Positions 1 through 64,000 of a stretch of DNA of 64,000 nucleotides are shown piece after piece (the stretch's first letter is position 1; the number at the start of each line of letters is the position of its first letter). The notes beneath the pieces are model-generated. The model was not told the origin of the DNA, ran no database searches, and worked only from the letters and a program-made list of their open reading frames with translations. Made by a program: the position numbers and the translations under genes. The stretch is from Oceanihabitans sediminis. GTDB lineage: Bacteria > Bacteroidota > Bacteroidia > Flavobacteriales > Flavobacteriaceae. The DNA lies in assembly GCF_003337215.1 (NCBI RefSeq), contig NZ_QPIG01000001.1:1178001-1242000 (forward strand), written 5' to 3'.

Positions 1-501
1 TACTTCTGGGGCAACATCTATTATTCTGTCAATATGCTGTTCTATACCTTGAAAATCTGGGATAAGAGTTTCTAGAGTTGTTTCTGGATTCATCCTTCTA
101 ACAGATTTTACAGTTTCTGCCCACATGATGCTTCCCATGTCTTTTAAATCATCACGATCTACACTAGTTAAAACGGCATGTTTAATTTTCATGATTTTAA
201 TAGAACGAGCAACTTTTTCAGGTTCATCCCAGTCTACAGTTTCTGGTCTTCCCGTTTTTACCCCGCAAAATCCGCAAGAACGTGTACAAACATTACCAAG
301 AATCATAAAGGTTGCAGTTCCTTCTCCCCAGCATTCACCCATATTAGGGCAACTACCCGAAGTACAAATAGTATTTAAGCTGTACTTATCTACTAGTCCG
401 CGAAGTTCTGTGTATTTCTTTCCTGTTGGTAGTTTTACACGAAGCCATTTAGGTTTTTGTATTTTACCAGGTAATATATTAGAAGCTGTATCTGTATTCA
501 T
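1..501 (-). CDS. lipA: Lipoyl synthase LipA (5' part, continues beyond window start)
   Basis: Radical-SAM enzyme that inserts two sulfur atoms into octanoyl groups on the E2 and H subunits of lipoate-dependent complexes. The visible 167 residues begin at the ATG at 501. They contain the N-terminal auxiliary-cluster triad (Cys46, Cys51, Cys57, around [15 protein letters not shown]) and the radical-SAM CxxxCxxC triad (Cys72, Cys76, Cys79, in [10 protein letters not shown]). Together these two triads are specific to LipA. The C-terminal part lies outside the window. The gene has its own TATCTTTG promoter element at 523-530, so it need not be co-transcribed with the sigma-factor gene upstream. 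The lipoate-dependent glycine cleavage system is represented in this window by gcvP. Confidence 0.97.
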
Positions 502-522
502 CTAGTTTGCATTTTCTAATGG

Positions 523-530
523 CAAAGATA
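523..530 (-). promoter_or_regulatory. -7 promoter element of lipA
   Basis: TATCTTTG on the minus strand is a perfect match to the Bacteroidetes -7 consensus TAnnTTTG. It lies 21 bases before the lipA ATG. No clear -33 TTG is visible at the usual distance. Confidence 0.65.
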
Positions 531-568
531 CAAAGTATTCTATAAAACTAATTGTATCGTAGCGGAAG

Positions 569-1120
569 TTACTGCTTCTTTTGAATAATCTCTGCCAATA
601 ATTTCTTAGCTCGTAATAGTTTTACTTTCACGTTATTTATTGGCTCATTAAGTTGGGCGGAGATTTCCTTATAGCTTAACTCTTGAAAATAGCGAAGGTT
701 GATTACTTCTTGGTAATGCGGTTTCAGTTTTTTTATATCGCGAAGCAGCTTAGCTAAATTCTGTTCTGTAATTAGTTTGTCTTCTGCAGAAGGTGTTTCG
801 TCTAGAATTTGAAAAACAGAGTTTTCATCATCTTTAGAAATTCTTGTGTTTATGGAGTTTTTTTCTTTCCGAAGAATATCTACATGGATGTTTTTAGAAA
901 TTGTAATCAGCCAAGTTTTAAACTTATAGTCGCTGTTATAGGTTTCAATTCTGTCAAAAGCTCTAGAAAAAGTTTGGATAGTTACGTCTTCAGCATCATT
1001 TTCATTCTGAATTCGTTTTAACTGAAAACCGTATACGTCATCCCAAAAGGTGTTTAATAAGAAATTAAATGCCTTTTGCTCGTTCTTTTTTGCTTGTTGA
1101 ATGGCTTCTTCTATTTCCAA
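569..1120 (-). CDS. RNA polymerase ECF-type sigma factor
   Basis: A 183-residue sigma-70 family protein with a region 2 (about residues 20-85, including the DAEDVTIQTFSRAF segment and KFKTWLITISKN) and a region 4 helix-turn-helix (about 125-175, ELSYKEISAQL). Length and architecture fit an ECF or SigW-like factor that directs RNA polymerase to alternative promoters. No anti-sigma gene lies beside it. Its start overlaps the 3' end of the upstream glycosyltransferase gene by 10 bases, so the two are probably translated from one mRNA. The regulon cannot be told from sequence. The family call is secure. Confidence 0.9.
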   Translation of the reverse strand: MEIEEAIQQAKKNEQKAFNFLLNTFWDDVYGFQLKRIQNENDAEDVTIQTFSRAFDRIETYNSDYKFKTWLITISKNIHVDILRKEKNSINTRISKDDENSVFQILDETPSAEDKLITEQNLAKLLRDIKKLKPHYQEVINLRYFQELSYKEISAQLNEPINNVKVKLLRAKKLLAEIIQKKQ

Positions 1121-2223
1121 GTCTTAGGTTTTGCAATTAGATTTTTTATAAATATAGTTAATTGCATTCCAATTAAAAAAATCTCTAAAAACGGAAGGAA
1201 AAATATTAGGTCTTTTTCGTTTAGTTTTTTTGAAGTTTTACCAAAGATAATATAGAAAAATATAAGTCTTAAAGCTGTTAGTACTACTACGATTTCCCAG
1301 TTGAAGGTGCTAATAAGTAATGGGATTAATAAAAACCAAAATAGAAATTGCGAAATATAGAAAGCCACAAGCATGGCTCTATGTGCTGGTTTGTAATGTT
1401 TAGCAGTAGAAATATGTCTTCTCTTTTGCAGAATCCAATCTGAAAAAGTTGTTTTAGGACTTGAGATGGTAAAGCTTTTTTTAGAAAAAGCAATAGCGGT
1501 GTTTTCTTCTGTTGCTACTTGATTGATGAATAAATCATCGTCTCCAGAGCGTATTTGAATATGGCCTATAAAACCATTGGCATTAAAAAACTCTTCTTTA
1601 GTGTATGCTAAGTTTCTTCCAACTCCCATATATGGGATTCCTGCTTTAGCGAAAGAGAAATATTGCAGGGCAGTTAAAAGGGTTTCAAATCGGATTAATT
1701 TATTTAAAAATGAATTTTTCACTTTAGCATATGCTCCGTAGCCTAATACAACACTTTTTTTATCGTTAAAATGCGAACTCATATCTGCTAACCAATATTT
1801 AGAACTTGGTTTGCAATCGGCATCGGTGAAAAGTAGTAATTCGTGTTTAGAAGCTTTTATTCCAAGTGTTAATGCGTACTTTTTGTTTCCGTAGAAAGCT
1901 TCTGTAGGTCTTACGTTAACAATTTTAATGCAGTTGTGCTTTTCGGCAAACTCCTCCATGACATCTAAAGTTTCGTCATGAGAATTGTCGTTTATTAATA
2001 CCACTTGAAAACCTGGGTATTCTTGAGATAGTATAAATGGAAGAAAGGTTCTTAAGTTTTCTGCTTCGTTTTTAGCGCAAACAATTACAGAAACAGGTTT
2101 GTTGTTGGCTGTTTCTTTGGTTGGTTTTAAAAACGCGAATTTTGAAAATATAAAAAGATAATATGCAATTTGAATACTTACTACAATTATAAAACTGTAG
2201 AAGATAATATTCAGTACTATCAT
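1111..2223 (-). CDS. Membrane-associated family 2 glycosyltransferase
   Basis: A 370-residue protein with an N-terminal membrane segment (about residues 4-28), a GT2 catalytic domain and two or three C-terminal membrane helices (about 280-365). Visible GT2 features are VIVCAKNEAENL at the nucleotide-binding start, the DxD-type motif in LLFTDADCKP, a downstream acidic SGDDDLF motif and QKRRH, equivalent to the Q/RxxRW motif of processive transferases. It probably transfers a sugar to a lipid or polysaccharide acceptor at the inner membrane; the substrate is unknown. It lies 6 bases downstream of a small membrane protein gene and overlaps the following sigma-factor gene, suggesting a three-gene operon. 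Confidence 0.85.
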   Translation of the reverse strand: MIVLNIIFYSFIIVVSIQIAYYLFIFSKFAFLKPTKETANNKPVSVIVCAKNEAENLRTFLPFILSQEYPGFQVVLINDNSHDETLDVMEEFAEKHNCIKIVNVRPTEAFYGNKKYALTLGIKASKHELLLFTDADCKPSSKYWLADMSSHFNDKKSVVLGYGAYAKVKNSFLNKLIRFETLLTALQYFSFAKAGIPYMGVGRNLAYTKEEFFNANGFIGHIQIRSGDDDLFINQVATEENTAIAFSKKSFTISSPKTTFSDWILQKRRHISTAKHYKPAHRAMLVAFYISQFLFWFLLIPLLISTFNWEIVVVLTALRLIFFYIIFGKTSKKLNEKDLIFFLPFLEIFLIGMQLTIFIKNLIAKPKTWK

Positions 2224-2229
2224 GTAATC

Positions 2230-2433
2230 CTAAGAATGTTGAGGTTCGCTACAGTCTTTGTATTGTTCAGGAGTTTTACCACAAAATCCACAAGCTTCTC
2301 CGTCTTTGTTTAACATTGGGTTTTGGCTAGCGCAAGTACCAGCAAATTTGCCGTCTTTTTTAGACCAGATTTTTATTGCTATTCCTGCGATTGCTAAACC
2401 TAAAAGTACTAATGTAATTGCTAGTAGTTTCAT
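2230..2433 (-). CDS. Small single-pass membrane protein with a Cys-rich tail
   Basis: A 67-residue protein. Residues 3-23 form one hydrophobic helix. The tail carries four cysteines, including a CGFC pair near residues 48-51 and flanking Cys in GTCASQ and YKDCSEP. The Cys spacing suggests a metal site or disulfides, but I do not recognise a named family. The ATG at 2433 follows a strong TATCTTTG element at 2462-2469, and the glycosyltransferase gene starts 6 bases after its stop. It therefore heads a small operon with that gene and the sigma factor. Function unknown. Confidence 0.75.
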   Translation of the reverse strand: MKLLAITLVLLGLAIAGIAIKIWSKKDGKFAGTCASQNPMLNKDGEACGFCGKTPEQYKDCSEPQHS

Positions 2434-2461
2434 GTGTGTATGCTTCTTGTGTTTATATATG

Positions 2462-2469
2462 CAAAGATA
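2462..2469 (-). promoter_or_regulatory. -7 promoter element of the 2230-2433 operon
   Basis: TATCTTTG on the minus strand is a perfect TAnnTTTG match, 28 bases before the ATG at 2433. It lies between the terminator of the anti-sigma operon and the first gene of the next operon. Confidence 0.65.
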
Positions 2470-2493
2470 CGATTTTTTAAGATATTGAAGAAT

Positions 2494-2523
2494 AAAAAAG
2501 CCACGTTTTAAAACGTGGCTTTT
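2494..2523 (-). terminator. Intrinsic terminator of the sigma/anti-sigma operon
   Basis: A near-perfect inverted repeat around GCCACGTTTTAAAACGTGGC, flanked on the minus strand by a run of T. It lies just after the anti-sigma stop codon and would end the sigma/anti-sigma transcript. Confidence 0.85.
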
Positions 2524-2544
2524 ACTGTGTTATGGATGTGTTAC

Positions 2545-3336
2545 TTATTTTTTTAAGCTTATTTCTGCTACAGATTTATCAACAGAAGCTATTTTGTTTC
2601 CTCCTTTAGGCTCAATAGTTATGCTTAACCCAAGTGCGTTTTCAGCATAAGGTATTGGAACCAACTGGCTATCTGTTTCGTTTAAAATCCCTAGGCTTAC
2701 CATTTTGTCTTGAACTTCTGCCCATATTTGGTAGCATTGTTCTTCTGGCAATTGTGGGAGCGAAACAACATCTATCATCGATGTTTTTTCAACAGGATTG
2801 ATATAAGCAACGGTTTTTAAATTCTTTGCTCTTTCGTTTCCTGTAATGATATATTTTTGAGTTTCTGGGTTGTTAAGTTGTTTAAACTGATACATAATAT
2901 CACTTAACAACTGATTGTTTTTTTCAATATCGCTACGTAAATCAAAAACTTCATCTGCAATTACGTTGTTTTCACGTAGTAAGTTTTGATTGTTTATGTA
3001 AAACATAATCGTAGAACCTGCAAAAACTAAAGCAGCTATACTTGCGGCAACGCCATACTTATACCAGAATTTTTGTTTTGGCTTACTTTGTAATGCGATT
3101 ACGGGTTTATCGTCTAGCTCCTCTAATATATTGTCTAAAATATGTTTAGGGGCTTCAACAGCATTGCTCTTTGCAACAATCTCTAAGTTTTGCTGTAAGG
3201 TGTTGTAGGCATCTTCAACTTCAGGGTATTTAGAAATATAGGCTTCTACCTTTTCAGCTTCAGCCGGTGTGGTAGCACCTATTGTATATCTCTCTAATAG
3301 ATCTGAATTTAAAAATGTAGTTATTTTTTCATTCAT
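2545..3336 (-). CDS. Anti-sigma factor, RskA-like
   Basis: A 263-residue protein. The cytoplasmic N-terminal part (residues 1-95) resembles an anti-sigma domain (LERYTIGATTPAEAEKVEAY). One transmembrane helix lies at about residues 96-114. A periplasmic anti-sigma-K factor domain follows (LPQLPEEQCYQIWAEV and LGLSITIEPKGG). A probable coiled coil lies just after the membrane helix (about 115-150). It would hold the adjacent sigma factor inactive at the inner membrane until an envelope signal releases it. Its ATG overlaps the sigma-factor TGA stop by four bases (ATGA), which points to translational coupling. Confidence 0.88.
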   Translation of the reverse strand: MNEKITTFLNSDLLERYTIGATTPAEAEKVEAYISKYPEVEDAYNTLQQNLEIVAKSNAVEAPKHILDNILEELDDKPVIALQSKPKQKFWYKYGVAASIAALVFAGSTIMFYINNQNLLRENNVIADEVFDLRSDIEKNNQLLSDIMYQFKQLNNPETQKYIITGNERAKNLKTVAYINPVEKTSMIDVVSLPQLPEEQCYQIWAEVQDKMVSLGILNETDSQLVPIPYAENALGLSITIEPKGGNKIASVDKSVAEISLKK

Positions 3337-3878
3337 GACTTTTTCTTTTCTGGGTCGTAAATCTTTTTTAATTCACGTAATCCTATTTTTAATCTTGATT
3401 TAATGGTGCCAAGCGGAATATCTAATTCTTCACTTGCTTCTTGTTGTGTCATGCCCTCAAAAAAGAGTGCATTTATAACTATTTGATATTTTTCATCTAT
3501 TGTTTTTAGATGGGTTTTAATATCAATAACGTCTTGATTTAAATCCTTGGCTTTTAATGTATATACGTTAGAACTTTCTATTTGGATTTCTTTTTGTCGC
3601 TTATTCGTTTGCGATCTAACTTTGTCTATTGCCGTGTTATATGCAATGCGGTATAGCCAAGTAAAAAGCTTTGCTTTTTTTGTGTCGTATGTTTTCCCTT
3701 TTTTCCAAACCTTGATAAATGTTTCTTGTAAAACATCTTGTGCTAAATCAGGGTCTGAAATGATTTTTAGTATAACACCATACAGAGAGTCTGAATAGTT
3801 TTCATACAGCAGCGTTATAGCTTTTTTGTCGCCATTTTTTAAAAAACCAACTATTTGTTCTTCAATTGCAGTACTCAA
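3333..3878 (-). CDS. ECF RNA polymerase sigma factor (SigK/RpoE-like) with a TTG start
   Basis: A 181-residue sigma factor with region 2 (about 22-90, DLAQDVLQETFIKVWKK and LFTWLYRIAYNTAID) and region 4 (about 125-175, MTQQEASEELDIPLGTIKSRL). It forms a pair with the overlapping RskA-like anti-sigma gene. The start is TTG at 3876-3878: an in-frame TAA lies three codons upstream and no ATG occurs in the first part of the frame, so the non-ATG start looks real. A weak TAACTTTA element lies at 3918-3925. The regulon is not deducible here; SigK/RskA pairs usually answer envelope or redox stress. Confidence 0.9.
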   Translation of the reverse strand: MSTAIEEQIVGFLKNGDKKAITLLYENYSDSLYGVILKIISDPDLAQDVLQETFIKVWKKGKTYDTKKAKLFTWLYRIAYNTAIDKVRSQTNKRQKEIQIESSNVYTLKAKDLNQDVIDIKTHLKTIDEKYQIVINALFFEGMTQQEASEELDIPLGTIKSRLKIGLRELKKIYDPEKKKS

Positions 3879-3942
3879 AAGATGTTAGGTTTTAGTGTTT
3901 AACTTATTTGTGTAGAGTAAAGTTACGTGTTTATTTTTAAAG

Positions 3943-4956
3943 CTAAATAATATTTACTTCAGCTTCGATAGAAATATTAAAGATTCGTTTTATGGTTTCT
4001 TGAATTAATTTTGAAAGATTTAATATGTCTGAGCCTTTAGCATTTCCATAATTAACTAAAACTAAGGCTTGGTTTTTATGAACGCCATAATCTCCGAAAC
4101 GCTTTCCTTTAAAACCTGCTTTTTCAATGAGCCAACCTGCTGGAATTTTTATAGAGTCGGTGGAAACAGGATAATTAGGGATTTCAGGGAAATTTAATTT
4201 TAGACTGTTGAAATCTTCTATAGGAATAATTGGGTTTTTGAAAAAACTACCAGAATTACCAATTTCTTTTGGGTTTGGTAATTTGCTTTCGCGAATGGCA
4301 ATTACAGCTTTAGAAATGTCTTGAATAGTAGGTGCTTCTACCTGCATATTTTCTAATTCTGTAGTGATGGCTCCGTATTGGGTGCGGAGTACATGGTTAT
4401 TTTTTGTCAGCTTAAAAGTAACACTTGTAATTATGTATTTTCCTTTTAGTTCCTGTTTGAAAACAGAATTCCTGTAGTCGAAATTACATTCGTTATTGGT
4501 GAATGTTTTAGTTTTCAAAGTAGCTATTTCTAGAGCTTCGCAAGAAACAATCGTGTCTTTTACCTCTACACCATAGGCACCAATATTTTGGATTGGGGCA
4601 GTACCAACATTTCCTGGGATTAAAGACAGGTTTTCAATACCACCAAAATTATTTTGTAAACACCAAAGAACAAATTCGTGCCAGTTTTCTCCAGCATTTG
4701 CTTTAACTAAAACAGAGCTTTCATATTCAGAAATAATATTTATTCCTTTAATATTAATGTGCATTACTAATGCATCAATATCTTTGGTGAGAAGCATGTT
4801 GCTACCGCCACCAAGTATAAATCTATTAGGATACTCTGATAGTTGAAGTGTTTTTATTAAATCATCATTTGAAGATATAGATGCAAAGTGTTTTGCTTTT
4901 GCATCTATACCAAATGTGTTGTATTCTTTTAATGATATGTTGTGGTGTATTTGCAC
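3943..4956 (-). CDS. murB: UDP-N-acetylenolpyruvoylglucosamine reductase
   Basis: FAD-dependent, NADPH-using enzyme that reduces UDP-GlcNAc-enolpyruvate to UDP-MurNAc in cytoplasmic peptidoglycan synthesis. The 337-residue length fits a type I MurB. Visible motifs are the FAD-binding FILGGGSNML (about 47-56), LSLIPGNVGTAPIQNIGAYG (about 111-129) and NSGSFFKNP (234-242), which holds the catalytic serine (Ser237). The start is GTG, and its G is shared with the TAG stop of the upstream aminotransferase gene (TAGTG), indicating translational coupling. Confidence 0.97.
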   Translation of the reverse strand: MQIHHNISLKEYNTFGIDAKAKHFASISSNDDLIKTLQLSEYPNRFILGGGSNMLLTKDIDALVMHINIKGINIISEYESSVLVKANAGENWHEFVLWCLQNNFGGIENLSLIPGNVGTAPIQNIGAYGVEVKDTIVSCEALEIATLKTKTFTNNECNFDYRNSVFKQELKGKYIITSVTFKLTKNNHVLRTQYGAITTELENMQVEAPTIQDISKAVIAIRESKLPNPKEIGNSGSFFKNPIIPIEDFNSLKLNFPEIPNYPVSTDSIKIPAGWLIEKAGFKGKRFGDYGVHKNQALVLVNYGNAKGSDILNLSKLIQETIKRIFNISIEAEVNII

Positions 4957-6146
4957 TAGTCTTTATAAACTTTTAATGCTTCTTTAATAATGTTTACTGC
5001 TTTGATAAGGCTTTCCTTTTTAAGTACGTAAGCAATACGAATTTGGTTTAAACCAACTCCAGGAGTCGAATAAAAACCAGCAGCTGGAGCAACCATTACT
5101 GTTTCGCCATTCACATCAAAATGCTCTAAAAGCCATTGTGCAAAATCATCACTGTTTTTAATAGGTAGTTGTACGATACAGTAAAAAGCACCTTTTGGTG
5201 TTGCTACCTGTACACCTTCAATTTTTTGTAATTCTGAAATTAGAATATTTCTTCTTTCAACATATTCTTCAATAACATCGTCAAAATAACTTTGTGGGGT
5301 TCCTAAGGCAGCTTCACTAGCAATTTGTGCTAGGGTTGGCGGACTTAATCTCGCTTGAGCAAATTTTAATGCAGTAGCAATAACTTCTTTGTTTCTAGAA
5401 ACTAAACAGCCAATTCTTGCTCCACACATACTATAGCGTTTAGAAACAGAATCAATCATGATTGCGTGATCTTCTAAACCTTCTTCTTGCATGATAGAAT
5501 AATGAGTAACTCCGTCATAAGCAAACTCTCTATATACTTCATCGGCAATTAAAAACAGGTTGTGTTTTTTAACTATAGCAGCAAGCTTTTTTATTTCATC
5601 CTTAGAATATAAATACCCGGTAGGGTTTCCTGGGTTGCAAATAAGAATTGCTTTAGTTTTAGGTGTAATTAATTTCTCAAACTCTTCAATAGGAGGTAAA
5701 GCAAAGTTGTTTTCAATTTTAGATATTACAGGAACAATGTTTATTCCTGAAGCAGTTGAAAAACCATTATAGTTTGCGTAAAAAGGTTCCGGAACAATAA
5801 TTTCGTCATCTACATCCATGATGCTTCCAAAAGCAAAAAGTAGAGCTTCACTACCACCTGTAGTTACAATAATGTCATCGTGTTTTACGAAAATATCGTT
5901 CTTCTGATAGTAATTAGCAATCTTTACTCTGTATTCTTCAGAACCTTCAGATCTAGTATACGCTAAAACCTCTAGGGAGTGAATTTTAACAGCGTCTAAT
6001 GCTATTTGTGGCGTCTTAATATCTGGTTGACCAATATTTAAATAATATATAGATTTTCCTTTTTTTGCAGCTTCTTCAGCAAAAGGAACTAGTTTTCTAA
6101 TTGGCGATTGAGGCATCATTTGCCCTTTTCTTGAAATTCTTGGCAT
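4956..6146 (-). CDS. PLP-dependent class I/II aminotransferase
   Basis: A 396-residue fold-type I aminotransferase, probably of the aspartate or aromatic type. Visible features are the substrate-loop YLNIGQPD near the N-terminus, the cofactor-phosphate motif VTTGGSEALLFAF, CNPGNPTGYLYS with the conserved Asn, LIADEVYREF with the Asp that contacts the pyridine ring, SVSKRYSMCGARIG with the Schiff-base Lys, and a C-terminal IRIAYV with the substrate-carboxylate Arg. I chose the ATG at 6146 (MPRISRKGQ); the frame extends upstream only through a TTG. The exact amino donor and acceptor are not determined. The gene overlaps murB by one base. Confidence 0.93.
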   Translation of the reverse strand: MPRISRKGQMMPQSPIRKLVPFAEEAAKKGKSIYYLNIGQPDIKTPQIALDAVKIHSLEVLAYTRSEGSEEYRVKIANYYQKNDIFVKHDDIIVTTGGSEALLFAFGSIMDVDDEIIVPEPFYANYNGFSTASGINIVPVISKIENNFALPPIEEFEKLITPKTKAILICNPGNPTGYLYSKDEIKKLAAIVKKHNLFLIADEVYREFAYDGVTHYSIMQEEGLEDHAIMIDSVSKRYSMCGARIGCLVSRNKEVIATALKFAQARLSPPTLAQIASEAALGTPQSYFDDVIEEYVERRNILISELQKIEGVQVATPKGAFYCIVQLPIKNSDDFAQWLLEHFDVNGETVMVAPAAGFYSTPGVGLNQIRIAYVLKKESLIKAVNIIKEALKVYKD

Positions 6147-6164
6147 TGTATAAGTATTAGGCTG

Positions 6165-6172
6165 CAAATTTG
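6165..6172 (-). promoter_or_regulatory. Possible -7 element of the aminotransferase-murB operon inside a palindrome
   Basis: CAAATTTG on the minus strand differs from TAnnTTTG only at the first base and lies 18 bases before the ATG at 6146. It is the core of a perfect 10-bp palindrome (GCAAATTTGC, 6164-6173). Confidence 0.35.
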
Positions 6173-6266
6173 CGAAAATTATATGAAAGTTTATTTAAAA
6201 AGCAGAACTAAATACCGATTTTAAAAAAAGAGTCGTACCTTGAAGGAAGAATCTTTTTCTTGATAT

Positions 6267-7607
6267 ATGAAAAAAGTAGTTTTTGTTCTTATATGCTTGT
6301 TTATCCTTCCTTTAGAAATCTTATCTCAGGGTAATTTCATCATACAAAACAAACGAAAAAGTGATAAGATTAGGTTTCAACTCATTAATAATTTAATGAT
6401 TATCCCTGTGAAAGTAAATGGCGTAGAGATGTCGTTTATTTTAGATACCGGAGTTAGTAAAACCATTTTGTTTAATATTTTCAATTTAGAAGAAACTTTA
6501 AATATTAAAAACGCCCAAGAAATCGCAATTCGAGGTTTAGGTGAAGGAGCTTCGGTTGAAGCATTACATTCTAAAAATAACATTGTTGAAATTGGGGAAG
6601 CTTTAAATATAAATCAAGAATTATATGTGGTGTACAATTCCAATTTAAATTTTGCACCAAGGCTTGGGATTCCTATTCATGGCATCATAGGTTATGACTT
6701 TTTTAAAGATTTTGTGGTGGAAATATATTACTCTTCTAAAAGCCTCAAATTCCATGAACCCGAAAAATATAAATATTCCAACTGTAAAAAGTGCGAATCT
6801 GTTTTGTTGGATTTTCATAATAAAAAACCATACATAACTGTTTTAGTTACAATAGATGGACGAGAGATACCAGTGAAATTATTAATTGATTCTGGCGGAA
6901 GTGATTCTCTTTGGTTGTTTGAAGATGCCGAATTAGGTTTAATACCATCTGATAATAATTTTACCGATTTTTTGGGCTACGGTTTAAGTGGAAGTGTTTA
7001 CGGAAAAAGAACAAGACTAAAGTCTTTATCTATTAATAACTTTGTTCTTGAAAATGTAAATGTAGCCTTTCCTGAAGATGCTTCTATATTATTTGCAAAG
7101 CAGCACGAAGCTAGAAACGGAAGCCTTGCAGGAAACATTTTAAAAAGATTTCATGTTGTTCTAGATTATGAAAAATCCTTAATTCGATTAAAAAAGAATA
7201 GGTTTTTTAAAGAGCATTTTAGCTATAATAAAAGTGGGATTGAATTAGAGCAAAATGGCATAAGGTTAGTAGCCGAGAAAAATAGTATTAGTAGATTACT
7301 AAGTTTAGATGACGGCAATGAGGTTGTGAAAAAAGGTGATGCCAGAGTGGTTTATGAAACGAATTATAAGCTATCTGTTAAACCTGCATTTACTATTATA
7401 GAATTACGTAAAGATTCACCAGCAGAAAGAGCAGGTTTAGAGGTGGGCGATATTATTTTAAAGATAAATAATAAAGAATCCTTTCAGTTTAGTTTGCAAG
7501 AATTAACGCATTATTTTTACGGAAAGGAAGGTGATAGAATTCGATTAAAAGTAGAACGCTTAGGTGAAATCTTAGATTTTGAATTTAAACTAGAAAGTTT
7601 ATTGTAA
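6267..7607 (+). CDS. Secreted two-lobed aspartyl protease with C-terminal PDZ domain
   Basis: A 446-residue protein starting at the ATG at 6267, with a signal peptide (residues 1-20, ending in ILSQG). Two retropepsin-like lobes follow: the first has catalytic Asp60 in FILDTGVSKT, the second Asp208 in LLIDSGGSDS. A PDZ domain occupies about residues 355-446 (PAFTIIELRKDSPAERAGLEVGDIILKIN). The PDZ part probably binds substrate C-termini or regulates the protease, in the periplasm or at the surface. The gene stands alone, divergent from the aminotransferase and convergent with the DUF1573 gene, with a shared terminator at 7613-7645. The physiological substrate is unknown. Confidence 0.85.
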   Translation: MKKVVFVLICLFILPLEILSQGNFIIQNKRKSDKIRFQLINNLMIIPVKVNGVEMSFILDTGVSKTILFNIFNLEETLNIKNAQEIAIRGLGEGASVEALHSKNNIVEIGEALNINQELYVVYNSNLNFAPRLGIPIHGIIGYDFFKDFVVEIYYSSKSLKFHEPEKYKYSNCKKCESVLLDFHNKKPYITVLVTIDGREIPVKLLIDSGGSDSLWLFEDAELGLIPSDNNFTDFLGYGLSGSVYGKRTRLKSLSINNFVLENVNVAFPEDASILFAKQHEARNGSLAGNILKRFHVVLDYEKSLIRLKKNRFFKEHFSYNKSGIELEQNGIRLVAEKNSISRLLSLDDGNEVVKKGDARVVYETNYKLSVKPAFTIIELRKDSPAERAGLEVGDIILKINNKESFQFSLQELTHYFYGKEGDRIRLKVERLGEILDFEFKLESLL

Positions 7608-7612
7608 TAAAA

Positions 7613-7645
7613 AAAGGTTGTTTACTATGTTAGCAAACAACCCTT
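7613..7645. terminator. Bidirectional terminator between protease and DUF1573 genes
   Basis: The inverted repeat GGTTGTTT...AAACAACC is flanked by A-rich and T-rich runs on both sides. It sits between two convergent genes and can serve both strands. Confidence 0.85.
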
Positions 7646-7665
7646 TTTATATAGAGAATAGAAAA

Positions 7666-8094
7666 TTATTTTTCCATTACACTTTTCTTTCTTTTTTCTA
7701 AAACGCTTGTTTTATCTGGGTTAATTACTTCCCCCTTGATTTTTAAAGCTACCGTTGGTGTTTCTGCATTAGAAAGAACTGTAATTGTTTTTCTAATTGG
7801 CATTACACGGTTTGTGTCATATTTTACTTGAATCTCTCCAGTTTCTCCAGGCATAATTGGTCCTTCTGGTTTTTTAGGAACCGTACAACCACAACTAGAG
7901 TTTACTTTAGAGATAATAAGAGGAGCGTCTCCAGTGTTTGTGAACTCAAAAGTTCTAACGCCGTCAGCACCTTTTTCAATAGTACCGTAGTCTACAGTAG
8001 TTTCTTTAAATTCAATCTTAGCTACTTTTTCTTGAGCGTTAATGGATAAACTGAATATCCCGATAAATAAAATTGTAATTAAATGTTTCATCAT
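7666..8094 (-). CDS. Exported DUF1573 protein
   Basis: A protein of about 142 residues beginning at tandem ATGs (8094 and 8091), with a signal peptide (MKHLITILFIGIFSLSINAQ). The body matches the DUF1573 immunoglobulin-like fold of Bacteroidetes: FEFTNTGDAPLIISKVNSSCGC, then a GETGEIQVKYD strand and TITVLSNAETP. The frame remains open upstream to 8151, but the signal peptide fixes the true start. Role unknown; these domains are usually periplasmic or surface adhesion-like modules. It is a single-gene unit, divergent from valS. Confidence 0.82.
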   Translation of the reverse strand: MMKHLITILFIGIFSLSINAQEKVAKIEFKETTVDYGTIEKGADGVRTFEFTNTGDAPLIISKVNSSCGCTVPKKPEGPIMPGETGEIQVKYDTNRVMPIRKTITVLSNAETPTVALKIKGEVINPDKTSVLEKRKKSVMEK

Positions 8095-8300
8095 TTTAAA
8101 TTTAATTGTTATTTCATAAAATGCATCGTCTTGTAATTTAAGGTTTTGCATTTTTTGATTTATAATCTGATTGTAAATTTACTTACTTTTTATACATTCT
8201 ACAAAATTATTAGAAGTATTACAGTAATTAAGTTTCTCTAAACTTTTACGCTGAAGTTACATTAACCTCTATTAATATTTTTCAAAATATAAATTATAAG

Positions 8301-8308
8301 TACTTTTG
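8301..8308 (+). promoter_or_regulatory. -7 promoter element of valS
   Basis: TACTTTTG matches TAnnTTTG perfectly and lies 33 bases before the chosen valS ATG. This supports the ATG at 8342 over the TTG at 8306, which lies inside the element. Confidence 0.7.
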
Positions 8309-8341
8309 TATGATATTATCATTCAAAAACTATTCCAAAGT

Positions 8342-10975
8342 ATGAACATTCCATCAAAATATGATGCAAATAGTGTAGAAAGCAAGTGGTACAGCTACTG
8401 GTTAGAGAATAAATATTTTCATTCTACACCAGACGAAAGAGAACCTTATACCATTGTAATTCCTCCGCCAAACGTTACGGGAGTCTTACATATGGGGCAT
8501 ATGCTTAATAATACTATTCAAGATGTTTTAATCCGTCGTGCTAGATTATTAGGTAAAAATGCTTGTTGGGTACCGGGAACAGATCACGCATCTATTGCTA
8601 CAGAAGCAAAAGTTGTAGCAAAATTAAAAGAACAAGGAATAGATAAAAACGATTTAACTCGTGATGAATTTTTATCTCATGCTTGGGATTGGACAAATGA
8701 ATACGGAGGTGTAATCCTAGAGCAACTTAAAAAACTAGGATGTTCTTGCGATTGGGATAGAACGAAATTTACTATGGATGACGATATGTCTGAAGCAGTA
8801 ATCAAGGTGTTCGTTGATTTGTATGAAAAAGGATTGATTTATAGGGGTTACCGTATGGTAAACTGGGATCCGGAAGCAAAAACAACCCTTTCTGATGAAG
8901 AGGTAATCCACGAAGAGCGTCAAGGTAACCTATATTATATCAATTATAAAATAGAAGGAAGCGACGATACTTTAACAATTGCGACTACAAGACCAGAAAC
9001 TATTTTTGGAGATACTGCAATTTGTATCAATCCGGAAGACGAACGTTTTGCTCAATTACGTGGAAAGAAAGCAATAGTGCCAATTTGTAATCGTGTAATA
9101 CCGATTATAGAAGATGAATATGTAGATGTAGAGTTTGGTACTGGTTGTTTAAAAGTTACTCCAGCGCATGACGAGAATGATAAAAACCTTGGGGATAAAC
9201 ACCAATTAGAAGTTATAGATATTTTTCATGAGGACGCTACTTTAAATAGCTTCGGATTACAATTTGAAGGTCAAGATCGTTTTGTGGCAAGAAAAAATGT
9301 CGCTAAAGAATTAGAAGCATTAGGTGTTTTAGTAAAAACCGAAACACATTTAAATAAGGTAGGAACTTCAGAACGTACCAAAGCTGTTATCGAGCCTAGG
9401 TTAAGCGATCAGTGGTTCTTAAAAATGGAAGATCTTGTAAAACCAGCTATTAAAGCAGTTTTAGGGGAAGATGCAGAAATTAAACTGTTTCCAAAGAAAT
9501 TCGAAAATACCTACCGTCACTGGATGGAGAATATCCGTGATTGGAATATTTCTCGTCAGTTACTTTGGGGGCAACAAATTCCTGCGTATTTCTACGGCGA
9601 AGGAAAAGAAGATTTTGTAGTTGCAGAAAACATCGAATTAGCTCTTGAAAAAGCTAAAAAAGCAACCAATAATCCAGATTTAAAAGCATCGGACTTAAAT
9701 CAAGATACAGATGCTTTAGATACTTGGTTCTCTTCTTGGTTATGGCCAATGTCGGTTTTTGACGGAATAAGAAATCCCGAAAACGAAGAAATAAAATATT
9801 ACTACCCTACTAATGATTTAGTAACAGGACCAGACATTCTTTTCTTCTGGGTTGCTCGTATGATTATTGCAGGTTACGAATATAAAGACCAAAAACCTTT
9901 TAATAATGTGTATTTAACAGGATTGGTTCGTGATAAGCAAAGACGTAAAATGAGTAAGTCTCTTGGTAATTCACCAGATGCTTTAAAACTTATTGAAGAT
10001 TATGGAGCAGACGGTGTTCGTGTAGGTTTACTACTGAGTTCAGCTGCAGGAAACGATTTGATGTTTGACGAAGCGCTTTGTCAACAAGGAAAAGGATTAG
10101 GAAACAAAATATGGTCTGCTTTCTATCTTACAAACTTATGGGAAGTAGCAGATATCCAACAACCGCAATCCAGTAAAATTGCTATAGAGTGGTTTGAAGC
10201 AAAATTCCAAAAAGCACTTGTTGAAATTGAAGATCACTTTAGTAAATATCGTTTAAGCGATGCTTTAATGGCTATTTATAAACTTATTTATGATGATTTT
10301 GCATCTTGGTTATTAGAAATTGTTAAACCAGCATACCAACAGCCAATTGATGTGAAAACATATAATTCTGTAATAGCAAATTTTGAAGATATATTAAAAA
10401 TACTTCATCCGTTTATGCCGTTTATTACTGAAGAAATTTGGCAAACTATTGCAGAAAGAACGCCAGAAGAAGCTTTAATTGTAGCAACATGGCCAAAAGC
10501 TAAACCTATTAACGAAACTATAATTTCTCAGTTTGAATTCACGCAAGAAGTAGTTTCAGGAATTAGAACCATTAGAAAAGAAAAAAATATTGCTTTTAAA
10601 GATGCGATTGGTTTTTCTGTAATAAATAATGAAAACACAGAAGCAACTTTCGATGCTGTAATTCAGAAATTAGGAAACCTAGAAAGTGTAGACTATGTTT
10701 CTGAAGCTGTAGAAGGCGCTTTAACTTTCAGAGTAAAATCTAATGAGTATTTTATTCCAATGGTTGGAGCAATAGATGTAGAAGCTGAAATTAAGAAGTT
10801 AACAGAAGAATTAAATTATACCGAAGGCTTCTTGAAATCTGTTCAAAAGAAGCTATCTAATGAAAGATTTGTTGCAGGAGCTCCAGAGCAAGTAATTGCA
10901 AACGAGCGTAAAAAAGAAGCGGATGCTTTAGCGAAAATTGAAACACTTAAAACTAGTTTAGCTAGTTTAAAATAA
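8342..10975 (+). CDS. valS: Valyl-tRNA synthetase
   Basis: Class Ia synthetase that charges tRNA-Val and edits Thr. The protein has 877 residues, typical of ValRS. It has the HIGH-type motif HMGH (50-53, in [14 protein letters not shown]), an editing CP1 domain (about 190-350; [15 protein letters not shown]), the KMSKS motif (536-540), an anticodon-binding helical domain, and a C-terminal coiled coil (about 805-877) that contacts the tRNA. The upstream in-frame TTG at 8306 is rejected because it overlaps the promoter and the family starts near MNIPSKYD. It is monocistronic, with its own promoter and a terminator at 10981-11015. Confidence 0.98.
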
Positions 10976-10980
10976 AACGC

Positions 10981-11015
10981 AAACCCACAGACTTACCTCA
11001 AGTTTGTGGGTTTTT
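10981..11015 (+). terminator. Terminator after valS
   Basis: The inverted repeat AAACCCACA...TGTGGGTTT, followed by a T run, begins six bases after the valS stop. The next gene starts only seven bases further on, so that gene needs a promoter inside or upstream of this hairpin, or read-through. Confidence 0.85.
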
Positions 11016-11021
11016 ACTTTA

Positions 11022-11825
11022 ATGAAAAGAAAACTATACTCCTTACTAGCCTTATTAATTCTTGTTGCAGTTTATGCCTATGATGCATATTTTGATAAAA
11101 AGATTGAGGTTCAACATATAGAAAGTGGTGCTGCTGTAAAAACAGATACAAACGAGTTTTTCCTCCCTACAAGTACAACAGGGCAAGTAGTACACCATGA
11201 AGGTTATTCTTTAAGTTATAGTGAAGCACATGAACAAGCAGAGTGGGTTGCTTATGAGTTGAAAAAATCCCACCTATCTAACTCCAATTTTAAAAGACCT
11301 TATTTTGAAGTAGATAAAGCAGTAAAAACTAAGGCCGCACATTGGCGAAATTATAAGCAATCTGGTTATGATCGCGGACATCTTTGTCCGGCAGGAGACA
11401 GAAGATATAGTAAGGCTGCACACGATGAGACATTTTTAACATCTAATATCTCTCCGCAAGAGCATGAGTTTAACGCAGGAATATGGAATAGGTTGGAACA
11501 GAAAACTCGTTATTGGGCAAGTAAGTACGATGGGGTATTTGTTGTTACTGGCGGAGTTTTAAAAGGAGATATGAAAACCATAGGCGAAGAAAATGTAGCG
11601 GTACCTAATTATTTCTATAAAGTGCTAATAGATAATAATACCGGGAAAACGAAAATGTTAGCTTTCTTAATACCTCATAAAGATTCTAATGAACCACTCT
11701 ACAACTTCGTGGTTTCTGTAGATAAAATTGAAGAACTAACAGGAATTGATTTCTTCCATCAATTAGAGGACTCTATAGAAAATACTTTAGAAGCTTCAGC
11801 AGATTATAAACATTGGAGTTTTTAG
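11022..11825 (+). CDS. DNA/RNA non-specific endonuclease (NUC1 family)
   Basis: A 267-residue protein with an N-terminal membrane anchor or uncleaved signal (MKRKLYSLLALLILVAVYAY). The beta-beta-alpha-Me nuclease domain carries the DRGH motif (YDRGHLCPAGDRR) with general base His120. A metal-binding Asn is expected in the downstream EHEFNAGIWNRLE helix. It should cut single- and double-stranded DNA and RNA outside the cytoplasm, for nutrient scavenging or biofilm DNA turnover. I chose the ATG at 11022; an upstream in-frame start would lie in the valS terminator. No promoter consensus was found just upstream. Confidence 0.92.
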   Translation: MKRKLYSLLALLILVAVYAYDAYFDKKIEVQHIESGAAVKTDTNEFFLPTSTTGQVVHHEGYSLSYSEAHEQAEWVAYELKKSHLSNSNFKRPYFEVDKAVKTKAAHWRNYKQSGYDRGHLCPAGDRRYSKAAHDETFLTSNISPQEHEFNAGIWNRLEQKTRYWASKYDGVFVVTGGVLKGDMKTIGEENVAVPNYFYKVLIDNNTGKTKMLAFLIPHKDSNEPLYNFVVSVDKIEELTGIDFFHQLEDSIENTLEASADYKHWSF

Positions 11826-11968
11826 TAGAAATCTAATGCTTTTTACTTTTTATGAAGCTTAATTCCTTTGATTAAAAGGAGTTAGGGGAGTTTTTTGTGT
11901 GTTTTGTCGGGAATATCCGTGCTTCATCGAAAAGATTTAATTCTCAATTAACATCATATATTAATTGG

Positions 11969-11976
11969 TACTTTTG
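11969..11976 (+). promoter_or_regulatory. -7 promoter element of the large secreted protein gene
   Basis: TACTTTTG matches TAnnTTTG perfectly, 23 bases before the ATG at 12000. The 170-base gap before it holds only a weak AT-rich hairpin near 11862-11882. Confidence 0.6.
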
Positions 11977-11999
11977 CAGGCCCAAAATTTTTGATAAAT

Positions 12000-14900
12000 A
12001 TGATGAACAAGTACCTTAAAATCTTCACTTTAACTTTATTTAGCTTTTTATTTAACCCATTGTTTTCTCAAGCCCAAGTTCCAAACGGACCTGGTGGGGT
12101 TGGTTCAACAGATGGGGCTTCAGATTTAGTGTTGTGGTTGGATGCAAATTCACTTAATCAAGCAGATAATTCTGAAGTGACTACTTGGAGTGATAATTCT
12201 GGTTATGTAAATACGGCTAGAGCACCTTTAGGAACTGGGCCAATGTTTATTTCAAACCAGATTAATGGATACCCTGAAGTTCGTTTCGATAAATATAATT
12301 CAGAAAGATTAGGAGTGAATGATGCTGTATCATTAAAGCCAAATACTATATCGGTGTTTGTTGTTGGAAATTTAACTAGTAATACAGATAAGTGGGGTGG
12401 TTTTGTGAGTAAAACTTCTAATTCTACTTGGCTAGATGGTTTTGCTTTGGTTAGAAATAATGGTGAAGCATCAGTTGGAGGCTATGTGAGAGATTGGAAT
12501 TTAAATAAAGTTACTACTGCAGTTTCTTATGAGCAGAACTATATACTTAATTTAGACTACGATAAAGATTATGTTCGTTTGTTTAAAAATGAAAACTTTG
12601 AGGATAATGACCGTGTTTATTTTAATCGAATTAATCATAGTAGTGAAAAGTTATGGCTTGGTTGGGTAGATGGGGCATATGGAGGGCATTATTTAGATGG
12701 AGACATTGCTGAAACTATAATATTAAAAAGAAATGTTAATGATGCAGAACGCATAATTATACATAATTACTTATCAGCAAAATATAATATTCCACTTGAA
12801 GAAAATGATTTGTATGTACATGATAAACATGAAAACGGAAATTTTGATCATCATGTAGCTGGTATTGCTAGTGTTAATAACGAGGAGCATTTTGAATCTC
12901 AGGGTACAGGAATAATACGTGTAAAGAGACCTGATGGAAATATTAATAATAATGGAAAACCTAAATATTTTTTTTGGGGGCAAAATAGAAAAGAGCAAGA
13001 CTATAAGTTTGATAAAACTGTTGATGGAGATGATGGTTATACATACCTAAATACAATATGGAGGGTTAGTAAAAGTGCTAGTAGAAATAGTAGAGGCAAC
13101 GGAAACAATAATGGCGGAGGAAACAATAATGGCGGAGGAAACGGTAATGGAGGAGGAAACGGTAATGGAGGAGGAAACGGTAATGGAGGAACCAATCTTG
13201 GCTCTATCAATATGTCAATTGATATTTCAAATATTATTAACCTTTCAGATATTTTTGAAAAGTGTTATTTTGAAGGATTAGAACTAGTTATTGGTAGTGA
13301 TTCTTATAATTATAACACAGCAACAATAACTGATTACGATTATAATTCTTTGTTTTCTGAAACAACACATCATGTTTTAGAAATTAGCGAAGATGGACAT
13401 TTAGCTACTGTTAATGATTTAGATATTGGGAACAACAGTCACTTTACTTTACGATATAAAAAGAAAGTTATAATTTGGGACGGCACAAGTTTTACTGGAG
13501 GCTCTGGGGTTAGTGGAGCACCTAATGAGTCGGATTATGATAAACTCTTAATAATTAAACGTGGTCAGCCTGCAGAGTTATCTAATAATGCATACGTTTG
13601 TGAGATAGAAGTTAAGAACGGAGCTACTTTAAATGTTGCAGATGGTGTTGAATTAACTGTGCAGAATGGAATTCATATTAAAAATAATGGAACTATTGAT
13701 TTGCTAGGAGAAGCTCAACTTATTCAAAAGCATGAAGGGGAGTCTCAAAATTCTGGTTCTGGAAAGCTTAAAATAAGACAGCAAGGAACTACGAATCATT
13801 ATAATTATAATTATTGGAGTTCACCAGTAAATACAGATGGTACATGGAAAATTGGTGATTTAGCAAAGGATAACGGGTCTGCTGTTTTTGTAAATGGACA
13901 TGATCCTACCTACACACCTTTTTCTGATACATCAGTAGAAATAACCAGGAGATGGTTGTATACATATAATGCATCTGAAAATCTTGCTAATGGAATAACA
14001 GGTTGGAGTAGGATAAATGAAAATACTCCTATAGAACCTGGAATTGGTTATACTATGAAAGGTCCTAAACGATTTAGAGATGATGAGGTTTATGACCATA
14101 CTCAGAAAGAGGAATATGTGTTTTCAGGAGAAGCAAATAGTGGGGATTATGAATATACTAATATAACAGCAAATCATGACTTCTTAGTAGGTAACCCATA
14201 TCCTTCAGCAATAAGTGCTAGCCGTTTTATAGAACTGAATAAAGGTGTAATAAATGGAGCATTGTATTTTTATGAACAGTTTGAAAATAATGATACACAT
14301 GTTTGGAGGCAGTACCAGGGAGGTTATGCTACCATAAATTTATTAACAGGTGTTGCTGCAGCGGCGAGTCCTCATGAATATGGAAGTGGTTTAGGAAGTC
14401 AATCTAAAGGTGCTCCAACAGATAATATTGCTGTGGGGCAAGGATTTTTTGTAAATACTAAAAGTAACCCTGTCGGTTCATTGAAATTCAATAACGATAT
14501 ACGTGTTTTTGCAAAAGAGTCATTAGACGAATCTGTTTTTTATAGAAATGAAACCAATATAAACTCTGAAGACACTAGAACCAAATTCTGGTTGTTTTTC
14601 ACGGATCCTGCAGGTAGGTCTAGAGAAATTGCTTTAGGATATGATGAAAACGCATCAAGTGGATATGATGATGGTTACGATGCTATTGATTATAGTGATT
14701 ATCCGGATAGTATGTTATGGTATCTTCCAGAACACGCTTTAGTTATTCAAGGGTTAAGCTCTTTTAATATAGAAGACGTGATTCCTCTTACTATTAAAGT
14801 AACAACACCAGGTGCCTATACTATTGGTTTAAATGACACCCTAAACTTCCCAGAAAACACTCCAATCTTTTTAAAAGATTTACATTCGGATGTATATTAT

Positions 14901-15248
14901 AACTTAAAAGAAGGGGATGCAACTATTCATTTTGAGGCAGGAACTTATAATGATCAATATGCTATTGTATATCAACAAGAAAATTTAGGTATTGATAATC
15001 ATGAAGAAGTCAAGTCTGTTTCTGTAATGTTTGACGAAAACGCAGATACACTTGAGTTACTTGGTATAGCAGATTTAAATAACCTTAAGGCTGCTTCTAT
15101 ATATTCTATAGATGGTAAGTTGGTGAGTTCTTATAGTGTGTTTGATTCCAAAGTATTGTCTGTGTCTAATTTAAGTGACGGAGTCTATATCCTAAAATTA
15201 GAAATGAAGAACGGAGCAAGTGATAATATCAAGTTTGTGAAGTTCTAG
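12000..15248 (+). CDS. Large T9SS-secreted protein with LamG-like domain and Gly/Asn repeats
   Basis: A 1082-residue protein with a signal peptide ending at SQAQ (about residues 1-26). An N-terminal concanavalin/LamG-like domain follows (about 40-255; DLVLWLDANSLN and LWLGWVDGAYGGHYLDGDIAE). After IWRVSKSAS comes a Gly/Asn-rich tract (residues 368-397) encoded by an 18-bp tandem repeat. The long middle region (NYWSSPVN, FLVGNPYPSAISA) is typical of large Flavobacterial surface proteins. A T9SS type A sorting domain (about 1015-1082; SIYSIDGKLVSSY, LSDGVYILKLE) would direct it across the outer membrane. It is probably an adhesin or matrix protein; its ligand is unknown. The TTG at 11991 is rejected in favour of the tandem ATGs at 12000 and 12003. 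Confidence 0.85.
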   Translation: MMNKYLKIFTLTLFSFLFNPLFSQAQVPNGPGGVGSTDGASDLVLWLDANSLNQADNSEVTTWSDNSGYVNTARAPLGTGPMFISNQINGYPEVRFDKYNSERLGVNDAVSLKPNTISVFVVGNLTSNTDKWGGFVSKTSNSTWLDGFALVRNNGEASVGGYVRDWNLNKVTTAVSYEQNYILNLDYDKDYVRLFKNENFEDNDRVYFNRINHSSEKLWLGWVDGAYGGHYLDGDIAETIILKRNVNDAERIIIHNYLSAKYNIPLEENDLYVHDKHENGNFDHHVAGIASVNNEEHFESQGTGIIRVKRPDGNINNNGKPKYFFWGQNRKEQDYKFDKTVDGDDGYTYLNTIWRVSKSASRNSRGNGNNNGGGNNNGGGNGNGGGNGNGGGNGNGGTNLGSINMSIDISNIINLSDIFEKCYFEGLELVIGSDSYNYNTATITDYDYNSLFSETTHHVLEISEDGHLATVNDLDIGNNSHFTLRYKKKVIIWDGTSFTGGSGVSGAPNESDYDKLLIIKRGQPAELSNNAYVCEIEVKNGATLNVADGVELTVQNGIHIKNNGTIDLLGEAQLIQKHEGESQNSGSGKLKIRQQGTTNHYNYNYWSSPVNTDGTWKIGDLAKDNGSAVFVNGHDPTYTPFSDTSVEITRRWLYTYNASENLANGITGWSRINENTPIEPGIGYTMKGPKRFRDDEVYDHTQKEEYVFSGEANSGDYEYTNITANHDFLVGNPYPSAISASRFIELNKGVINGALYFYEQFENNDTHVWRQYQGGYATINLLTGVAAAASPHEYGSGLGSQSKGAPTDNIAVGQGFFVNTKSNPVGSLKFNNDIRVFAKESLDESVFYRNETNINSEDTRTKFWLFFTDPAGRSREIALGYDENASSGYDDGYDAIDYSDYPDSMLWYLPEHALVIQGLSSFNIEDVIPLTIKVTTPGAYTIGLNDTLNFPENTPIFLKDLHSDVYYNLKEGDATIHFEAGTYNDQYAIVYQQENLGIDNHEEVKSVSVMFDENADTLELLGIADLNNLKAASIYSIDGKLVSSYSVFDSKVLSVSNLSDGVYILKLEMKNGASDNIKFVKF
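13101..13190 (+). repeat. Five tandem 18-bp repeats in the secreted-protein gene
   Basis: Five head-to-tail 18-base units: two copies of GGAAACAATAATGGCGGA and three of GGAAACGGTAATGGAGGA, encoding Gly-Asn-rich hexapeptides (GNNNGG and GNGNGG). Copies within each subtype are identical, which points to recent expansion. Each unit is a multiple of three, so gain or loss changes linker length without a frameshift. Confidence 0.95.
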
Positions 15249-15268
15249 AAATTATATGAATGAAATAT

Positions 15269-15306
15269 AAAAAGCCCTTTTAGTTAAGTACTGAAAGGGC
15301 TTTTTT
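15269..15306. terminator. Bidirectional terminator overlapping the end of the glycosyltransferase gene
   Basis: The inverted repeat AAAAAGCCCTTT...GAAAGGGCTTTTTT has A and T runs on both sides. It ends the secreted-protein gene on the + strand. Its right arm encodes the last residues (KSPFST) of the glycosyltransferase on the minus strand, so the stop codon of that gene lies within the hairpin loop. Confidence 0.85.
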
Positions 15307-16171
15307 GTTTTTTCAATTTTTCTAGCATACCGTTCCATCGGAGTTTTCTAATAAATGCTCCTTGTTCTTCGGATACTAAATAATCTACCTTTTCTCTTTT
15401 TGCTTTTAAATAACCAGCCATATAGTCTTTAAACAGTTCGAAGCTTCCTTTTTTATAAGCTAATTTTATAGCGGAAATAAGAGTGATTGTAAATCCGTAG
15501 TGCATTTTGTACATAGCTTCTCCTTGTAGGTGTTTTGAGGCTTTATTATAGCTAATGCCAGTAGGTTTTAAATGCTTTACATGTAGGGTTTCGTCTGTAA
15601 GTATTTCCCAATCGTAATATTTAGATAATAGCTCGTCAATAGTATCCCATCCCATTGAAGGTTTTAGTTTTCCTATCTGTTCAAAACACTCTTTTTTATA
15701 AGCTTTTAAAGCTCCTCGAATATGGTCTTTTCTTGTTAGGTTTTCTAAAATCCATTCCTTGTTTTTTTTAATATAGCAGAAACCAGAAGCCATGCCAAGT
15801 CTTTTGTTTGCCTTAAAATGATCGGCTAACTTTTCTAAATAATTGCTAGGGAATATTAAATCCGCATCAAATTTGCAAATCACATCATAATCCTCATCTA
15901 GCGTTTCATAGCCCTTATAAAAGGCATTGATGATTTTCGCTCCAGGAAGATGTTTATCTGAGGAATTACTATTTACTAAAGAAATCCAATTGTGTTCTTC
16001 CTGAAAATCAGATACAATCTTTTCGGTATTGTCGGTAGAATGATCATTAACTACCACTAATCTCTTAGGAAGTAAAGTTTGATTCGCTAGAGAGCTTAGC
16101 GTTTGTTCTATAAACTTTTCTTCATTGTGTGCAGGTATAACGATATAGAAATCCATATTGTTGATTAGCAT
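15284..16171 (-). CDS. Family 2 glycosyltransferase
   Basis: A soluble GT2-fold protein of about 295 residues. Visible are the N-terminal IVIPAHNEEKFI, LVVVNDHSTDNTE, the DxD motif in VICKFDADLIFPSNYL, and a C-terminal helical part (RKLRWNGMLEKL). The start may be ATG at 16171, which directly follows the TAA of the upstream gene, or ATG at 16156, giving MDFYIVIPAHN. The close packing with the methyltransferase and the KAS III-like gene suggests an operon making a glycosylated lipid or small molecule. The acceptor is unknown. Confidence 0.82.
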   Translation of the reverse strand: MLINNMDFYIVIPAHNEEKFIEQTLSSLANQTLLPKRLVVVNDHSTDNTEKIVSDFQEEHNWISLVNSNSSDKHLPGAKIINAFYKGYETLDEDYDVICKFDADLIFPSNYLEKLADHFKANKRLGMASGFCYIKKNKEWILENLTRKDHIRGALKAYKKECFEQIGKLKPSMGWDTIDELLSKYYDWEILTDETLHVKHLKPTGISYNKASKHLQGEAMYKMHYGFTITLISAIKLAYKKGSFELFKDYMAGYLKAKREKVDYLVSEEQGAFIRKLRWNGMLEKLKKQKSPFST

Positions 16172-16708
16172 TTAGAGGTTGGATTCTTCTACTCTTTCAG
16201 CATAAACAATATAATATCTAGGGGTGAAGAAACGTAAAATAGGTCTAATTCCAATTTTCTTGGTAGGATTGGTCCATTTTTGCATGTCTATGATTTTCCA
16301 ACCAGCTTTTTCTAAAAGCCAGTCAAACTGCCAATCTTCAAACTCGTGAAAATGTCTGTCTCGCATATCGGTTTTACTTCTGTATGCAGAAGCAAACCAG
16401 AGTTTAAGCGGTACACTAGCGACTAATTTGTCTGCTTTAATGCTTTGTAAGACAGTAAATGGTGAAAGTAGATGCTCGAAAATTTCAAAAGCTGTAACTA
16501 CCGTCGCATCCGATTTTTCTATTGTTTGTGTGTCTAAATCTAAATCTTCACCCTTGGTGTTTTCCACCGAGTATCCATTATCTTTCATGATTTTAGAAAA
16601 TGGGTTTTCAACTCCTAGGTCTAAGATTTTAGCTTGAGGTTCAATATGTTTGGTTAGAAATTCTGCTGTTAGTTTAAAGCGTTTGTTGGGGTATGTTTTT
16701 TCGTACAT
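16172..16708 (-). CDS. SAM-dependent methyltransferase, class I
   Basis: A 178-residue protein with a minimal Rossmann methyltransferase core. Motif I reads AKILDLGVENPF (about residues 33-44), which lacks the second Gly of the usual DxGxG. An acidic GEDLDLDTQ follows at the motif II position, and VVTAFEIFEHLLSP (about 69-82) resembles the motif found in UbiG-like small-molecule methyltransferases. Its stop abuts the glycosyltransferase ATG and its start is 34 bases from the KAS III-like gene, so the three are probably one transcript. Substrate unknown. Confidence 0.78.
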   Translation of the reverse strand: MYEKTYPNKRFKLTAEFLTKHIEPQAKILDLGVENPFSKIMKDNGYSVENTKGEDLDLDTQTIEKSDATVVTAFEIFEHLLSPFTVLQSIKADKLVASVPLKLWFASAYRSKTDMRDRHFHEFEDWQFDWLLEKAGWKIIDMQKWTNPTKKIGIRPILRFFTPRYYIVYAERVEESNL

Positions 16709-16742
16709 CTTCAGTTTCTGTAAATTAGTATGTCCATACTAA

Positions 16743-17801
16743 TTAATATTTATAAACGATAGCATTGATATTCATTCCAGCTCCAACACTAGCAAACATA
16801 ATAAGATCTCCTTTGTTAATGCTTTGCCCTTCTAGCTTCCCTTTTAAAATCATATCGTATAAGGTAGGTACGGTAGCAACGCTAGAATTTCCAAGCATGC
16901 TTATGGTCATGGGCATGATATCTTGAGGCATTTCCATATCATATAACTTGTAGAATCGTTGTACGATAGCTTCATCCATTTTTTCATTGGCTTGGTGGAT
17001 AAGTATTTTCTTTAAATCTTTTATCTCATAACCGCTATTGTCTAAACAAGCTTTCATAGCTGCTGGTACTTGGTTTAAAGCGAATTCGTAAATCTTTCTA
17101 CCATACATCTTGATGTATTTACGATGGTCTTTACTTTCCGGGTTGTTTGTTTCACCAAAGTAAATAAAATGTGCTTCATCTACTGTATGGGTAGCACTTA
17201 CTTGGTTGATTATTCCTCCTTCTTCCTTTGTTTCTTCAAGAATAACTGCTCCTGCACCATCACTATAAATCATGGAGTCTCTATCGTGTTTATCAACTAC
17301 GCGAGATAAGGTTTCAGCGCCAATAATTAAACATTTTTTTGCTAAACCGGCTTTAATGAAAGCACTAGCGTGAATAACTCCTTGGTTCCAACCTGGGCAC
17401 CCAAAAAGTAAATCGTAAGCCACACATTTAGGGCTTCTTATTCCTAATAAATGCTTTACTCGTGAGCCAATACTAGGTACCGTATCACTTTGTTCAGTAT
17501 TGTGTTTTATATCTCCATAATTATGCCCTACAATAATATAGTCTAGCTCTTCTGGATTTATATTTGCGTCTTCAATGGCTTTCTTTGCGGCATAAAAAGC
17601 AAGGTCTGAAGTTGTTAGATGCTCTTCAGTATAACGGCGCTCTTTAATTCCAGTAATGGCTTTAAATTTCTGAATAATAACCTCATTTTTCTGTTTGATG
17701 GAACTACCATCTGTATTAAGAAATTCGTTTTGGTTGAAATCCTCATTTTTTTTAACAACGTCTGGTACGTAGCTTCCAGTTCCTGTTATTTTTATTGCCA
17801 T
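16743..17801 (-). CDS. 3-oxoacyl-ACP synthase III-like ketosynthase (FabH family)
   Basis: A 352-residue thiolase-fold ketosynthase. The catalytic triad is visible: Cys135 in LLFGCPGWNQG, His269 in ILIHQANEKMDE, and the Asn in MLGNSSVATVPTLYD near residue 299. FabH enzymes condense an acyl-CoA with malonyl-ACP. This paralogue has an N-terminal insertion (about residues 25-50) and a partner set (methyltransferase, glycosyltransferase) unlike the fatty-acid operon, so a specialised acyl product is likely. This is inferred from context and not shown by sequence. Confidence 0.87.
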   Translation of the reverse strand: MAIKITGTGSYVPDVVKKNEDFNQNEFLNTDGSSIKQKNEVIIQKFKAITGIKERRYTEEHLTTSDLAFYAAKKAIEDANINPEELDYIIVGHNYGDIKHNTEQSDTVPSIGSRVKHLLGIRSPKCVAYDLLFGCPGWNQGVIHASAFIKAGLAKKCLIIGAETLSRVVDKHDRDSMIYSDGAGAVILEETKEEGGIINQVSATHTVDEAHFIYFGETNNPESKDHRKYIKMYGRKIYEFALNQVPAAMKACLDNSGYEIKDLKKILIHQANEKMDEAIVQRFYKLYDMEMPQDIMPMTISMLGNSSVATVPTLYDMILKGKLEGQSINKGDLIMFASVGAGMNINAIVYKY

Positions 17802-17935
17802 GATCTTTTATTGATTAATTGTACTACTTATACGAAATTAGTTAATAATAATTTAACTAAATCATGTTTTACTATTATTAGTCGCTTATTTTTCTAAAAC
17901 CTAAATTTAAGAAGGAAATTTAAAATATGATAAAA

Positions 17936-17961
17936 AAAGCCTTCAAAAATTGAAGGCTTTC
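17936..17961 (-). terminator. Terminator after gcvP
   Basis: The inverted repeat AAAGCCTTCAA...TTGAAGGCTTT, followed by a T run on the minus strand, lies 24 bases beyond the gcvP stop. Confidence 0.85.
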
Positions 17962-17984
17962 TTATAATTAAAATTCACATTGTC

Positions 17985-20834
17985 TTATGCATCCATATAT
18001 TCTTCAATAGGAGCACAAGTACAAATTAAGTTTCTGTCTCCGTAAGCATCATCCACTCGTCTTACTGTAGGCCAGAATTTATTGTCTTTTACAAAGTCTA
18101 GCGGATAAGCTGCAGTTTCACGTGAGTAAGGGAAATCCCAGTCACTTGCTGTTAGCATATCTAATGTATGTGGTGCATTTTTAAGCACGTTAACTTCGTC
18201 TTCTTTAGTAGCGTTGTCAATTTCTTTTCTAATAGAAATTAATGCGTCACAGAAACGGTCTATTTCTGGTTTACTTTCACTTTCTGTAGGCTCAATCATT
18301 AGTGTTCCTGCTACAGGGAAAGAAACAGTTGGAGCATGGAAACCATAATCCATTAAACGTTTTGCAATATCAGAAACCTCAATTCCGTTTGCTTTAAAAG
18401 CGCGGCAATCAACAATCATTTCGTGTGCAGCACGACCGCGTTCTCCAGAATATAAAGTATCAAAATGACCTTCTAATCTTGTTTTGATATAGTTGGCATT
18501 TAAGATAGCTACTTTTGTAGAGTTTGTTAGTCCTTTAGCACCAAGCATTTTTATATATCCATAAGAAATTAGGCAAACTAAAGCAGAACCAAATGGTGCT
18601 GATGAAATAGCTGAAATTGCATTTTTTCCTCCAGTTTTTACTACAGGGTTTCCAGGTAGGAACGGAGCTAATTGCTTAGCAACACAAATTGGTCCAACTC
18701 CTGGTCCTCCACCTCCGTGAGGAATAGCAAATGTTTTATGTAAATTTAAGTGACAAACATCTGCACCAATATTTCCTGGGTTTGTTAATCCTACTTGAGC
18801 GTTCATGTTTGCTCCATCCATATAAACTTGACCACCATTATCGTGAATGATTTTAGTGATTTCTTTTATAGAAGCTTCGTAAACTCCATGAGTAGAAGGA
18901 TAGGTTACCATTAGACAAGATAAGTTGTCTTTGTGTAAAATTGCTTTTTCACGTAAGTCTTCAACGTCTATATTTCCTTCTTCCGTAGATTTTGTTACTA
19001 CCACTTTCATTCCTGCCATTACTGCACTTGCAGGGTTTGTTCCGTGTGCAGAACTAGGAATTAAGCAAATGTTTCTGTGGTGATCTCCACGAGATTCATG
19101 ATAAGCTCTAATAACCATTAATCCTGCGAACTCTCCTTGTGCACCAGAATTTGGCTGTAATGAAGTTGCAGCAAAACCAGTGATTTCTGTAAGTTGTTCT
19201 TCTAATTCTCTTAAAACAGTAGTGTAACCTTTAGCTTGTTTTAAAGGAACGAATGGGTGAATATTACCCCACTTATTCCAGCTTAATGGTAACATTTCTG
19301 CTGCAGCATTTAATTTCATGGTACAAGAACCAAGTGAAATCATAGAATGGTTAAGCGATAAATCTTTACGCTCTAACTTTTTGATATAACGCATTAATTC
19401 TGTTTCAGAATGGTGCGTGTTAAATACATCTAAAGTTAGGAACTCTGTTTTTCTTTCTAGTCCTTTTTGAATATTATTAGCTTCAGTAAATGAAGAAACT
19501 GTGATAGTTTCTTTCTTAGCTACTTCAACAAAAATCGAAATGATATGATTTAAATCTTTAACAGTGGTTGTTTCGTTTAAAGAAATAGTTACTGTCTCTT
19601 TATCTGGGTAAAAGAAGTTCACTTTTTTCTTTAAAGCTGCTTTTCTTACTTTTTTAGCTTTCGTTTTAATTTGAAGCGTATCGAAGTAAGAAGTGTTCGT
19701 TTGTTTGAATCCTAATTTTTCTAATGCATCTGCAAGAGTTGAAGCTGCATTGTGTACATTATTAGCAATAAACTCTAAACCTTTTGGTCCGTGGTATACA
19801 GCGTACATTCCTGCCATAACAGCAAGTAATACCTGTGCAGTACAAATATTTGAAGTTGCTCTGTCACGTTTAATATGTTGCTCTCTAGTTTGTAAAGCCA
19901 TACGTAAAGCTCTGTTTCCGTTAGCATCTTTGGTTACACCAATGATACGTCCTGGAATATCACGCTTGTATGCTTCTTTTGTTGCAAAATATGCAGCGTG
20001 TGGTCCACCGTAACCCATCGGGATTCCGAAACGTTGTGTGGTTCCAACTACTACATCTGCACCAAATTTACCAGGAGCTTCAAGTTTTACTAAGCTTAAA
20101 ATATCTGCAGCAACAGCTACTTTTATTTGTGCATCTTTCGCTTTTGCGATAAATGTTTCGATGTCTGTAATTTGTCCGTCTTTTCCTGGGTATTGTAAAA
20201 TAGCTCCGAAGAATTCTGAAGAAAAGTCGAAATCCTCTTCTTTACCTACAACTAATTCTACTCCAATTGGGTTAGATCTAGTTTCTAATAAAGAAAGTGT
20301 TTGTGGTAAAATGTTTTCTGAAACAAAAAACTTGTTTACTTTGTTTTTCTTTTGCTCTCTTTCTCTAACAGCAAAAAGTAAGCTCATAGCTTCTGCAGCA
20401 GCTGTACTTTCATCTAGAAGTGATGCGTTAGCAAGTTCCATTCCTGTAAGGTCTGAAATCATGGTTTGGAAGTTTAAAAGTGCTTCTAAACGTCCTTGAG
20501 CAATCTCAGCTTGGTAAGGTGTGTAAGCTGTATACCAACCCGGATTTTCTAAAATGTTACGTTGAATAACTGCAGGCAAAATGGTTGGGTGGTATCCTAA
20601 ACCAATATATGTTTTATAAACTTTATTTTTATTTGAAACTTCATTTAAGTGATCTAGGTATTCCTGCTCACTCATTGCTTCATTTAAATCAAGTTCTTTT
20701 TGTAGACGAATATCATCTGGAATTGTTTCGTAGATAAGTTGGTCTAAACTGTCCACACCAATGGTTTTCAGCATTTGTTTTTGGTCTGCTTCTCTCGGAC
20801 CAATATGACGAAGTGCAAATGTGTTTGTATTCAT
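17985..20834 (-). CDS. gcvP: Glycine dehydrogenase (decarboxylating), P protein
   Basis: PLP enzyme of the glycine cleavage system. It decarboxylates glycine and passes aminomethyl to the lipoyl arm of GcvH. The 949 residues are a fused single-chain P protein with N-terminal (about 1-450) and C-terminal (about 460-949) aminotransferase-like halves. The PLP Lys lies in HLNLHKTFAIPHGGGGPG near residue 698. Other signatures are LQPNSGAQGEFAG and MMDYG-type LMDYGFHAPT. It is transcribed alone from a TATTTTTG element at 20860-20867. The LipA encoded at the window start supplies lipoate to this system. Confidence 0.98.
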   Translation of the reverse strand: MNTNTFALRHIGPREADQKQMLKTIGVDSLDQLIYETIPDDIRLQKELDLNEAMSEQEYLDHLNEVSNKNKVYKTYIGLGYHPTILPAVIQRNILENPGWYTAYTPYQAEIAQGRLEALLNFQTMISDLTGMELANASLLDESTAAAEAMSLLFAVREREQKKNKVNKFFVSENILPQTLSLLETRSNPIGVELVVGKEEDFDFSSEFFGAILQYPGKDGQITDIETFIAKAKDAQIKVAVAADILSLVKLEAPGKFGADVVVGTTQRFGIPMGYGGPHAAYFATKEAYKRDIPGRIIGVTKDANGNRALRMALQTREQHIKRDRATSNICTAQVLLAVMAGMYAVYHGPKGLEFIANNVHNAASTLADALEKLGFKQTNTSYFDTLQIKTKAKKVRKAALKKKVNFFYPDKETVTISLNETTTVKDLNHIISIFVEVAKKETITVSSFTEANNIQKGLERKTEFLTLDVFNTHHSETELMRYIKKLERKDLSLNHSMISLGSCTMKLNAAAEMLPLSWNKWGNIHPFVPLKQAKGYTTVLRELEEQLTEITGFAATSLQPNSGAQGEFAGLMVIRAYHESRGDHHRNICLIPSSAHGTNPASAVMAGMKVVVTKSTEEGNIDVEDLREKAILHKDNLSCLMVTYPSTHGVYEASIKEITKIIHDNGGQVYMDGANMNAQVGLTNPGNIGADVCHLNLHKTFAIPHGGGGPGVGPICVAKQLAPFLPGNPVVKTGGKNAISAISSAPFGSALVCLISYGYIKMLGAKGLTNSTKVAILNANYIKTRLEGHFDTLYSGERGRAAHEMIVDCRAFKANGIEVSDIAKRLMDYGFHAPTVSFPVAGTLMIEPTESESKPEIDRFCDALISIRKEIDNATKEDEVNVLKNAPHTLDMLTASDWDFPYSRETAAYPLDFVKDNKFWPTVRRVDDAYGDRNLICTCAPIEEYMDA

Positions 20835-20859
20835 TCTTAATGAGTTGTGTTTTGTGGTG

Positions 20860-20867
20860 CAAAAATA
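20860..20867 (-). promoter_or_regulatory. -7 promoter element of gcvP
   Basis: TATTTTTG on the minus strand matches TAnnTTTG perfectly, 25 bases before the gcvP ATG. The divergent gene has its own element 75 bases away. Confidence 0.65.
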
Positions 20868-20941
20868 CGCAATTGTTGTGGTTTTTTAATTGTCTAGATT
20901 GAAAGTTTTTAACCAAATAAACTCTTTATTAACAGTTTGTG

Positions 20942-20949
20942 TATTTTTG
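20942..20949 (+). promoter_or_regulatory. -7 promoter element of the UbiA-like gene
   Basis: TATTTTTG matches TAnnTTTG perfectly. Its final G is only four bases before the first ATG (20954), which suggests a leaderless or near-leaderless mRNA, or use of the ATG at 20960. Confidence 0.6.
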
Positions 20950-20953
20950 TAGA

Positions 20954-21793
20954 ATGCGAATGTTAAAACAGCTTTTCGATTTTTATATCAACGCTAGTAT
21001 TCATGTGGCTTCAAGTGTGCTTGCTTTAACTTGGGTTAGCTTCATTCGGCTTGAAATTCCGTGCGATTTCTCTGTTTTATTGTTCAATTTTTTTGCTACT
21101 ATTACGGGATATAATTTCGTGAAATATTTTGGCTTAGCGAAATTTCACCATAGAAGCCTTACTAATTGGCTAAAGGCTGTGCAGCTTTTTTCTTTTATTT
21201 GTTTTTTTGCTTTAGTGTATTTTGCTTTTAAATTAGAAGCTGTAACCTGGTGTTATATTTTAGTTTTAGCAACTATTACATTTTTGTATGCAATTCCTTT
21301 TTTACCAAGAAATATTTTTGTGGATAGTAAGCAAAATCTTCGGGAGATAGGAGGACTAAAAATTTATATTATTGCTCTTGTTTGGTCTGTTGCAACAGTC
21401 TTGCTTCCGGTAGTTGAAAATGGTGTGTTATTTTCTGCAGACGTGTTTATTATGATGTTACAACGTTTTGTGTTTGTATTAGTTTTGATGCTTCCGTTTG
21501 AAATAAGAGATTTAAGTTATGATAGCTTGAAGCTTTCTACTTTACCTCAAAAAATAGGGATTTATAAAACAAAAGCCATAGGAGTTTGTCTCTTAGGTAT
21601 GTTTTTGTTTTTAGAGTTTTTTAAAGATACTATGAATTATAATGCGGTGTTTATACTGGCTGTTGTAGTTTTTATAACAATGCTTTTTATTGTGTTTTCT
21701 AAAGAAAACCAAAGGAAATATTATAGTTCTTTTTGGGTGGAAGGCTTGCCAATATTATGGTTAGCTTTGTTGCTCTTGTATGGCACGGCTTAA
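20954..21793 (+). CDS. UbiA-like polytopic membrane protein
   Basis: A protein of about 279 residues with seven to nine predicted membrane helices. The spacing and the motif PFEIRDLSYDS (about residues 178-188) recall the second Asp-rich motif of UbiA prenyltransferases. The first motif is not conserved: the expected Asn-rich NDxxD site reads GYNFVKYFGLAKFHH. So it may be an inactive or divergent family member; no substrate can be inferred. The start is ATG 20954 or 20960; the frame extends to 20939 only through a GTG inside the promoter. Its last 33 bases overlap the convergent anti-sigma candidate gene. Confidence 0.72.
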   Translation: MRMLKQLFDFYINASIHVASSVLALTWVSFIRLEIPCDFSVLLFNFFATITGYNFVKYFGLAKFHHRSLTNWLKAVQLFSFICFFALVYFAFKLEAVTWCYILVLATITFLYAIPFLPRNIFVDSKQNLREIGGLKIYIIALVWSVATVLLPVVENGVLFSADVFIMMLQRFVFVLVLMLPFEIRDLSYDSLKLSTLPQKIGIYKTKAIGVCLLGMFLFLEFFKDTMNYNAVFILAVVVFITMLFIVFSKENQRKYYSSFWVEGLPILWLALLLLYGTA

Positions 21794-22024
21794 AGTTTCT
21801 TTTAATGTTTCCTTTTCCTGTTTCTGCATACAAGTAACTTGTGCCTTATTTATGCTTTGTGTAAGTTTTTTGTTTTGCTGTGTGTATTTACGACACATTC
21901 TGCACATCAAAACGTGAAAAAGAAGCTTCGTTTTTTCAAAAAAAGTTGCTTCTTGGTATTGTACTTTATCACAAATAAGACTTGCTTTTTGACAAGATTT
22001 TCTTCTTGTATCTTCTGTATTCAT
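21761..22024 (-). CDS. Small zinc-binding anti-sigma (ZAS-like) candidate
   Basis: An 87-residue soluble protein. It holds HVLMCRMCRKY, which fits the HxxxCxxC zinc anti-sigma motif (His37, Cys41, Cys44), with further Cys at 11 and 18 as possible fourth ligands. Its ATG lies one base after the sigma-factor stop (TAATATG), so the two are translationally coupled. I infer that it binds and inhibits that sigma factor. It has no membrane segment, so a redox or metal signal is more plausible than an envelope signal. Its final 33 bases overlap the convergent UbiA-like gene. Confidence 0.78.
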   Translation of the reverse strand: MNTEDTRRKSCQKASLICDKVQYQEATFFEKTKLLFHVLMCRMCRKYTQQNKKLTQSINKAQVTCMQKQEKETLKETLSRAIQEQQS

Positions 22025-22025
22025 A

Positions 22026-22580
22026 TTAAAACCAGTTTTTCTCCATGCAGGTAGCCATTGCTGTTCTTGCTCGGTGAATTATCACCCAAAGATTAGACGC
22101 AGTGATATTTAGTTCATTACAAATTGTTTCTGTGTCCATACCTTCTATGGTTTTCATTTTAAAAACAGCAGCATGTTTTTCGGGTAGTTTTTCTAGGCAG
22201 CTGTAAATTGCTTCGCCAAGTTCTTCGTTTTCTAGAGTGTCTTCAGCAGTTTTGTCAAATGGATCTGCTACGCGTTCTTCTAACCAATCGCCTTCAGATT
22301 CGGTATCAGAATTGTATTTTATTCTAACTTCTGCCTTAGCTTTGTTCGAATTGATTTTTCGGTAGTAATCTATGATCTTACGTTTTAAAATTGAAATAAG
22401 CCAAGTGCGTTCACTAGCTTCGCCTTTAAAGTTTTTCATAGATTTTAAACCAGCAAAAAAGGTTTCTTGAATTAAGTCCTTAGCCAAATCTCTATCGTTT
22501 ACACGGGTAATCGTATAATTGAAGAGGTAATCGGAATATAAATCAATCCAATTATTAGGGTCTATTTTATGCTTTGGCAT
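22026..22580 (-). CDS. ECF sigma factor with linked ZAS-like partner
   Basis: A 184-residue sigma-70 family protein with region 2 (about 10-80; DRDLAKDLIQETFFAGLKSM and ERTWLISILKRKIIDYYRK) and region 4 (about 125-180; EGMDTETICNELNITASNLWVIIHRAR). The long acidic linker (SDTESEGDWLEERVADPF) between the regions is typical of the Bacteroidetes subgroup paired with small zinc proteins. TACTTTTG at 22603-22610 lies 22 bases before the ATG. It is the third ECF factor in 23 kb. The target promoters are unknown. Confidence 0.9.
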   Translation of the reverse strand: MPKHKIDPNNWIDLYSDYLFNYTITRVNDRDLAKDLIQETFFAGLKSMKNFKGEASERTWLISILKRKIIDYYRKINSNKAKAEVRIKYNSDTESEGDWLEERVADPFDKTAEDTLENEELGEAIYSCLEKLPEKHAAVFKMKTIEGMDTETICNELNITASNLWVIIHRARTAMATCMEKNWF

Positions 22581-22602
22581 AATCTGTTTTGCTAGTTCTT
22601 AT

Positions 22603-22610
22603 CAAAAGTA
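22603..22610 (-). promoter_or_regulatory. -7 promoter element of the sigma/ZAS operon
   Basis: TACTTTTG on the minus strand matches TAnnTTTG perfectly, 22 bases before the ATG at 22580. Confidence 0.65.
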
Positions 22611-22625
22611 AGCAATTAATAGCTT

Positions 22626-23528
22626 TTAATCTATCAAATCTTTTAATGCTGCTTCTATTGTAGAGTATTGAAATTCAAAACCGCTGTCAAGAAGTTTTTT
22701 AGGAATTACGTTTCTGCTTTTTAAAATTAGCTCAGGCTCTGTTTGTATAAAGTAAGCGCCAATTTTCAGAATGAATTCCGGGCTAGGAAGTCCAAAAGGA
22801 ATACCTATAGCTTTTCGGAAAGCTTCCATCATGTAATTATTACTTATCGGATTTGGTACACAGAAATTAAATGGACCACTTGCATCTTCTTTATTCATTA
22901 AAAACTCTATGGCTCTTGCAAAATCTGTTTGGTGAATCCAACTTACTTTTTGTTTTCCGCTACCTTGTTTTCCACCTAAACCAAATTGTGTTAGTTTTTT
23001 TAGGGGAACAAAGGCTCCGTCACCTTTACCGAATACCAGTGAAGTACGAATAATAATTTTCCTGGTTTTAGGATTTTCACTTGCGTAAAATGCTTCTTCC
23101 CAAACTTCAGCAACTTCTTTTTCGAAATCGTTTCCAATTTCGTGATTTTCTTCACTCATTTCTGTGTCGAAAGAATCTTTATACAAGGAAGTGGTGGAGG
23201 AGTTCATCCAAAGTTTCGGAGGGTTTTGGCAAGTGTCAATTGCTTTTCCTAGAATCTTTGTACTGTCTATACGGGATTTCGTAATTAATTCTTTATTCTT
23301 TTCAGTAAACTTACAATTAATGTTTTTTCCGGTAAGATTGATTAAAACATCCAGGTTTTCAAGATGCGAAACCCATGAATCTTCTAGGTCTTTTGCATTC
23401 CAATATATTTCGTTTTCACGACTTGGGTGGCGACTAAGTATTTTAACTTGGTGGCCTTTGTTTGTAAAATGTTTTTCTAGAGTTTGGCCAATAAAACCAG
23501 TTCCGCCGGCAATAAGTATCGTTTTCAT
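22626..23528 (-). CDS. NAD-dependent epimerase/dehydratase-like protein (TIGR01777 / YfcH type)
   Basis: A 300-residue extended short-chain dehydrogenase fold. The NAD(P) motif is AGGTGFIGQTLEKHF (residues 7-21), followed by LINLTGKNINCKF and MNSSTTSLYKD. The C-terminal DUF1731-like segment runs from about residue 250 (GIPFGLPSPEFILKIGA). The usual active-site YxxxK is not obvious, as in many members of this group. The gene starts two bases after the stop of the 143-residue membrane protein, which itself follows the M3 peptidase gene by five bases. Function undetermined. Confidence 0.88.
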   Translation of the reverse strand: MKTILIAGGTGFIGQTLEKHFTNKGHQVKILSRHPSRENEIYWNAKDLEDSWVSHLENLDVLINLTGKNINCKFTEKNKELITKSRIDSTKILGKAIDTCQNPPKLWMNSSTTSLYKDSFDTEMSEENHEIGNDFEKEVAEVWEEAFYASENPKTRKIIIRTSLVFGKGDGAFVPLKKLTQFGLGGKQGSGKQKVSWIHQTDFARAIEFLMNKEDASGPFNFCVPNPISNNYMMEAFRKAIGIPFGLPSPEFILKIGAYFIQTEPELILKSRNVIPKKLLDSGFEFQYSTIEAALKDLID

Positions 23529-23530
23529 AG

Positions 23531-23962
23531 TTAGGTGTTTGTTATGTTTACTGTAAATAAAAGTGCATAAACTACTGCGAAAAACACAAACAAAGTATTC
23601 ATGAAATAGCTTCCTATTTTAAATATCTTTTTCTGCGGAATATCATACATAGGATAATAAGCAATTTGTGTTAAAACTTTTCCTACCCAATATGCAGCAA
23701 TTAATCCGGTAAGAGCTATTGCTAGGTTTGTATGGTTTTTTAAATCTGCAGGCATTAAAATAGCAATCATTCCAAATGAGAAATTTAAACCTTGAATATA
23801 TCTTCCGTAGGTTTTTGCTATTTCCTGATTTAATGGTTTAAGTTGTTTTACATCATTATACCAGTCAAAAACCTTATGTCTAATATACGGATAAATTAGC
23901 GCAGTGAAAATCTGTCCAATTCCGCCAAGAACAATTACCCAATTTGGAATGTCTATTTTCAT
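23531..23962 (-). CDS. Four-helix membrane protein of unknown function
   Basis: A 143-residue protein with about four hydrophobic segments (around residues 8-25, 58-72, 80-98 and 118-138) and polar loops. I do not recognise a named domain. It lies tightly between the M3 peptidase and epimerase genes on the same strand (gaps of 5 and 2 bases), so it is probably translated from their shared mRNA. Confidence 0.75.
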   Translation of the reverse strand: MKIDIPNWVIVLGGIGQIFTALIYPYIRHKVFDWYNDVKQLKPLNQEIAKTYGRYIQGLNFSFGMIAILMPADLKNHTNLAIALTGLIAAYWVGKVLTQIAYYPMYDIPQKKIFKIGSYFMNTLFVFFAVVYALLFTVNITNT

Positions 23963-23967
23963 AAATT

Positions 23968-26004
23968 TTATTTAATTAATCCAGCTCTTCTTAAAAGTGC
24001 TTCTGGTTTTGGTTCTTGTCCTCTAAAACGTTTGTATAAGGTCATTGGGTTTTCTGTTCCACCTTTGCTTAATACGTTTTCTTTGAATTTGGAAGCTACT
24101 GTTTTATTAAAAATTCCTTCTTCTTTAAAATATTCAAATGCATCTGCATCTAAAACTTCTGCCCATTTATAGCTATAATATCCGGAAGAATATCCTCCTT
24201 GAAAGATATGTGAGAAAGCGGTACTCATACAGTTTTCAGCTACATCTGGATAAAGCCTTGTGTTTGAAAAAGATTCTTTTTCGTGAGCTTTTACATTTGT
24301 TATTCCGGAAGGATCTTGGGCATGCCATGACATATCTAATAAACCGAAGCTTAATTGGCGAAGCGTTTGCATACCTTCATGAAAAGTAGCAGATTCTTTT
24401 ATTTTCTGAATTAATTCCATCGGAATTACTTCGCCTGTTTCGTAATGTTTTGCAAAAAGTTCTAAAGCCTCTTTTTCGTAGCACCAGTTTTCTAAAACCT
24501 GACTAGGAAGTTCTACGAAATCCCAATAAACACTAGTTCCTGATAAGCTTGGGTAGTTTGTATTTGCTAGCATACCGTGCAGCGCATGGCCAAATTCATG
24601 GAATAAAGTTGTTACCTCGCTAAAGGTTAGGAGAGAAGGCTTGCTTTTTGTTGGCTTAGTGAAATTGCAAACAATAGAAACATGCGGTCTGTCATTGATT
24701 CCGTTTTTAATACTTTGTGATTTGTAACTAGTCATCCAAGCACCATTTCTTTTTCCTGCTCTAGGGAAAAAATCTGCATAGAAAATAGAAACTAATTCTC
24801 CCTTTTCATCCTTTACTTGGTAGGTTAATACGTCTTCATGGTATTTGTCTATCGTATGAATTTCTTCAAATTGTAAACCGAATAATTTGTTAGCTACGGT
24901 AAATGCCCCATCAATAACGTTTTCTAGTTTGAAGTATGGTTTTAGTTGTTCGTCATCTAAGCTGAAGAGTTTTTGTTTTAATTTTTCAGAATAATAAGCC
25001 GAATCCCATTTTTGAAGCGCATCTATATTATCAACTTCTTTAGCAAACTTTTCAAGGTTTTTGAATTCTTCCTGTGCGGCTGGTTTCGCTTTTTCTAATA
25101 ACTCGTTTAAAAAGTCGGTTACTTTTTCAGGAGTTTTAGCCATTCTTTCTTCTAAAACGAAATGAGCATGTGTTTTATAACCTAATAAATTAGCACGTTT
25201 ATGACGTAAGTTAGCAATTTGTAAAACGATATCTTGGTTGTCTAATTCATCATTGTTGAACGCTTTGCTTCCGGAAGCTAGGGCAAGTTTTTTTCTTAGT
25301 TCTCGATTATCTGCATAGGTCATAAACGGAATATAGCTAGGGTAATCTAAAGTAATTACCCAACCTTCTTTTCCTTTAGATTCCGCAACTTGTTTTGCAG
25401 CTTCTTTAGCACCTTCTGGTAATCCAGATAGATCCTCTTCGTTTGTAAGGTGCATTTCAAACTTGTTGGTTTCGGCTAAAACATTTTCGCCAAACTGTAA
25501 TTTCAATTTGCTTAGTTGCTTGTCTATTTCACGAAGTTCTTGCTTTTTGTCCTCCGGTAAATTTGCTCCGTTTCTAGAGAAACCTTTATATTTTTTATCT
25601 AAAAGCGTTGCTTGCTCTGTAGTTAATGTTAAAGCGTCTTTTGCTTCATAAACAGCTTTTACTCTTTTGAATAAATCTTCATTTAGTGTAATGTCGTTAC
25701 TGAATTCTGAAAGTAAAGGAGAAACTTCTTGAGCGATTTTTTGAATTTCATCATTTGTTTCAGCAGAATTTAAATTGAAAAATATACTAGAAATTCTGTC
25801 TAATTGTTCTCCGGCGAAATCTAAAGCTTCTATCGTATTTTCAAATGTAGGTGCTTCAGGATTTGCTGTAATAGCTTCTATTTCAGCTTTTGCATCCTGG
25901 ATTGTTTGTTTAAAAGCAGGAAGAAAATCTTCGTTTTTTATCTTTGAAAAAGGTGCAGTTTGAAATTCTGTATTAAAAGGTTGTGTGAGTATATTCTTGA
26001 CCAT
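23968..26004 (-). CDS. M3-family zinc metallopeptidase (oligopeptidase A / Dcp-like)
   Basis: A 678-residue cytoplasmic-type protein without a signal peptide. The zinc motif HEFGH lies at about residue 465 in TTLFHEFGHALHGML. The C-terminal QGGYSSGYYSYKWAEVLDADAF motif (about 620-640) is the substrate-binding Tyr/Gly region of the M3 family. It should degrade short peptides. Length and motifs fit peptidyl-dipeptidase Dcp or oligopeptidase A; sequence alone does not separate the two. The gene heads a three-gene unit running into the membrane protein and the epimerase. Confidence 0.95.
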   Translation of the reverse strand: MVKNILTQPFNTEFQTAPFSKIKNEDFLPAFKQTIQDAKAEIEAITANPEAPTFENTIEALDFAGEQLDRISSIFFNLNSAETNDEIQKIAQEVSPLLSEFSNDITLNEDLFKRVKAVYEAKDALTLTTEQATLLDKKYKGFSRNGANLPEDKKQELREIDKQLSKLKLQFGENVLAETNKFEMHLTNEEDLSGLPEGAKEAAKQVAESKGKEGWVITLDYPSYIPFMTYADNRELRKKLALASGSKAFNNDELDNQDIVLQIANLRHKRANLLGYKTHAHFVLEERMAKTPEKVTDFLNELLEKAKPAAQEEFKNLEKFAKEVDNIDALQKWDSAYYSEKLKQKLFSLDDEQLKPYFKLENVIDGAFTVANKLFGLQFEEIHTIDKYHEDVLTYQVKDEKGELVSIFYADFFPRAGKRNGAWMTSYKSQSIKNGINDRPHVSIVCNFTKPTKSKPSLLTFSEVTTLFHEFGHALHGMLANTNYPSLSGTSVYWDFVELPSQVLENWCYEKEALELFAKHYETGEVIPMELIQKIKESATFHEGMQTLRQLSFGLLDMSWHAQDPSGITNVKAHEKESFSNTRLYPDVAENCMSTAFSHIFQGGYSSGYYSYKWAEVLDADAFEYFKEEGIFNKTVASKFKENVLSKGGTENPMTLYKRFRGQEPKPEALLRRAGLIK

Positions 26005-26059
26005 GTTTTAAAATTTTGTTAAATTAAAATTTTGTTGTGCGTGCATAGCAATAGTTTTA

Positions 26060-26067
26060 TATATTTG
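26060..26067 (+). promoter_or_regulatory. Promoter of small RNA 1
   Basis: TATATTTG matches TAnnTTTG perfectly on the + strand, with TTG at 26035-26037 as a possible -33 element (22-base spacer). No + strand coding gene follows. The only product would be a short RNA ending at the terminator at 26127-26155. Confidence 0.6.
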
Positions 26068-26073
26068 CCATGA

Positions 26074-26155
26074 TTTTTTTCATATGAGTTGGTTACTCAT
26101 TAATAAAATTATTGATTAATAGCTAGAAAACCTCGACGTAAGTCGAGGTTTTTTT
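26074..26155 (+). ncRNA. Candidate small RNA 1 (tandem pair)
   Basis: A predicted transcript of about 82 bases. It starts six to seven bases after the TATATTTG element. Its body is a T-run, CATATGAG, a small hairpin (ATGAG/CTCAT) and GATTAATAGC. It ends in an 11-bp GC-rich stem with a GTAA tetraloop and a T-run (AACCTCGAC-GTAA-GTCGAGGTT). A near-copy lies 199 bases downstream. A short ORF in it (11 codons from 26084) is not conserved in copy 2, so it is not a leader peptide. No known family was recognised. Confidence 0.6.
26127..26155 (+). terminator. Terminator of small RNA 1
   Basis: An 11-bp perfect stem with a GTAA tetraloop followed by seven T on the + strand. A run of A at the left arm also makes it usable on the minus strand. 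Confidence 0.8.
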
Positions 26156-26257
26156 ATGGAAAAAACTCACATATATTTTGTTTTAACGGATTTATTTGTA
26201 TTTTATCGATAATAGTCAATGGCTTGCTTTAATTTATTCGAATGCGATGAATTATTG

Positions 26258-26266
26258 TAATCTTTG
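26258..26266 (+). promoter_or_regulatory. Weak -7 element of small RNA 2
   Basis: TAATCTTTG has one base more than TAnnTTTG between TA and TTTG. Its final G is 13 bases before the CATGTGAG motif, exactly as in copy 1, so its position supports a homologous promoter. Confidence 0.35.
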
Positions 26267-26272
26267 AATAAA

Positions 26273-26353
26273 GTTTTTTCATGTGAGATATAATCTCTGA
26301 ATTGAAAATTGATTAATAGCGCTTAAACCTCAGGAGAAATCTTGGGGTTTTTG
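26273..26353 (+). ncRNA. Candidate small RNA 2 (tandem pair)
   Basis: A predicted transcript of about 81 bases, related to copy 1. It shares TTTTTTCAT[A/G]TGAG, ATTGATTAATAGC and a terminal hairpin AACCTCAGGA-GAAA-TCTTGGGGTT followed by T-run. The stem has two G-T pairs that are stable as G-U only on the + strand, which argues that the + strand is the transcribed one. Both copies use a GNRA tetraloop. The spacing from motif to motif is conserved (33 versus 31 bases, then 17 bases in both). Function unknown. Confidence 0.55.
26325..26353 (+). terminator. Terminator of small RNA 2
   Basis: A ten-bp stem with two G-T pairs, a GAAA tetraloop and a T run. The minus-strand version would contain A-C mismatches and lacks a good T run, so it is a poor terminator for purE. 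Confidence 0.7.
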
Positions 26354-26355
26354 TT

Positions 26356-26832
26356 TTATAGCCCTTTTGCAGACTCTATAACTTTCAGCTTTAATCCTTC
26401 TTTATAAGTAACAATCTTATCTAATACACAAGCATCTGATGTTCCTATAATTTGCGCTGCAAGAATTCCGGCATTTTTTGCTCCGTTTAAAGCAACAGTT
26501 GCTACAGGTACTCCTCCTGGCATTTGAAGTATAGATAAAACTGAATCCCAACCATCTATAGAGTTGCTACTTTTTACAGGAACTCCAATAACAGGTAGAG
26601 GAGACAAGGATGCTATCATACCAGGTAAATGCGCTGCACCTCCAGCTCCTGCAATAATTACAGCAATCCCATTTTTATGTGCGTTTTTACCATAATCAAA
26701 CATTTTTTCTGGTGTCCTGTGAGCAGAAACAATGTCTACATCTACAGGTATGTCAAATCCTTTTAAAATGTCTATAGCTTCTTGCATTACAGGAAGGTCG
26801 CTTTTGCTTCCCATGATTATGCCTACTTTCAT
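26356..26832 (-). CDS. purE: N5-carboxyaminoimidazole ribonucleotide mutase
   Basis: Converts N5-CAIR to CAIR in de novo purine synthesis. The protein has 158 residues, full length for class I PurE. It has the mononucleotide-binding GSKSDLPVMQEA (8-19), the catalytic His region SAHRTPEKM (about 40-48) and GAGGAAHLPGM (about 63-73). It lies 25 bases downstream of purK, and the pair supplies the two-step, bicarbonate-using route from AIR to CAIR. The purK promoter at 28085-28092 probably serves both. Confidence 0.98.
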   Translation of the reverse strand: MKVGIIMGSKSDLPVMQEAIDILKGFDIPVDVDIVSAHRTPEKMFDYGKNAHKNGIAVIIAGAGGAAHLPGMIASLSPLPVIGVPVKSSNSIDGWDSVLSILQMPGGVPVATVALNGAKNAGILAAQIIGTSDACVLDKIVTYKEGLKLKVIESAKGL

Positions 26833-26857
26833 ATTATGTTTGTTTTTGTTTGTTGTG

Positions 26858-28018
26858 TTATTGGTTTTTGCTAATTACCTTAATGGTGTTTTTTACTTTC
26901 TCAGCGATTTTACGTGCTTCGTTTATGTCTTCGTTTACTATGGTGACATGGCCCATTTTTCTAAAAGGGCGAGTTTCTTTTTTTCCGTAGATATGCGGAG
27001 TAACACCGTCCATACTCATGATTTCTTCTATGTTTTTATAAACAACGTTTCCGGTATAACCTTCAGCTCCAACTAGATTAACCATAATACCACCGCCTTT
27101 GTTTGCTGTGCTTCCTAGAGGTAAGTTTAAGATGGCTCTAATATGTTGCTCGAACTGTGAAGTGTAATTTGCTTCAATGGTTTGGTGCCCAGAATTATGA
27201 GGTCTTGGCGCTACTTCGTTTATTAATATTTTATCATCTTTTGTTTGAAACATTTCCACTGCTAATAAACCAACGTGTTTAAAAGCTTGTGAAGTTTTTA
27301 ATGCTACTTCTTCCGCTTTTTTAGCAATTTCAGGATCTATTCTAGCTGGACAAATTACATATTCTACTTGATTTGCTTCTGGATGAAATTCCATTTCTAC
27401 TACAGGGAAAGTTTTTACTTCGCCTTTTGCGTTTCTAGAAACAATAACAGCTAATTCGTTTTTAAAAGGAATAAGTTCTTCCGTTATGCATTCTCCTTTA
27501 GGTAAACCGTTTAAATCTTCTAAAGTTCTAACAATTTTCACCCCATTACCATCATATCCAAATTGAGCTGCTTTCCACACAAATGGAAAATGTAAGCCGC
27601 CATTGTTTACAGCATCTTCTATTTCAGATAGGTAAGCAAATCGTGAAAATGGTGCTGTTGGTAAATTGTTGTCTATATAAAATAGTTTCTGTTTCGCTTT
27701 GTTTTGAATAGTGCGCAGTGTTTTTGCAGAAGGATATACCGTAATTCCTTCCTTTTCTAATTTTTCAAGAGCATCTACATTTACGTTTTCAATTTCAATA
27801 GTAAGAACATCTACTTTTTTTCCAAATTGATATACAGTGTCAAAATCTAAAAGGTCTCCTAAATGAAACTCGTTGCTTCCTATTTTGCAAGGAGCATCGT
27901 TGCTTGCATCTAAAACACAAGTGTATATATCGTATTTTCTAGTTTCTGTAAGTAGCATTTTACCTAGTTGTCCGCCACCAAGAATTCCGAGTTTAAAAGA
28001 AGAAGAGAAATAATTCAT
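26858..28018 (-). CDS. purK: N5-carboxyaminoimidazole ribonucleotide synthase
   Basis: ATP-grasp enzyme that carboxylates AIR to N5-CAIR. It has 386 residues, starting at the ATG at 28018 (MNYFSSSF); the TTG at 28033 is rejected. The N-terminal motif is KLGILGGGQLGKML. The ATP-grasp segment has FVWKAAQFGYDGNGVKI and the metal-binding INEVAPRPHNSGHQTIEA. It is the first gene of a purK-purE operon divergent from the hpt-adk gene, so purine synthesis and salvage share one intergenic region. Confidence 0.97.
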   Translation of the reverse strand: MNYFSSSFKLGILGGGQLGKMLLTETRKYDIYTCVLDASNDAPCKIGSNEFHLGDLLDFDTVYQFGKKVDVLTIEIENVNVDALEKLEKEGITVYPSAKTLRTIQNKAKQKLFYIDNNLPTAPFSRFAYLSEIEDAVNNGGLHFPFVWKAAQFGYDGNGVKIVRTLEDLNGLPKGECITEELIPFKNELAVIVSRNAKGEVKTFPVVEMEFHPEANQVEYVICPARIDPEIAKKAEEVALKTSQAFKHVGLLAVEMFQTKDDKILINEVAPRPHNSGHQTIEANYTSQFEQHIRAILNLPLGSTANKGGGIMVNLVGAEGYTGNVVYKNIEEIMSMDGVTPHIYGKKETRPFRKMGHVTIVNEDINEARKIAEKVKNTIKVISKNQ

Positions 28019-28084
28019 AGTATTTATTGTCAAAACAGCAATTTGTTTTTAGTGTGAAATGTATTTTAAAGTTGTTTTATAGTA

Positions 28085-28092
28085 CAAAAATA
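28085..28092 (-). promoter_or_regulatory. -7 promoter element of purK-purE
   Basis: TATTTTTG on the minus strand matches TAnnTTTG perfectly, 66 bases before the purK ATG. Confidence 0.6.
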
Positions 28093-28158
28093 CATTTAAA
28101 ATTAGAATGAGTTTTAAAATCTTCTAGTTTCTAGCTTCTCACTTAAATCTAAAAGAAT

Positions 28159-28166
28159 TATCTTTG
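28159..28166 (+). promoter_or_regulatory. -7 promoter element of hpt-adk
   Basis: TATCTTTG matches TAnnTTTG perfectly, 34 bases before the ATG at 28201. Confidence 0.65.
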
Positions 28167-28200
28167 CAAACAATTAACAAAAAACAAGTTAGTCTTTTAC

Positions 28201-29310
28201 ATGATAAAGTTAGATGATTTATATTTCAAACCATTTATATCTGCTAAAGAGATTGATGCTGCCATACAAAGAATGGTAGATGAGATTGCTGCAGATTTAG
28301 GAGACGAAATCCCTGTATTTGTAGGAATTTTAAATGGTTCCTTTATGCTTGTTAGTGATTTTGTTAAGAAATACCCGAAGCCTTGTGAGGTAACTTTTAT
28401 CAAGTTAGCTTCTTATGAAGGCATAAAATCTTCCGAAGATATCCAAAGATTAATAGGATTGACACAAGATTTAACGGGTCGTACTGTTGTTATTCTTGAA
28501 GATATCATCGATTCAGGAAAAACATTAGCAGAAGTACACCGAATTTTTAAGAACGAAAATGTAAAGTCTTTACTAATAGCTACGCTGTTTCATAAACCAG
28601 AAGCTTATAAGAAAGATTTCAAATTACATTATGTAGGTATTGAGATTCCAGATAGATTTATAGTTGGTTACGGACTAGATTATAATGGATTAGGAAGAGA
28701 TTTGCCGGAAGTATATCAAATTAAAACAACCCAACACATGACAAGTATAGTACTCTTTGGACCTCCAGGAGCTGGAAAAGGAACACAAGCTAATTTTTTA
28801 AAAGAAAAATATAATTTAGTACATATCTCTACAGGAGATGTTTTTAGATTCAATATCAAAAACGAAACTGCATTAGGTATGTTAGCTAAATCTTATATGG
28901 ATAAAGGCGAGTTAGTTCCAGACGAAGTTACTATAGATATGCTTAAAGCGGAAGTAGAGAAAAATGCAGACGCAAAAGGATTTATTTTTGATGGTTTTCC
29001 ACGTACAAACGCACAAGCAGAAGCTTTAGATGCTTTTATGGAAGAGAAAGATTCTCAAATAAATGCTATGGTAGCTTTAGAAGTAGATGACGAAATTTTA
29101 GTAGAAAGATTACTAGAACGCGGAAAAACTAGTGGAAGACCAGATGATGCAGATGAAGACATTATTAGAAACAGAATAAAGCAATACTATAATAAAACAG
29201 CTATTCTTAAAAACTACTATACTGCACAAGATAAATATTATGGAGTAGATGGTGTTGGTAGTATTGAAGAGATAACAGAAAGATTAAACAAAGTAATTGA
29301 TAAGCTATAA
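28201..29310 (+). CDS. Fused hypoxanthine phosphoribosyltransferase - adenylate kinase
   Basis: One 369-residue frame with two complete enzymes. Residues 1-179 are a hypoxanthine phosphoribosyltransferase, with the PRPP-binding VVILEDIIDSGKTL near 97-110; it makes IMP from hypoxanthine. Residues 180-369 are an adenylate kinase: P-loop GPPGAGKGTQ at 187-196, AMP-binding FDGFPRT, and the LID-arginine segment LLERGKTSGRPDDADEDIIRNR. The junction (QIKTTQH-MTSIV) has no stop. An internal in-frame ATG at 28738 could also start a separate Adk. The gene feeds AMP/ADP balance and purine salvage and is divergent from purK. Confidence 0.93.
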   Translation: MIKLDDLYFKPFISAKEIDAAIQRMVDEIAADLGDEIPVFVGILNGSFMLVSDFVKKYPKPCEVTFIKLASYEGIKSSEDIQRLIGLTQDLTGRTVVILEDIIDSGKTLAEVHRIFKNENVKSLLIATLFHKPEAYKKDFKLHYVGIEIPDRFIVGYGLDYNGLGRDLPEVYQIKTTQHMTSIVLFGPPGAGKGTQANFLKEKYNLVHISTGDVFRFNIKNETALGMLAKSYMDKGELVPDEVTIDMLKAEVEKNADAKGFIFDGFPRTNAQAEALDAFMEEKDSQINAMVALEVDDEILVERLLERGKTSGRPDDADEDIIRNRIKQYYNKTAILKNYYTAQDKYYGVDGVGSIEEITERLNKVIDKL

Positions 29311-29410
29311 TTCCTGAAATATATTTAATTATTGAAAAGGAATTTTATGATATCTAAATGTCATAGGCTTTCAATAATAACCAAATCATAAAGATTTAAC
29401 TAATAAGATC

Positions 29411-29424
29411 CCCACGCTTGTGGG
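29411..29424 (+). promoter_or_regulatory. Small GC-rich hairpin just before obg
   Basis: CCCAC-GCTT-GTGGG, a five-bp GC-rich stem with a four-base loop, ends eight bases before the obg ATG in an otherwise AT-rich gap. No T-run follows, so it is not a usual terminator. It may affect ribosome access. Confidence 0.3.
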
Positions 29425-29432
29425 AAGTAAGC

Positions 29433-30431
29433 ATGACTGAAGGAAATTTTGTAGACTATGTAAAAATGCACGTATCTTCTGGTAAAGGAGGTCAAGGTTC
29501 ATCGCATTTACATCGTGAAAAATATTTGGCAAAAGGTGGCCCAGATGGTGGAGATGGAGGTCGTGGTGGTCACGTAATTCTTAAAGGAAACGCTAACTTA
29601 TGGACGCTCTTACACCTAAAATTTAAGAGGCATATTCGCGCCGAACATGGTGGAAATGGATCTAGTGGAAGAAGTTCAGGTTCAGACGGAGAAGATCAAT
29701 ATGTAGAAGTGCCTTTAGGAACTGTAGTTAGAGATACCGAAACCAATGAAGTAATTTTTGAAATCACCGAAGATGGTGAGGAAAGAATAATTGCCGAAGG
29801 GGGTAAAGGTGGTCGTGGTAACTGGCATTTTAAAAGTTCTACAAACCAAACACCTCGTTACGCACAACCTGGAATTCCTAAGGAAGAAAAGGATATTACT
29901 TTAGAACTTAAATTACTTGCAGATGTAGGTTTAGTAGGTTTTCCTAACGCAGGAAAATCAACCTTACTTTCCGTATTAACTTCTGCAAAACCTAAAATTG
30001 CAGATTATGAGTTTACTACTTTAAAACCAAATCTAGGAATTGTAAAGCATAGAGAGTTTCAAACTTTTGTAATGGCAGATATTCCAGGAATTATTGAAGG
30101 AGCTGCAGAAGGAAAAGGCTTAGGGTATTACTTTTTAAGACATATAGAGCGTAACTCCATATTGTTGTTTATGATTCCTGCCGATGCAGAAGACATCAAA
30201 AAACAATATGATATTCTGTTAGACGAATTAAAGCGATACAATCCAGAAATGCTTGACAAAGAGCGCATGATCGCAATTACTAAATGTGATATGTTAGATG
30301 ATGAACTTAAAGCAGAGTTAAAAGAAGAATTAGATAACAATTTGCCAATTGACTATATGTTTATCTCATCTGTAGCACAACAAGGCTTAAAAGAGCTTAA
30401 AGATAGACTTTGGAATATGTTGAACGAATAG
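29433..30431 (+). CDS. obg: Obg-family GTPase (ribosome assembly)
   Basis: Essential GTPase acting in 50S maturation and stress control. It has 332 residues. The N-terminal Gly-rich Obg fold (1-155; [16 protein letters not shown]) precedes a G domain (about 160-330) with G1 [10 protein letters not shown]2/G3 TTLKPNLG and DIPGII, G4 TKCD. The C-terminal OCT domain of Bacillus or E. coli Obg is absent, as is common in Bacteroidetes. The start is ATG 29433; the upstream GTG at 29418 falls inside the hairpin at 29411-29424. The K+ channel gene follows after six bases. Confidence 0.97.
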
Positions 30432-30437
30432 TTCGTT

Positions 30438-31151
30438 ATGAAGCAACGTATAAAAAACATTGTGGAAATAAATGATAGCAAAGCCAGTAAGTTCTTTGCT
30501 ATCTTTATTCAAGTACTTATTCTAATCTCTATTGTAACTTTTACTTTAGAGACTACACCAAATTTAGAACCAAGAACCTATACTATTATCAATATAATAG
30601 AGGTTTTTTGTGTGCTTGTTTTTACGCTAGAATATCTCTTACGTATTTATGTAACAGAAAGAAAGTTGAAGTTTATTTTTAGTTTCTACGGAATTATTGA
30701 TCTACTAGCTATTTTGCCATTCTATTTAAGCTTTGGTTTCGATTTACGTGCACTAAGGGCTTTACGCTTTTTAAGGCTGTTTAGGGTGTTTAAATTGGTT
30801 CGTTATAATCGAGCGTTAAATCATTTTAGTAGAGCTATAAAGTCTTCTAGAGAAGAAATATTTCTATTTTTATTCATCACATTAATCTTAATATATTTTT
30901 CTGCTGTAGGTATTTACTATTTTGAAAACGAAGCGCAACCAGAGCATTTTGCTTCTATTCTAGATAGTCTTTGGTGGGCAATTATTACATTAACTACCGT
31001 TGGATATGGTGATGTTTATCCAATTACGGCAGGAGGAAAGATATTCACTTTCTTTATCCTTTTAATAGGTTTAGGTATTGTTGCTATTCCTACAGGAATT
31101 ATTTCTTCGGCACTAACTAAATCTGTTGATCCGCACGAAGAAGAAAAGTAA
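30438..31151 (+). CDS. Voltage-gated-type K+ channel (6TM ion transport protein)
   Basis: A 237-residue inner-membrane protein with six predicted helices. An S4-like helix has repeated Arg (DLRALRALRFLRLFRVFKLVRY, about 112-133). The selectivity filter is TTVGYGD near residue 193, and a final S6 (FTFFILLIGLGIVAIPTGI) follows. It is the minimal bacterial Kv form with no cytoplasmic regulatory domain. It starts six bases after obg, so it is probably co-transcribed with it. Confidence 0.93.
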   Translation: MKQRIKNIVEINDSKASKFFAIFIQVLILISIVTFTLETTPNLEPRTYTIINIIEVFCVLVFTLEYLLRIYVTERKLKFIFSFYGIIDLLAILPFYLSFGFDLRALRALRFLRLFRVFKLVRYNRALNHFSRAIKSSREEIFLFLFITLILIYFSAVGIYYFENEAQPEHFASILDSLWWAIITLTTVGYGDVYPITAGGKIFTFFILLIGLGIVAIPTGIISSALTKSVDPHEEEK

Positions 31152-31194
31152 ATCGGCTTTATTCTATAACAGATTCCTTATCTTTAAAATAAAA

Positions 31195-31719
31195 ATGAAA
31201 AAGTTACTTCCTGTAATATTTCTATTTATATGTTTTTCTTGTGGTGTTCGAGTGCATTATGACTACGAGAAAACAACAGACTTCACCCAGTATCAGTCTT
31301 ACAGCTATTTTTTAAATATGAATACAGGCTTAAGCGAACTAGATGCTAAGCGATTGTTTAAAGCTATAGATGAAACTATGGCTCTAAAAGGAATTTCACT
31401 TGCAGAAGATTCTGATTTCATTATAAATATTGAAAGTTCTACTTACCAAGATAACCGAAGTAACTCTACTGTTGGAGTAGGTGTTGGAGGCGGAGGTGGA
31501 AATGTTGGAGGAGGCATTTCTGTAGGAATTCCTATAGGTCAAGCAAATGTTACTAGACAAATTAAATTTGACTTTGTGGATGCTAAAACCAATCAACTTT
31601 TCTGGCAAGCCATAAGTGAAGGTAGTTTTAACCCTAATGCAACACCAGAAAAGCGAGAAGCTGCTTTACAATCTGTAGTTGAAAAAGTGATGAAAAACTA
31701 CCCTCCGGTAGCTAAGTGA
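31195..31719 (+). CDS. DUF4136 lipoprotein
   Basis: A 174-residue lipoprotein. The signal MKKLLPVIFLFICFSCG ends in a lipobox Cys, followed by the DUF4136 body (YEKTTDFTQYQSYSYF, then FDFVDAKTNQLFWQAISEG near 125-143). A Gly/Val-rich stretch (VGVGVGGGGGNVGGG, about 88-102) sits in the middle. The frame is open from 31126, overlapping the channel gene, but the lipobox fixes the ATG at 31195. Role unknown, probably anchored in an envelope membrane. Confidence 0.88.
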   Translation: MKKLLPVIFLFICFSCGVRVHYDYEKTTDFTQYQSYSYFLNMNTGLSELDAKRLFKAIDETMALKGISLAEDSDFIINIESSTYQDNRSNSTVGVGVGGGGGNVGGGISVGIPIGQANVTRQIKFDFVDAKTNQLFWQAISEGSFNPNATPEKREAALQSVVEKVMKNYPPVAK

Positions 31720-31721
31720 TT

Positions 31722-33116
31722 CTAGTTTTTAACTAACTTTTTAGTTGCAATTAAAACACCTTCTGAGTAAAAGTTTGTAATATATACTCCCTGACTTAAA
31801 GAACTAATGTCTATTTGTGAATTTTGATTGTTCAATAAGTTGACAGTTTGGATACTTCTTCCTTCTATGCTAATTATTTCTACTACAACATCTTTACTTA
31901 AAGAGTTTTCTAACGTAATATTTACGAAATCTCTAGAAGGATTAGGGTACATAGTTAAACTGTAATCATTTTCTTGAATATCATGGACTCCTAAAGTATT
32001 ATCTATAACCCAAGTGACTGTTGAAACATGTGTAGTTTCATGACTATCTATGTTAATTTGTGTGTTAGCATCATGAACAACAACTGTTAGGGTATTATTT
32101 GAATTTTCAACTAAGTCATTTTCCTCAAGAGTAACTGTCTCCGTATTTTCAGCAAGATAGTTGCCATTAAGTGTCCAAGTGGTTTCTAATGTGTTTGTTG
32201 GAAGTGTTTGAATGGTATTTAGTTGAAATTCTATAGGGTAAGTCAATTCACTAATAGTATTTTCTGCCGGAGTATAAGAATCTATAGGAGAAACTAAGTC
32301 GTGAATTTTTTCAATAATTCTTTCTTTACATACAGCACAAAAGGGATAGTTGTATCCAACATAACGCATTAAGCATGTTTGATGTGGTCTGTACCAAGTA
32401 GCTGATATTCCTGTTGTACCATGCGGATATATTCCAATTCCGTTTACACCCATCCAGTTTTTCCATTTCACGGAATTAGGATTTGTTTCTTGAGTCATAT
32501 TAGCAGCTTCTGCAACTTGATTGTCACCAGGGTAGTATTCATCTTTTAAATCTGCAAATGAATGACCTAGTTCATGAATTGCGATTTCCTCTGCATATTG
32601 ACCGGTAGATGTAATAGGGAATTCTCCACCACTTCCTCCATAATAAGGTGAATTTACTAAAATAAGGGCCTGATCATATTGTGGGAAGTTATTAGCCAAA
32701 ACAGTACTTATAGCTCCTTGATTCATAGTATATAATAATCTATGAATATCATAACTATCATAAGTTGTTCCAAAATGATTATCTACAGTTTGCGTTGGTA
32801 CATTATACTGATTTTCATCATAAGCTGTTCCTGGATGTGAAGCCCCACTTTCTAATGAAGGAACTTTAATAATATAGACATTAAAATAGTTTTCGTAGCT
32901 AGCAAAAGGTTCCTGACCAAACATAGCGTTCATGAAATTGGTAGCGTCTGTTTCGAAGTTCGAAAACTCACTCGATTGATACCCTTCGCTTATTATTACT
33001 AAGTTAATTCTCTTATCATCATCTCCAGATAGCTTTATTGCTTGAACATCATATTGTTGTGAAAAAACTAGATGTAAATTAGATATAAGAAGCAGTAAAA
33101 GTAAAAGTTTTTTCAT
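31722..33116 (-). CDS. Secreted M64 (IgA peptidase-like) metallopeptidase with T9SS sorting domain
   Basis: A 464-residue protein with a signal peptide (MKKLLLLLLLISNLHLVFSQ). The M64 peptidase domain (about 20-270) has the zinc motif HELGH at 181-185 (EIAIHELGHSFADLKDEYYPG). A linker of Ig-like strands follows, then a C-terminal T9SS type A sorting domain (about 390-464; YPNPSRDFVNITL and ISSLSQGVYI). It would be exported and act on proteins outside the cell. Its ATG lies one base after the upstream lipoprotein stop, so the two are coupled. The frame upstream begins only with TTG. Confidence 0.92.
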   Translation of the reverse strand: MKKLLLLLLLISNLHLVFSQQYDVQAIKLSGDDDKRINLVIISEGYQSSEFSNFETDATNFMNAMFGQEPFASYENYFNVYIIKVPSLESGASHPGTAYDENQYNVPTQTVDNHFGTTYDSYDIHRLLYTMNQGAISTVLANNFPQYDQALILVNSPYYGGSGGEFPITSTGQYAEEIAIHELGHSFADLKDEYYPGDNQVAEAANMTQETNPNSVKWKNWMGVNGIGIYPHGTTGISATWYRPHQTCLMRYVGYNYPFCAVCKERIIEKIHDLVSPIDSYTPAENTISELTYPIEFQLNTIQTLPTNTLETTWTLNGNYLAENTETVTLEENDLVENSNNTLTVVVHDANTQINIDSHETTHVSTVTWVIDNTLGVHDIQENDYSLTMYPNPSRDFVNITLENSLSKDVVVEIISIEGRSIQTVNLLNNQNSQIDISSLSQGVYITNFYSEGVLIATKKLVKN

Positions 33117-33117
33117 G

Positions 33118-33612
33118 TTATTCAATTTTTGTAGTAATGTGTGTTTTTGGTTTGTTTTCTGTTAGCTCTTTAAATACAATATATTTAGTCTGTGGCTGAA
33201 GTTGTAATCTTATATGAAATTGTACAGTATCTAAATCTATTGTTTTCTTTTCAAATTCACCATGATCGTTAATGAATTCAAATGTTTTAATTAAAGGGTT
33301 TTTAATATACTGTGTATCTATTTCTTTCAGGTCTTTGTCAAGAATAAAATATTGTAAATCTCCTGGTTGTGTGTTTTCTACAATTGTAGGCTTTTCTTTT
33401 AACCTACCTTCTGCAGTAATTTGATTTATTAAGTTAATTTTTTTTTCTCCATTAGTACTTTTAGAAAGTTCGTAATTAAGAAAAAGAAGTTTTGGTGGAG
33501 TGTTTACAGTAGGCTCTTCTGAAATCGCTTTTTGATTCGAAGCACAAGAAAGAAAACTAAACAGTAAAACTATAACAATGCTCACTTTGTAACTTAACTT
33601 CGAAAATAGCAT
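33118..33612 (-). CDS. Lipoprotein of unknown function, partner of the M64 peptidase
   Basis: A 164-residue lipoprotein starting at the ATG at 33612 (MLFSKLSYKVSIVIVLLF), with the lipobox FLSC at about residues 22-25. The body has no domain I recognise. It lies upstream of the M64 gene with one base between them and shares the TAACTTTG promoter at 33643-33650. It may be an inhibitor, chaperone or anchor of the peptidase; that is inference from position only. Confidence 0.7.
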   Translation of the reverse strand: MLFSKLSYKVSIVIVLLFSFLSCASNQKAISEEPTVNTPPKLLFLNYELSKSTNGEKKINLINQITAEGRLKEKPTIVENTQPGDLQYFILDKDLKEIDTQYIKNPLIKTFEFINDHGEFEKKTIDLDTVQFHIRLQLQPQTKYIVFKELTENKPKTHITTKIE

Positions 33613-33626
33613 AAACAAAATATTAA

Positions 33627-33642
33627 CCTGATTATAATCAGG
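33627..33642. promoter_or_regulatory. Perfect 16-bp palindrome (candidate operator)
   Basis: CCTGATTATAATCAGG is a perfect palindrome. It lies immediately downstream of the minus-strand TAACTTTG element, over the expected transcription start of the lipoprotein-M64 unit. This is a common place for repressor binding. Confidence 0.5.
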
Positions 33643-33650
33643 CAAAGTTA
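33643..33650 (-). promoter_or_regulatory. -7 promoter element of the lipoprotein-M64 unit
   Basis: TAACTTTG on the minus strand matches TAnnTTTG perfectly, 30 bases before the ATG at 33612. Confidence 0.65.
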
Positions 33651-33768
33651 AGGAATTAAGTAAGTCAATTCTAAACTAATAATTTAAAAGTAGCTCTAAT
33701 TATATTGCAAATTAAACTGTTTCCATTTACAGCCATATCTTATTTATTTTTGATTTCTATATCCCTAA

Positions 33769-33798
33769 GAAAGCAGAAATCATAAAACTTCTGCTTTC
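33769..33798 (-). terminator. Hairpin after the alpha-2-macroglobulin gene
   Basis: A perfect ten-bp inverted repeat GAAAGCAGAA...TTCTGCTTTC with a ten-base loop, 12 bases beyond the stop. The T run on the minus strand is short, so termination is probable but not certain. Confidence 0.6.
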
Positions 33799-33809
33799 TC
33801 CTGAATTAG

Positions 33810-36800
33810 TTATTCTACCGTGATTTTCACACCTTCACTATGACTGCTGAACTCTGGTGCATACATACTTTGAATAGTTGTTATTCCATTACTCATATGT
33901 CCAGAATTGTTTACTCGTAAATCGTATTCAAAAACATAAACGCCTTTTGGTAAATAGTCGAAAAAGAAATTAGTTGCAGCATCTTTCGTGCTTTCGTAAT
34001 AACCTAATCCATCTTGCCATTTGTATTGCGATAATACATTTACTGGCTCTAAACCGGCAGCTCGCATGTCTTTCATATGAACAAATTCCATAGCGCGATC
34101 GCTTCGTAATTCTATTCGGACACGAACAAGATCACCTACTTGTAACTTAGTGTCTTTTGTAATCTTAGAAAGCTCTTCTCCTAAATTGGTGTTCTTTTTT
34201 AGGAAGAGTTTTTTTCTTAATTTCAAAGGTGTTTCTGCTGAGGTGATTTTATCTAAGTCCTCAAAATATTGCCAGTATAAACCTCCCCAAGCAATACCTT
34301 TTCCTTTTTTACTAAGTTTCACTTCCGCCATTTCAGGTTTGATTTCTTCCCCTTTCCAAGAGGTTTTAAAATAACCGGTTCCAGCTTCTACTTTAACGGC
34401 TTCTAGTTTTTTAGGATCTAATTTTTGATTTCCAATTACAATATCCACCATATCGGTAACAGATAACCAGTCGCTACCTTGTAGTAGTAAAGCATATACA
34501 GCTTCGGTGGTTGCTTTTGTTGTTTTCCAACTATTGGTTTGCTTGTTCTTTAGTAGCCAGATTTTTAGATTGTCTATGTCTTCGAGATTCTTCGCTTCAC
34601 TCTGAATAACATTTCCAACTTCAGCAAATGCTTCAATTAATAAAGCCTGTGTTTCAATTGGTGCTTGATACCAAAACCAAGAATTGGAGTTTTCTTTCCA
34701 ATACATTCCTAATTCTTCGCTAGTAATGCTGTTTTCTTTTAAAGATTTTAAAATTGCTTTCGCAGTTTTTTTGTCATTGAATCTTTCAGAAATTAAAGCC
34801 ATCATTCCTTTAGCATACAAACTTCTAGACAACCAGTATTTTTTGATTTGTGTTTGGTAATAGTTTGTGATCTCTTGAACTTCCTTGCTTTTTTTGATTT
34901 CTGGGAAAAAGCTTCGCATGTATATATAATGCAATTGCATATGGCTTAAATGGTCTTTGCTTAATTCTACATCTTTATGATATTTACGGATGTCTTTATA
35001 CTCTTGAACAAATGCAGCATCTAAAAACTTAATGGCTTTTTCTATCATTTTAGCATCTTCTGAAGTTTCCACCTTCAAATGTTTTAGGTGTCCGAATCCA
35101 GTAACGATATGCTGAGTGATGTATCGGTTTTCTCTTCCACCAGCAAACCAAGACCAAGCACCATTATGCATTTGGTTTTGCTCTAGTTGGCGTTTTGCTT
35201 TCTTAAGCTCATTATTCATTTTGTTTAAATCGAATAATAGTGCAATTCGTTTTTTCTGTTCGGTTTCAGTTTGAGCATCTCGTAACCAAGGAGTTTCTTG
35301 AATTAATATTGCTTTTAACTCTTGATTTTTTTCTAGATTAGAAAGCAATGCATCTGTGTTTCTCCACTGATTAAATACCTCCTGAATCCTAGGATTGTTG
35401 TTTGCAATATGGCTTGCTAGTGCATTTGCATAATATCTGCTGAAGATTTGCTCACTGCAATCATAAGGGTATTCCATTAAATACGGAAGTGCTTGTACTG
35501 CATACCAAGCCGGATTGCTTGTCATTTCTAAGGTTAAATTATGATGCTTTAAGCTGCTAGAATTGGTATTCTTTAACTTATCTAAAGTGAAGGTTTTTGT
35601 TTCGTTACTTTTAATCCACATAGGAAGTGTTTCTGTAACCAACATCCTATTGCTAAGTACAGGAAGTGCATTTTGCTCACCGTCACTATAATCACCAGCT
35701 TTTGCAATGATTTTGTATTGTACGGCTTGTACATCTTCTGGAATAAAAAGCGACCATGAAACTTGCGTGTTTCCGTTCGCTTCTACGATAAATTCCTTGA
35801 TATTCGCATCTTTTTCTGATGAAACAAATAGCTTTTCATCTATGGTTTTTCCTGTTGTAGCGTCAAAAAGTTGTAAAACAGCTTTACCGGAAAGTTGTTT
35901 TTCGGTAAGATTTGCAATTTTAGTACTTATGGTAATTTCATCTCCTTCACGTAAAAAACGAGGTGCATTAGGAATAACCATCAATTCTTTTTGTGTTACA
36001 GTTTCTAATTTTGTTACTGTGCTTTCTAGATTTTTAGTATGTGCCAATAATTGCAGCTTCCATTTGGTAAGTGCTTCTGGAGTAGTAAAACTAAAACGGA
36101 TGTTTCCTGTATCGTCTGTTTGTAATTGCGGAAAGAAAAATGCTGTTTCTTGCAAGTTTTTTCGAATGGAAACTCCTGTGAATTCGTTTTCTTTCTCTTC
36201 ATAAATTTGAACACCTGAAGCCTTTCCCTGTAGAGCGCTTACAACTACTTCCTCTAGCTCGGCATCTTCCATGCTTATAATAGGAACCGAATTTGTGAGT
36301 TCGTCTCTATAAGTAGCCACTGTTGTTTCCAATTCTGGAGCAGCAGGAGGAACTCCATTATTGTTAAACTTTTGTCTTGCTATATTGCTTCTAGTAATCA
36401 TGTAATCCCTACTAGCTCCGAAATACAACCCAAACCAATTTATTTGATCATAGCTTTGTGTCGTGTAATATTTGGTGTCCCGATTTTGACTGTATAATCT
36501 AAAACCATTTGTGCCAAAACTTTGTCTTGCATTGCTAGAGTTTTGTGCGTAATAGTTTGGTTGTTCTAAAGGATTAAAATTCCAAGTGTGTGACTTGAAT
36601 TGATCTAGTGAAGCATCATACATACTAGCTAGTAATTCTGCGCTAACTTTTTCTCCTTGCGGACCTTTAATTTTAAAACTCCATGTTTCTTCTGTTCCAG
36701 GTTCTAGCTTGTCTCTAAAACTTAAAGTTTCCATTTCTAATTTGGTTATAGGGTAAGGCACAGAAATATGTATACTACTCCCCTTGTAACTATTAAAAGC

Positions 36801-39800
36801 CGCGTAACTATAATGCACAGCAAAACCTCCTACATCTTCTTTTTCTATAGGAATACTTATTGTTTTCTTATTTTTATTTAAACGAATAACCTCTTTCTTA
36901 ATAATTTCATGTTGTTTTTCTACTGAAACTGTGATGTAAATATCCTCTGCAGCCGAAGCAAAAGTAATAAGAGCATTCTCGTCCGATTTGTAGGAGTTTT
37001 TATTTGTTGTAATACTAAATAATTGATTGTCTGCTACAGTTTTATCCTTCTCGCTAAACAGAAAAGTCCTAATTTGATCTTTAACTTCTTGACCGAATCT
37101 GTCTTTGCTTTCTAGAAGTATGATATAAGCTCCAGATTCCCAATTTTTAATTTTTCCTAAGGCTAATTCTTTTGAAACAGAAGTATCGAATTTTTCATTT
37201 AACACTAGTTTCCCTTTTGGCCAATTGTTTATTTCATGTTCGTTTGTATATACTTCGTTTGGAAATAAATTTTGAAAATCAGCTTCTGAAATATCTTGAT
37301 AAAAAGGAGCTTTCCATGGTCTTGGTCTTAATACTTGTTTCGGGGCTTGTAGCTTATAAACTTTAATGGTTCCTGTTGCAGGAGCAAATTGGTCGTTTAA
37401 GTTTTTTGTGTCTATGCTAAGCTTATGGTTTTTATTGTTTTTGTCAAGCTTTTCAGCAATAGAAATATTTGCTAATAAAGCATGATAGCCAACATTTACA
37501 ATGGTAGTTGCGCTTCGTGTTTCGCCATTCAGGTCTGTAACATCTGCGGTAATTTCATAGTGAAATGTAGGAAGGTTTTTTTTGTCTACACTTTCATCTG
37601 GTAGTGCAGGGAATGTAATTTCAAATTCTCCTTTTTTATTAGTTTTAGCTTCCCCGTGAATGATTTCTTGTGGTTCAATTACAAACGAAGGACGATACCA
37701 ATAATACCAACGAGGATATTGTACTTTTCTGTGCACTCTATAAGAAACTTTAGCATCGGTAATATTACTACCTGCATAGGCTAGTGCGTTTCCTTTTATA
37801 GTGATTTCATCATTTACCTTATAAGTTTCGGTAACCGGTTGGAAAGTGGTTTCAAACTTAGGTCGTTTATACTCTTCAACAGAAAAATAATGTGTGGTAT
37901 AAATATCTTTTATATCCCCATCAAACTCCAATTCAAATTCCCCTGTAATTCCGGTACTAGGTAGTATAAATTCTCCAGCAACCGAACCGAATTCGTTCGT
38001 TTTTAATTCTATCTCTTTTACCTCTTGACTGTTTGCGTCGTATAAAGTTATATAAACAGGTTCATTAGCTAGAACTTCTGTTTTTCCATTTTTGCTTTGT
38101 ATGGCTATTCCTTTAAAGTACACCGTTTGTCCTGGTCTGTAAATACTTCTATCTGTAAATAAAAAGCTTTTATAGGTCTGTTTATCTTCCTTATGATAGT
38201 TGTTTTGGTATATATAATAATCCCCAAAATAAGCCTTGTCACCTTGGTGTGTAACTTCTATTTTTACATTGCTATATCTTGAAGAGTCTATGTTTAATGT
38301 AACTTCCCCTTTTTCGTTTGAAACATGTTTTTCTGAAGAAAAAGTTCTTCTTCCATTTTTTAGATATCTGATATTAATTTTAGCATCCGGAATTGGTTTT
38401 CCGTTATTTCTATCTATAACTTGAAAAATAGTCTTGCTATTTGTCGTGTTTTCAACGATTGCTAGATTGGTGATTTGAACTTTCGAAAAGGCATAAGTCT
38501 TATTTTCTGTTTCTGCTAAAAGAATATATCTACCAGAATTTAGTTTAGGAATTACTACTTCGGTATTATGTTTTTGGTAGTCGTTTTCGTTACATAAAGA
38601 GCTATTCCAACTAGTCGTTAATGGAAGTTTTTTTATAAGCTCCAGTTTTTCATCCTGCCTATAAGTTTTGTTAATTTTTTCTAGCTGTGATTCATTAATT
38701 TCAAAGACAGAAAACTGAAGGTTTTCAATGTTTTTGTAATTTATTAGAAGTCTAGCATGTTTTTGAACTGGTAAATGTTCTTCTGTGGTAATATATAAGC
38801 TTTGTTGAAGAATTCTATCACGAAGAACTGCAGATTTTTCTGCAGCTACACTTTTTGGGAATTTTGATGTTAGTTCGTCAATTAATGTGATTGCTTTTTG
38901 TAGTTTCCAACGATGATCATTATTGCTATCTTGGTTGTATTCGCTACCTTGAAGCATATAAAAGAAAGCAATTTCAAAAGTGTATAATCCTGAAACCTCT
39001 AGGTCTTTTACTTTTTGGATTTCTGCTTGAAGGGTCTTTTGGTAGATAAGGTCTTTGTTATCAAAGGAGGCATGATTCATAGCAAAGTGTAGTCTTTTAA
39101 TATTTACATCTACAAATGCTTCTGATGTTTTATCCTTGCTATGAAACTGTATTAAGTTTTGATAAATTTTTAATGCCTGTAATTGGTGGGAAGTTGTATC
39201 TTTTGTAGTGATAGGTAGCTTTATAAAAGTATCGGCTTCACTTAAGTAATCTTCATGATTTATGGTGAATTTATATGCAGGTTTTGCAATGCTATTTTCG
39301 TCTGTTTTGTAAAAATCTAGAACATTATGACTTAGCAAGTCGTAAAGCGTAGGTCTAAAAGTTTTAGAGTTTTCTTGCTTGTGTAAAATTTCATCAAAAT
39401 CCTCTAGGCTTGTTTCTTGTAGGAGTTTTTTGTTTTCTAGAGAATTCTGAAAATGAATGCTCACCTCATTAAAAAGCGTTTGTAAATCCCAAGTTCTAAA
39501 GTCTGTATCATCAACTTTTTCTTCGGTTTTTGTTCTGTTATAAAATTTATATCTGTTCTGTTGAAAGTATTGCCAATATAAATTAGCAAGCATGTTTTCT
39601 AAAAGGTTTTTAGTAGGCGAAACACTTTTATTAATTTCCTCTTTAAAGTCAAGGATAATTTTTAGTTGTGCATCTTCCTCAAGGGTTAAGGCGTATTTAC
39701 TTTTGTATATTAGTGTCTTAACAGTTTGCGGAGAGTTTTTATCTGATTTCGCTTTGCGACTAATTTCTTCTACAACTTTTAATGCTGATTTTGTTAAACC

Positions 39801-39911
39801 TTTTTTTTCAAATGTATCGACTTGAGCCCATAGCTTTTTAAAATCATCGGATTGTGCTAACGCACTGTTGGCGAAAAGAAGAATCATGATTATAGATAGA
39901 ATTTTTTTCAT
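33810..39911 (-). CDS. Alpha-2-macroglobulin-family protein
   Basis: A 2033-residue exported protein, signal peptide MKKILSIIMILLFANSALAQ. Macroglobulin MG repeats and Ig-like strands fill the first 1200 residues (YFKGIAIQSKNGK, FLFTDRSIYRPGQTVYFKG). The thioester motif CSEQ (Cys1485-Gln1488) is intact and precedes an alpha-toroid domain with a typical WYAVQALPYLMEYPYD start. A segment LEEVVVSALQGKASGVQI (about 1218-1235) resembles the plug signature of SusC receptors. These proteins trap attacking proteases in the periplasm. The frame extends to 39983, but the signal peptide fixes the ATG at 39911. Confidence 0.9.
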   Translation of the reverse strand: MKKILSIIMILLFANSALAQSDDFKKLWAQVDTFEKKGLTKSALKVVEEISRKAKSDKNSPQTVKTLIYKSKYALTLEEDAQLKIILDFKEEINKSVSPTKNLLENMLANLYWQYFQQNRYKFYNRTKTEEKVDDTDFRTWDLQTLFNEVSIHFQNSLENKKLLQETSLEDFDEILHKQENSKTFRPTLYDLLSHNVLDFYKTDENSIAKPAYKFTINHEDYLSEADTFIKLPITTKDTTSHQLQALKIYQNLIQFHSKDKTSEAFVDVNIKRLHFAMNHASFDNKDLIYQKTLQAEIQKVKDLEVSGLYTFEIAFFYMLQGSEYNQDSNNDHRWKLQKAITLIDELTSKFPKSVAAEKSAVLRDRILQQSLYITTEEHLPVQKHARLLINYKNIENLQFSVFEINESQLEKINKTYRQDEKLELIKKLPLTTSWNSSLCNENDYQKHNTEVVIPKLNSGRYILLAETENKTYAFSKVQITNLAIVENTTNSKTIFQVIDRNNGKPIPDAKINIRYLKNGRRTFSSEKHVSNEKGEVTLNIDSSRYSNVKIEVTHQGDKAYFGDYYIYQNNYHKEDKQTYKSFLFTDRSIYRPGQTVYFKGIAIQSKNGKTEVLANEPVYITLYDANSQEVKEIELKTNEFGSVAGEFILPSTGITGEFELEFDGDIKDIYTTHYFSVEEYKRPKFETTFQPVTETYKVNDEITIKGNALAYAGSNITDAKVSYRVHRKVQYPRWYYWYRPSFVIEPQEIIHGEAKTNKKGEFEITFPALPDESVDKKNLPTFHYEITADVTDLNGETRSATTIVNVGYHALLANISIAEKLDKNNKNHKLSIDTKNLNDQFAPATGTIKVYKLQAPKQVLRPRPWKAPFYQDISEADFQNLFPNEVYTNEHEINNWPKGKLVLNEKFDTSVSKELALGKIKNWESGAYIILLESKDRFGQEVKDQIRTFLFSEKDKTVADNQLFSITTNKNSYKSDENALITFASAAEDIYITVSVEKQHEIIKKEVIRLNKNKKTISIPIEKEDVGGFAVHYSYAAFNSYKGSSIHISVPYPITKLEMETLSFRDKLEPGTEETWSFKIKGPQGEKVSAELLASMYDASLDQFKSHTWNFNPLEQPNYYAQNSSNARQSFGTNGFRLYSQNRDTKYYTTQSYDQINWFGLYFGASRDYMITRSNIARQKFNNNGVPPAAPELETTVATYRDELTNSVPIISMEDAELEEVVVSALQGKASGVQIYEEKENEFTGVSIRKNLQETAFFFPQLQTDDTGNIRFSFTTPEALTKWKLQLLAHTKNLESTVTKLETVTQKELMVIPNAPRFLREGDEITISTKIANLTEKQLSGKAVLQLFDATTGKTIDEKLFVSSEKDANIKEFIVEANGNTQVSWSLFIPEDVQAVQYKIIAKAGDYSDGEQNALPVLSNRMLVTETLPMWIKSNETKTFTLDKLKNTNSSSLKHHNLTLEMTSNPAWYAVQALPYLMEYPYDCSEQIFSRYYANALASHIANNNPRIQEVFNQWRNTDALLSNLEKNQELKAILIQETPWLRDAQTETEQKKRIALLFDLNKMNNELKKAKRQLEQNQMHNGAWSWFAGGRENRYITQHIVTGFGHLKHLKVETSEDAKMIEKAIKFLDAAFVQEYKDIRKYHKDVELSKDHLSHMQLHYIYMRSFFPEIKKSKEVQEITNYYQTQIKKYWLSRSLYAKGMMALISERFNDKKTAKAILKSLKENSITSEELGMYWKENSNSWFWYQAPIETQALLIEAFAEVGNVIQSEAKNLEDIDNLKIWLLKNKQTNSWKTTKATTEAVYALLLQGSDWLSVTDMVDIVIGNQKLDPKKLEAVKVEAGTGYFKTSWKGEEIKPEMAEVKLSKKGKGIAWGGLYWQYFEDLDKITSAETPLKLRKKLFLKKNTNLGEELSKITKDTKLQVGDLVRVRIELRSDRAMEFVHMKDMRAAGLEPVNVLSQYKWQDGLGYYESTKDAATNFFFDYLPKGVYVFEYDLRVNNSGHMSNGITTIQSMYAPEFSSHSEGVKITVE

Positions 39912-40044
39912 ATTTATAGATTTGTATGCTGCTAACTTCAAAATGCGTTCCAAAAAAGAGTTCCTACTGAAGTCTATGCTCAATTTAAGGAATTTATTTT
40001 TTTGAAGTTAAAACTCCTTCCGTTTAAAATAGTTTTTGAAAGTT

Positions 40045-40052
40045 TATATTTG
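40045..40052 (+). promoter_or_regulatory. -7 promoter element of the TPR gene
   Basis: TATATTTG matches TAnnTTTG perfectly, 19 bases before the ATG at 40072. Confidence 0.55.
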
Positions 40053-40071
40053 TTTATATTGTCTAATAAGT

Positions 40072-41025
40072 ATGTCTAAGTTAATTTTCTTCTTTTTATT
40101 TCCCTTGTTGAGCTTCAGTCAGCAAAGTATAGTTTTTGCAGAAGAACTTCTTCAGAAAAAGGAATATATAAAAGCAGAAGTAACACTGTTTGACTACTTA
40201 AATGAAAATCCGAATGATTTAAAAGGAATAGAATTATACGGAGATGCCTTTAGCTATCAGAAAAAATGGGACGAAGCTATTACGCAATATGATAAGTTAA
40301 TAGCTGCGAAGCCAGAGGTTGCGAATTACCATTATAAATATGGTGGAGCTTTAGGAATGAAAGCTTTAAGTGTGAATAAACTAATGGCATTATCTATGAT
40401 TGGCGATGTTAAAGAAGCTTTTTTAACTGCAGCAAAATTAGATAGCAAGCATATTGATACTCGCTGGGCTTTGGTAGAATTATACATGCAATTACCAGGG
40501 ATTATTGGAGGAAGCTTATCTAAATCCTTGCAGTATGCCAATGAGTTAGAAGCTATTTCAAAAGTAGATGGATATTTGGCAAAAGGTTATATTTATGAGT
40601 ATGAATCCTCACCAGAACTAGCAGAGAAATATTATAAAAAGGCAATTAAAGTTGGAGGCTCTTTAACTTGTTATGAAAAACTTTCTACCTTTTACGAAAA
40701 GGAAAACCAACCAGAAAAAGCACTTGCAACTATAGAGGCTTCGCATGAAAAACACCAACGGAATGCCTTGCATTATCAAATAGGAAAGGTTGCAGCAAGC
40801 TATAATATTCAGTTAGCAAAAGGCGAAGAATTTCTACACAAGTATATAGCAAATTATAAAGCAGGAGACGGAGTACCAATTGCTTGGGCAAATTACAGAT
40901 TGGCACAGATTTATAAACATAGACAAAATAAAGCTATAGCCTTAAAGTATATTAATTTAGCTATTTCTGAATTACCAAAAGTGAAAGTTTTTAAAGAAGA
41001 AAAGGACTTCATCTTAAATCTTTAA
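40072..41025 (+). CDS. Exported TPR-repeat protein
   Basis: A 317-residue protein with a signal peptide (MSKLIFFFLFPLLSFSQQ) followed by four or more tetratricopeptide-like helical pairs (about 20-300; for example WDEAITQYDKLIAAKPEVANY and NKAIALKYINLAISELPK). TPR arrays bind peptides or partners; no enzymatic motif is seen. The ATG at 40072 is supported by the signal peptide; the frame extends to 40036 only through a TTG. It is divergent from the alpha-2-macroglobulin gene. Confidence 0.88.
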   Translation: MSKLIFFFLFPLLSFSQQSIVFAEELLQKKEYIKAEVTLFDYLNENPNDLKGIELYGDAFSYQKKWDEAITQYDKLIAAKPEVANYHYKYGGALGMKALSVNKLMALSMIGDVKEAFLTAAKLDSKHIDTRWALVELYMQLPGIIGGSLSKSLQYANELEAISKVDGYLAKGYIYEYESSPELAEKYYKKAIKVGGSLTCYEKLSTFYEKENQPEKALATIEASHEKHQRNALHYQIGKVAASYNIQLAKGEEFLHKYIANYKAGDGVPIAWANYRLAQIYKHRQNKAIALKYINLAISELPKVKVFKEEKDFILNL

Positions 41026-41145
41026 CGCATTATTGTTTTGCTTCATTTCTACAAGGTATATGTTATTTGCTTCTTCAGAAAAGCATGCTATATAACAATC
41101 TCTACAACAGATATTGGAAAATTAGTGAAATTCGTGTCAAAAAAC

Positions 41146-41153
41146 TATCTTTG
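41146..41153 (+). promoter_or_regulatory. -7 promoter element of mpl
   Basis: TATCTTTG matches TAnnTTTG perfectly, 21 bases before the mpl ATG. Confidence 0.6.
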
Positions 41154-41174
41154 AAATATCTTCAAAATTAAGAC

Positions 41175-42530
41175 ATGAACGTACATTTTATAGCTATTGG
41201 CGGATCTGCAATGCACAATCTAGCCCTAGCATTACACAATAAAGGATACCAAGTAACAGGAAGCGATGATACTATTTTTGAGCCTTCTAAATCTCGTTTA
41301 GAAGCTAAAGGACTTCTTCCAGAATCTTTTGGTTGGTTTCCAGAAAAGATAAACCAAAACTTAGATGCTGTAGTTTTAGGAATGCATGCCAAGGCAGATA
41401 ATCCGGAACTATTAAAAGCTCAAGAATTAGGGTTAAAGATTTACAGCTACCCGGAATTCTTGTACGAACAATCTAAAAATAAAACTAGAGTTGTTATTGG
41501 TGGAAGCCACGGAAAAACAACAATAACCTCTATGATCTTACATGTTATGCATTATCATAACAGAGATGTAGACTATATGGTTGGTGCGCAACTGGATGGA
41601 TTTGATGTAATGGTAAAACTTACCGAAGAAAATGATTTTATTGTTTTAGAAGGGGATGAGTATTTAAGTTCGCCAATAGATAGAAGACCAAAATTTCATT
41701 TATACAAACCAAATATTGCATTATTAAGCGGAATAGCTTGGGATCATATCAATGTGTTTCCAACGTATGAAAACTATGTAGAGCAATTCAGCATATTTGT
41801 AGATAGTATTGTTAGAGGCGGAAGCATCACATATAATGAAGAAGATGCCGAAGTAAAAAGAGTAGTAGAAGCAAGTGAAAATACCATTAGAAAACTAGCA
41901 TATCAAACTCCTGAATATACTGTTGAAGATGGAGAAACACTTTTAGATACTCCAGAAGGACCACTTCCAATTGAAGTATTTGGGAAACATAACCTTAATA
42001 ATCTAGCAGGAGCAAAATGGATTTGTCAGCATATGGGAATTGATGAGGATGATTTCTATGAAGCTATTGCAACTTTTTCAGGAGCAAGTAAAAGGTTAGA
42101 AAAAATTGCCGAATCTAATACAAGTGTAGCTTATAAAGATTTTGCACATTCTCCTTCAAAGGTGGAAGCTACTACCAACGCAGTAAAAGAACAATACCAA
42201 AACAGAAAGCTTGTAGCTTGTTTAGAATTACATACGTATTCTAGTTTAAATGCAGAATTTCTAAAAGAATATAAAGGAGCTTTAGACGCAGCAGATGTTG
42301 CGGTAGTTTTCTACTCTCCACATGCTGTAGAAATTAAGAAATTAGAAGCAGTAAGTAAAGAGCAAATAGCTAATGCTTTTCAGCGCAAGGATCTAATTAT
42401 TTATACAACTCCAGAGGAGTTTAAAGAATTCTTATACGCACAAAACCTAGATAATGCTGCCTTATTACTAATGAGTTCTGGTAATTATGGCGGATTAGAT
42501 TTTGATGAGGTTAAAAGTTTGATAAAATAG
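41175..42530 (+). CDS. mpl: UDP-MurNAc:L-Ala-gamma-D-Glu-meso-DAP ligase (murein tripeptide recycling)
   Basis: Mur-ligase that attaches recycled peptidoglycan tripeptide to UDP-MurNAc. 451 residues. N-terminal UDP-binding Rossmann part (HFIAIGGSAMHNLALAL), ATP-binding GGSHGKTT at 109-116 with EGDEYLSSPIDRRPKF nearby, then the substrate-binding YKDFAHSPSKVEATTNAV near residues 320-337. The mid-length and DEYLSS signature fit Mpl better than MurC. It stands alone on the + strand, with radC after 83 bases. Confidence 0.93.
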   Translation: MNVHFIAIGGSAMHNLALALHNKGYQVTGSDDTIFEPSKSRLEAKGLLPESFGWFPEKINQNLDAVVLGMHAKADNPELLKAQELGLKIYSYPEFLYEQSKNKTRVVIGGSHGKTTITSMILHVMHYHNRDVDYMVGAQLDGFDVMVKLTEENDFIVLEGDEYLSSPIDRRPKFHLYKPNIALLSGIAWDHINVFPTYENYVEQFSIFVDSIVRGGSITYNEEDAEVKRVVEASENTIRKLAYQTPEYTVEDGETLLDTPEGPLPIEVFGKHNLNNLAGAKWICQHMGIDEDDFYEAIATFSGASKRLEKIAESNTSVAYKDFAHSPSKVEATTNAVKEQYQNRKLVACLELHTYSSLNAEFLKEYKGALDAADVAVVFYSPHAVEIKKLEAVSKEQIANAFQRKDLIIYTTPEEFKEFLYAQNLDNAALLLMSSGNYGGLDFDEVKSLIK

Positions 42531-42574
42531 TTTTACAGCATTTTCATAAGAAGCTCTGCATAAGCAAATAAGGT

Positions 42575-42599
42575 AAATTTTAAGACTTACTTAAAATTT
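42575..42599. repeat. Perfect AT-rich inverted repeat before radC
   Basis: AAATTTTAAG-ACTTA-CTTAAAATTT, ten-bp arms and a five-base spacer, 14 bases before the radC ATG. It may be an operator, or a weak terminator of mpl. Confidence 0.4.
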
Positions 42600-42613
42600 G
42601 CTATTTTTATATT

Positions 42614-43312
42614 ATGCGAGAAAAACCAACTTCTTTTTCTATAAAAAATTGGAGTCAAGATGACCAGCCAAGAGAGAAGTTACGCGATAAAGGCAAAGCG
42701 GCTTTGAGTGATGCAGAATTAGTTGCAATACTTATAGGTTCGGGTAATAGAGAAGAAAGTGCGGTAGACTTATGTAAACGAATTCTAGCAAGTGTAGATA
42801 ATAATTTAAGCGAACTAGGAAAGCTTTCTTTAAAACAACTAATGCAGTTTAAAGGAATAGGTGAAGCAAAAGCCATTACCATTGTAGCAGCATTAGAACT
42901 AGGAAGAAGACGTAGGGGAGAAGAAGCCTTAGAAAGAAAGAAGATTACTTCTAGTGTTTCGGTTTTTGAATTGCTTCAGCCAATTTTAGGTGAATTACCT
43001 CATGAGGAATTTTGGATAGTTTATTTAAATAATTCCAATAAAGTAATTCAAAAAAATCAACTAAGTAAAGGCGGAATCACAGGAACGATGGTAGATGTTC
43101 GACTGGTACTTAAAAATGCTTTAGAAGTAGGTGCCACAGGAATTATTTTAGCTCACAACCATCCTTCAGGAACTTTAAGACCGAGTGAAGCCGACAAACA
43201 AATTACAAGAAAATTGAAAATAGCCGGAGAAAGTTTAGATATTAAAGTGTTAGACCATCTTATTATAACCGAAAAAGCATACTTTAGCTTTGCAGATGAA
43301 AACCTTCTTTAG
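42614..43312 (+). CDS. radC: RadC family JAB-domain protein
   Basis: 232 residues. N-terminal helix-hairpin-helix UPF0758 part (LGKLSLKQLMQFKGIGEAKAI, about 68-89) precedes a JAB/MPN domain with the metal motif His181, His183 and Asp194 (ILAHNHPSGTLRPSEAD). Despite the name, a role in DNA repair is not established for this family. The domain resembles deubiquitinase-like metalloproteases. It is followed after 36 bases by a DUF7033-like gene on the same strand. Confidence 0.95.
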   Translation: MREKPTSFSIKNWSQDDQPREKLRDKGKAALSDAELVAILIGSGNREESAVDLCKRILASVDNNLSELGKLSLKQLMQFKGIGEAKAITIVAALELGRRRRGEEALERKKITSSVSVFELLQPILGELPHEEFWIVYLNNSNKVIQKNQLSKGGITGTMVDVRLVLKNALEVGATGIILAHNHPSGTLRPSEADKQITRKLKIAGESLDIKVLDHLIITEKAYFSFADENLL

Positions 43313-43348
43313 TTTGCACTAAAAAACAAATCGGAATCCAAATAACGA

Positions 43349-44650
43349 ATGTTATTAGTATATACACATAAAATAACCCCAAGAGTAAAATATGTTTTTA
43401 AGCATATTTGCACTAGAATTCTAGGGTTACCAGTTGCTTTTACAACTACTATTGAAGAGTTTATTGCGCACGATAGTTTAAAGATGTCTTACACCAAGCA
43501 ACCTTTAAGCAACGAAATTTCTATACGAAGCCATGAATTATTATTTGAACAAGGCTTAAATGATATTGAGATTCAAGTGCATACATGGGGAGAAACTAAA
43601 GGCTTTTTTCCAACAGGAGAAAAAAGTGCCTTGCCTTATGATATTTTTGCAGCTTCCTTTTATTTACTATCTAGATACGAAGAATATTTACCACATGTAA
43701 AAGATGCCTATGGTCGTTTTCCTGCAGAAGAAAGTATTGCTTATAATAACAACTTTCTACACGAACCAATTGTAGATATATGGGCATATAAATTCAAACA
43801 GATATTACAAGATAGCTATCCCGATTTTAAATTTGAAACTCAAAAATACCAAGTAAAACCTGTTATAGATGTGCCAGAAGCATATTCCTTTAAACAAAAG
43901 GGGATTATGCGCAGTATAGGAGGATCACTACAGGATTTGGCTGGATTAAAATTTAAAAGATTATATACCAGATTTTCCGTTTTATTCGGATTGAAAAGAG
44001 ATCCTTTTGATAACTATAAGTATATTATCAATAAGCAGAAGCAATCTAGATTTAAGTTTATATTTTTCTTTTTAATAGGAGATTATTCTACCTACGATAA
44101 GAACATCAATATAAACAACACCAATTTTGTTTCGCTTATAAAACAAGTGTCAGATTATAGTATGGTTGGTTTAAAAGCTTCTTTTTTATCGCTTACTAGT
44201 TATGATACTTTAAAACGGGAAAAGGAAAGAATGGAATCGGTTATAAATTCTTCTTTAATAGCTTCTAGAAATTCCTATTCTAAAATAAGTCTACCCGAAT
44301 CGTATAGGAATTTAGTAGAATTAGAAATTCAAGAAGATTACACCATGGGCTTTGTTAATCATATAGGTTTTAGAGCCGGAACTTGTACACCATTTCTGTT
44401 TTATGATTTAGATTACGAAGTGCAAACACCACTAAAAGTATATTCGTATAATCTTTTAGATTACGCACTATTAAAAACAAATTCTTTACTAGATAAGAAG
44501 AAAGTTTTAAATGAAACTATTGAGGTAATTAAAAAAGTAAACGGAACATTTATTCCTGTGTTTCATAATTATACCTTTAGTAACCTAGAGAGATGGAGTG
44601 GCTTTAAGGAACTTTTTAAAATTATAATTGAATCGCCTAATAATGAATAA
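43349..44650 (+). CDS. DUF7033-like/polysaccharide deacetylase-related protein
   Basis: A 433-residue cytosolic-looking protein typical of Bacteroidetes, related to a polysaccharide-deacetylase fold. Visible segments are DIFAASFYLLSRYEEYLPH (about 99-117), KPVIDVPEAYSFK (about 171-183) in place of the usual DxD/HxxxH metal motif, HIGFRAGTCTPFLFYDL (about 346-362) and PVFHNYTFSNLERW (about 404-417). The metal-binding His are partly changed, so catalysis is uncertain. Its stop overlaps the next gene's start (ATGAATAA). Confidence 0.75.
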   Translation: MLLVYTHKITPRVKYVFKHICTRILGLPVAFTTTIEEFIAHDSLKMSYTKQPLSNEISIRSHELLFEQGLNDIEIQVHTWGETKGFFPTGEKSALPYDIFAASFYLLSRYEEYLPHVKDAYGRFPAEESIAYNNNFLHEPIVDIWAYKFKQILQDSYPDFKFETQKYQVKPVIDVPEAYSFKQKGIMRSIGGSLQDLAGLKFKRLYTRFSVLFGLKRDPFDNYKYIINKQKQSRFKFIFFFLIGDYSTYDKNININNTNFVSLIKQVSDYSMVGLKASFLSLTSYDTLKREKERMESVINSSLIASRNSYSKISLPESYRNLVELEIQEDYTMGFVNHIGFRAGTCTPFLFYDLDYEVQTPLKVYSYNLLDYALLKTNSLLDKKKVLNETIEVIKKVNGTFIPVFHNYTFSNLERWSGFKELFKIIIESPNNE

Positions 44651-45329
44651 AAACATCACAGATATATTTTTTGACTTAGATCATACCTTATGGGATTTTG
44701 ATAAGAACTCTGCTTTAACTTTCGAGAAAATCTTTCGTGTGCATAATGTAGAGGTGGATACTTCGGAGTTTTTAAAACATTACGAACCTATAAATTTAAA
44801 TTATTGGAAGCTTTTTAGAGAAGAGAAAATTGATAAAGCAAATCTGCGTTATAAAAGGCTATATGATACTTTTGAAGCGATTAATTTTTCAGCAAATAGA
44901 ACATTGATTGATCAGCTTTCAGAAGATTATATTGCACATTTATCTAGTTTTAATCATTTGTTTGATGGTACTTTAGATATTCTTGATTATTTAAAACCAA
45001 ATTATAATTTACATATTATAACCAATGGTTTCCATGAGGTGCAACATAATAAGTTACGAAATGCCAATATCAATAATTACTTTAAAACAGTAACTAATAG
45101 TGAGATGGTAGGGGTGAAGAAGCCAAATCCTAAAATATTTGATCACGCATTAAACCTTGCCAAAACCACAAAAGAGCAAAGCTTAATGATTGGTGATAAT
45201 TATGAAGCAGATATTCTTGGTGCACTAAACTTCGGGATGGATGCTATTTGCTTTAACTATCATGATTTTCCATTAGAAAGAAACATTAAAAAGGTAGATT
45301 CGCTTCTAGAGCTAAAGAACTATTTGTAG
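44643..45329 (+). CDS. HAD-superfamily phosphatase, YjjG-like
   Basis: A 228-residue HAD hydrolase. Motif I is FFDLDHTLWDFD (nucleophile Asp11, acid Asp13), motif II is HIITNG, motif III has VKKPNPKIF, and motif IV is MIGDNYEADILGA. The match to YjjG-type noncanonical pyrimidine nucleotidases is the best fit; such enzymes remove phosphate from damaged or modified nucleotides. I chose ATG 44643, eight bases inside the preceding gene, over the longer frame, since MNKNITDIFFDLD is the usual start. Confidence 0.9.
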   Translation: MNKNITDIFFDLDHTLWDFDKNSALTFEKIFRVHNVEVDTSEFLKHYEPINLNYWKLFREEKIDKANLRYKRLYDTFEAINFSANRTLIDQLSEDYIAHLSSFNHLFDGTLDILDYLKPNYNLHIITNGFHEVQHNKLRNANINNYFKTVTNSEMVGVKKPNPKIFDHALNLAKTTKEQSLMIGDNYEADILGALNFGMDAICFNYHDFPLERNIKKVDSLLELKNYL

Positions 45330-45374
45330 GAGTCCTTTTTTAATAAAGCCTAATGTAGAGGTATCTATTATTAA

Positions 45375-46652
45375 TTAATATCCATACTTATTCTTCCAAC
45401 GGTTTCTTAAAAACTCCCTATGTGCATTTTCCCTAGCGTTATTTCCTGGTTCATACAGTTTGGTGTTTTTAATTTCTTCTGGTAGAAATTCTTGTTCTGC
45501 AAAATTGTTTTCGTAGTTATGGGCATATTTATAATTGTCGCCATAACCCAATTCTTTCATCAATTTGGTTGGAGCGTTTCTTATATCAAGAGGAACCGAT
45601 AAATCCCCGGTTTCTCTTACCAACTGTTGAGCCTTTCCTATGGCCATATATGCAGCGTTACTTTTAGGAGAACAAGCTAAGTAAGTGGCACATTGACTTA
45701 ATATGATTCTTGATTCTGGATTTCCTATAGTAGAAACTGCTTGAAAGGTGTTATTTGCAATAACCAAAGCAGTTGGGTTTGCATTTCCTATATCTTCACT
45801 AGCCGAAATTAATAAACGCCTAGCAATGAATTTCACATCTTCACCACCTTCAATCATTCTAGCTAACCAATATACCGCACCATTAGGATCACTTCCACGA
45901 ATAGATTTTATTAAAGCAGAAATGATATCATAATGCTGTTCGCCGGTTTTGTCATAACGAACTGTATTATTTTGAACTCTATCCAAAACATATTCATTGG
46001 TGATGGTTACCACATCTCCTTCTTCCGAATTCACGAGTAATTCAAATATGTTTAATAGTTTCCTTGCGTCACCACCCGATAGCTTCAATAAAGCATCTGT
46101 TTCTTTAAGCTCTATATTCTTTTTAGATATATACTCGTCTTTTTCAATCGCACGGTTTAAAAGAGCCTCTAAATCGTTTTTATCAAATGCTTTTAATATA
46201 TAAACCTGACAACGTGATAAAAGTGCAGAAATAACTTCAAAACTCGGATTTTCGGTAGTAGCACCAATTAAAGTTACCCAACCTTTTTCTACAGCTTGTA
46301 ATAAGGAATCTTGTTGCGACTTACTAAACCTGTGGATCTCGTCAATAAAAAGTATCGGATTTTTAGTAGTAAATAAACCGCCACTTTTTTTAGCCTTTTC
46401 AATAACATCTCTAACATCTTTTACTCCTGAGTTAATAGCACTTAAAGTGTAGAAAGGTCTACCAGATTGGTTTGCAATAATATTTGCAAGCGTTGTTTTA
46501 CCAATTCCTGGAGGTCCCCATAAAATCATGGAGGGAATCAAGCCCTGCTTTATTTGTTGGGTTAACGATCCGTTTTTACCAACCAAATGTGTTTGGCTTA
46601 TATAATCTTCTAAAGTTTCTGGTCTTAAGCGTTCTGCTAGTGGTTCATTCAT
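45375..46652 (-). CDS. rarA: Replication-associated recombination protein A
   Basis: AAA+ ATPase that acts at stalled replication forks. 425 residues. Walker A is GPPGIGKTT (46-54), Walker B is ILFIDEIHRF, sensor 1 GATTENPSF, and the C-terminal MgsA domain is present (ASEDIGNANPTALVIANN and YLACSPKSNAAYMAIGKAQ). Its start is divergent from the rhomboid gene, separated by 131 bases. Confidence 0.97.
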   Translation of the reverse strand: MNEPLAERLRPETLEDYISQTHLVGKNGSLTQQIKQGLIPSMILWGPPGIGKTTLANIIANQSGRPFYTLSAINSGVKDVRDVIEKAKKSGGLFTTKNPILFIDEIHRFSKSQQDSLLQAVEKGWVTLIGATTENPSFEVISALLSRCQVYILKAFDKNDLEALLNRAIEKDEYISKKNIELKETDALLKLSGGDARKLLNIFELLVNSEEGDVVTITNEYVLDRVQNNTVRYDKTGEQHYDIISALIKSIRGSDPNGAVYWLARMIEGGEDVKFIARRLLISASEDIGNANPTALVIANNTFQAVSTIGNPESRIILSQCATYLACSPKSNAAYMAIGKAQQLVRETGDLSVPLDIRNAPTKLMKELGYGDNYKYAHNYENNFAEQEFLPEEIKNTKLYEPGNNARENAHREFLRNRWKNKYGY

Positions 46653-46771
46653 AACGGTAAAATTACAAATCTTTTATCAAGAAGGATTCTTCTTTAACCT
46701 ATTTTAAACAAATTTAGTAAAGCTGTCTACTGACAATTTAACACTAAAATTTATATTGGATAGTATTTTGC

Positions 46772-46779
46772 TATCTTTA
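46772..46779 (+). promoter_or_regulatory. Weak -7 element of the rhomboid gene
   Basis: TATCTTTA differs from TAnnTTTG only at the last base and ends four bases before the ATG at 46784. Confidence 0.35.
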
Positions 46780-46783
46780 AATT

Positions 46784-47581
46784 ATGCAAGAAGAATTTAA
46801 ATTCACTACAGGTGTTTTTGGCTATCCAATAGCATTTGTCTTAATCATTTGGTTAGTCTTTTGGTTTGAAGTTCGTTTTCATATGAATTTTAATAGTCAT
46901 GGTATTTATCCTAAAAAAATATCTGGGTTACAAGGTGTTATTTTTAGTCCGTTTATTCACTCCGGAATAAAACACTTGTATTCTAACACCATTCCCTTAT
47001 ATGTATTAACAACTGCTTTGTTTTATTTCTATAGGCCTATTGCTTGGAAGGTTCTGGGCTATGGTATTTTGCTTTCTGGATTACTAACTTGGTTTATTGG
47101 TAGACCTTCTTTTCATATAGGTGCAAGCGGACTTATTTATGTGTTAGTTAGTTTTACCTTTTTTAAAGGAATTCTAGCAAAACATTACCGTTTAATAGCG
47201 CTTTCCTTATTAGTTATTTTCCTCTATGGAAGTATGATTTGGTATACTATGCCAATTGAAAAAGGCATTTCTTGGGAAGGACATTTATCAGGTTTAATAA
47301 CTGGATTGATTTTCGCATTTATATTCACGAAAGAAATAGCGAAACCTAAAAAGTATGTTTGGGAAGAAGAAGACTATAAGGAAGATGATGACCCTTTTTT
47401 AAAACACTTTGATGAAAACGGTAACTTTATAGAAAGTGTTGAGGAACCGGTTGAAGTGGAAGAGGAGCAAGAGGAAACTAGTATAAGCATAAAAGATACC
47501 ACCCAATACCATGAATTAGAAACTACATCTAAACAAAAAGTTAATTACATTTTCAAAAAATTAGATAAAAAAAATCCTTAG
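46784..47581 (+). CDS. Rhomboid-family intramembrane serine protease
   Basis: A 265-residue polytopic inner-membrane protein with six predicted helices (about residues 12-175). Catalytic Ser115 lies in HIGASGLIYV, and His167 in WEGHLSGLITG. The oxyanion-region segment HSGIKHLYSNTIPLY (59-73) is also typical. An acidic cytoplasmic tail (about 195-265) follows the membrane core. It cleaves single-pass membrane proteins within the bilayer; the substrate is unknown. The last bases overlap the terminator of the convergent rlmB gene. Confidence 0.92.
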   Translation: MQEEFKFTTGVFGYPIAFVLIIWLVFWFEVRFHMNFNSHGIYPKKISGLQGVIFSPFIHSGIKHLYSNTIPLYVLTTALFYFYRPIAWKVLGYGILLSGLLTWFIGRPSFHIGASGLIYVLVSFTFFKGILAKHYRLIALSLLVIFLYGSMIWYTMPIEKGISWEGHLSGLITGLIFAFIFTKEIAKPKKYVWEEEDYKEDDDPFLKHFDENGNFIESVEEPVEVEEEQEETSISIKDTTQYHELETTSKQKVNYIFKKLDKKNP

Positions 47582-47596
47582 AGTTTTCTAAGGATT
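47573..47596 (-). terminator. Terminator of rlmB, overlapping the rhomboid stop
   Basis: AATCCTTAGA...TCTAAGGATT, with a run of eight T on the minus strand. The + strand TAG stop of the rhomboid gene lies in its left arm. Confidence 0.8.
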
Positions 47597-47624
47597 ACTA
47601 ATTCATAGGTATAACTATTGAAGA

Positions 47625-48359
47625 TTATCTTCTTTGCCTAATAGCTTCATATAAGAAAGCTCCACAAGCTACTGAAACATTTAAAGATTCAATATCTCCT
47701 AGTAAAGGTAGTTTTGCTTTAGCATCAACAAGTTTTAAAACGGAAGGATTGATTCCTCGTCCTTCACTTCCCATTATGATAGCACAAGGTTCTTTAAAAG
47801 AAACATCATAAAGGGTGTTATCTGTTTTTTCTGTAGCAGCAATAACTTTTATTCCCGAAGCTTGAAAATGGAACATAGCATCTTTAATATGATCTACTTT
47901 ACAAATAGGAACTTTAAATACAGCTCCCGCGCTTGTTTTAATAGTATCACCATTTACAGGTGCACTACCACTTTTTTGTATAATTATTCCATCCACACCG
48001 GTACATTCTGCTGTTCTTATAATAGCACCAAAGTTTCGCACATCACTCAATTGATCAAGTATTAAAAACAATGGTGTTTTACCAGATTCCATTACTTGTA
48101 ATACTAAATTATCAAGTTCATAAAACTCAATTGGCGATATCTGTGCAACAACACCCTGGTGGTTATTTTTAGTTAATCGGTTTAGTTTTTCTACAGGAAC
48201 ATAAGATGTGTTAATTCCTTCTTCCTTAATTAAGGATTCTAATTCGTGAGATAATTCACCTCTTAATCCTTTTTGAATAAAAACCTTATCTATAGCTTTA
48301 TCAGCATTGATTGCTTCAATTACTGCTCTTATTCCAAATATTTGTGTACTGTTTTCCAT
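47625..48359 (-). CDS. rlmB: 23S rRNA (Gm2251) 2'-O-methyltransferase, SPOUT family
   Basis: Methylates the ribose of G2251 in the 23S P-loop, using SAM. 244 residues. N-terminal substrate-binding domain (1-75; IFGIRAVIEAINADKAID), then a TrmH SPOUT knot with DQLSDVRNFGAIIRTAECTG, IIMGSEGRGINP and the C-terminal SLNVSVACGAFLYEAIRQ. Its promoter TACCTTTG ends five bases before the ATG, so the mRNA is probably leaderless. Confidence 0.96.
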   Translation of the reverse strand: MENSTQIFGIRAVIEAINADKAIDKVFIQKGLRGELSHELESLIKEEGINTSYVPVEKLNRLTKNNHQGVVAQISPIEFYELDNLVLQVMESGKTPLFLILDQLSDVRNFGAIIRTAECTGVDGIIIQKSGSAPVNGDTIKTSAGAVFKVPICKVDHIKDAMFHFQASGIKVIAATEKTDNTLYDVSFKEPCAIIMGSEGRGINPSVLKLVDAKAKLPLLGDIESLNVSVACGAFLYEAIRQRR

Positions 48360-48364
48360 GAATA

Positions 48365-48372
48365 CAAAGGTA
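48365..48372 (-). promoter_or_regulatory. -7 promoter element of rlmB
   Basis: TACCTTTG on the minus strand matches TAnnTTTG perfectly. Only five bases separate it from the ATG at 48359, which leaves almost no 5' UTR. Confidence 0.6.
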
Positions 48373-48376
48373 TAAA

Positions 48377-48402
48377 AAAACCACCTCTGTTGAGGTGGTT
48401 TT
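48377..48402 (-). terminator. Terminator of the first susC-susD operon
   Basis: AAAACCACCTC-TGTT-GAGGTGGTTTT, with a T run on the minus strand. It ends the four-gene unit susC-susD-lipoprotein-lipoprotein. Confidence 0.9.
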
Positions 48403-48423
48403 AAATTATATTACAATACTAGA

Positions 48424-49284
48424 TTATTGTTTTGTAAATCTGTAAGTAGTAATTACTGAAGGACCACAGTTTCCTGTTACATCATTTTCAAATGATACTT
48501 CAAATACACTATCGTCATTAGGATCAAAAGTAGTAGGTGTAGGAGCTGTTCCAAATAAATATGGAGTTCCTTGATCACAAACACAGTTTCCTCTGTTTCC
48601 ACCAACTGGCATTAAGATCTCTTCACAAACTAAGTCTATTACAAACTGGTTAGGAGTTGCACAGAAGTTAGGGAAGTTGTTAGTCATAAATGCTCTTTTA
48701 GTCTCTGAACCTGGTAAAGTATATAAAGTTACCACAGATTGGTGATTTAATACAGGACCATCAGCACCAATTGGTGTAATTTCCTCAATGAAATACTCAC
48801 CTGCGAAAGGAGCATAGATTGGACAAAAACGTTGAATTTTTACAGTATGTGTTAATCTGTAATCTAAAGTTGCATCTTGTACATCATCTAGGTTAAATAC
48901 TAAGTTAACACCTTGTACTGTTGAATTATTAAAATCTCCAGCAGTTACTGTAAAGCTTCCGTATTGTGCATTTGCAGGAACAACTAAATTAGAAAGGTTT
49001 AAATCTTCATAATCAAATCCTCCAGCAACAGCTGTGGTCGCAGAAGCATCTATAGAAACTGCGAATGATCTATCATAAGGTTTTGCTTCAGATACACTAA
49101 CAAGTACATCTAATTTACCAACCTCTTCTTCTTTTACAAATAGAGTACTACCACTTTCAGCAAAATATGCTACCGTAGTTCTATCTGCAAGAGTATCATC
49201 ATTATCGTCTTTGTATTCTTCGTTACATGAAGTAAAACTCACGACAAGAGTTATAGCTAATAGTTTAAAAATTAGTTTTTTCAT
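48424..49284 (-). CDS. Surface lipoprotein 2 of the susC-susD operon
   Basis: A 286-residue lipoprotein. The signal ends at the lipobox Cys in VSFTSCNEEY. A Calx-beta-like domain (about 40-145; VSIDASATTAVAGGFDYEDL, LNLSNLVVPANAQYG) precedes a Cys-rich C-terminal domain (about 146-286; IQRFCPIYAPFAGEYFIEE). It is paralogous to the next gene upstream (2 bases between them): both share IQxxCxxxxAPxxxGxYxIE and end in ITxYxFTK. Probably a surface partner of the SusC-SusD transporter, for substrate capture. Confidence 0.8.
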   Translation of the reverse strand: MKKLIFKLLAITLVVSFTSCNEEYKDDNDDTLADRTTVAYFAESGSTLFVKEEEVGKLDVLVSVSEAKPYDRSFAVSIDASATTAVAGGFDYEDLNLSNLVVPANAQYGSFTVTAGDFNNSTVQGVNLVFNLDDVQDATLDYRLTHTVKIQRFCPIYAPFAGEYFIEEITPIGADGPVLNHQSVVTLYTLPGSETKRAFMTNNFPNFCATPNQFVIDLVCEEILMPVGGNRGNCVCDQGTPYLFGTAPTPTTFDPNDDSVFEVSFENDVTGNCGPSVITTYRFTKQ

Positions 49285-49286
49285 AA

Positions 49287-50108
49287 TTATATTTTTGTGA
49301 ATTTATAAGTTATAACTGCAGATTGAGCAACTGTACATCCTTCTGGGATAGTCTCAGTATATGTGAAGTAAAATTCACTGTCATCTGCTGGCATATAAGT
49401 ACCTTCTGATCCTGCAGGAGCATTACTTAAAGTAATAGCACCACCACAAGTTACAGGAGCTTCTGTAGGCTCAATAGTTACAAAAGAACAATCGAAGTTT
49501 AATTCTAATACTAATGGAGCACCAATTAAGTATCCTACTTGGAATACACGAGAATCCGTACCATTATCGAATAACTCAACTTGAGCATCATTGAAAGAAT
49601 CACCAAAACCGTTTGATCCAGCTACTTGCTCAATAGCATAAAGACCTGTAAATGCTGGAGCATCTACTGGATCACAACTTCTGTGTTGGATATTTACTAC
49701 AGCACTGTTTTTAAACTGAGCAGCACTATCATCTGTAATGTTAATAATTGCTTGAACACCAGCTAAAGTATTAGCAGTAAAGTTTGAAGTTACTGCTACA
49801 GTTCCTGTGTAAGAATTCGCTGGAATTGTTACTGTTGAAGCCATTGTAAAATCATCCCCTAAAACTGCAGTTGAAGCTGGGTCAACAGATAATGAAATCT
49901 GTCTGTCAGTTGCACTTGCTGTTGTAGCAACAACAACCAAATTAGTTGTGTTGTTATCAGTATCCATAGCGCTAATTGAATAGTTAGCTTGGTCATAATA
50001 AGTTTGAAAAGGACCATTATAGCTATGAGAGTTCTCATCGGAATCACATGATACTGAAACTAATGCTACAGTACATGCAAATAATAATGTTTTAAATATT
50101 TTTTTCAT
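49287..50108 (-). CDS. Surface lipoprotein 1 of the susC-susD operon
   Basis: A 273-residue lipoprotein. The signal ends at the lipobox Cys in LVSVSCDSDEN. A Calx-beta-like domain (about 35-135; LSVDPASTAVLGDDFTM, TIPANSYTGTVAVTS) is followed by the C-terminal domain shared with the gene downstream (about 140-273; VNIQHRSCDPVDAPAF). It lies 14 bases after susD. Paralogue of the 48424-49284 gene. The ligand is unknown. Confidence 0.8.
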   Translation of the reverse strand: MKKIFKTLLFACTVALVSVSCDSDENSHSYNGPFQTYYDQANYSISAMDTDNNTTNLVVVATTASATDRQISLSVDPASTAVLGDDFTMASTVTIPANSYTGTVAVTSNFTANTLAGVQAIINITDDSAAQFKNSAVVNIQHRSCDPVDAPAFTGLYAIEQVAGSNGFGDSFNDAQVELFDNGTDSRVFQVGYLIGAPLVLELNFDCSFVTIEPTEAPVTCGGAITLSNAPAGSEGTYMPADDSEFYFTYTETIPEGCTVAQSAVITYKFTKI

Positions 50109-50122
50109 TTTGTTCTTCTTTA

Positions 50123-51553
50123 TTAGTTATAACATGGGTTTTGCTCCATATTAGGGTTAACATCCATTTCTGTTTTAGGAATTGGTAACTGGAATTTACA
50201 ATCTCCCGCTGGAAGTGTAGTAAATAAAGTTGCTAAACCAGTACCGTCAGCATATTGACCAGCACCACTTCTGTTGATTCCTTCTCCAGATCTTTTGATG
50301 TCATAGAATCTGTGTCCTTCAAATGCAAGTTCTAATCTTCTTTCTAATGCAATTGCATCTAATAAAGGTTGACCAGTTTCATTTCCAGATACAAAAGAGC
50401 TATATCTTTGAGAACGTACAGCGTCTAAAGCAGCTAAAGCAGCAGCTTCATCTTGTGCAGGTCCAGGCATAGCTAAAGCTTCCGCTTTATTAAGCATAAC
50501 CTCTGCCATTCTTATAACTTTAATATCCACAACACCAGATCCTAAGTTAATAGAAGATTCCATATGTTTTGCAACGTGGTTATAGTTTTTCCCATTATAA
50601 GCACTTGTTTCAACGTAAGTTGCTTTTCTAATATCTGTACCACCGTATAAGTTGAATAAATCGAAATCTACAACATACTCAGATCTTACACCTGAAGAAA
50701 CAGTTTGGCTATAAGGAGTGTTAACACTAACTCCTGTATCAGCATCTAAGTTTTTAAGCTTAAATAAAACTCCATCATCAGAAGAATCATCCCATACTCC
50801 TGGGAAGTTTCCAAATGTTGCTACACTAGCAGTAACGTCATCTGCAGCAGCTGCAGCTTCTGCATACATACCTCTATATAAGTAAACTCTTGAAAGTAAA
50901 CCATTAATAGCGTTTTTGTTTATTTTGATAATATCATCAGCTCCTACTAAGTTTTTAGCAGTTTCTAAGTCGTTGATAATTCCATTATAAATAGCCTCAA
51001 CAGTACCTCTAGAACCTGGTTCTTGTAAAATATCTGAAGAAGTTACATAAGGCATACCTAAACTAGATAAAGCACCTGCATCTTGTGTAGGTATCTTTGA
51101 AAAAGTGTTAGTGATATTAAAGTGAGATAACGCTCTCATTGCTAATGCCTGCGCTTGGATATGATCTCTTGCAGGAGTTTGAGGAATGTTATCAATATTA
51201 TCTAAGATAAAGTTTGCATGTCTTACTACAGCATAAGCTTGAGCCATGAAACCCCCTTTAGTAATATTTTCATTAAACTGCCATTCGTGGTAAGCTTTTT
51301 GAGTTCCACGACCTTCAGCGCTAAAAATTAAGTTATCCGAAATTACATCAGGAAAAGACATCATCTCTTCACCGTAGTAACTTGGGCTTATCGCTAGAGT
51401 ATATAACCCTAATGTTGCATTTTCAAATGCTATTTCACTAGTTAAGGCATCATTTTCTCCAACAGAAGAAAACGGCGTCTTATCTAAATTATCATCACAA
51501 GAGCTAAATAGAGCTCCAATTGCGAATATTGATATATATAAGTATTTTTTCAT
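50123..51553 (-). CDS. SusD/RagB-family nutrient-binding lipoprotein
   Basis: A 476-residue outer-membrane-surface lipoprotein. The lipobox Cys is in LFSSCDDN, followed by TPR-like helices (ARDHIQAQALAMRALSHFNI, about 128-147) and the RagB C-terminal domain (IRMAEVMLNKAEALA near 345, ALERRLELAFEGHRFYDIKR near 405, the SusD fingerprint). It forms a lid on the SusC channel and binds the nutrient. It starts 12 bases after susC. No glycoside hydrolase or sugar enzyme is nearby, so the substrate may be a peptide or other molecule. Confidence 0.95.
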   Translation of the reverse strand: MKKYLYISIFAIGALFSSCDDNLDKTPFSSVGENDALTSEIAFENATLGLYTLAISPSYYGEEMMSFPDVISDNLIFSAEGRGTQKAYHEWQFNENITKGGFMAQAYAVVRHANFILDNIDNIPQTPARDHIQAQALAMRALSHFNITNTFSKIPTQDAGALSSLGMPYVTSSDILQEPGSRGTVEAIYNGIINDLETAKNLVGADDIIKINKNAINGLLSRVYLYRGMYAEAAAAADDVTASVATFGNFPGVWDDSSDDGVLFKLKNLDADTGVSVNTPYSQTVSSGVRSEYVVDFDLFNLYGGTDIRKATYVETSAYNGKNYNHVAKHMESSINLGSGVVDIKVIRMAEVMLNKAEALAMPGPAQDEAAALAALDAVRSQRYSSFVSGNETGQPLLDAIALERRLELAFEGHRFYDIKRSGEGINRSGAGQYADGTGLATLFTTLPAGDCKFQLPIPKTEMDVNPNMEQNPCYN

Positions 51554-51565
51554 TTTTATTTTTTT

Positions 51566-54500
51566 TTAAAATTTAACGTCAATTCCAAAAGATAAAGTTC
51601 TTGTAGTTGGGTAACTGTATAATGAGAACTCACCTGGAGTAACGCTACCTTCTTGAGTTTCACCAGAACCAATACCTACTTCAGGATCGCCTTTATAATG
51701 TGGAGCATACGTCCATAAGTTGTTACCAGCAGCATATACTCTTAAAGCATCAAGAGATAATTTGTCTGTAAACTTAGAAGGTAAGTTATACCCTAATTGT
51801 AAGCTTCTTAAACGAATGTAGTCACCCTTTTGTAAGAACCTTGTAGAGGCAGTGTTGGTATCAAAATCAGGAGAATAAGAAGCAGAAGTTGGTCTTGGTA
51901 ATACATCTGAATTAGTAGTACCTGGAGTCCAGTAATTAAATGCTTCAACTCTTTGGTTAGAGTTAATATCTGTACCATCGTTAAGCATGTTTTGCTCCAT
52001 TAGGTTATAGATATAGTTTCCTGTTTTGAAGTAAAAGTTTGCAGATAAATCAAATCCTTTGTATGCAAGGTTTGTAGCAAAGCTACCATCTAACTTAGCA
52101 TAAGGAGATTTTCCTGATAATAATTTTTCGTTACCATTAGGGTTGTTAGTAATGTTTCCTTCAGTATCATAGTATAATGCTTCACCATTTGCAGGGTTAA
52201 CACCAGCGTACTCTGTGATATAGTAAGAATCTACTTCTTCACCAACTCTTAAAATTGTATAGAAGTTACTAGCAGTAAATAAATCTTCATCATTTACTAA
52301 TTTAGTTACTTCGTTGTCATATAAGTTTACGTTACCGTTAACAGACCACTTTAATTCAGTATCTCTTAAGATATCTACAGAAAGTTCAAATTCTAAACCT
52401 TTGTTTACCATTTCTCCTAAGTTACCTAAGATAGAGAAACCTCCTAAAGTATAAGAATAACGTTGGCTTAATAATAAGTCAGAAGTAGTTCTGTTGTAGT
52501 AATCTACAAGACCTCTTACTCTGTTTTCAAATAAACCAAACTCAACTCCAACACCGTAGCTAAAGTTTTGCTCCCATCCTAAATCAGCACTACCGTATTG
52601 AGCAGGTACTAATGCGTTGTTTCCGTTATATGCGTTAAATCCATAAAGTGTTTGAGCACTGTAGTTACCAATTTGGTCGTTACCAGATGTACCAGCAGAA
52701 GCTCTTAATCTTAAAGTGTTGATTGCATCTACATTGAAGAAATCTTCATTGTCTACGTTCCATGCTAAAGATCCACTATAGAAGTTACCATATTTAGTGT
52801 TTTCTCCGAATCTTGAAGAACCATCTCTTCTTACAGTTGCGTTTAAGATATAACGTCCATCGTAGTTATAATCAACGTTTGCAGCAAGAGAGAATAATGT
52901 GTATTGAGATCTACTTCCTCCAACTGCATCTGGAGTAGCAGCAACATTAAGTGTGCTAGGTCCTCCTAAAGGAAATCCTTTACCTGTTGCAGAATATGAT
53001 CTAAAATCATTGTTTACATATTCAGAGAATACATTAAATTGTAATCTGTGAATGTCATTAATGTCTGTGTTATAAGTAACTTTGTTTAACCAGCTATAAG
53101 TTAAATCGAAAGATCCATTTTCTATTTTAGATCCTGTAGGAATTTGACTGTTTACAATTAAATCTAATACAGACCCTGGGTGTAAAAAGTTTTCTCTACG
53201 GTAACGTTCATAAACTCCAGATACTTGCGTTTTGAAACTTAATTTATCAGTAAGTGTGAAATCTAAAAATCCGTTTCCGAAAATTCTAGTATAAAATCTA
53301 TCAGTAGTGTTACCTGTTAACTCAGCTGTTACAGGGTAACCTGCAAGTAAGTTTTCGTTTAATATTTTATTACCGTTAGCATCTAATACTAAGTTGTTGT
53401 CTCCATCAACTACCCATTTCGTTTCGTATGGGTTGTAGTCATACATCGCTCTAATTGGGTTTTGAGCGTTGTTTCTATCTCTAGGGTCTCCAGTTTTCAT
53501 ACTAGAAAAACCTAAGCTTGTTCCAATCTTAACCCAGTCTTTAGCTTGATAATCTACGTTTAATCTAGCTGTAGTTCTGTTGTAAGCATCAATATCTTGA
53601 ATGATACCGCTATCTTCATCATTACCTACAGAGAAAAAGTAGTTGATTTTTTCTTCTCCACCAACAGCAGAAAAGTTAATAGATTGGATAAAACCATCTT
53701 TTAATAATTCATCTTGCCAATCTGTGTTACGATCAACTAATCTGTTATAATCTGCTTGAGTAGCAAGACCTGCACCAGTACCTAAACCTAATTCTCTTTC
53801 ATATTGTAGTTTTTGAGCAGCGTCCATCATTTCAAAGTTATCTTTGATTTTTCTTGTACTACTTACACGGCTACTTAATTGAAATTGAGCTCCTTTGTTT
53901 ACTTTTCCTCTTTTAGTTGTTACTAATACAACACCGTTACCACCACGTGCACCATAGATTGATGTAGAAGCAGCATCTTTTAAAACAGAAATGTTTTCAA
54001 TGTCTGAAGGGTTAATACCATTCACGAAACTTTCATCCATTTGAGCACCATCAACAATATATAGAGGTTCGTTACCTGCATTAATTGATCCGATACCACG
54101 AATTCTAATAAAAGCCGTTTGACCTGGCTTACCATTTTGAGCTGTTACTTGTACTCCGGCTGCTTGACCTTGTAGCATATTGTCTATACTTACAGAAGGA
54201 GCAATCTTTTCTAAGTCTTCTGCAGATACGTTAGATACTGCTGAAGTTAACTCGTCTTTTTGTCTTGCACCAAGAGCAGTAATTACTACCTCTTCTAATG
54301 CGTTGTCAGGTTGAAGTGATACATTAATAGTATTTGATGTACCAACTGTTCTAGATACAGTTGCATAACCTACATAGCTAAAGTTTAAAACATCACCTGT
54401 TTTAGCTTTAATAGTATAGTTACCATCAAAATCTGTTGATACTCCACTTGTAGTCCCTTTGATAATTACAGTTGCCGTTGGTAATGGCAACCCCATTTCA

Positions 54501-54598
54501 TCGGAAACTGTCCCTGAAATTGTTTTTTCTTGCGCAAACGATATTTGCACAACAAACGCTAGTAATAGCGTTAAAATCCCACTAAACTTTGTTTTCAT
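51566..54598 (-). CDS. SusC/RagA-family TonB-dependent transporter 1
   Basis: A 1010-residue outer-membrane transporter. Signal peptide (MKTKFSGILTLLLAFVVQ, ending SFAQ), CarboxypepD regulatory-like domain (about 24-105; GTVSDEMGLPLPTATVII), TonB box/plug region with VVITALGARQKDE and VSAEDLEKIAPS (about 107-230), then a beta-barrel ending in FGIDVKF. Import is driven by TonB/ExbBD with SusD as the lid. The first 110 residues are nearly identical to those of the second SusC. I chose the ATG at 54598; the frame extends upstream to 54628 only by poor codons. Confidence 0.96.
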   Translation of the reverse strand: MKTKFSGILTLLLAFVVQISFAQEKTISGTVSDEMGLPLPTATVIIKGTTSGVSTDFDGNYTIKAKTGDVLNFSYVGYATVSRTVGTSNTINVSLQPDNALEEVVITALGARQKDELTSAVSNVSAEDLEKIAPSVSIDNMLQGQAAGVQVTAQNGKPGQTAFIRIRGIGSINAGNEPLYIVDGAQMDESFVNGINPSDIENISVLKDAASTSIYGARGGNGVVLVTTKRGKVNKGAQFQLSSRVSSTRKIKDNFEMMDAAQKLQYERELGLGTGAGLATQADYNRLVDRNTDWQDELLKDGFIQSINFSAVGGEEKINYFFSVGNDEDSGIIQDIDAYNRTTARLNVDYQAKDWVKIGTSLGFSSMKTGDPRDRNNAQNPIRAMYDYNPYETKWVVDGDNNLVLDANGNKILNENLLAGYPVTAELTGNTTDRFYTRIFGNGFLDFTLTDKLSFKTQVSGVYERYRRENFLHPGSVLDLIVNSQIPTGSKIENGSFDLTYSWLNKVTYNTDINDIHRLQFNVFSEYVNNDFRSYSATGKGFPLGGPSTLNVAATPDAVGGSRSQYTLFSLAANVDYNYDGRYILNATVRRDGSSRFGENTKYGNFYSGSLAWNVDNEDFFNVDAINTLRLRASAGTSGNDQIGNYSAQTLYGFNAYNGNNALVPAQYGSADLGWEQNFSYGVGVEFGLFENRVRGLVDYYNRTTSDLLLSQRYSYTLGGFSILGNLGEMVNKGLEFELSVDILRDTELKWSVNGNVNLYDNEVTKLVNDEDLFTASNFYTILRVGEEVDSYYITEYAGVNPANGEALYYDTEGNITNNPNGNEKLLSGKSPYAKLDGSFATNLAYKGFDLSANFYFKTGNYIYNLMEQNMLNDGTDINSNQRVEAFNYWTPGTTNSDVLPRPTSASYSPDFDTNTASTRFLQKGDYIRLRSLQLGYNLPSKFTDKLSLDALRVYAAGNNLWTYAPHYKGDPEVGIGSGETQEGSVTPGEFSLYSYPTTRTLSFGIDVKF

Positions 54599-54610
54599 TT
54601 TATATTTTAT

Positions 54611-54647
54611 TTGAATTAGTCTGCCCAAAAATCACAATAAAAAGTTA
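54611..54647 (-). promoter_or_regulatory. Conserved 5' block of susC 1
   Basis: 37 bases, two mismatches to the block at 59637-59673. It contains TTGTGATTTTTG, a candidate promoter region (GATTTTTG resembles TAnnTTTG). It lies about 15 bases before the ATG. Probably a shared promoter/leader of both susC genes. Confidence 0.55.
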
Positions 54648-54946
54648 ATAAAACAACTTTTTTATGATAAAATTCCTATTTGCATCTAAAAAGAGAGTTT
54701 TAACTCGGAGCATTTGATTTTAAAAAGGTTTCTAATAATTATTGTCTTTTATTGTAACTACCTTAGTGTGGTATTGGTTGTGCTTAACTATTTGTTTTTA
54801 AGATTTTTTTAATAAACAGATGTTTTATTGTTCTATATCTGTTTTTTTATTTTTTTGCTTGAGTGTGTAAGAAAAAAAAGCCAGAGAAAAAATATCTCTG
54901 GCTTTTGCTTATAAAAGTTACTTGATTTAAAGTAATTTATTTGGTT
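54648..54946. other. Intergenic region between the two susC-susD units
   Basis: About 300 AT-rich bases with no coding gene. It holds a terminator for the second unit (54876-54906) and a + strand terminator-like hairpin (54814-54848: AAACAGAT...ATCTGTTT then T run). No clear + strand promoter precedes that hairpin. Confidence 0.6.
54876..54906 (-). terminator. Terminator of the second susC-susD operon
   Basis: AAAAGCCAGAGA...TCTCTGGCTTTT with a long T run on the minus strand, about 40 bases beyond the SusD-2 stop. Confidence 0.9.
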
Positions 54947-56392
54947 TTAATTTACATCCCAAAACAACTTTGTTCCTTGAGCATCACCACCAATACTAGC
55001 AGATGCTGCATCGTAGTTTGCTACGTTAAGATTTTGCTCGTCAATTGGATATGTATATCTGTGAGGAACAGGTAATCCTGATTCTGCAGCAATATTCATA
55101 ACTGGAGCGTCATATTTTCTCCAAACTGTCCAACCTTCAAAACCTCTATTGTACATAGCTAACCAAAATTGTTTACCAATTTTCTCTCTCCATGTACCTG
55201 GAGCTGTAGCATAAGCCACATCTGGATCAGCTAAGTAAGCTAAAGCATCTGCAGGTAAACCACCCCAATACTCAATAGAAGCTTCAATACCTCTTGAGTA
55301 AAAGAAATCTGTAGTTCCACCAACACTAAAGTTGTACTCTGGAGTAGCTGCAGTAGCTAGTAAAAAGGATACTTCTGCAAAGTCCATTAATACACCAGGA
55401 GTAGTTGCTTCGTGTAATATATCCCCTAATTGCGTGTTTGCAGTATAGCTGTTAGAATCCCCGTATACACCACCTTGGTAGGTGTCAGGTCCAACATTTT
55501 GTCTGAAATAGAATTCTCTTCTTGGATCATCTAAGTCATTCATGATGTCTATAATAGTTTCCGTAGCCACATAATCTTTACGACCAGACTCTACTAAATC
55601 TACCCATACTGGATTCGTGTTAGGAGTAGCACTTTGGTAGTATAATAAAGCATTGTCATCATTGGATGTAAAAACTCCAGGAGCTGCAGACTCTACGGTA
55701 CTTTGTGCTAAACCTGGATTAACATCAGATAAACGCATTCCTACACGTAACTTAAGAGAGTTAGCAAACTTTTTCCAAGCCCCCATATCTCCGTCATAAA
55801 TTCTGTCAGCAACTGCATTAAATCCTTCCCCTGTATCAAAACTTGGGATAACAGCATCTAATCTGTTGATTAAATCTGGATAGATAACTGTTGCAGCGTC
55901 ATCATAAGCTGGAAGCGGGTAATCAATGATATTTAATGCTTCTGTATAAGGAATGTCTCCAAAAGTATCTACTAATTGTTGCCAAGCATAAACAGAAAGT
56001 ACTTCGATTTGTGCAATTCTACCTGCTTTTTCAGCAGCAGTTAAATTTGCATTTTCATTTACTTTAGTTTTAGAATCTTGTAAGTCTAATAGTACATCTC
56101 TGTACATTTCAGACCAGTGATTATCTGTAATTCCTCTACCGTTTAAATCGTAGTTAGACTCGTCTATATACGTTACTTGCGTACAATATTGTGCAAACAT
56201 TCTAAAAACGTTCATGTTTACGTTAATGCTTGACATTTGATCTACCAGACTTTTGGTTGCAGCTGTAAATAATACATCTTCTGAAACCTGTGTCGGATTT
56301 TTAGGATCTTCATTAAAGCGATCGTATTTCTCATCACTCATACATGAAAATATAAGAGTGAGAGTTAAAATTGAAAGAAAGATTTTTTTCAT
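54947..56392 (-). CDS. SusD-like lipoprotein 2 (SusD-like_2 family)
   Basis: A 481-residue lipoprotein, the signal ending in the lipobox Cys of LIFSCMSDEKYD. The N-terminal NEDPKNPTQVSEDVLFTAA and the RIAQIEVLSVYAWQQLVDTFGDIPYTEAL stretch (about 125-153) are typical of the SusD-like_2 (PF12771) group, a branch distinct from RagB SusD. The end WRKYDAPVM and the DQQNL-like region match too. It starts 10 bases after susC 2 and should bind the cognate nutrient at the cell surface. Confidence 0.92.
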   Translation of the reverse strand: MKKIFLSILTLTLIFSCMSDEKYDRFNEDPKNPTQVSEDVLFTAATKSLVDQMSSINVNMNVFRMFAQYCTQVTYIDESNYDLNGRGITDNHWSEMYRDVLLDLQDSKTKVNENANLTAAEKAGRIAQIEVLSVYAWQQLVDTFGDIPYTEALNIIDYPLPAYDDAATVIYPDLINRLDAVIPSFDTGEGFNAVADRIYDGDMGAWKKFANSLKLRVGMRLSDVNPGLAQSTVESAAPGVFTSNDDNALLYYQSATPNTNPVWVDLVESGRKDYVATETIIDIMNDLDDPRREFYFRQNVGPDTYQGGVYGDSNSYTANTQLGDILHEATTPGVLMDFAEVSFLLATAATPEYNFSVGGTTDFFYSRGIEASIEYWGGLPADALAYLADPDVAYATAPGTWREKIGKQFWLAMYNRGFEGWTVWRKYDAPVMNIAAESGLPVPHRYTYPIDEQNLNVANYDAASASIGGDAQGTKLFWDVN

Positions 56393-56402
56393 AATATTTT
56401 TT

Positions 56403-59400
56403 TTAGAATTGTAGTTTTAAACTAGCTCCAATTTCTCTAATAGAAGGGTAAGAGCCCGATTGGTATCCTTGAATATTACCAGAACTTAATCCAGCTTCAG
56501 GATCTGCAAATGGTACGTTCTTATGAATGATCCATAAGTTTCTACCAATTAATGAAACAGAAGCATTCGTGAAAGGTAATTTCGCTAATACTTTATCTCC
56601 TAGTTTGTATGCTAAACTCATCTCTCTAAGTTTTACATATGATGCATCATAAACGTGAGCAGCATTTGGTGTTCTAACATAACCCCATGGGTTAGCATAA
56701 CTAGTAGCACTAGCTCTAACAGTGTTAGGAGTACCATCAGCTTGTACACCTTCTAAAATAACACCACCACTATCAGCACCACCTGTTACAGGGTTTCTTA
56801 CAGGGTTTCCTAAATCGTTAGTTCCTGCAGTAAAGTCATATAAACCAGTTGCATAACCATACCAAGTATCAAGAGAGAATACATCTCCACCTTTTTGGAT
56901 GTCGATTAAGAAGTTTAGACTTAAGTTTTTGTATGAAACTGCGTTAGAAATACCTGCTTTCCAATCCGGAGTTATGTTTCCAATTACAGCATTTGAATTG
57001 CTTGTAGTTGCATAGTAACCGTTAGAATTTACGATTTTTTGTCCGTTATCATGGTAAACAAAATCGTTACCTCTAATGGTTCCATAGGCTTCACCTGGTG
57101 TTGCATTAATAGAAATACCACCTTGTAAACTAGCTAACTGTAGGTTTTCAATTCCTTCAGCTAGTTCTACAACTTCACTTTCGTTCTTAGCCCAGTTTAC
57201 GGAAATATTCCAGCTTAAATCTTCCGTTTTTACAGGAGTACCAAACACTTGTAACTCTATACCTTTGTTTTCTATAGTACCAGCGTTTAACCATCTTGAA
57301 GTATAGCCTGTTGAACTAGAGTAAGGCACGTTTACAATTTGATCTTCTGTTCTAGTATTGTAGTATGCTACATCAAAACCTGCTCTTTTGTTTAAGAATG
57401 ACATGTCTAAACCAAACTCATAAGACTTTTGTCTTTGTGGTTTTAAGTTTAGGTTGTTTAAAGAAGAAGAGTTTGAAGCTACTCCAGATCCATCAAAAGG
57501 TGGAGCAATTCCATAAGTATTATATACTCTGTATGGTCCTGTATCATCACCTACCTCTGCGTAGTTAGCTCTTACTTTTCCGAAAGAAATCCAATCTTGG
57601 TCAATAAATTCAGAGAATACAAAGCTTCCTGAAAGTGAATAGTACCCATAAGTGTTATTGTCTTTAGGTAGGGTAGAAGAACGGTCTCTTCTGTATGTTC
57701 CTTCTAAGAAAGCATAACCATCATAACCTAAACTAGCTCTAGCGAAAGCACCATCTACCATTTTTATAGCCTCATACTCGTTTGGTGGGTTGATAGGGTT
57801 TTTAGAGTTTGAAAGAGCATATAGTTTAGGAATACCTAAACCACCATTAGTTCTAGCTCTTATTGAGTTCCAAGATTGTCTTCTTAAGTTGAAACCAATA
57901 TTACCGTCTAAGTTTAATTTATCCGTTAAGTCTCTGTTGAAGTTTATGAATAAATCATAGTTGTACTCAGCAACTTGGTTGTTGAATCTTGAGTAGCTAG
58001 ATACGTTTGCAGAACCTACGTTTGTACGCTCTTCTTGTAATTCAGTAAATGTATCATAAGTAAATCTACCCATTAGGTTGATCCAGTCGTTTATTTCGTA
58101 ATCTAAAGTTACATTTCCAAAATATCTGTTTCTTGAATCTGTTTCATAGTTTTCAAAGAAAGTCCAGTATGGGTTATCAGAATATATTGGAGATAAATCT
58201 GTGGAAGAACTCGTATTCCAAGTGATGTTTTCACGAGTTGCGAAATATGCATTCTTTTGAGCTTCTAAATCAACGTTTGTTTGCCACCACTGTCTGAATT
58301 GTTGCATCACGTTGTTAGAGTCATAACCTGTTCCGTATCTCCCTTTACCACTCACTTTAGTGTATGTGAAAGTTGTAGATGCGGTTAATTTGTCAGTTAG
58401 CTCATGAGATCCGTTAAACGTAATAGAGTTTCTTTTAATCTCACTATTTGGTAAGTTACCTTCTTGCATCATGTTAGTGTATCCTAAACGGAAAGAACTT
58501 TTTTCATCAGAACCATCTAAAGATACAGAGTTTACAAAAGTTCCAGAAGTACCCCAAACGTAGTTTGGATCATTTTTACCTGCTAACCAAGGTCTAGCTT
58601 GCCCGTAAGTTGGTAACTGTGGAAATAAAGCATCCCATTGGTATACTAATAAATTAGGGTCGAAAGCAGCACCGTAAGATGCGTCTTCTGTTGTAGGAGT
58701 TACTAAGTCCATTACGGAATCTCCGTTAATATCTTCATAGTTGAAGTATCCGTCCGGAGAGTCGTAATATGCTCCGTACCCAGCACCATACTTGTCTTGG
58801 TAAGTAGGAAGTGTTTCTTTATCTGCTCTACCAAACATTGCACTGGAGCTAACAGTTACACCAATTCCTTTTTTCGTGTTACCTTTTTTAGTTGTAATAA
58901 TTACAGCACCGTGCATACCTCTTGACCCATATAGAGCTGTTGCAGCCGCACCCTTAAGAATATTGATAGACTCAATATCATCTGGGTTAATATCAGAAGA
59001 AGCATTACCATAATCATAACCACCCCTACCACTTACTTGGTCAGATGTGTTTGTGTTTTGGTTACTTACAGGTACTCCGTCAATTACGAAAAGAGCTTGG
59101 TTGTTACCAGAAATAGAGTTACTACCTCTTACTACAACGTTTGTGGATCCACCTAAAGTACCAGAACTTTTAATTTCTAAACCTGCTACTTTACCAGATA
59201 AAGAATTTACGAAGTTTTGGCTCTTTACTGTAGATACTGCATCTCCTTTAACTTCTTGAGTTGCATACCCTAAGCTTTTCTTTTCTCTTTTAATACCTAG
59301 TGCAGTTACAACTACCTCGTCTAGAGTGTTGTCTGGTAGGAGAGAGATGTCAATTTTGTTAGAGGAGCCAACAGTTACAGATTGGTTGGCGTATCCAACA

Positions 59401-59624
59401 TAGCTAAAAATTAAAACATCCCCTGATTTGGCATTAAGTGAGTAATTACCATCAAAATCAGTTGATGTTCCAGTACTGGTTCCCTGAATGATTACAGTTG
59501 CCGTTGGTAAGGGCATGCCGTTTTCATCAGAAACTGTTCCTGAAATTGTTTTTTCTTGTGCAAATGTCATCTGCACAACAAACGCTAATAGTAGCGTTAG
59601 AATTCCATTAAACTTTGTTTTCAT
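56403..59624 (-). CDS. SusC/RagA-family TonB-dependent transporter 2
   Basis: A 1073-residue outer-membrane transporter. Signal peptide (MKTKFNGILTLLLAFVVQ, ending TFAQ), CarboxypepD regulatory-like domain (about 24-105; GTVSDENGMPLPTATVII), plug with VVVTALGIKREKKSLG and LSGKVAGLEI (about 107-230), then a beta-barrel ending in ASLKLQF. Despite the near-identical N-terminus the barrel differs strongly from SusC 1, so the two take up different substrates. ATG 59624 is supported by the signal peptide. No catabolic enzymes lie in the operon. Confidence 0.96.
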   Translation of the reverse strand: MKTKFNGILTLLLAFVVQMTFAQEKTISGTVSDENGMPLPTATVIIQGTSTGTSTDFDGNYSLNAKSGDVLIFSYVGYANQSVTVGSSNKIDISLLPDNTLDEVVVTALGIKREKKSLGYATQEVKGDAVSTVKSQNFVNSLSGKVAGLEIKSSGTLGGSTNVVVRGSNSISGNNQALFVIDGVPVSNQNTNTSDQVSGRGGYDYGNASSDINPDDIESINILKGAAATALYGSRGMHGAVIITTKKGNTKKGIGVTVSSSAMFGRADKETLPTYQDKYGAGYGAYYDSPDGYFNYEDINGDSVMDLVTPTTEDASYGAAFDPNLLVYQWDALFPQLPTYGQARPWLAGKNDPNYVWGTSGTFVNSVSLDGSDEKSSFRLGYTNMMQEGNLPNSEIKRNSITFNGSHELTDKLTASTTFTYTKVSGKGRYGTGYDSNNVMQQFRQWWQTNVDLEAQKNAYFATRENITWNTSSSTDLSPIYSDNPYWTFFENYETDSRNRYFGNVTLDYEINDWINLMGRFTYDTFTELQEERTNVGSANVSSYSRFNNQVAEYNYDLFINFNRDLTDKLNLDGNIGFNLRRQSWNSIRARTNGGLGIPKLYALSNSKNPINPPNEYEAIKMVDGAFARASLGYDGYAFLEGTYRRDRSSTLPKDNNTYGYYSLSGSFVFSEFIDQDWISFGKVRANYAEVGDDTGPYRVYNTYGIAPPFDGSGVASNSSSLNNLNLKPQRQKSYEFGLDMSFLNKRAGFDVAYYNTRTEDQIVNVPYSSSTGYTSRWLNAGTIENKGIELQVFGTPVKTEDLSWNISVNWAKNESEVVELAEGIENLQLASLQGGISINATPGEAYGTIRGNDFVYHDNGQKIVNSNGYYATTSNSNAVIGNITPDWKAGISNAVSYKNLSLNFLIDIQKGGDVFSLDTWYGYATGLYDFTAGTNDLGNPVRNPVTGGADSGGVILEGVQADGTPNTVRASATSYANPWGYVRTPNAAHVYDASYVKLREMSLAYKLGDKVLAKLPFTNASVSLIGRNLWIIHKNVPFADPEAGLSSGNIQGYQSGSYPSIREIGASLKLQF

Positions 59625-59636
59625 TATAATGTTTTT

Positions 59637-59673
59637 TTGAATTAGTCTTCTCAAAAATCACAATAAAAAGTTA
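59637..59673 (-). promoter_or_regulatory. Conserved 5' block of susC 2
   Basis: 37 bases, differing from the block at 54611-54647 at two positions, and at nearly the same distance from the ATG (13 bases). Probably a shared promoter/leader segment. Confidence 0.55.
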
Positions 59674-59743
59674 AAAAACCAATAAATAACGGTTAAAGTT
59701 TTGATTTTTTTTCAAAATACATGCGTTTAAAGTTATTTTTTTG

Positions 59744-61438
59744 TTAAAATATTGCGCTTAAACTAATGTGTATTTTGGAGTTAGAGAATTTGAAAGTTTG
59801 GCTTTCGTTTTTTCCATTTGCATAGTTGAATTTAAGTAGACCAGCTTTTGTAAGTAGTCCGAAACCAAAGCCAAAGCCATATAGTTTATCTTTCTGGGAA
59901 ATAATATTGTTTTCCAAGTAAGCGAAATCTAAAATAGAATGTATGTAGATGGTTTGGTTAAGTTGGTATCTGTATTCAGAATTTATTACGCCATATTGAG
60001 AGGCGATGAGACTATTTTCTTCAAAGCCCCTTATGGAGTTTATTCCTCCAAAACGATATAATTCATTTTCTAAATATGTTTTAGAGAATAAGCTAGAGCC
60101 ATTTATTCTTAAAAATGCGCTGTTTTTGTTGTTTAGGTTTATAATCTTAAAAGCTTCTAAACTTAGTTGGGTTTGGTTTTCAGAATTGCTTGAAAAGCTT
60201 CTTTTTCCAGTTCCGGCTTCAATATCTAATCCGAGGTTTTTATTAAATAGCTTGTTTTTTTGTGGTTTGATATGTGTGAATCTAATACTATAGATATTGG
60301 ATCTATAGTCCTGAATGCTGTTAATTAGATTTTCTTCGCTTAATAAATTGTTAGACATGCTACTTTTTATACCAACATAAATATTGGTTTTATTATTTAT
60401 AGGGTAGAAAATTTTAGCTGTTTGATTTACGGTTGTAAAAGTGGAGTCTTTTTTAAAAATCTCTAGGCCAACTTCAGTTCCAATAGGGGAGTTAAATAAA
60501 TATGGTGCGCTTAAGTGGACTTTAAAGGTTTTTTGCTCGTTTTCATCGCTTTTGTATATAAGGTTAAAAGATTCTCCGTAATTTAAATTGTTTGTAAGGT
60601 TTAAGTTTAAGTAACCATTAAAATCAATTTTATTAGTTGTCTTGTTTGTTCCAAAACCTAAAAAGCCATCAAAACTATTGCTTTTCGATTTTTCTACATA
60701 TAAATATAATATGGTAGAATCTTTTGTGAATAAAACTTCAGGATCTTTAGTTTGGTTGGCAAATCGTAATCCATCTAAAGCTTCTGTTTTCTTTTTTATT
60801 TCTGAAAGATTAAACGTGTTTTTCTTTTTAATTCTTAAATAGTGTTTTAAGTAAGATTCAGGGAATTTCTCATAACCTTTCAGAATTATTTTGTCAATAC
60901 CTCTTTTCTGTGTTTTGTTGCTTGTAGTTAAAGTTGCTTGTAAGGTGTTTTTGTTTTTGATAGATATATTTTGAAGTTGTAATTCGTTAAACGGAAACCC
61001 TAAATCAATAATTTTAGAATTTATATACTGCAAGGATGTTTCTATTTTTTGAAAATCTAAAATGAAATAATCATCAAAAACCTGCTTGCTTATATTTTGA
61101 AGCGTGCTTTTTTTTATTATATCTTTTTCGAAGTATATATATATGGTGTCATATCTATTTTTTAATTGAAAAATAGCTTGGTAGCTGGAGTCGTTTTTTT
61201 TGGATATTTCCTCAAGTTTATTTTCTATATAACCTATTTTGAAAAGCTTATTTTGAAGACTATCTATTTCTTTATTAAGTCCATTTAAATCTATATGTAA
61301 TTTTTTATACGAAATAGAATCAATAATGCTGGTTTCAATATCTGTTTCTCCTTGAATTTCTAGTTGAAGATTTTGGCTAACCATCCAATTAGAGAATAGA
61401 ATTTGTATTAAAAGAAGAAAAAAATACGTTTTTTGCAC
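59744..61438 (-). CDS. Omp85/TamA-like outer-membrane protein
   Basis: A 564-residue protein with a signal peptide (MQKTYFFLLLIQILFSNW), POTRA-like repeats (about 25-240; LQNISIKNKNTLQATLTT, IDKIILKGYEKFPESYLKHYLRIKKKNTFN) and a C-terminal 16-strand barrel (about 255-564) ending in Phe. The conserved loop-6 motif reads NSIRGFEENS (about 460). It may insert or export proteins in the outer membrane. The start is GTG; no ATG precedes the signal peptide. It is shorter than BamA. Confidence 0.88.
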   Translation of the reverse strand: MQKTYFFLLLIQILFSNWMVSQNLQLEIQGETDIETSIIDSISYKKLHIDLNGLNKEIDSLQNKLFKIGYIENKLEEISKKNDSSYQAIFQLKNRYDTIYIYFEKDIIKKSTLQNISKQVFDDYFILDFQKIETSLQYINSKIIDLGFPFNELQLQNISIKNKNTLQATLTTSNKTQKRGIDKIILKGYEKFPESYLKHYLRIKKKNTFNLSEIKKKTEALDGLRFANQTKDPEVLFTKDSTILYLYVEKSKSNSFDGFLGFGTNKTTNKIDFNGYLNLNLTNNLNYGESFNLIYKSDENEQKTFKVHLSAPYLFNSPIGTEVGLEIFKKDSTFTTVNQTAKIFYPINNKTNIYVGIKSSMSNNLLSEENLINSIQDYRSNIYSIRFTHIKPQKNKLFNKNLGLDIEAGTGKRSFSSNSENQTQLSLEAFKIINLNNKNSAFLRINGSSLFSKTYLENELYRFGGINSIRGFEENSLIASQYGVINSEYRYQLNQTIYIHSILDFAYLENNIISQKDKLYGFGFGFGLLTKAGLLKFNYANGKNESQTFKFSNSKIHISLSAIF

Positions 61439-61545
61439 CGTTATATTAAGATAATTTATGTTTTGTAAAACTAACGGAAAAAGCTTAGGAAAAATATAGA
61501 ATGAAAATTATTTTTTAATTTCTATTGAAAATTAATGCTTTAACG

Positions 61546-61576
61546 TTTGATGTTTTAAATTTTATTTCTACATTTG
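61546..61576 (+). promoter_or_regulatory. Promoter of the rpsL-rpsG-fusA operon
   Basis: -33 TTTG at 61546-61549 and a perfect -7 TACATTTG at 61569-61576, with a 19-base spacer. This is the best match to the full Bacteroidetes promoter in the window and precedes strongly expressed genes. Confidence 0.85.
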
Positions 61577-61580
61577 CACC

Positions 61581-61594
61581 CCTCTAAGTAGAGG
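61581..61594 (+). promoter_or_regulatory. Short 5'-end hairpin of the str mRNA
   Basis: CCTCT-AAGT-AGAGG, a five-bp stem with a four-base loop at the predicted 5' end of the transcript. It may protect the mRNA or be bound by a regulator. Confidence 0.4.
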
Positions 61595-61620
61595 TTTATT
61601 AAAATTTATATATAATATAT

Positions 61621-61995
61621 ATGCCAACAATTTCACAATTAGTACGAAAAGGAAGAACCAAAATAGCCAAGAAGAGTAAATCGGCTGCTTTAGATTCGTG
61701 TCCACAAAGACGTGGTGTGTGTACTCGTGTTTATACAACGACACCTAAAAAACCTAACTCAGCAATGCGTAAGGTAGCAAGGGTTCGTTTGACAAACGGT
61801 AACGAGGTGAATGCATACATTGGTGGAGAAGGTCACAATTTACAAGAGCACTCGATAGTATTGGTTAGAGGTGGAAGGGTAAAAGATTTACCAGGAGTTA
61901 GATATCACGTAGTTCGTGGTGCCTTAGACACAGCAGGTGTTGCAGGTAGAACGCAACGTAGATCTAAGTATGGTGCAAAACGCCCTAAGAAGTAA
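61621..61995 (+). CDS. rpsL: 30S ribosomal protein S12
   Basis: 124 residues, full length. It lines the decoding centre of the small subunit. The PKKPNSA segment (Lys43 region) and [15 protein letters not shown] (Lys88 region) are wild type at the positions where streptomycin-resistance changes occur. First gene of the str operon, followed by rpsG after 23 bases. Confidence 0.99.
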
Positions 61996-62018
61996 TTTTA
62001 AAACTTTAAGAAGAAGAC

Positions 62019-62495
62019 ATGAGAAAAAAAGCAGCAAAGAAAAGACCGCTTTTACCGGATCCAAAATTTAATGATCAGTTAGTGACTCGTTTCGTTAACA
62101 TGATGATGTGGGATGGTAAGAAGTCTGTAGCTTTTAAAGTATTTTACGATGCTATTGCAATTGTAGAAGAAAAGAAAACAGATGACGAAAAAACAGCATT
62201 AGAGACTTGGAAGGATGCTTTATCTAACGTTATGCCTCACGTAGAAGTGCGTAGCCGTAGAGTTGGAGGTGCAACATTCCAAATTCCAATGCAAATACGT
62301 CCAGACAGAAAAGTTTCAACAGCGATGAAATGGCTTATTAGCTATGCTCGTAAGAGAAATGAAAAGTCTATGGCGCAACGTTTAGCTTCAGAAATTTTAG
62401 CAGCAGCTAAAGAAGAAGGAGCAGCGGTTAAGAAAAGAGTAGATACACATAAAATGGCGGAGGCTAACAAGGCGTTCTCTCACTTTAGATTTTAA
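62019..62495 (+). CDS. rpsG: 30S ribosomal protein S7
   Basis: 158 residues. It binds the 3' domain of 16S rRNA and nucleates 30S head assembly. Motifs are [32 protein letters not shown] and the C-terminal [19 protein letters not shown]. It lies between rpsL and fusA, with only three bases before fusA. Confidence 0.99.
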
Positions 62496-62498
62496 GAA

Positions 62499-64000
62499 AT
62501 GGCAAGAGATTTAAAACTTACAAGAAACATAGGGATTGCCGCTCATATTGATGCTGGTAAAACAACAACAACAGAGCGTATTCTTTTTTATACGGGTGTT
62601 AATCACAAAATGGGTGAAACTCACGAAGGTTCTTCAACAATGGACTGGATGGAGCAAGAAGCAGAAAGAGGTATTACAATTACTTCAGCAGCAACTACAT
62701 GTGATTGGACATTCCCAATGGAAAATGGACAGCCAACAGCAGATGCTAAAGATTATCACTTTAATATTATTGACACACCAGGTCACGTTGACTTTACTGT
62801 AGAGGTAAACCGTTCATTACGTGTGCTTGATGGTTTAGTTTTCTTATTTAGTGCAGTAGATGGTGTTGAGCCACAATCTGAAACTAACTGGAGACTTGCA
62901 GATAACTATAAAGTTCCAAGAATTGGTTTCGTTAACAAAATGGACCGTCAAGGATCTAACTTTTTAGGTGTTTGTCAACAAGTAAAAGATATGTTAAAGT
63001 CTAACGCGGTGCCAATCGTTTTAAACATTGGTGACGAAGGAGACTTTAAAGGTATCGTTGATTTAGTAAAAAACAGAGCTATTGTATGGCATGACGAGAA
63101 CTACGGATCTACATTCGACGTTGTAGACATTCCAGAAGATATGAAAGACGAAGTACGTAAGTACCGTGCTTTATTAATCGAAGAAGTAGCTAGTTATGAT
63201 GAGAACTTATTAGAAAAATTCATGGAAGATGAGGAATCTATTACAGAAGATGAAGTGCACGCTGCACTTAGAGCTGCTGTAATGGATATGGCTATCATTC
63301 CTATGGTTTGTGGTTCTTCATTCAAAAATAAAGGAGTACAATTCTTATTAGACGCTGTTTGTCGTTACTTACCTTCTCCAATGGATAGAGAAAGTGTAAT
63401 TGGAACAGACCCTAATACAGGTGCAGAGGTTTCTCGTAAACCAAGCGTAAGCGAGCCATTCGCTGCATTAGCTTTTAAAATTGCTACAGATCCTTTCGTA
63501 GGACGTTTAGCATTCTTTAGAGCGTACTCAGGACGTTTAGATGCAGGTTCTTATATCCTTAACAACCGTTCAGGAAAGAAAGAACGTATCTCACGTATCT
63601 ATCAAATGCACTCTAATAAACAAAATGCTATCGACTATATTGAAGCAGGAGATATTGGAGCAGCAGTAGGATTTAAAGATATTAAGACTGGTGATACTAT
63701 GTCTGATGAAAAACATCCTATCGTTTTAGAATCTATGGACTTCCCAGATCCAGTAATTGGTATCGCAGTGGAGCCTAAGACTAAGGCAGATGTTGATAAA
63801 TTAGGTATGGCATTAGCTAAGTTATCTGAAGAAGATCCAACGTTTACAGCTAGAACTGACGAGAATTCAGGTCAAACAATTATATCAGGAATGGGTGAGC
63901 TTCACTTAGATATTATTGTAGATCGTCTTAAACGTGAGTTTAAAGTAGAAGTAAACCAAGGACAACCTCAAGTAGAGTACAAAGAAGCAATTACACAACG
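62499..64000 (+). CDS. fusA: Elongation factor G (5' part, continues beyond window end)
   Basis: GTPase that drives ribosomal translocation. The visible 500 codons begin at the ATG at 62499, three bases after the rpsG stop. G1 is [15 protein letters not shown], the switch region has [13 protein letters not shown]3 is [10 protein letters not shown]4 is NKMD. Domain II ([12 protein letters not shown]) and the start of domain III ([14 protein letters not shown]) follow. The 3' part lies outside the window. Confidence 0.99.

Follow-up and report, generated by a model that had tools for sequence, protein, structure and literature searches.

Two putative tandem small RNA genes beside purE in Oceanihabitans sediminis share a word whose complement appears to lie at the start of other transcripts

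The window, a 64,000-nucleotide stretch of the Oceanihabitans sediminis genome, probably contains two tandem genes for trans-acting, base-pairing small RNAs (sRNAs) whose seeds would pair with the starts of a second set of RNAs, called class B here. Each sRNA would carry AUUGAUUAAUAGC between a weak hairpin and the terminator, and this seed would pair with the first 12 to 13 nucleotides, GCUAUUAAU[C/U]A[A/G]U, of class-B RNAs, which appear to start on that word. The two genes had been proposed in a sequence-only reading of this DNA. Our main point, which that reading did not contain, is that the 12-mer they share appears to be a genome-wide word with its complement at the starts of other transcripts.

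The gap between an M3-type peptidase gene (Peptidase_M3 by Pfam, 23968-26004) and purE (AIR carboxylase by Pfam, 26356-26832) holds two + strand units 199 bases apart. Both flanking genes lie on the minus strand, as had been said, and no + strand open reading frame of at least 40 aa was found between them. Each unit consists of a -7 box, a U-rich start, a weak hairpin, the seed, and an intrinsic terminator. The -7 box of copy 1 (TATATTTG, 26060-26067) is of the TAnnTTTG type, and that of copy 2 (AATCTTTG, 26259-26266) is weaker, with 5 of the 6 fixed bases; TAnnTTTG is given as the flavobacterial sigma-A box in the part of PMC9723704 consulted. From the -7 box register and the ends of the T-runs, we predict + strand transcripts of about 84 nt for copy 1 (about 26072-26155) and about 82 nt for copy 2 (about 26271-26352). 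The proposed 5' ends, 26074 and 26273, thereby move two bases upstream in the TAnnTTTG register. Near the start of each transcript lies a U-rich segment, UUUUUUCAU (26075-26083 in copy 1, with CAU at its end, and 26274-26282 in copy 2), which is complementary to AUGAAAAAA-type start regions. The CAT[A/G]TGAG element begins at 26081 in copy 1 (CATATGAG) and at 26280 in copy 2 (CATGTGAG). The small hairpins (ATGAGT/ACTCAT at 26084-26100 and GAGAT/ATCTC at 26285-26297) are present in both units, as described, and are no better than those of shuffled sequences in either window copy (p 0.24 and 0.58). Small-hairpin stems are longer in other copy-2 orthologues than in the window copy 2.

The seed word UUGAUUAAUAGC occupies 26112-26123 in copy 1 and 26309-26320 in copy 2, within ATTGATTAATAGC at 26111-26123 and 26308-26320, respectively. 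The terminator of copy 1 (26127-26155) has an 11-bp stem and a GUAA loop (stem-loop 26127-26152) followed by a T-run, and that of copy 2 (26325-26352) has an 11-bp stem with two G-U pairs and a GAAA loop (stem-loop 26325-26350), also followed by a T-run. Every element named in the sequence-only reading was found in the order given there (promoter, CAT[A/G]TGAG, hairpin, 12-mer, terminator), including the GNRA loops and the 13 bases from TTTG to CAT[A/G]TGAG in both copies. The conserved spacing claimed for the motifs is exact for that distance, but the distance from CAT to the 12-mer is 31 bases in copy 1 and 29 in copy 2, nearly but not exactly equal. Elsewhere in the window, a 369-aa open reading frame (28201-29310, + strand) encodes a phosphoribosyltransferase domain (residues 16-161) and, after it, an adenylate kinase (185-344), so this is a gene fusion of the hpt-adk type.

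Neither unit was matched in folding by its dinucleotide shuffles (z -5.2 for copy 1 and -3.9 for copy 2; 0 of 200 as good for each), which we take to be mainly the contribution of the terminators. The seed of copy 2 is unpaired in the minimum-energy fold; that of copy 1 is unpaired in the centroid fold and partly paired in the minimum-energy fold. The stems might instead serve as terminators of the neighboring minus-strand genes, purE in particular, rather than belong to sRNA genes. The copy 1 stem would suit that role, as it is about equally good on either strand (-16.0 kcal/mol on the + strand and -15.3 kcal/mol on the minus strand) and lies about 200 nt past the purE stop. However, the copy 2 stem is poor on the minus strand (-5.2 versus -13.4 kcal/mol on the + strand), in accord with the statement that its G-U pairs work on the + strand only, and it lies only about 6 nt from the purE stop codon. 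The conserved -7 box, the start, and the seed also all read on the + strand, and we regard terminators of the minus-strand genes as a very unlikely explanation. As judged from sequence features, the two units are almost certainly sRNA genes, and we infer their transcription from their anatomy and conservation.

In a DNA search of 60 genomes that included this one, 12 had the region, and all six of the other same-genus genomes searched have both copies between the same two flanking frames. We fetched 80 named purE loci using the window's PurE as the query, and units with the same order of parts were read by eye beside purE in 24 of them. The exact 12-mer is present in 14 of the 24 (Formosa maritima, Mangrovimonas, Pontimicrobium, Lacinutrix, Bizionia, Winogradskyella, Ichthyenterobacterium, and Algicola among others), and the Lacinutrix locus carries a tandem pair. 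Two Winogradskyella units have one change in the 12-mer, and the seed has drifted in eight (Tamlana agarivorans, Seonamhaeicola, Hyunsoonleella, Flavivirga, Wocania, Mariniflexile, and one uncultured relative). No unit was seen in the stretches read at the remaining 56 loci, which include Flavobacterium, Maribacter, and Aequorivita. We aligned 41 units: 14 from this genome and the six others of the genus, 4 from other relatives, and 23 from the named loci. Pairing holds in 98.9% of the 369 terminator-stem cells, and both sides have changed in seven of its nine pairs, a result equalled by none of 500 shuffles and by no slid register. The seed keeps its position between hairpin and terminator across the aligned units, and a U-run (T4) ending in CAT is present in 22 of the 41. 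The small 5' hairpin is a recurrent GAG...CTC stem that reaches p ≤0.05 against shuffles in 7 of the 41 units; individual hairpins are mostly no better than shuffles, and covariation was not shown for it in this set. Conservation of the stems in relatives, on which the sequence-only reading had staked its proposal, thus extends to the terminator and is weakly supported for the small hairpin. The genus-wide synteny, the units at 24 of 80 purE loci, and the compensatory changes in the terminator argue that the pair are indeed related sRNA genes in tandem.

The two sRNA genes appear to be members of an undescribed Flavobacteriaceae RNA family. Tandem or multicopy sRNA families such as AbcR1/2, PrrF1/2, and LhrC, whose neighboring or multicopy genes share sequence, belong to other phyla and other regulators. 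In a covariance-model search of the window and eight related loci, no family reached its Rfam gathering score, consistent with the remark that the units fit no known family. Flavo-1 (RF01705) and 6S-Flavo (RF01685) were rejected as identities: neither reached its gathering score (42 bits for Flavo-1) in the window, and both were absent from the 19 matches with E ≤10 in 25900-26500. BTnc231 (RF04180), the best Bacteroidota Rfam match to copy 1 at E ≤10, resembles it in its U-rich start and terminator, but the middle helix contains many non-standard pairs in the match, and copy 1 scores 28.9 bits against a gathering score of 80.4, so this identity was rejected as well. Flavo-1, described in the part of PMC9723704 consulted as an abundant Flavobacteriaceae element in either orientation to transcripts, differs in sequence from the window units, and the 12-mer is absent from 10 of 10 Flavo-1 loci examined. 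Flavo-1 matches number 9 in this genome and 30 to 46 in each of five same-genus genomes, in both orientations.

Among the matches listed from the open-licence literature, none describes a purE-linked sRNA, the 12-mer, or the arrays discussed below, and nothing relevant on sRNAs or sponges in Flavobacteriaceae was found beyond PMC9723704, the nearest report. Its subjects, Rfp18 and other Rfp sRNAs of Flavobacterium psychrophilum, are like the window sRNAs in that they come from Flavobacteriaceae, are conserved beyond the species, are structured, and have predicted mRNA pairing. As far as the consulted part of that paper goes, Rfp18 differs in that its third stem-loop does the pairing and its targets are protease mRNAs; that part makes no mention of the 12-mer or purE. 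At the Flavobacterium purE loci examined, no purE-linked unit was found.

The 12-mer TTGATTAATAGC occurs 7 times in this genome, compared with 1 match for a reversed-pattern control, and each of six further genomes of the genus has 16 to 24 copies (control, 0 to 1). Of 60 genomes, 41 contain it. The 23 genomes from other families of the order come closer to background, with 15 matches versus 5 for the control (counted from the table). We collected 155 distinct occurrences from fetched loci and used 154. A terminator lies no more than 20 nt downstream in 43 of the 154, compared with 16 of 465 random positions, a count that, like the -7 box count given below, retains the distinct copies of a dispersed repeat in one genome (G029). 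All 12 copies of the 12-mer in G029 (L033, L127-L137) lie in this repeat, which is unlike the sRNAs and was set aside as uninformative here. The purE-linked units make up 18 of the 43 pre-terminator words. In these class-A cases, UUGAUUAAUAGC stands just before terminators at several loci (purE, fabH, and others). When searched for as the word, 1 to 8 bases, and AAARCC, the class-A pattern was found in 76 of 299 family genomes, with 1 match for the reversed control, and in 63 of the 236 genera sampled.

Class A has a second locus next to fabH. Among 20 further class-A stretches, the word faces a FabH-like C-terminus on the opposite strand in 13; 12 of these have a TAGTGTTA[G/A]T block ahead of the word in common, and Pfam confirmed ACP_syn_III in the two fabH-linked loci searched. 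This conserved sRNA-like element was seen in 13 fetched genomes (L448-L460), with no exact TAnnTTTG box in the 100 nt upstream of the word. Some short 5' leaders (L015, L016, L099, L102, L077, and L104) carry UUGAUUAAUAGC as well, between a -7-like box and a start codon; such mRNAs could therefore be targets of class-B sRNAs. Neither class accounts for 70 of the 154 occurrences; a part of these lie within genes or in one genome's repeat.

The complement has a place of its own. On the other strand, a -7 box with at least 5 of the 6 fixed bases lies exactly 4 nt before GCTATTAATCAA in 28 of the 154 occurrences (other spacers, 0 to 8). In the TAnnTTTG register, this fixed spacer therefore puts the first G of the complement at the predicted +1, and GCUAUUAAUCAA, the complement of the 12-mer, appears to sit at the start of other transcripts. 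The pattern of promoter plus complement, TANNTTNNNNNNGCTATTAATCAA, was found in 85 of 299 family genomes and in 69 of the 236 genera sampled, whereas the reversed control matched once as read from the table. What follows a class-B start is a terminator within about 75 nt, a terminator and then a gene (for example, a DUF4230 gene), or a start codon 9 to 15 nt after the word. The products include 46-aa peptides with a signal-like N-terminus and lipoprotein-like proteins, both recognized by eye, and an OmpA-domain protein. Two class-B mRNAs (L444:1351-1488, minus strand, and L164:1487-1624, + strand) encode 46-aa peptides with similar signal-like N-termini; the L164 peptide has no Pfam match. A looser pattern ending in GCTATTA gave 18 matches in this genome versus 1 for the control, some of them in genes; a similar pattern gave 74 versus 12 in 12 other genomes, with arrays in several.

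Several observations suggest that the seed likely pairs with class-B 5' ends. Each class has a fixed RNA sense and a fixed place, and the senses are opposite. Among the 299 family genomes, 55 have both classes, 21 only class A, 30 only class B, and 193 neither (odds ratio 16.8, Fisher p 2.5e-21, with genomes counted singly and kinship ignored). Alternatively, the units could be ordinary sRNAs with other targets, while the class-B word is an independent initiation or 5'-stability signal that is complementary by coincidence. Class B does register exactly on +1, as a signal of either kind would, but an exact 12-base complement that co-occurs to this degree is unlikely to arise by chance, and we consider coincidence quite improbable.

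Variation in the two words also points to RNA pairing. Positions 8 and 9 are AT in 53 of the 74 looser class-B matches from the 12 genomes. In those 53, positions 10 to 13, which the search left unfixed, can pair with the seed in 48, 42, 39, and 40 cases, compared with expectations of about half, half, half, and a third, related arrays being counted separately. Where positions 10 and 12 change, they tend to do so by C/U and A/G exchange, which keeps a wobble pair; position 11 showed no wobble preference in the 53 matches. On the class-A side, the variant UUGGUUAAUAGC is pre-terminator in 7 of 19 occurrences (about four loci) and at a promoter start in 0; because it would keep pairing by G-U, we count it for RNA pairing. 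The canonical word in the same set is pre-terminator in 11 to 12 and at a promoter start in 8 to 9 of 39 occurrences. The variant TTAATTAATAGC, pre-terminator in 5 of 14 occurrences, counts against pairing in that it fits only class-B variants with U10. The expectation that UUAAUUAAUAGC, which likewise fits only U10 partners, would be confined to class B was rejected, with 5 pre-terminator and 1 to 2 promoter-start cases among 14.

The same data bear on a reading of the 12-mer as a DNA operator, in which a transcription factor would recognize TTGATTAATAGC whichever way it faces, within class-B promoters at +1 to +12 and downstream in the short class-A genes. The orientation of a DNA site does not matter for its function, and repressors typically bind at +1 to +12; short terminator-ended transcripts in both classes fit this reading too. 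However, the 12-mer core is no clear palindrome, and class-B promoters have a recognizable palindromic box elsewhere, 38 nt before the -7 box. In purE-linked units, the word keeps to one RNA sense and directly precedes the terminator, about 40 nt from the transcript start. The mainly wobble-keeping changes at class-B positions 10 and 12 and the restriction of the UUGG variant to class A (7 versus 0 of 19) likewise argue against an operator, which we think unlikely.

If the seed pairs with class-B RNAs, the predicted duplexes with class-B mRNAs extend past it and include all three start-codon bases in 11 of 17 sRNA-mRNA pairs. With the seed held fixed, the extra leader complementarity beats shuffles when combined over the 17 pairs (Fisher p 6e-5), although the tests lack independence and p exceeds 0.5 in three of them. 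The two duplexes predicted for the class-B mRNA of this genome score -25.6 (p 0.066) and -29.5 (p 0.013). Duplex energies of the window sRNAs with sRNAs of the array described below are mixed compared with shuffles, and several are no better: 165 of 200 shuffles do as well as the duplex of copy 1 and array unit 3, for example, and 82 of 200 as well as that of copy 2 and array unit 1. In the Tamlana/Hyunsoonleella/Wocania/Flavivirga clade, strict co-variation of seed and partner was not found: the purE-linked seed has drifted, while class-B starts are mostly still GCUAUUAAU[C/U]A-like. Drifted purE-linked seeds beside undrifted class-B starts are the strongest result against tight co-evolution.

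Class-B partners would be mRNAs that have very short leaders and encode small secreted, lipoprotein-like, and OmpA-type proteins. Further partners would be leader or attenuator RNAs and sRNAs of about 75 nt, some of them arrayed beside a LuxR-type response regulator gene. Pairing would block the translation of class-B mRNAs, since the 5' part of the sRNA is predicted to extend as far as their start codon. On class-B sRNAs, the purE-linked sRNA would instead act as a decoy, or sponge. The regulatory outcome, repression or sponging, is what we infer from these arrangements; most likely, the purE-linked RNAs would mask the 5' end and start codon of class-B mRNAs and so repress them, and would also titrate class-B sRNAs. 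Alternatives that keep the pairing would be sponging of the arrays or silencing of the purE-linked RNAs by the arrays.

Action by base pairing independently of Hfq is the best reading of the purE-linked sRNAs. An Hfq partnership is typical of many trans-acting base-pairing sRNAs and is not required. Hfq (PF17209) was found in 0 of 21 genomes, this one included, and in 5 of 14 control genomes; its apparent lack in the 21 fits the long perfect seed. By sequence, the units show the marks of trans-acting base-pairing sRNAs in general: their own promoter and terminator outside genes, and a conserved seed with complementary partners in the same genome. Bacteroides likewise has no obvious Hfq, according to the part of PMC7366714 consulted. 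GibS of Bacteroides thetaiotaomicron, as described there, resembles the window sRNAs in coming from a Bacteroidota host without obvious Hfq or ProQ, in being intergenic with its own promoter, an exposed conserved seed, and an intrinsic terminator, and in pairing with translation start regions. It differs in its length of 145 nt, in having the seed in its 5' part, and in high-affinity binding shown for two mRNAs. The window sRNAs, in contrast, have a seed 5' of the terminator that is common to several loci and whose complement appears to start a large RNA class. sRNA regulation in Bacteroidota, where the 21 genomes checked lack a recognizable Hfq, is little known. Complementary words at fixed transcript places give ready lists of sRNAs, sponges, and targets, and Hfq-free target finding by sRNAs becomes directly testable through two-base mutations.

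In this genome, three class-B matches are tandem sRNA units 145 to 146 bp apart (G000:C11:364745-365060; L431, 1501-1890). Similar arrays, with a period of about 146 bp and ACGTA-N-TACGT boxes, were seen in L413 and L417. Folding is strong for two units of the array in this genome (z -5.3 and -5.8), with the first 5 and 10 nucleotides unpaired. In the fetched loci, 16 of 74 class-B promoters carry an ACGTA-N(3-6)-TACGT box whose start is always 38 nt before the -7 box; the proportion is 13 of 19 among array-type promoters and 7 of up to 3000 among random windows. Directly upstream of all three arrays examined (L431, L413, and L417) is a gene with receiver and LuxR-type HTH domains. The orphan-looking gap beside purE thus may be linked to a tandem sRNA array next to a response regulator gene elsewhere in the genome.

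More tentatively, and as something short of probable, the two classes could form a two-sided word system of Flavobacteriaceae that works without Hfq. UUGAUUAAUAGC RNAs (the purE-linked and fabH-linked sRNAs and other pre-terminator sites) would oppose GCUAUUAAU-start RNAs (the response-regulator-linked tandem sRNA arrays, leaders, and small secreted-protein mRNAs). A LuxR-type response regulator would set the balance through the ACGTA-N-TACGT box and so switch a regulon of surface and secreted proteins. In L431, an aspartyl-protease-like gene precedes the LuxR-type response regulator gene. A 33-aa hydrophobic open reading frame follows the last array unit in both L431 (1890-1988, + strand) and L413 (1304-1402, minus strand).
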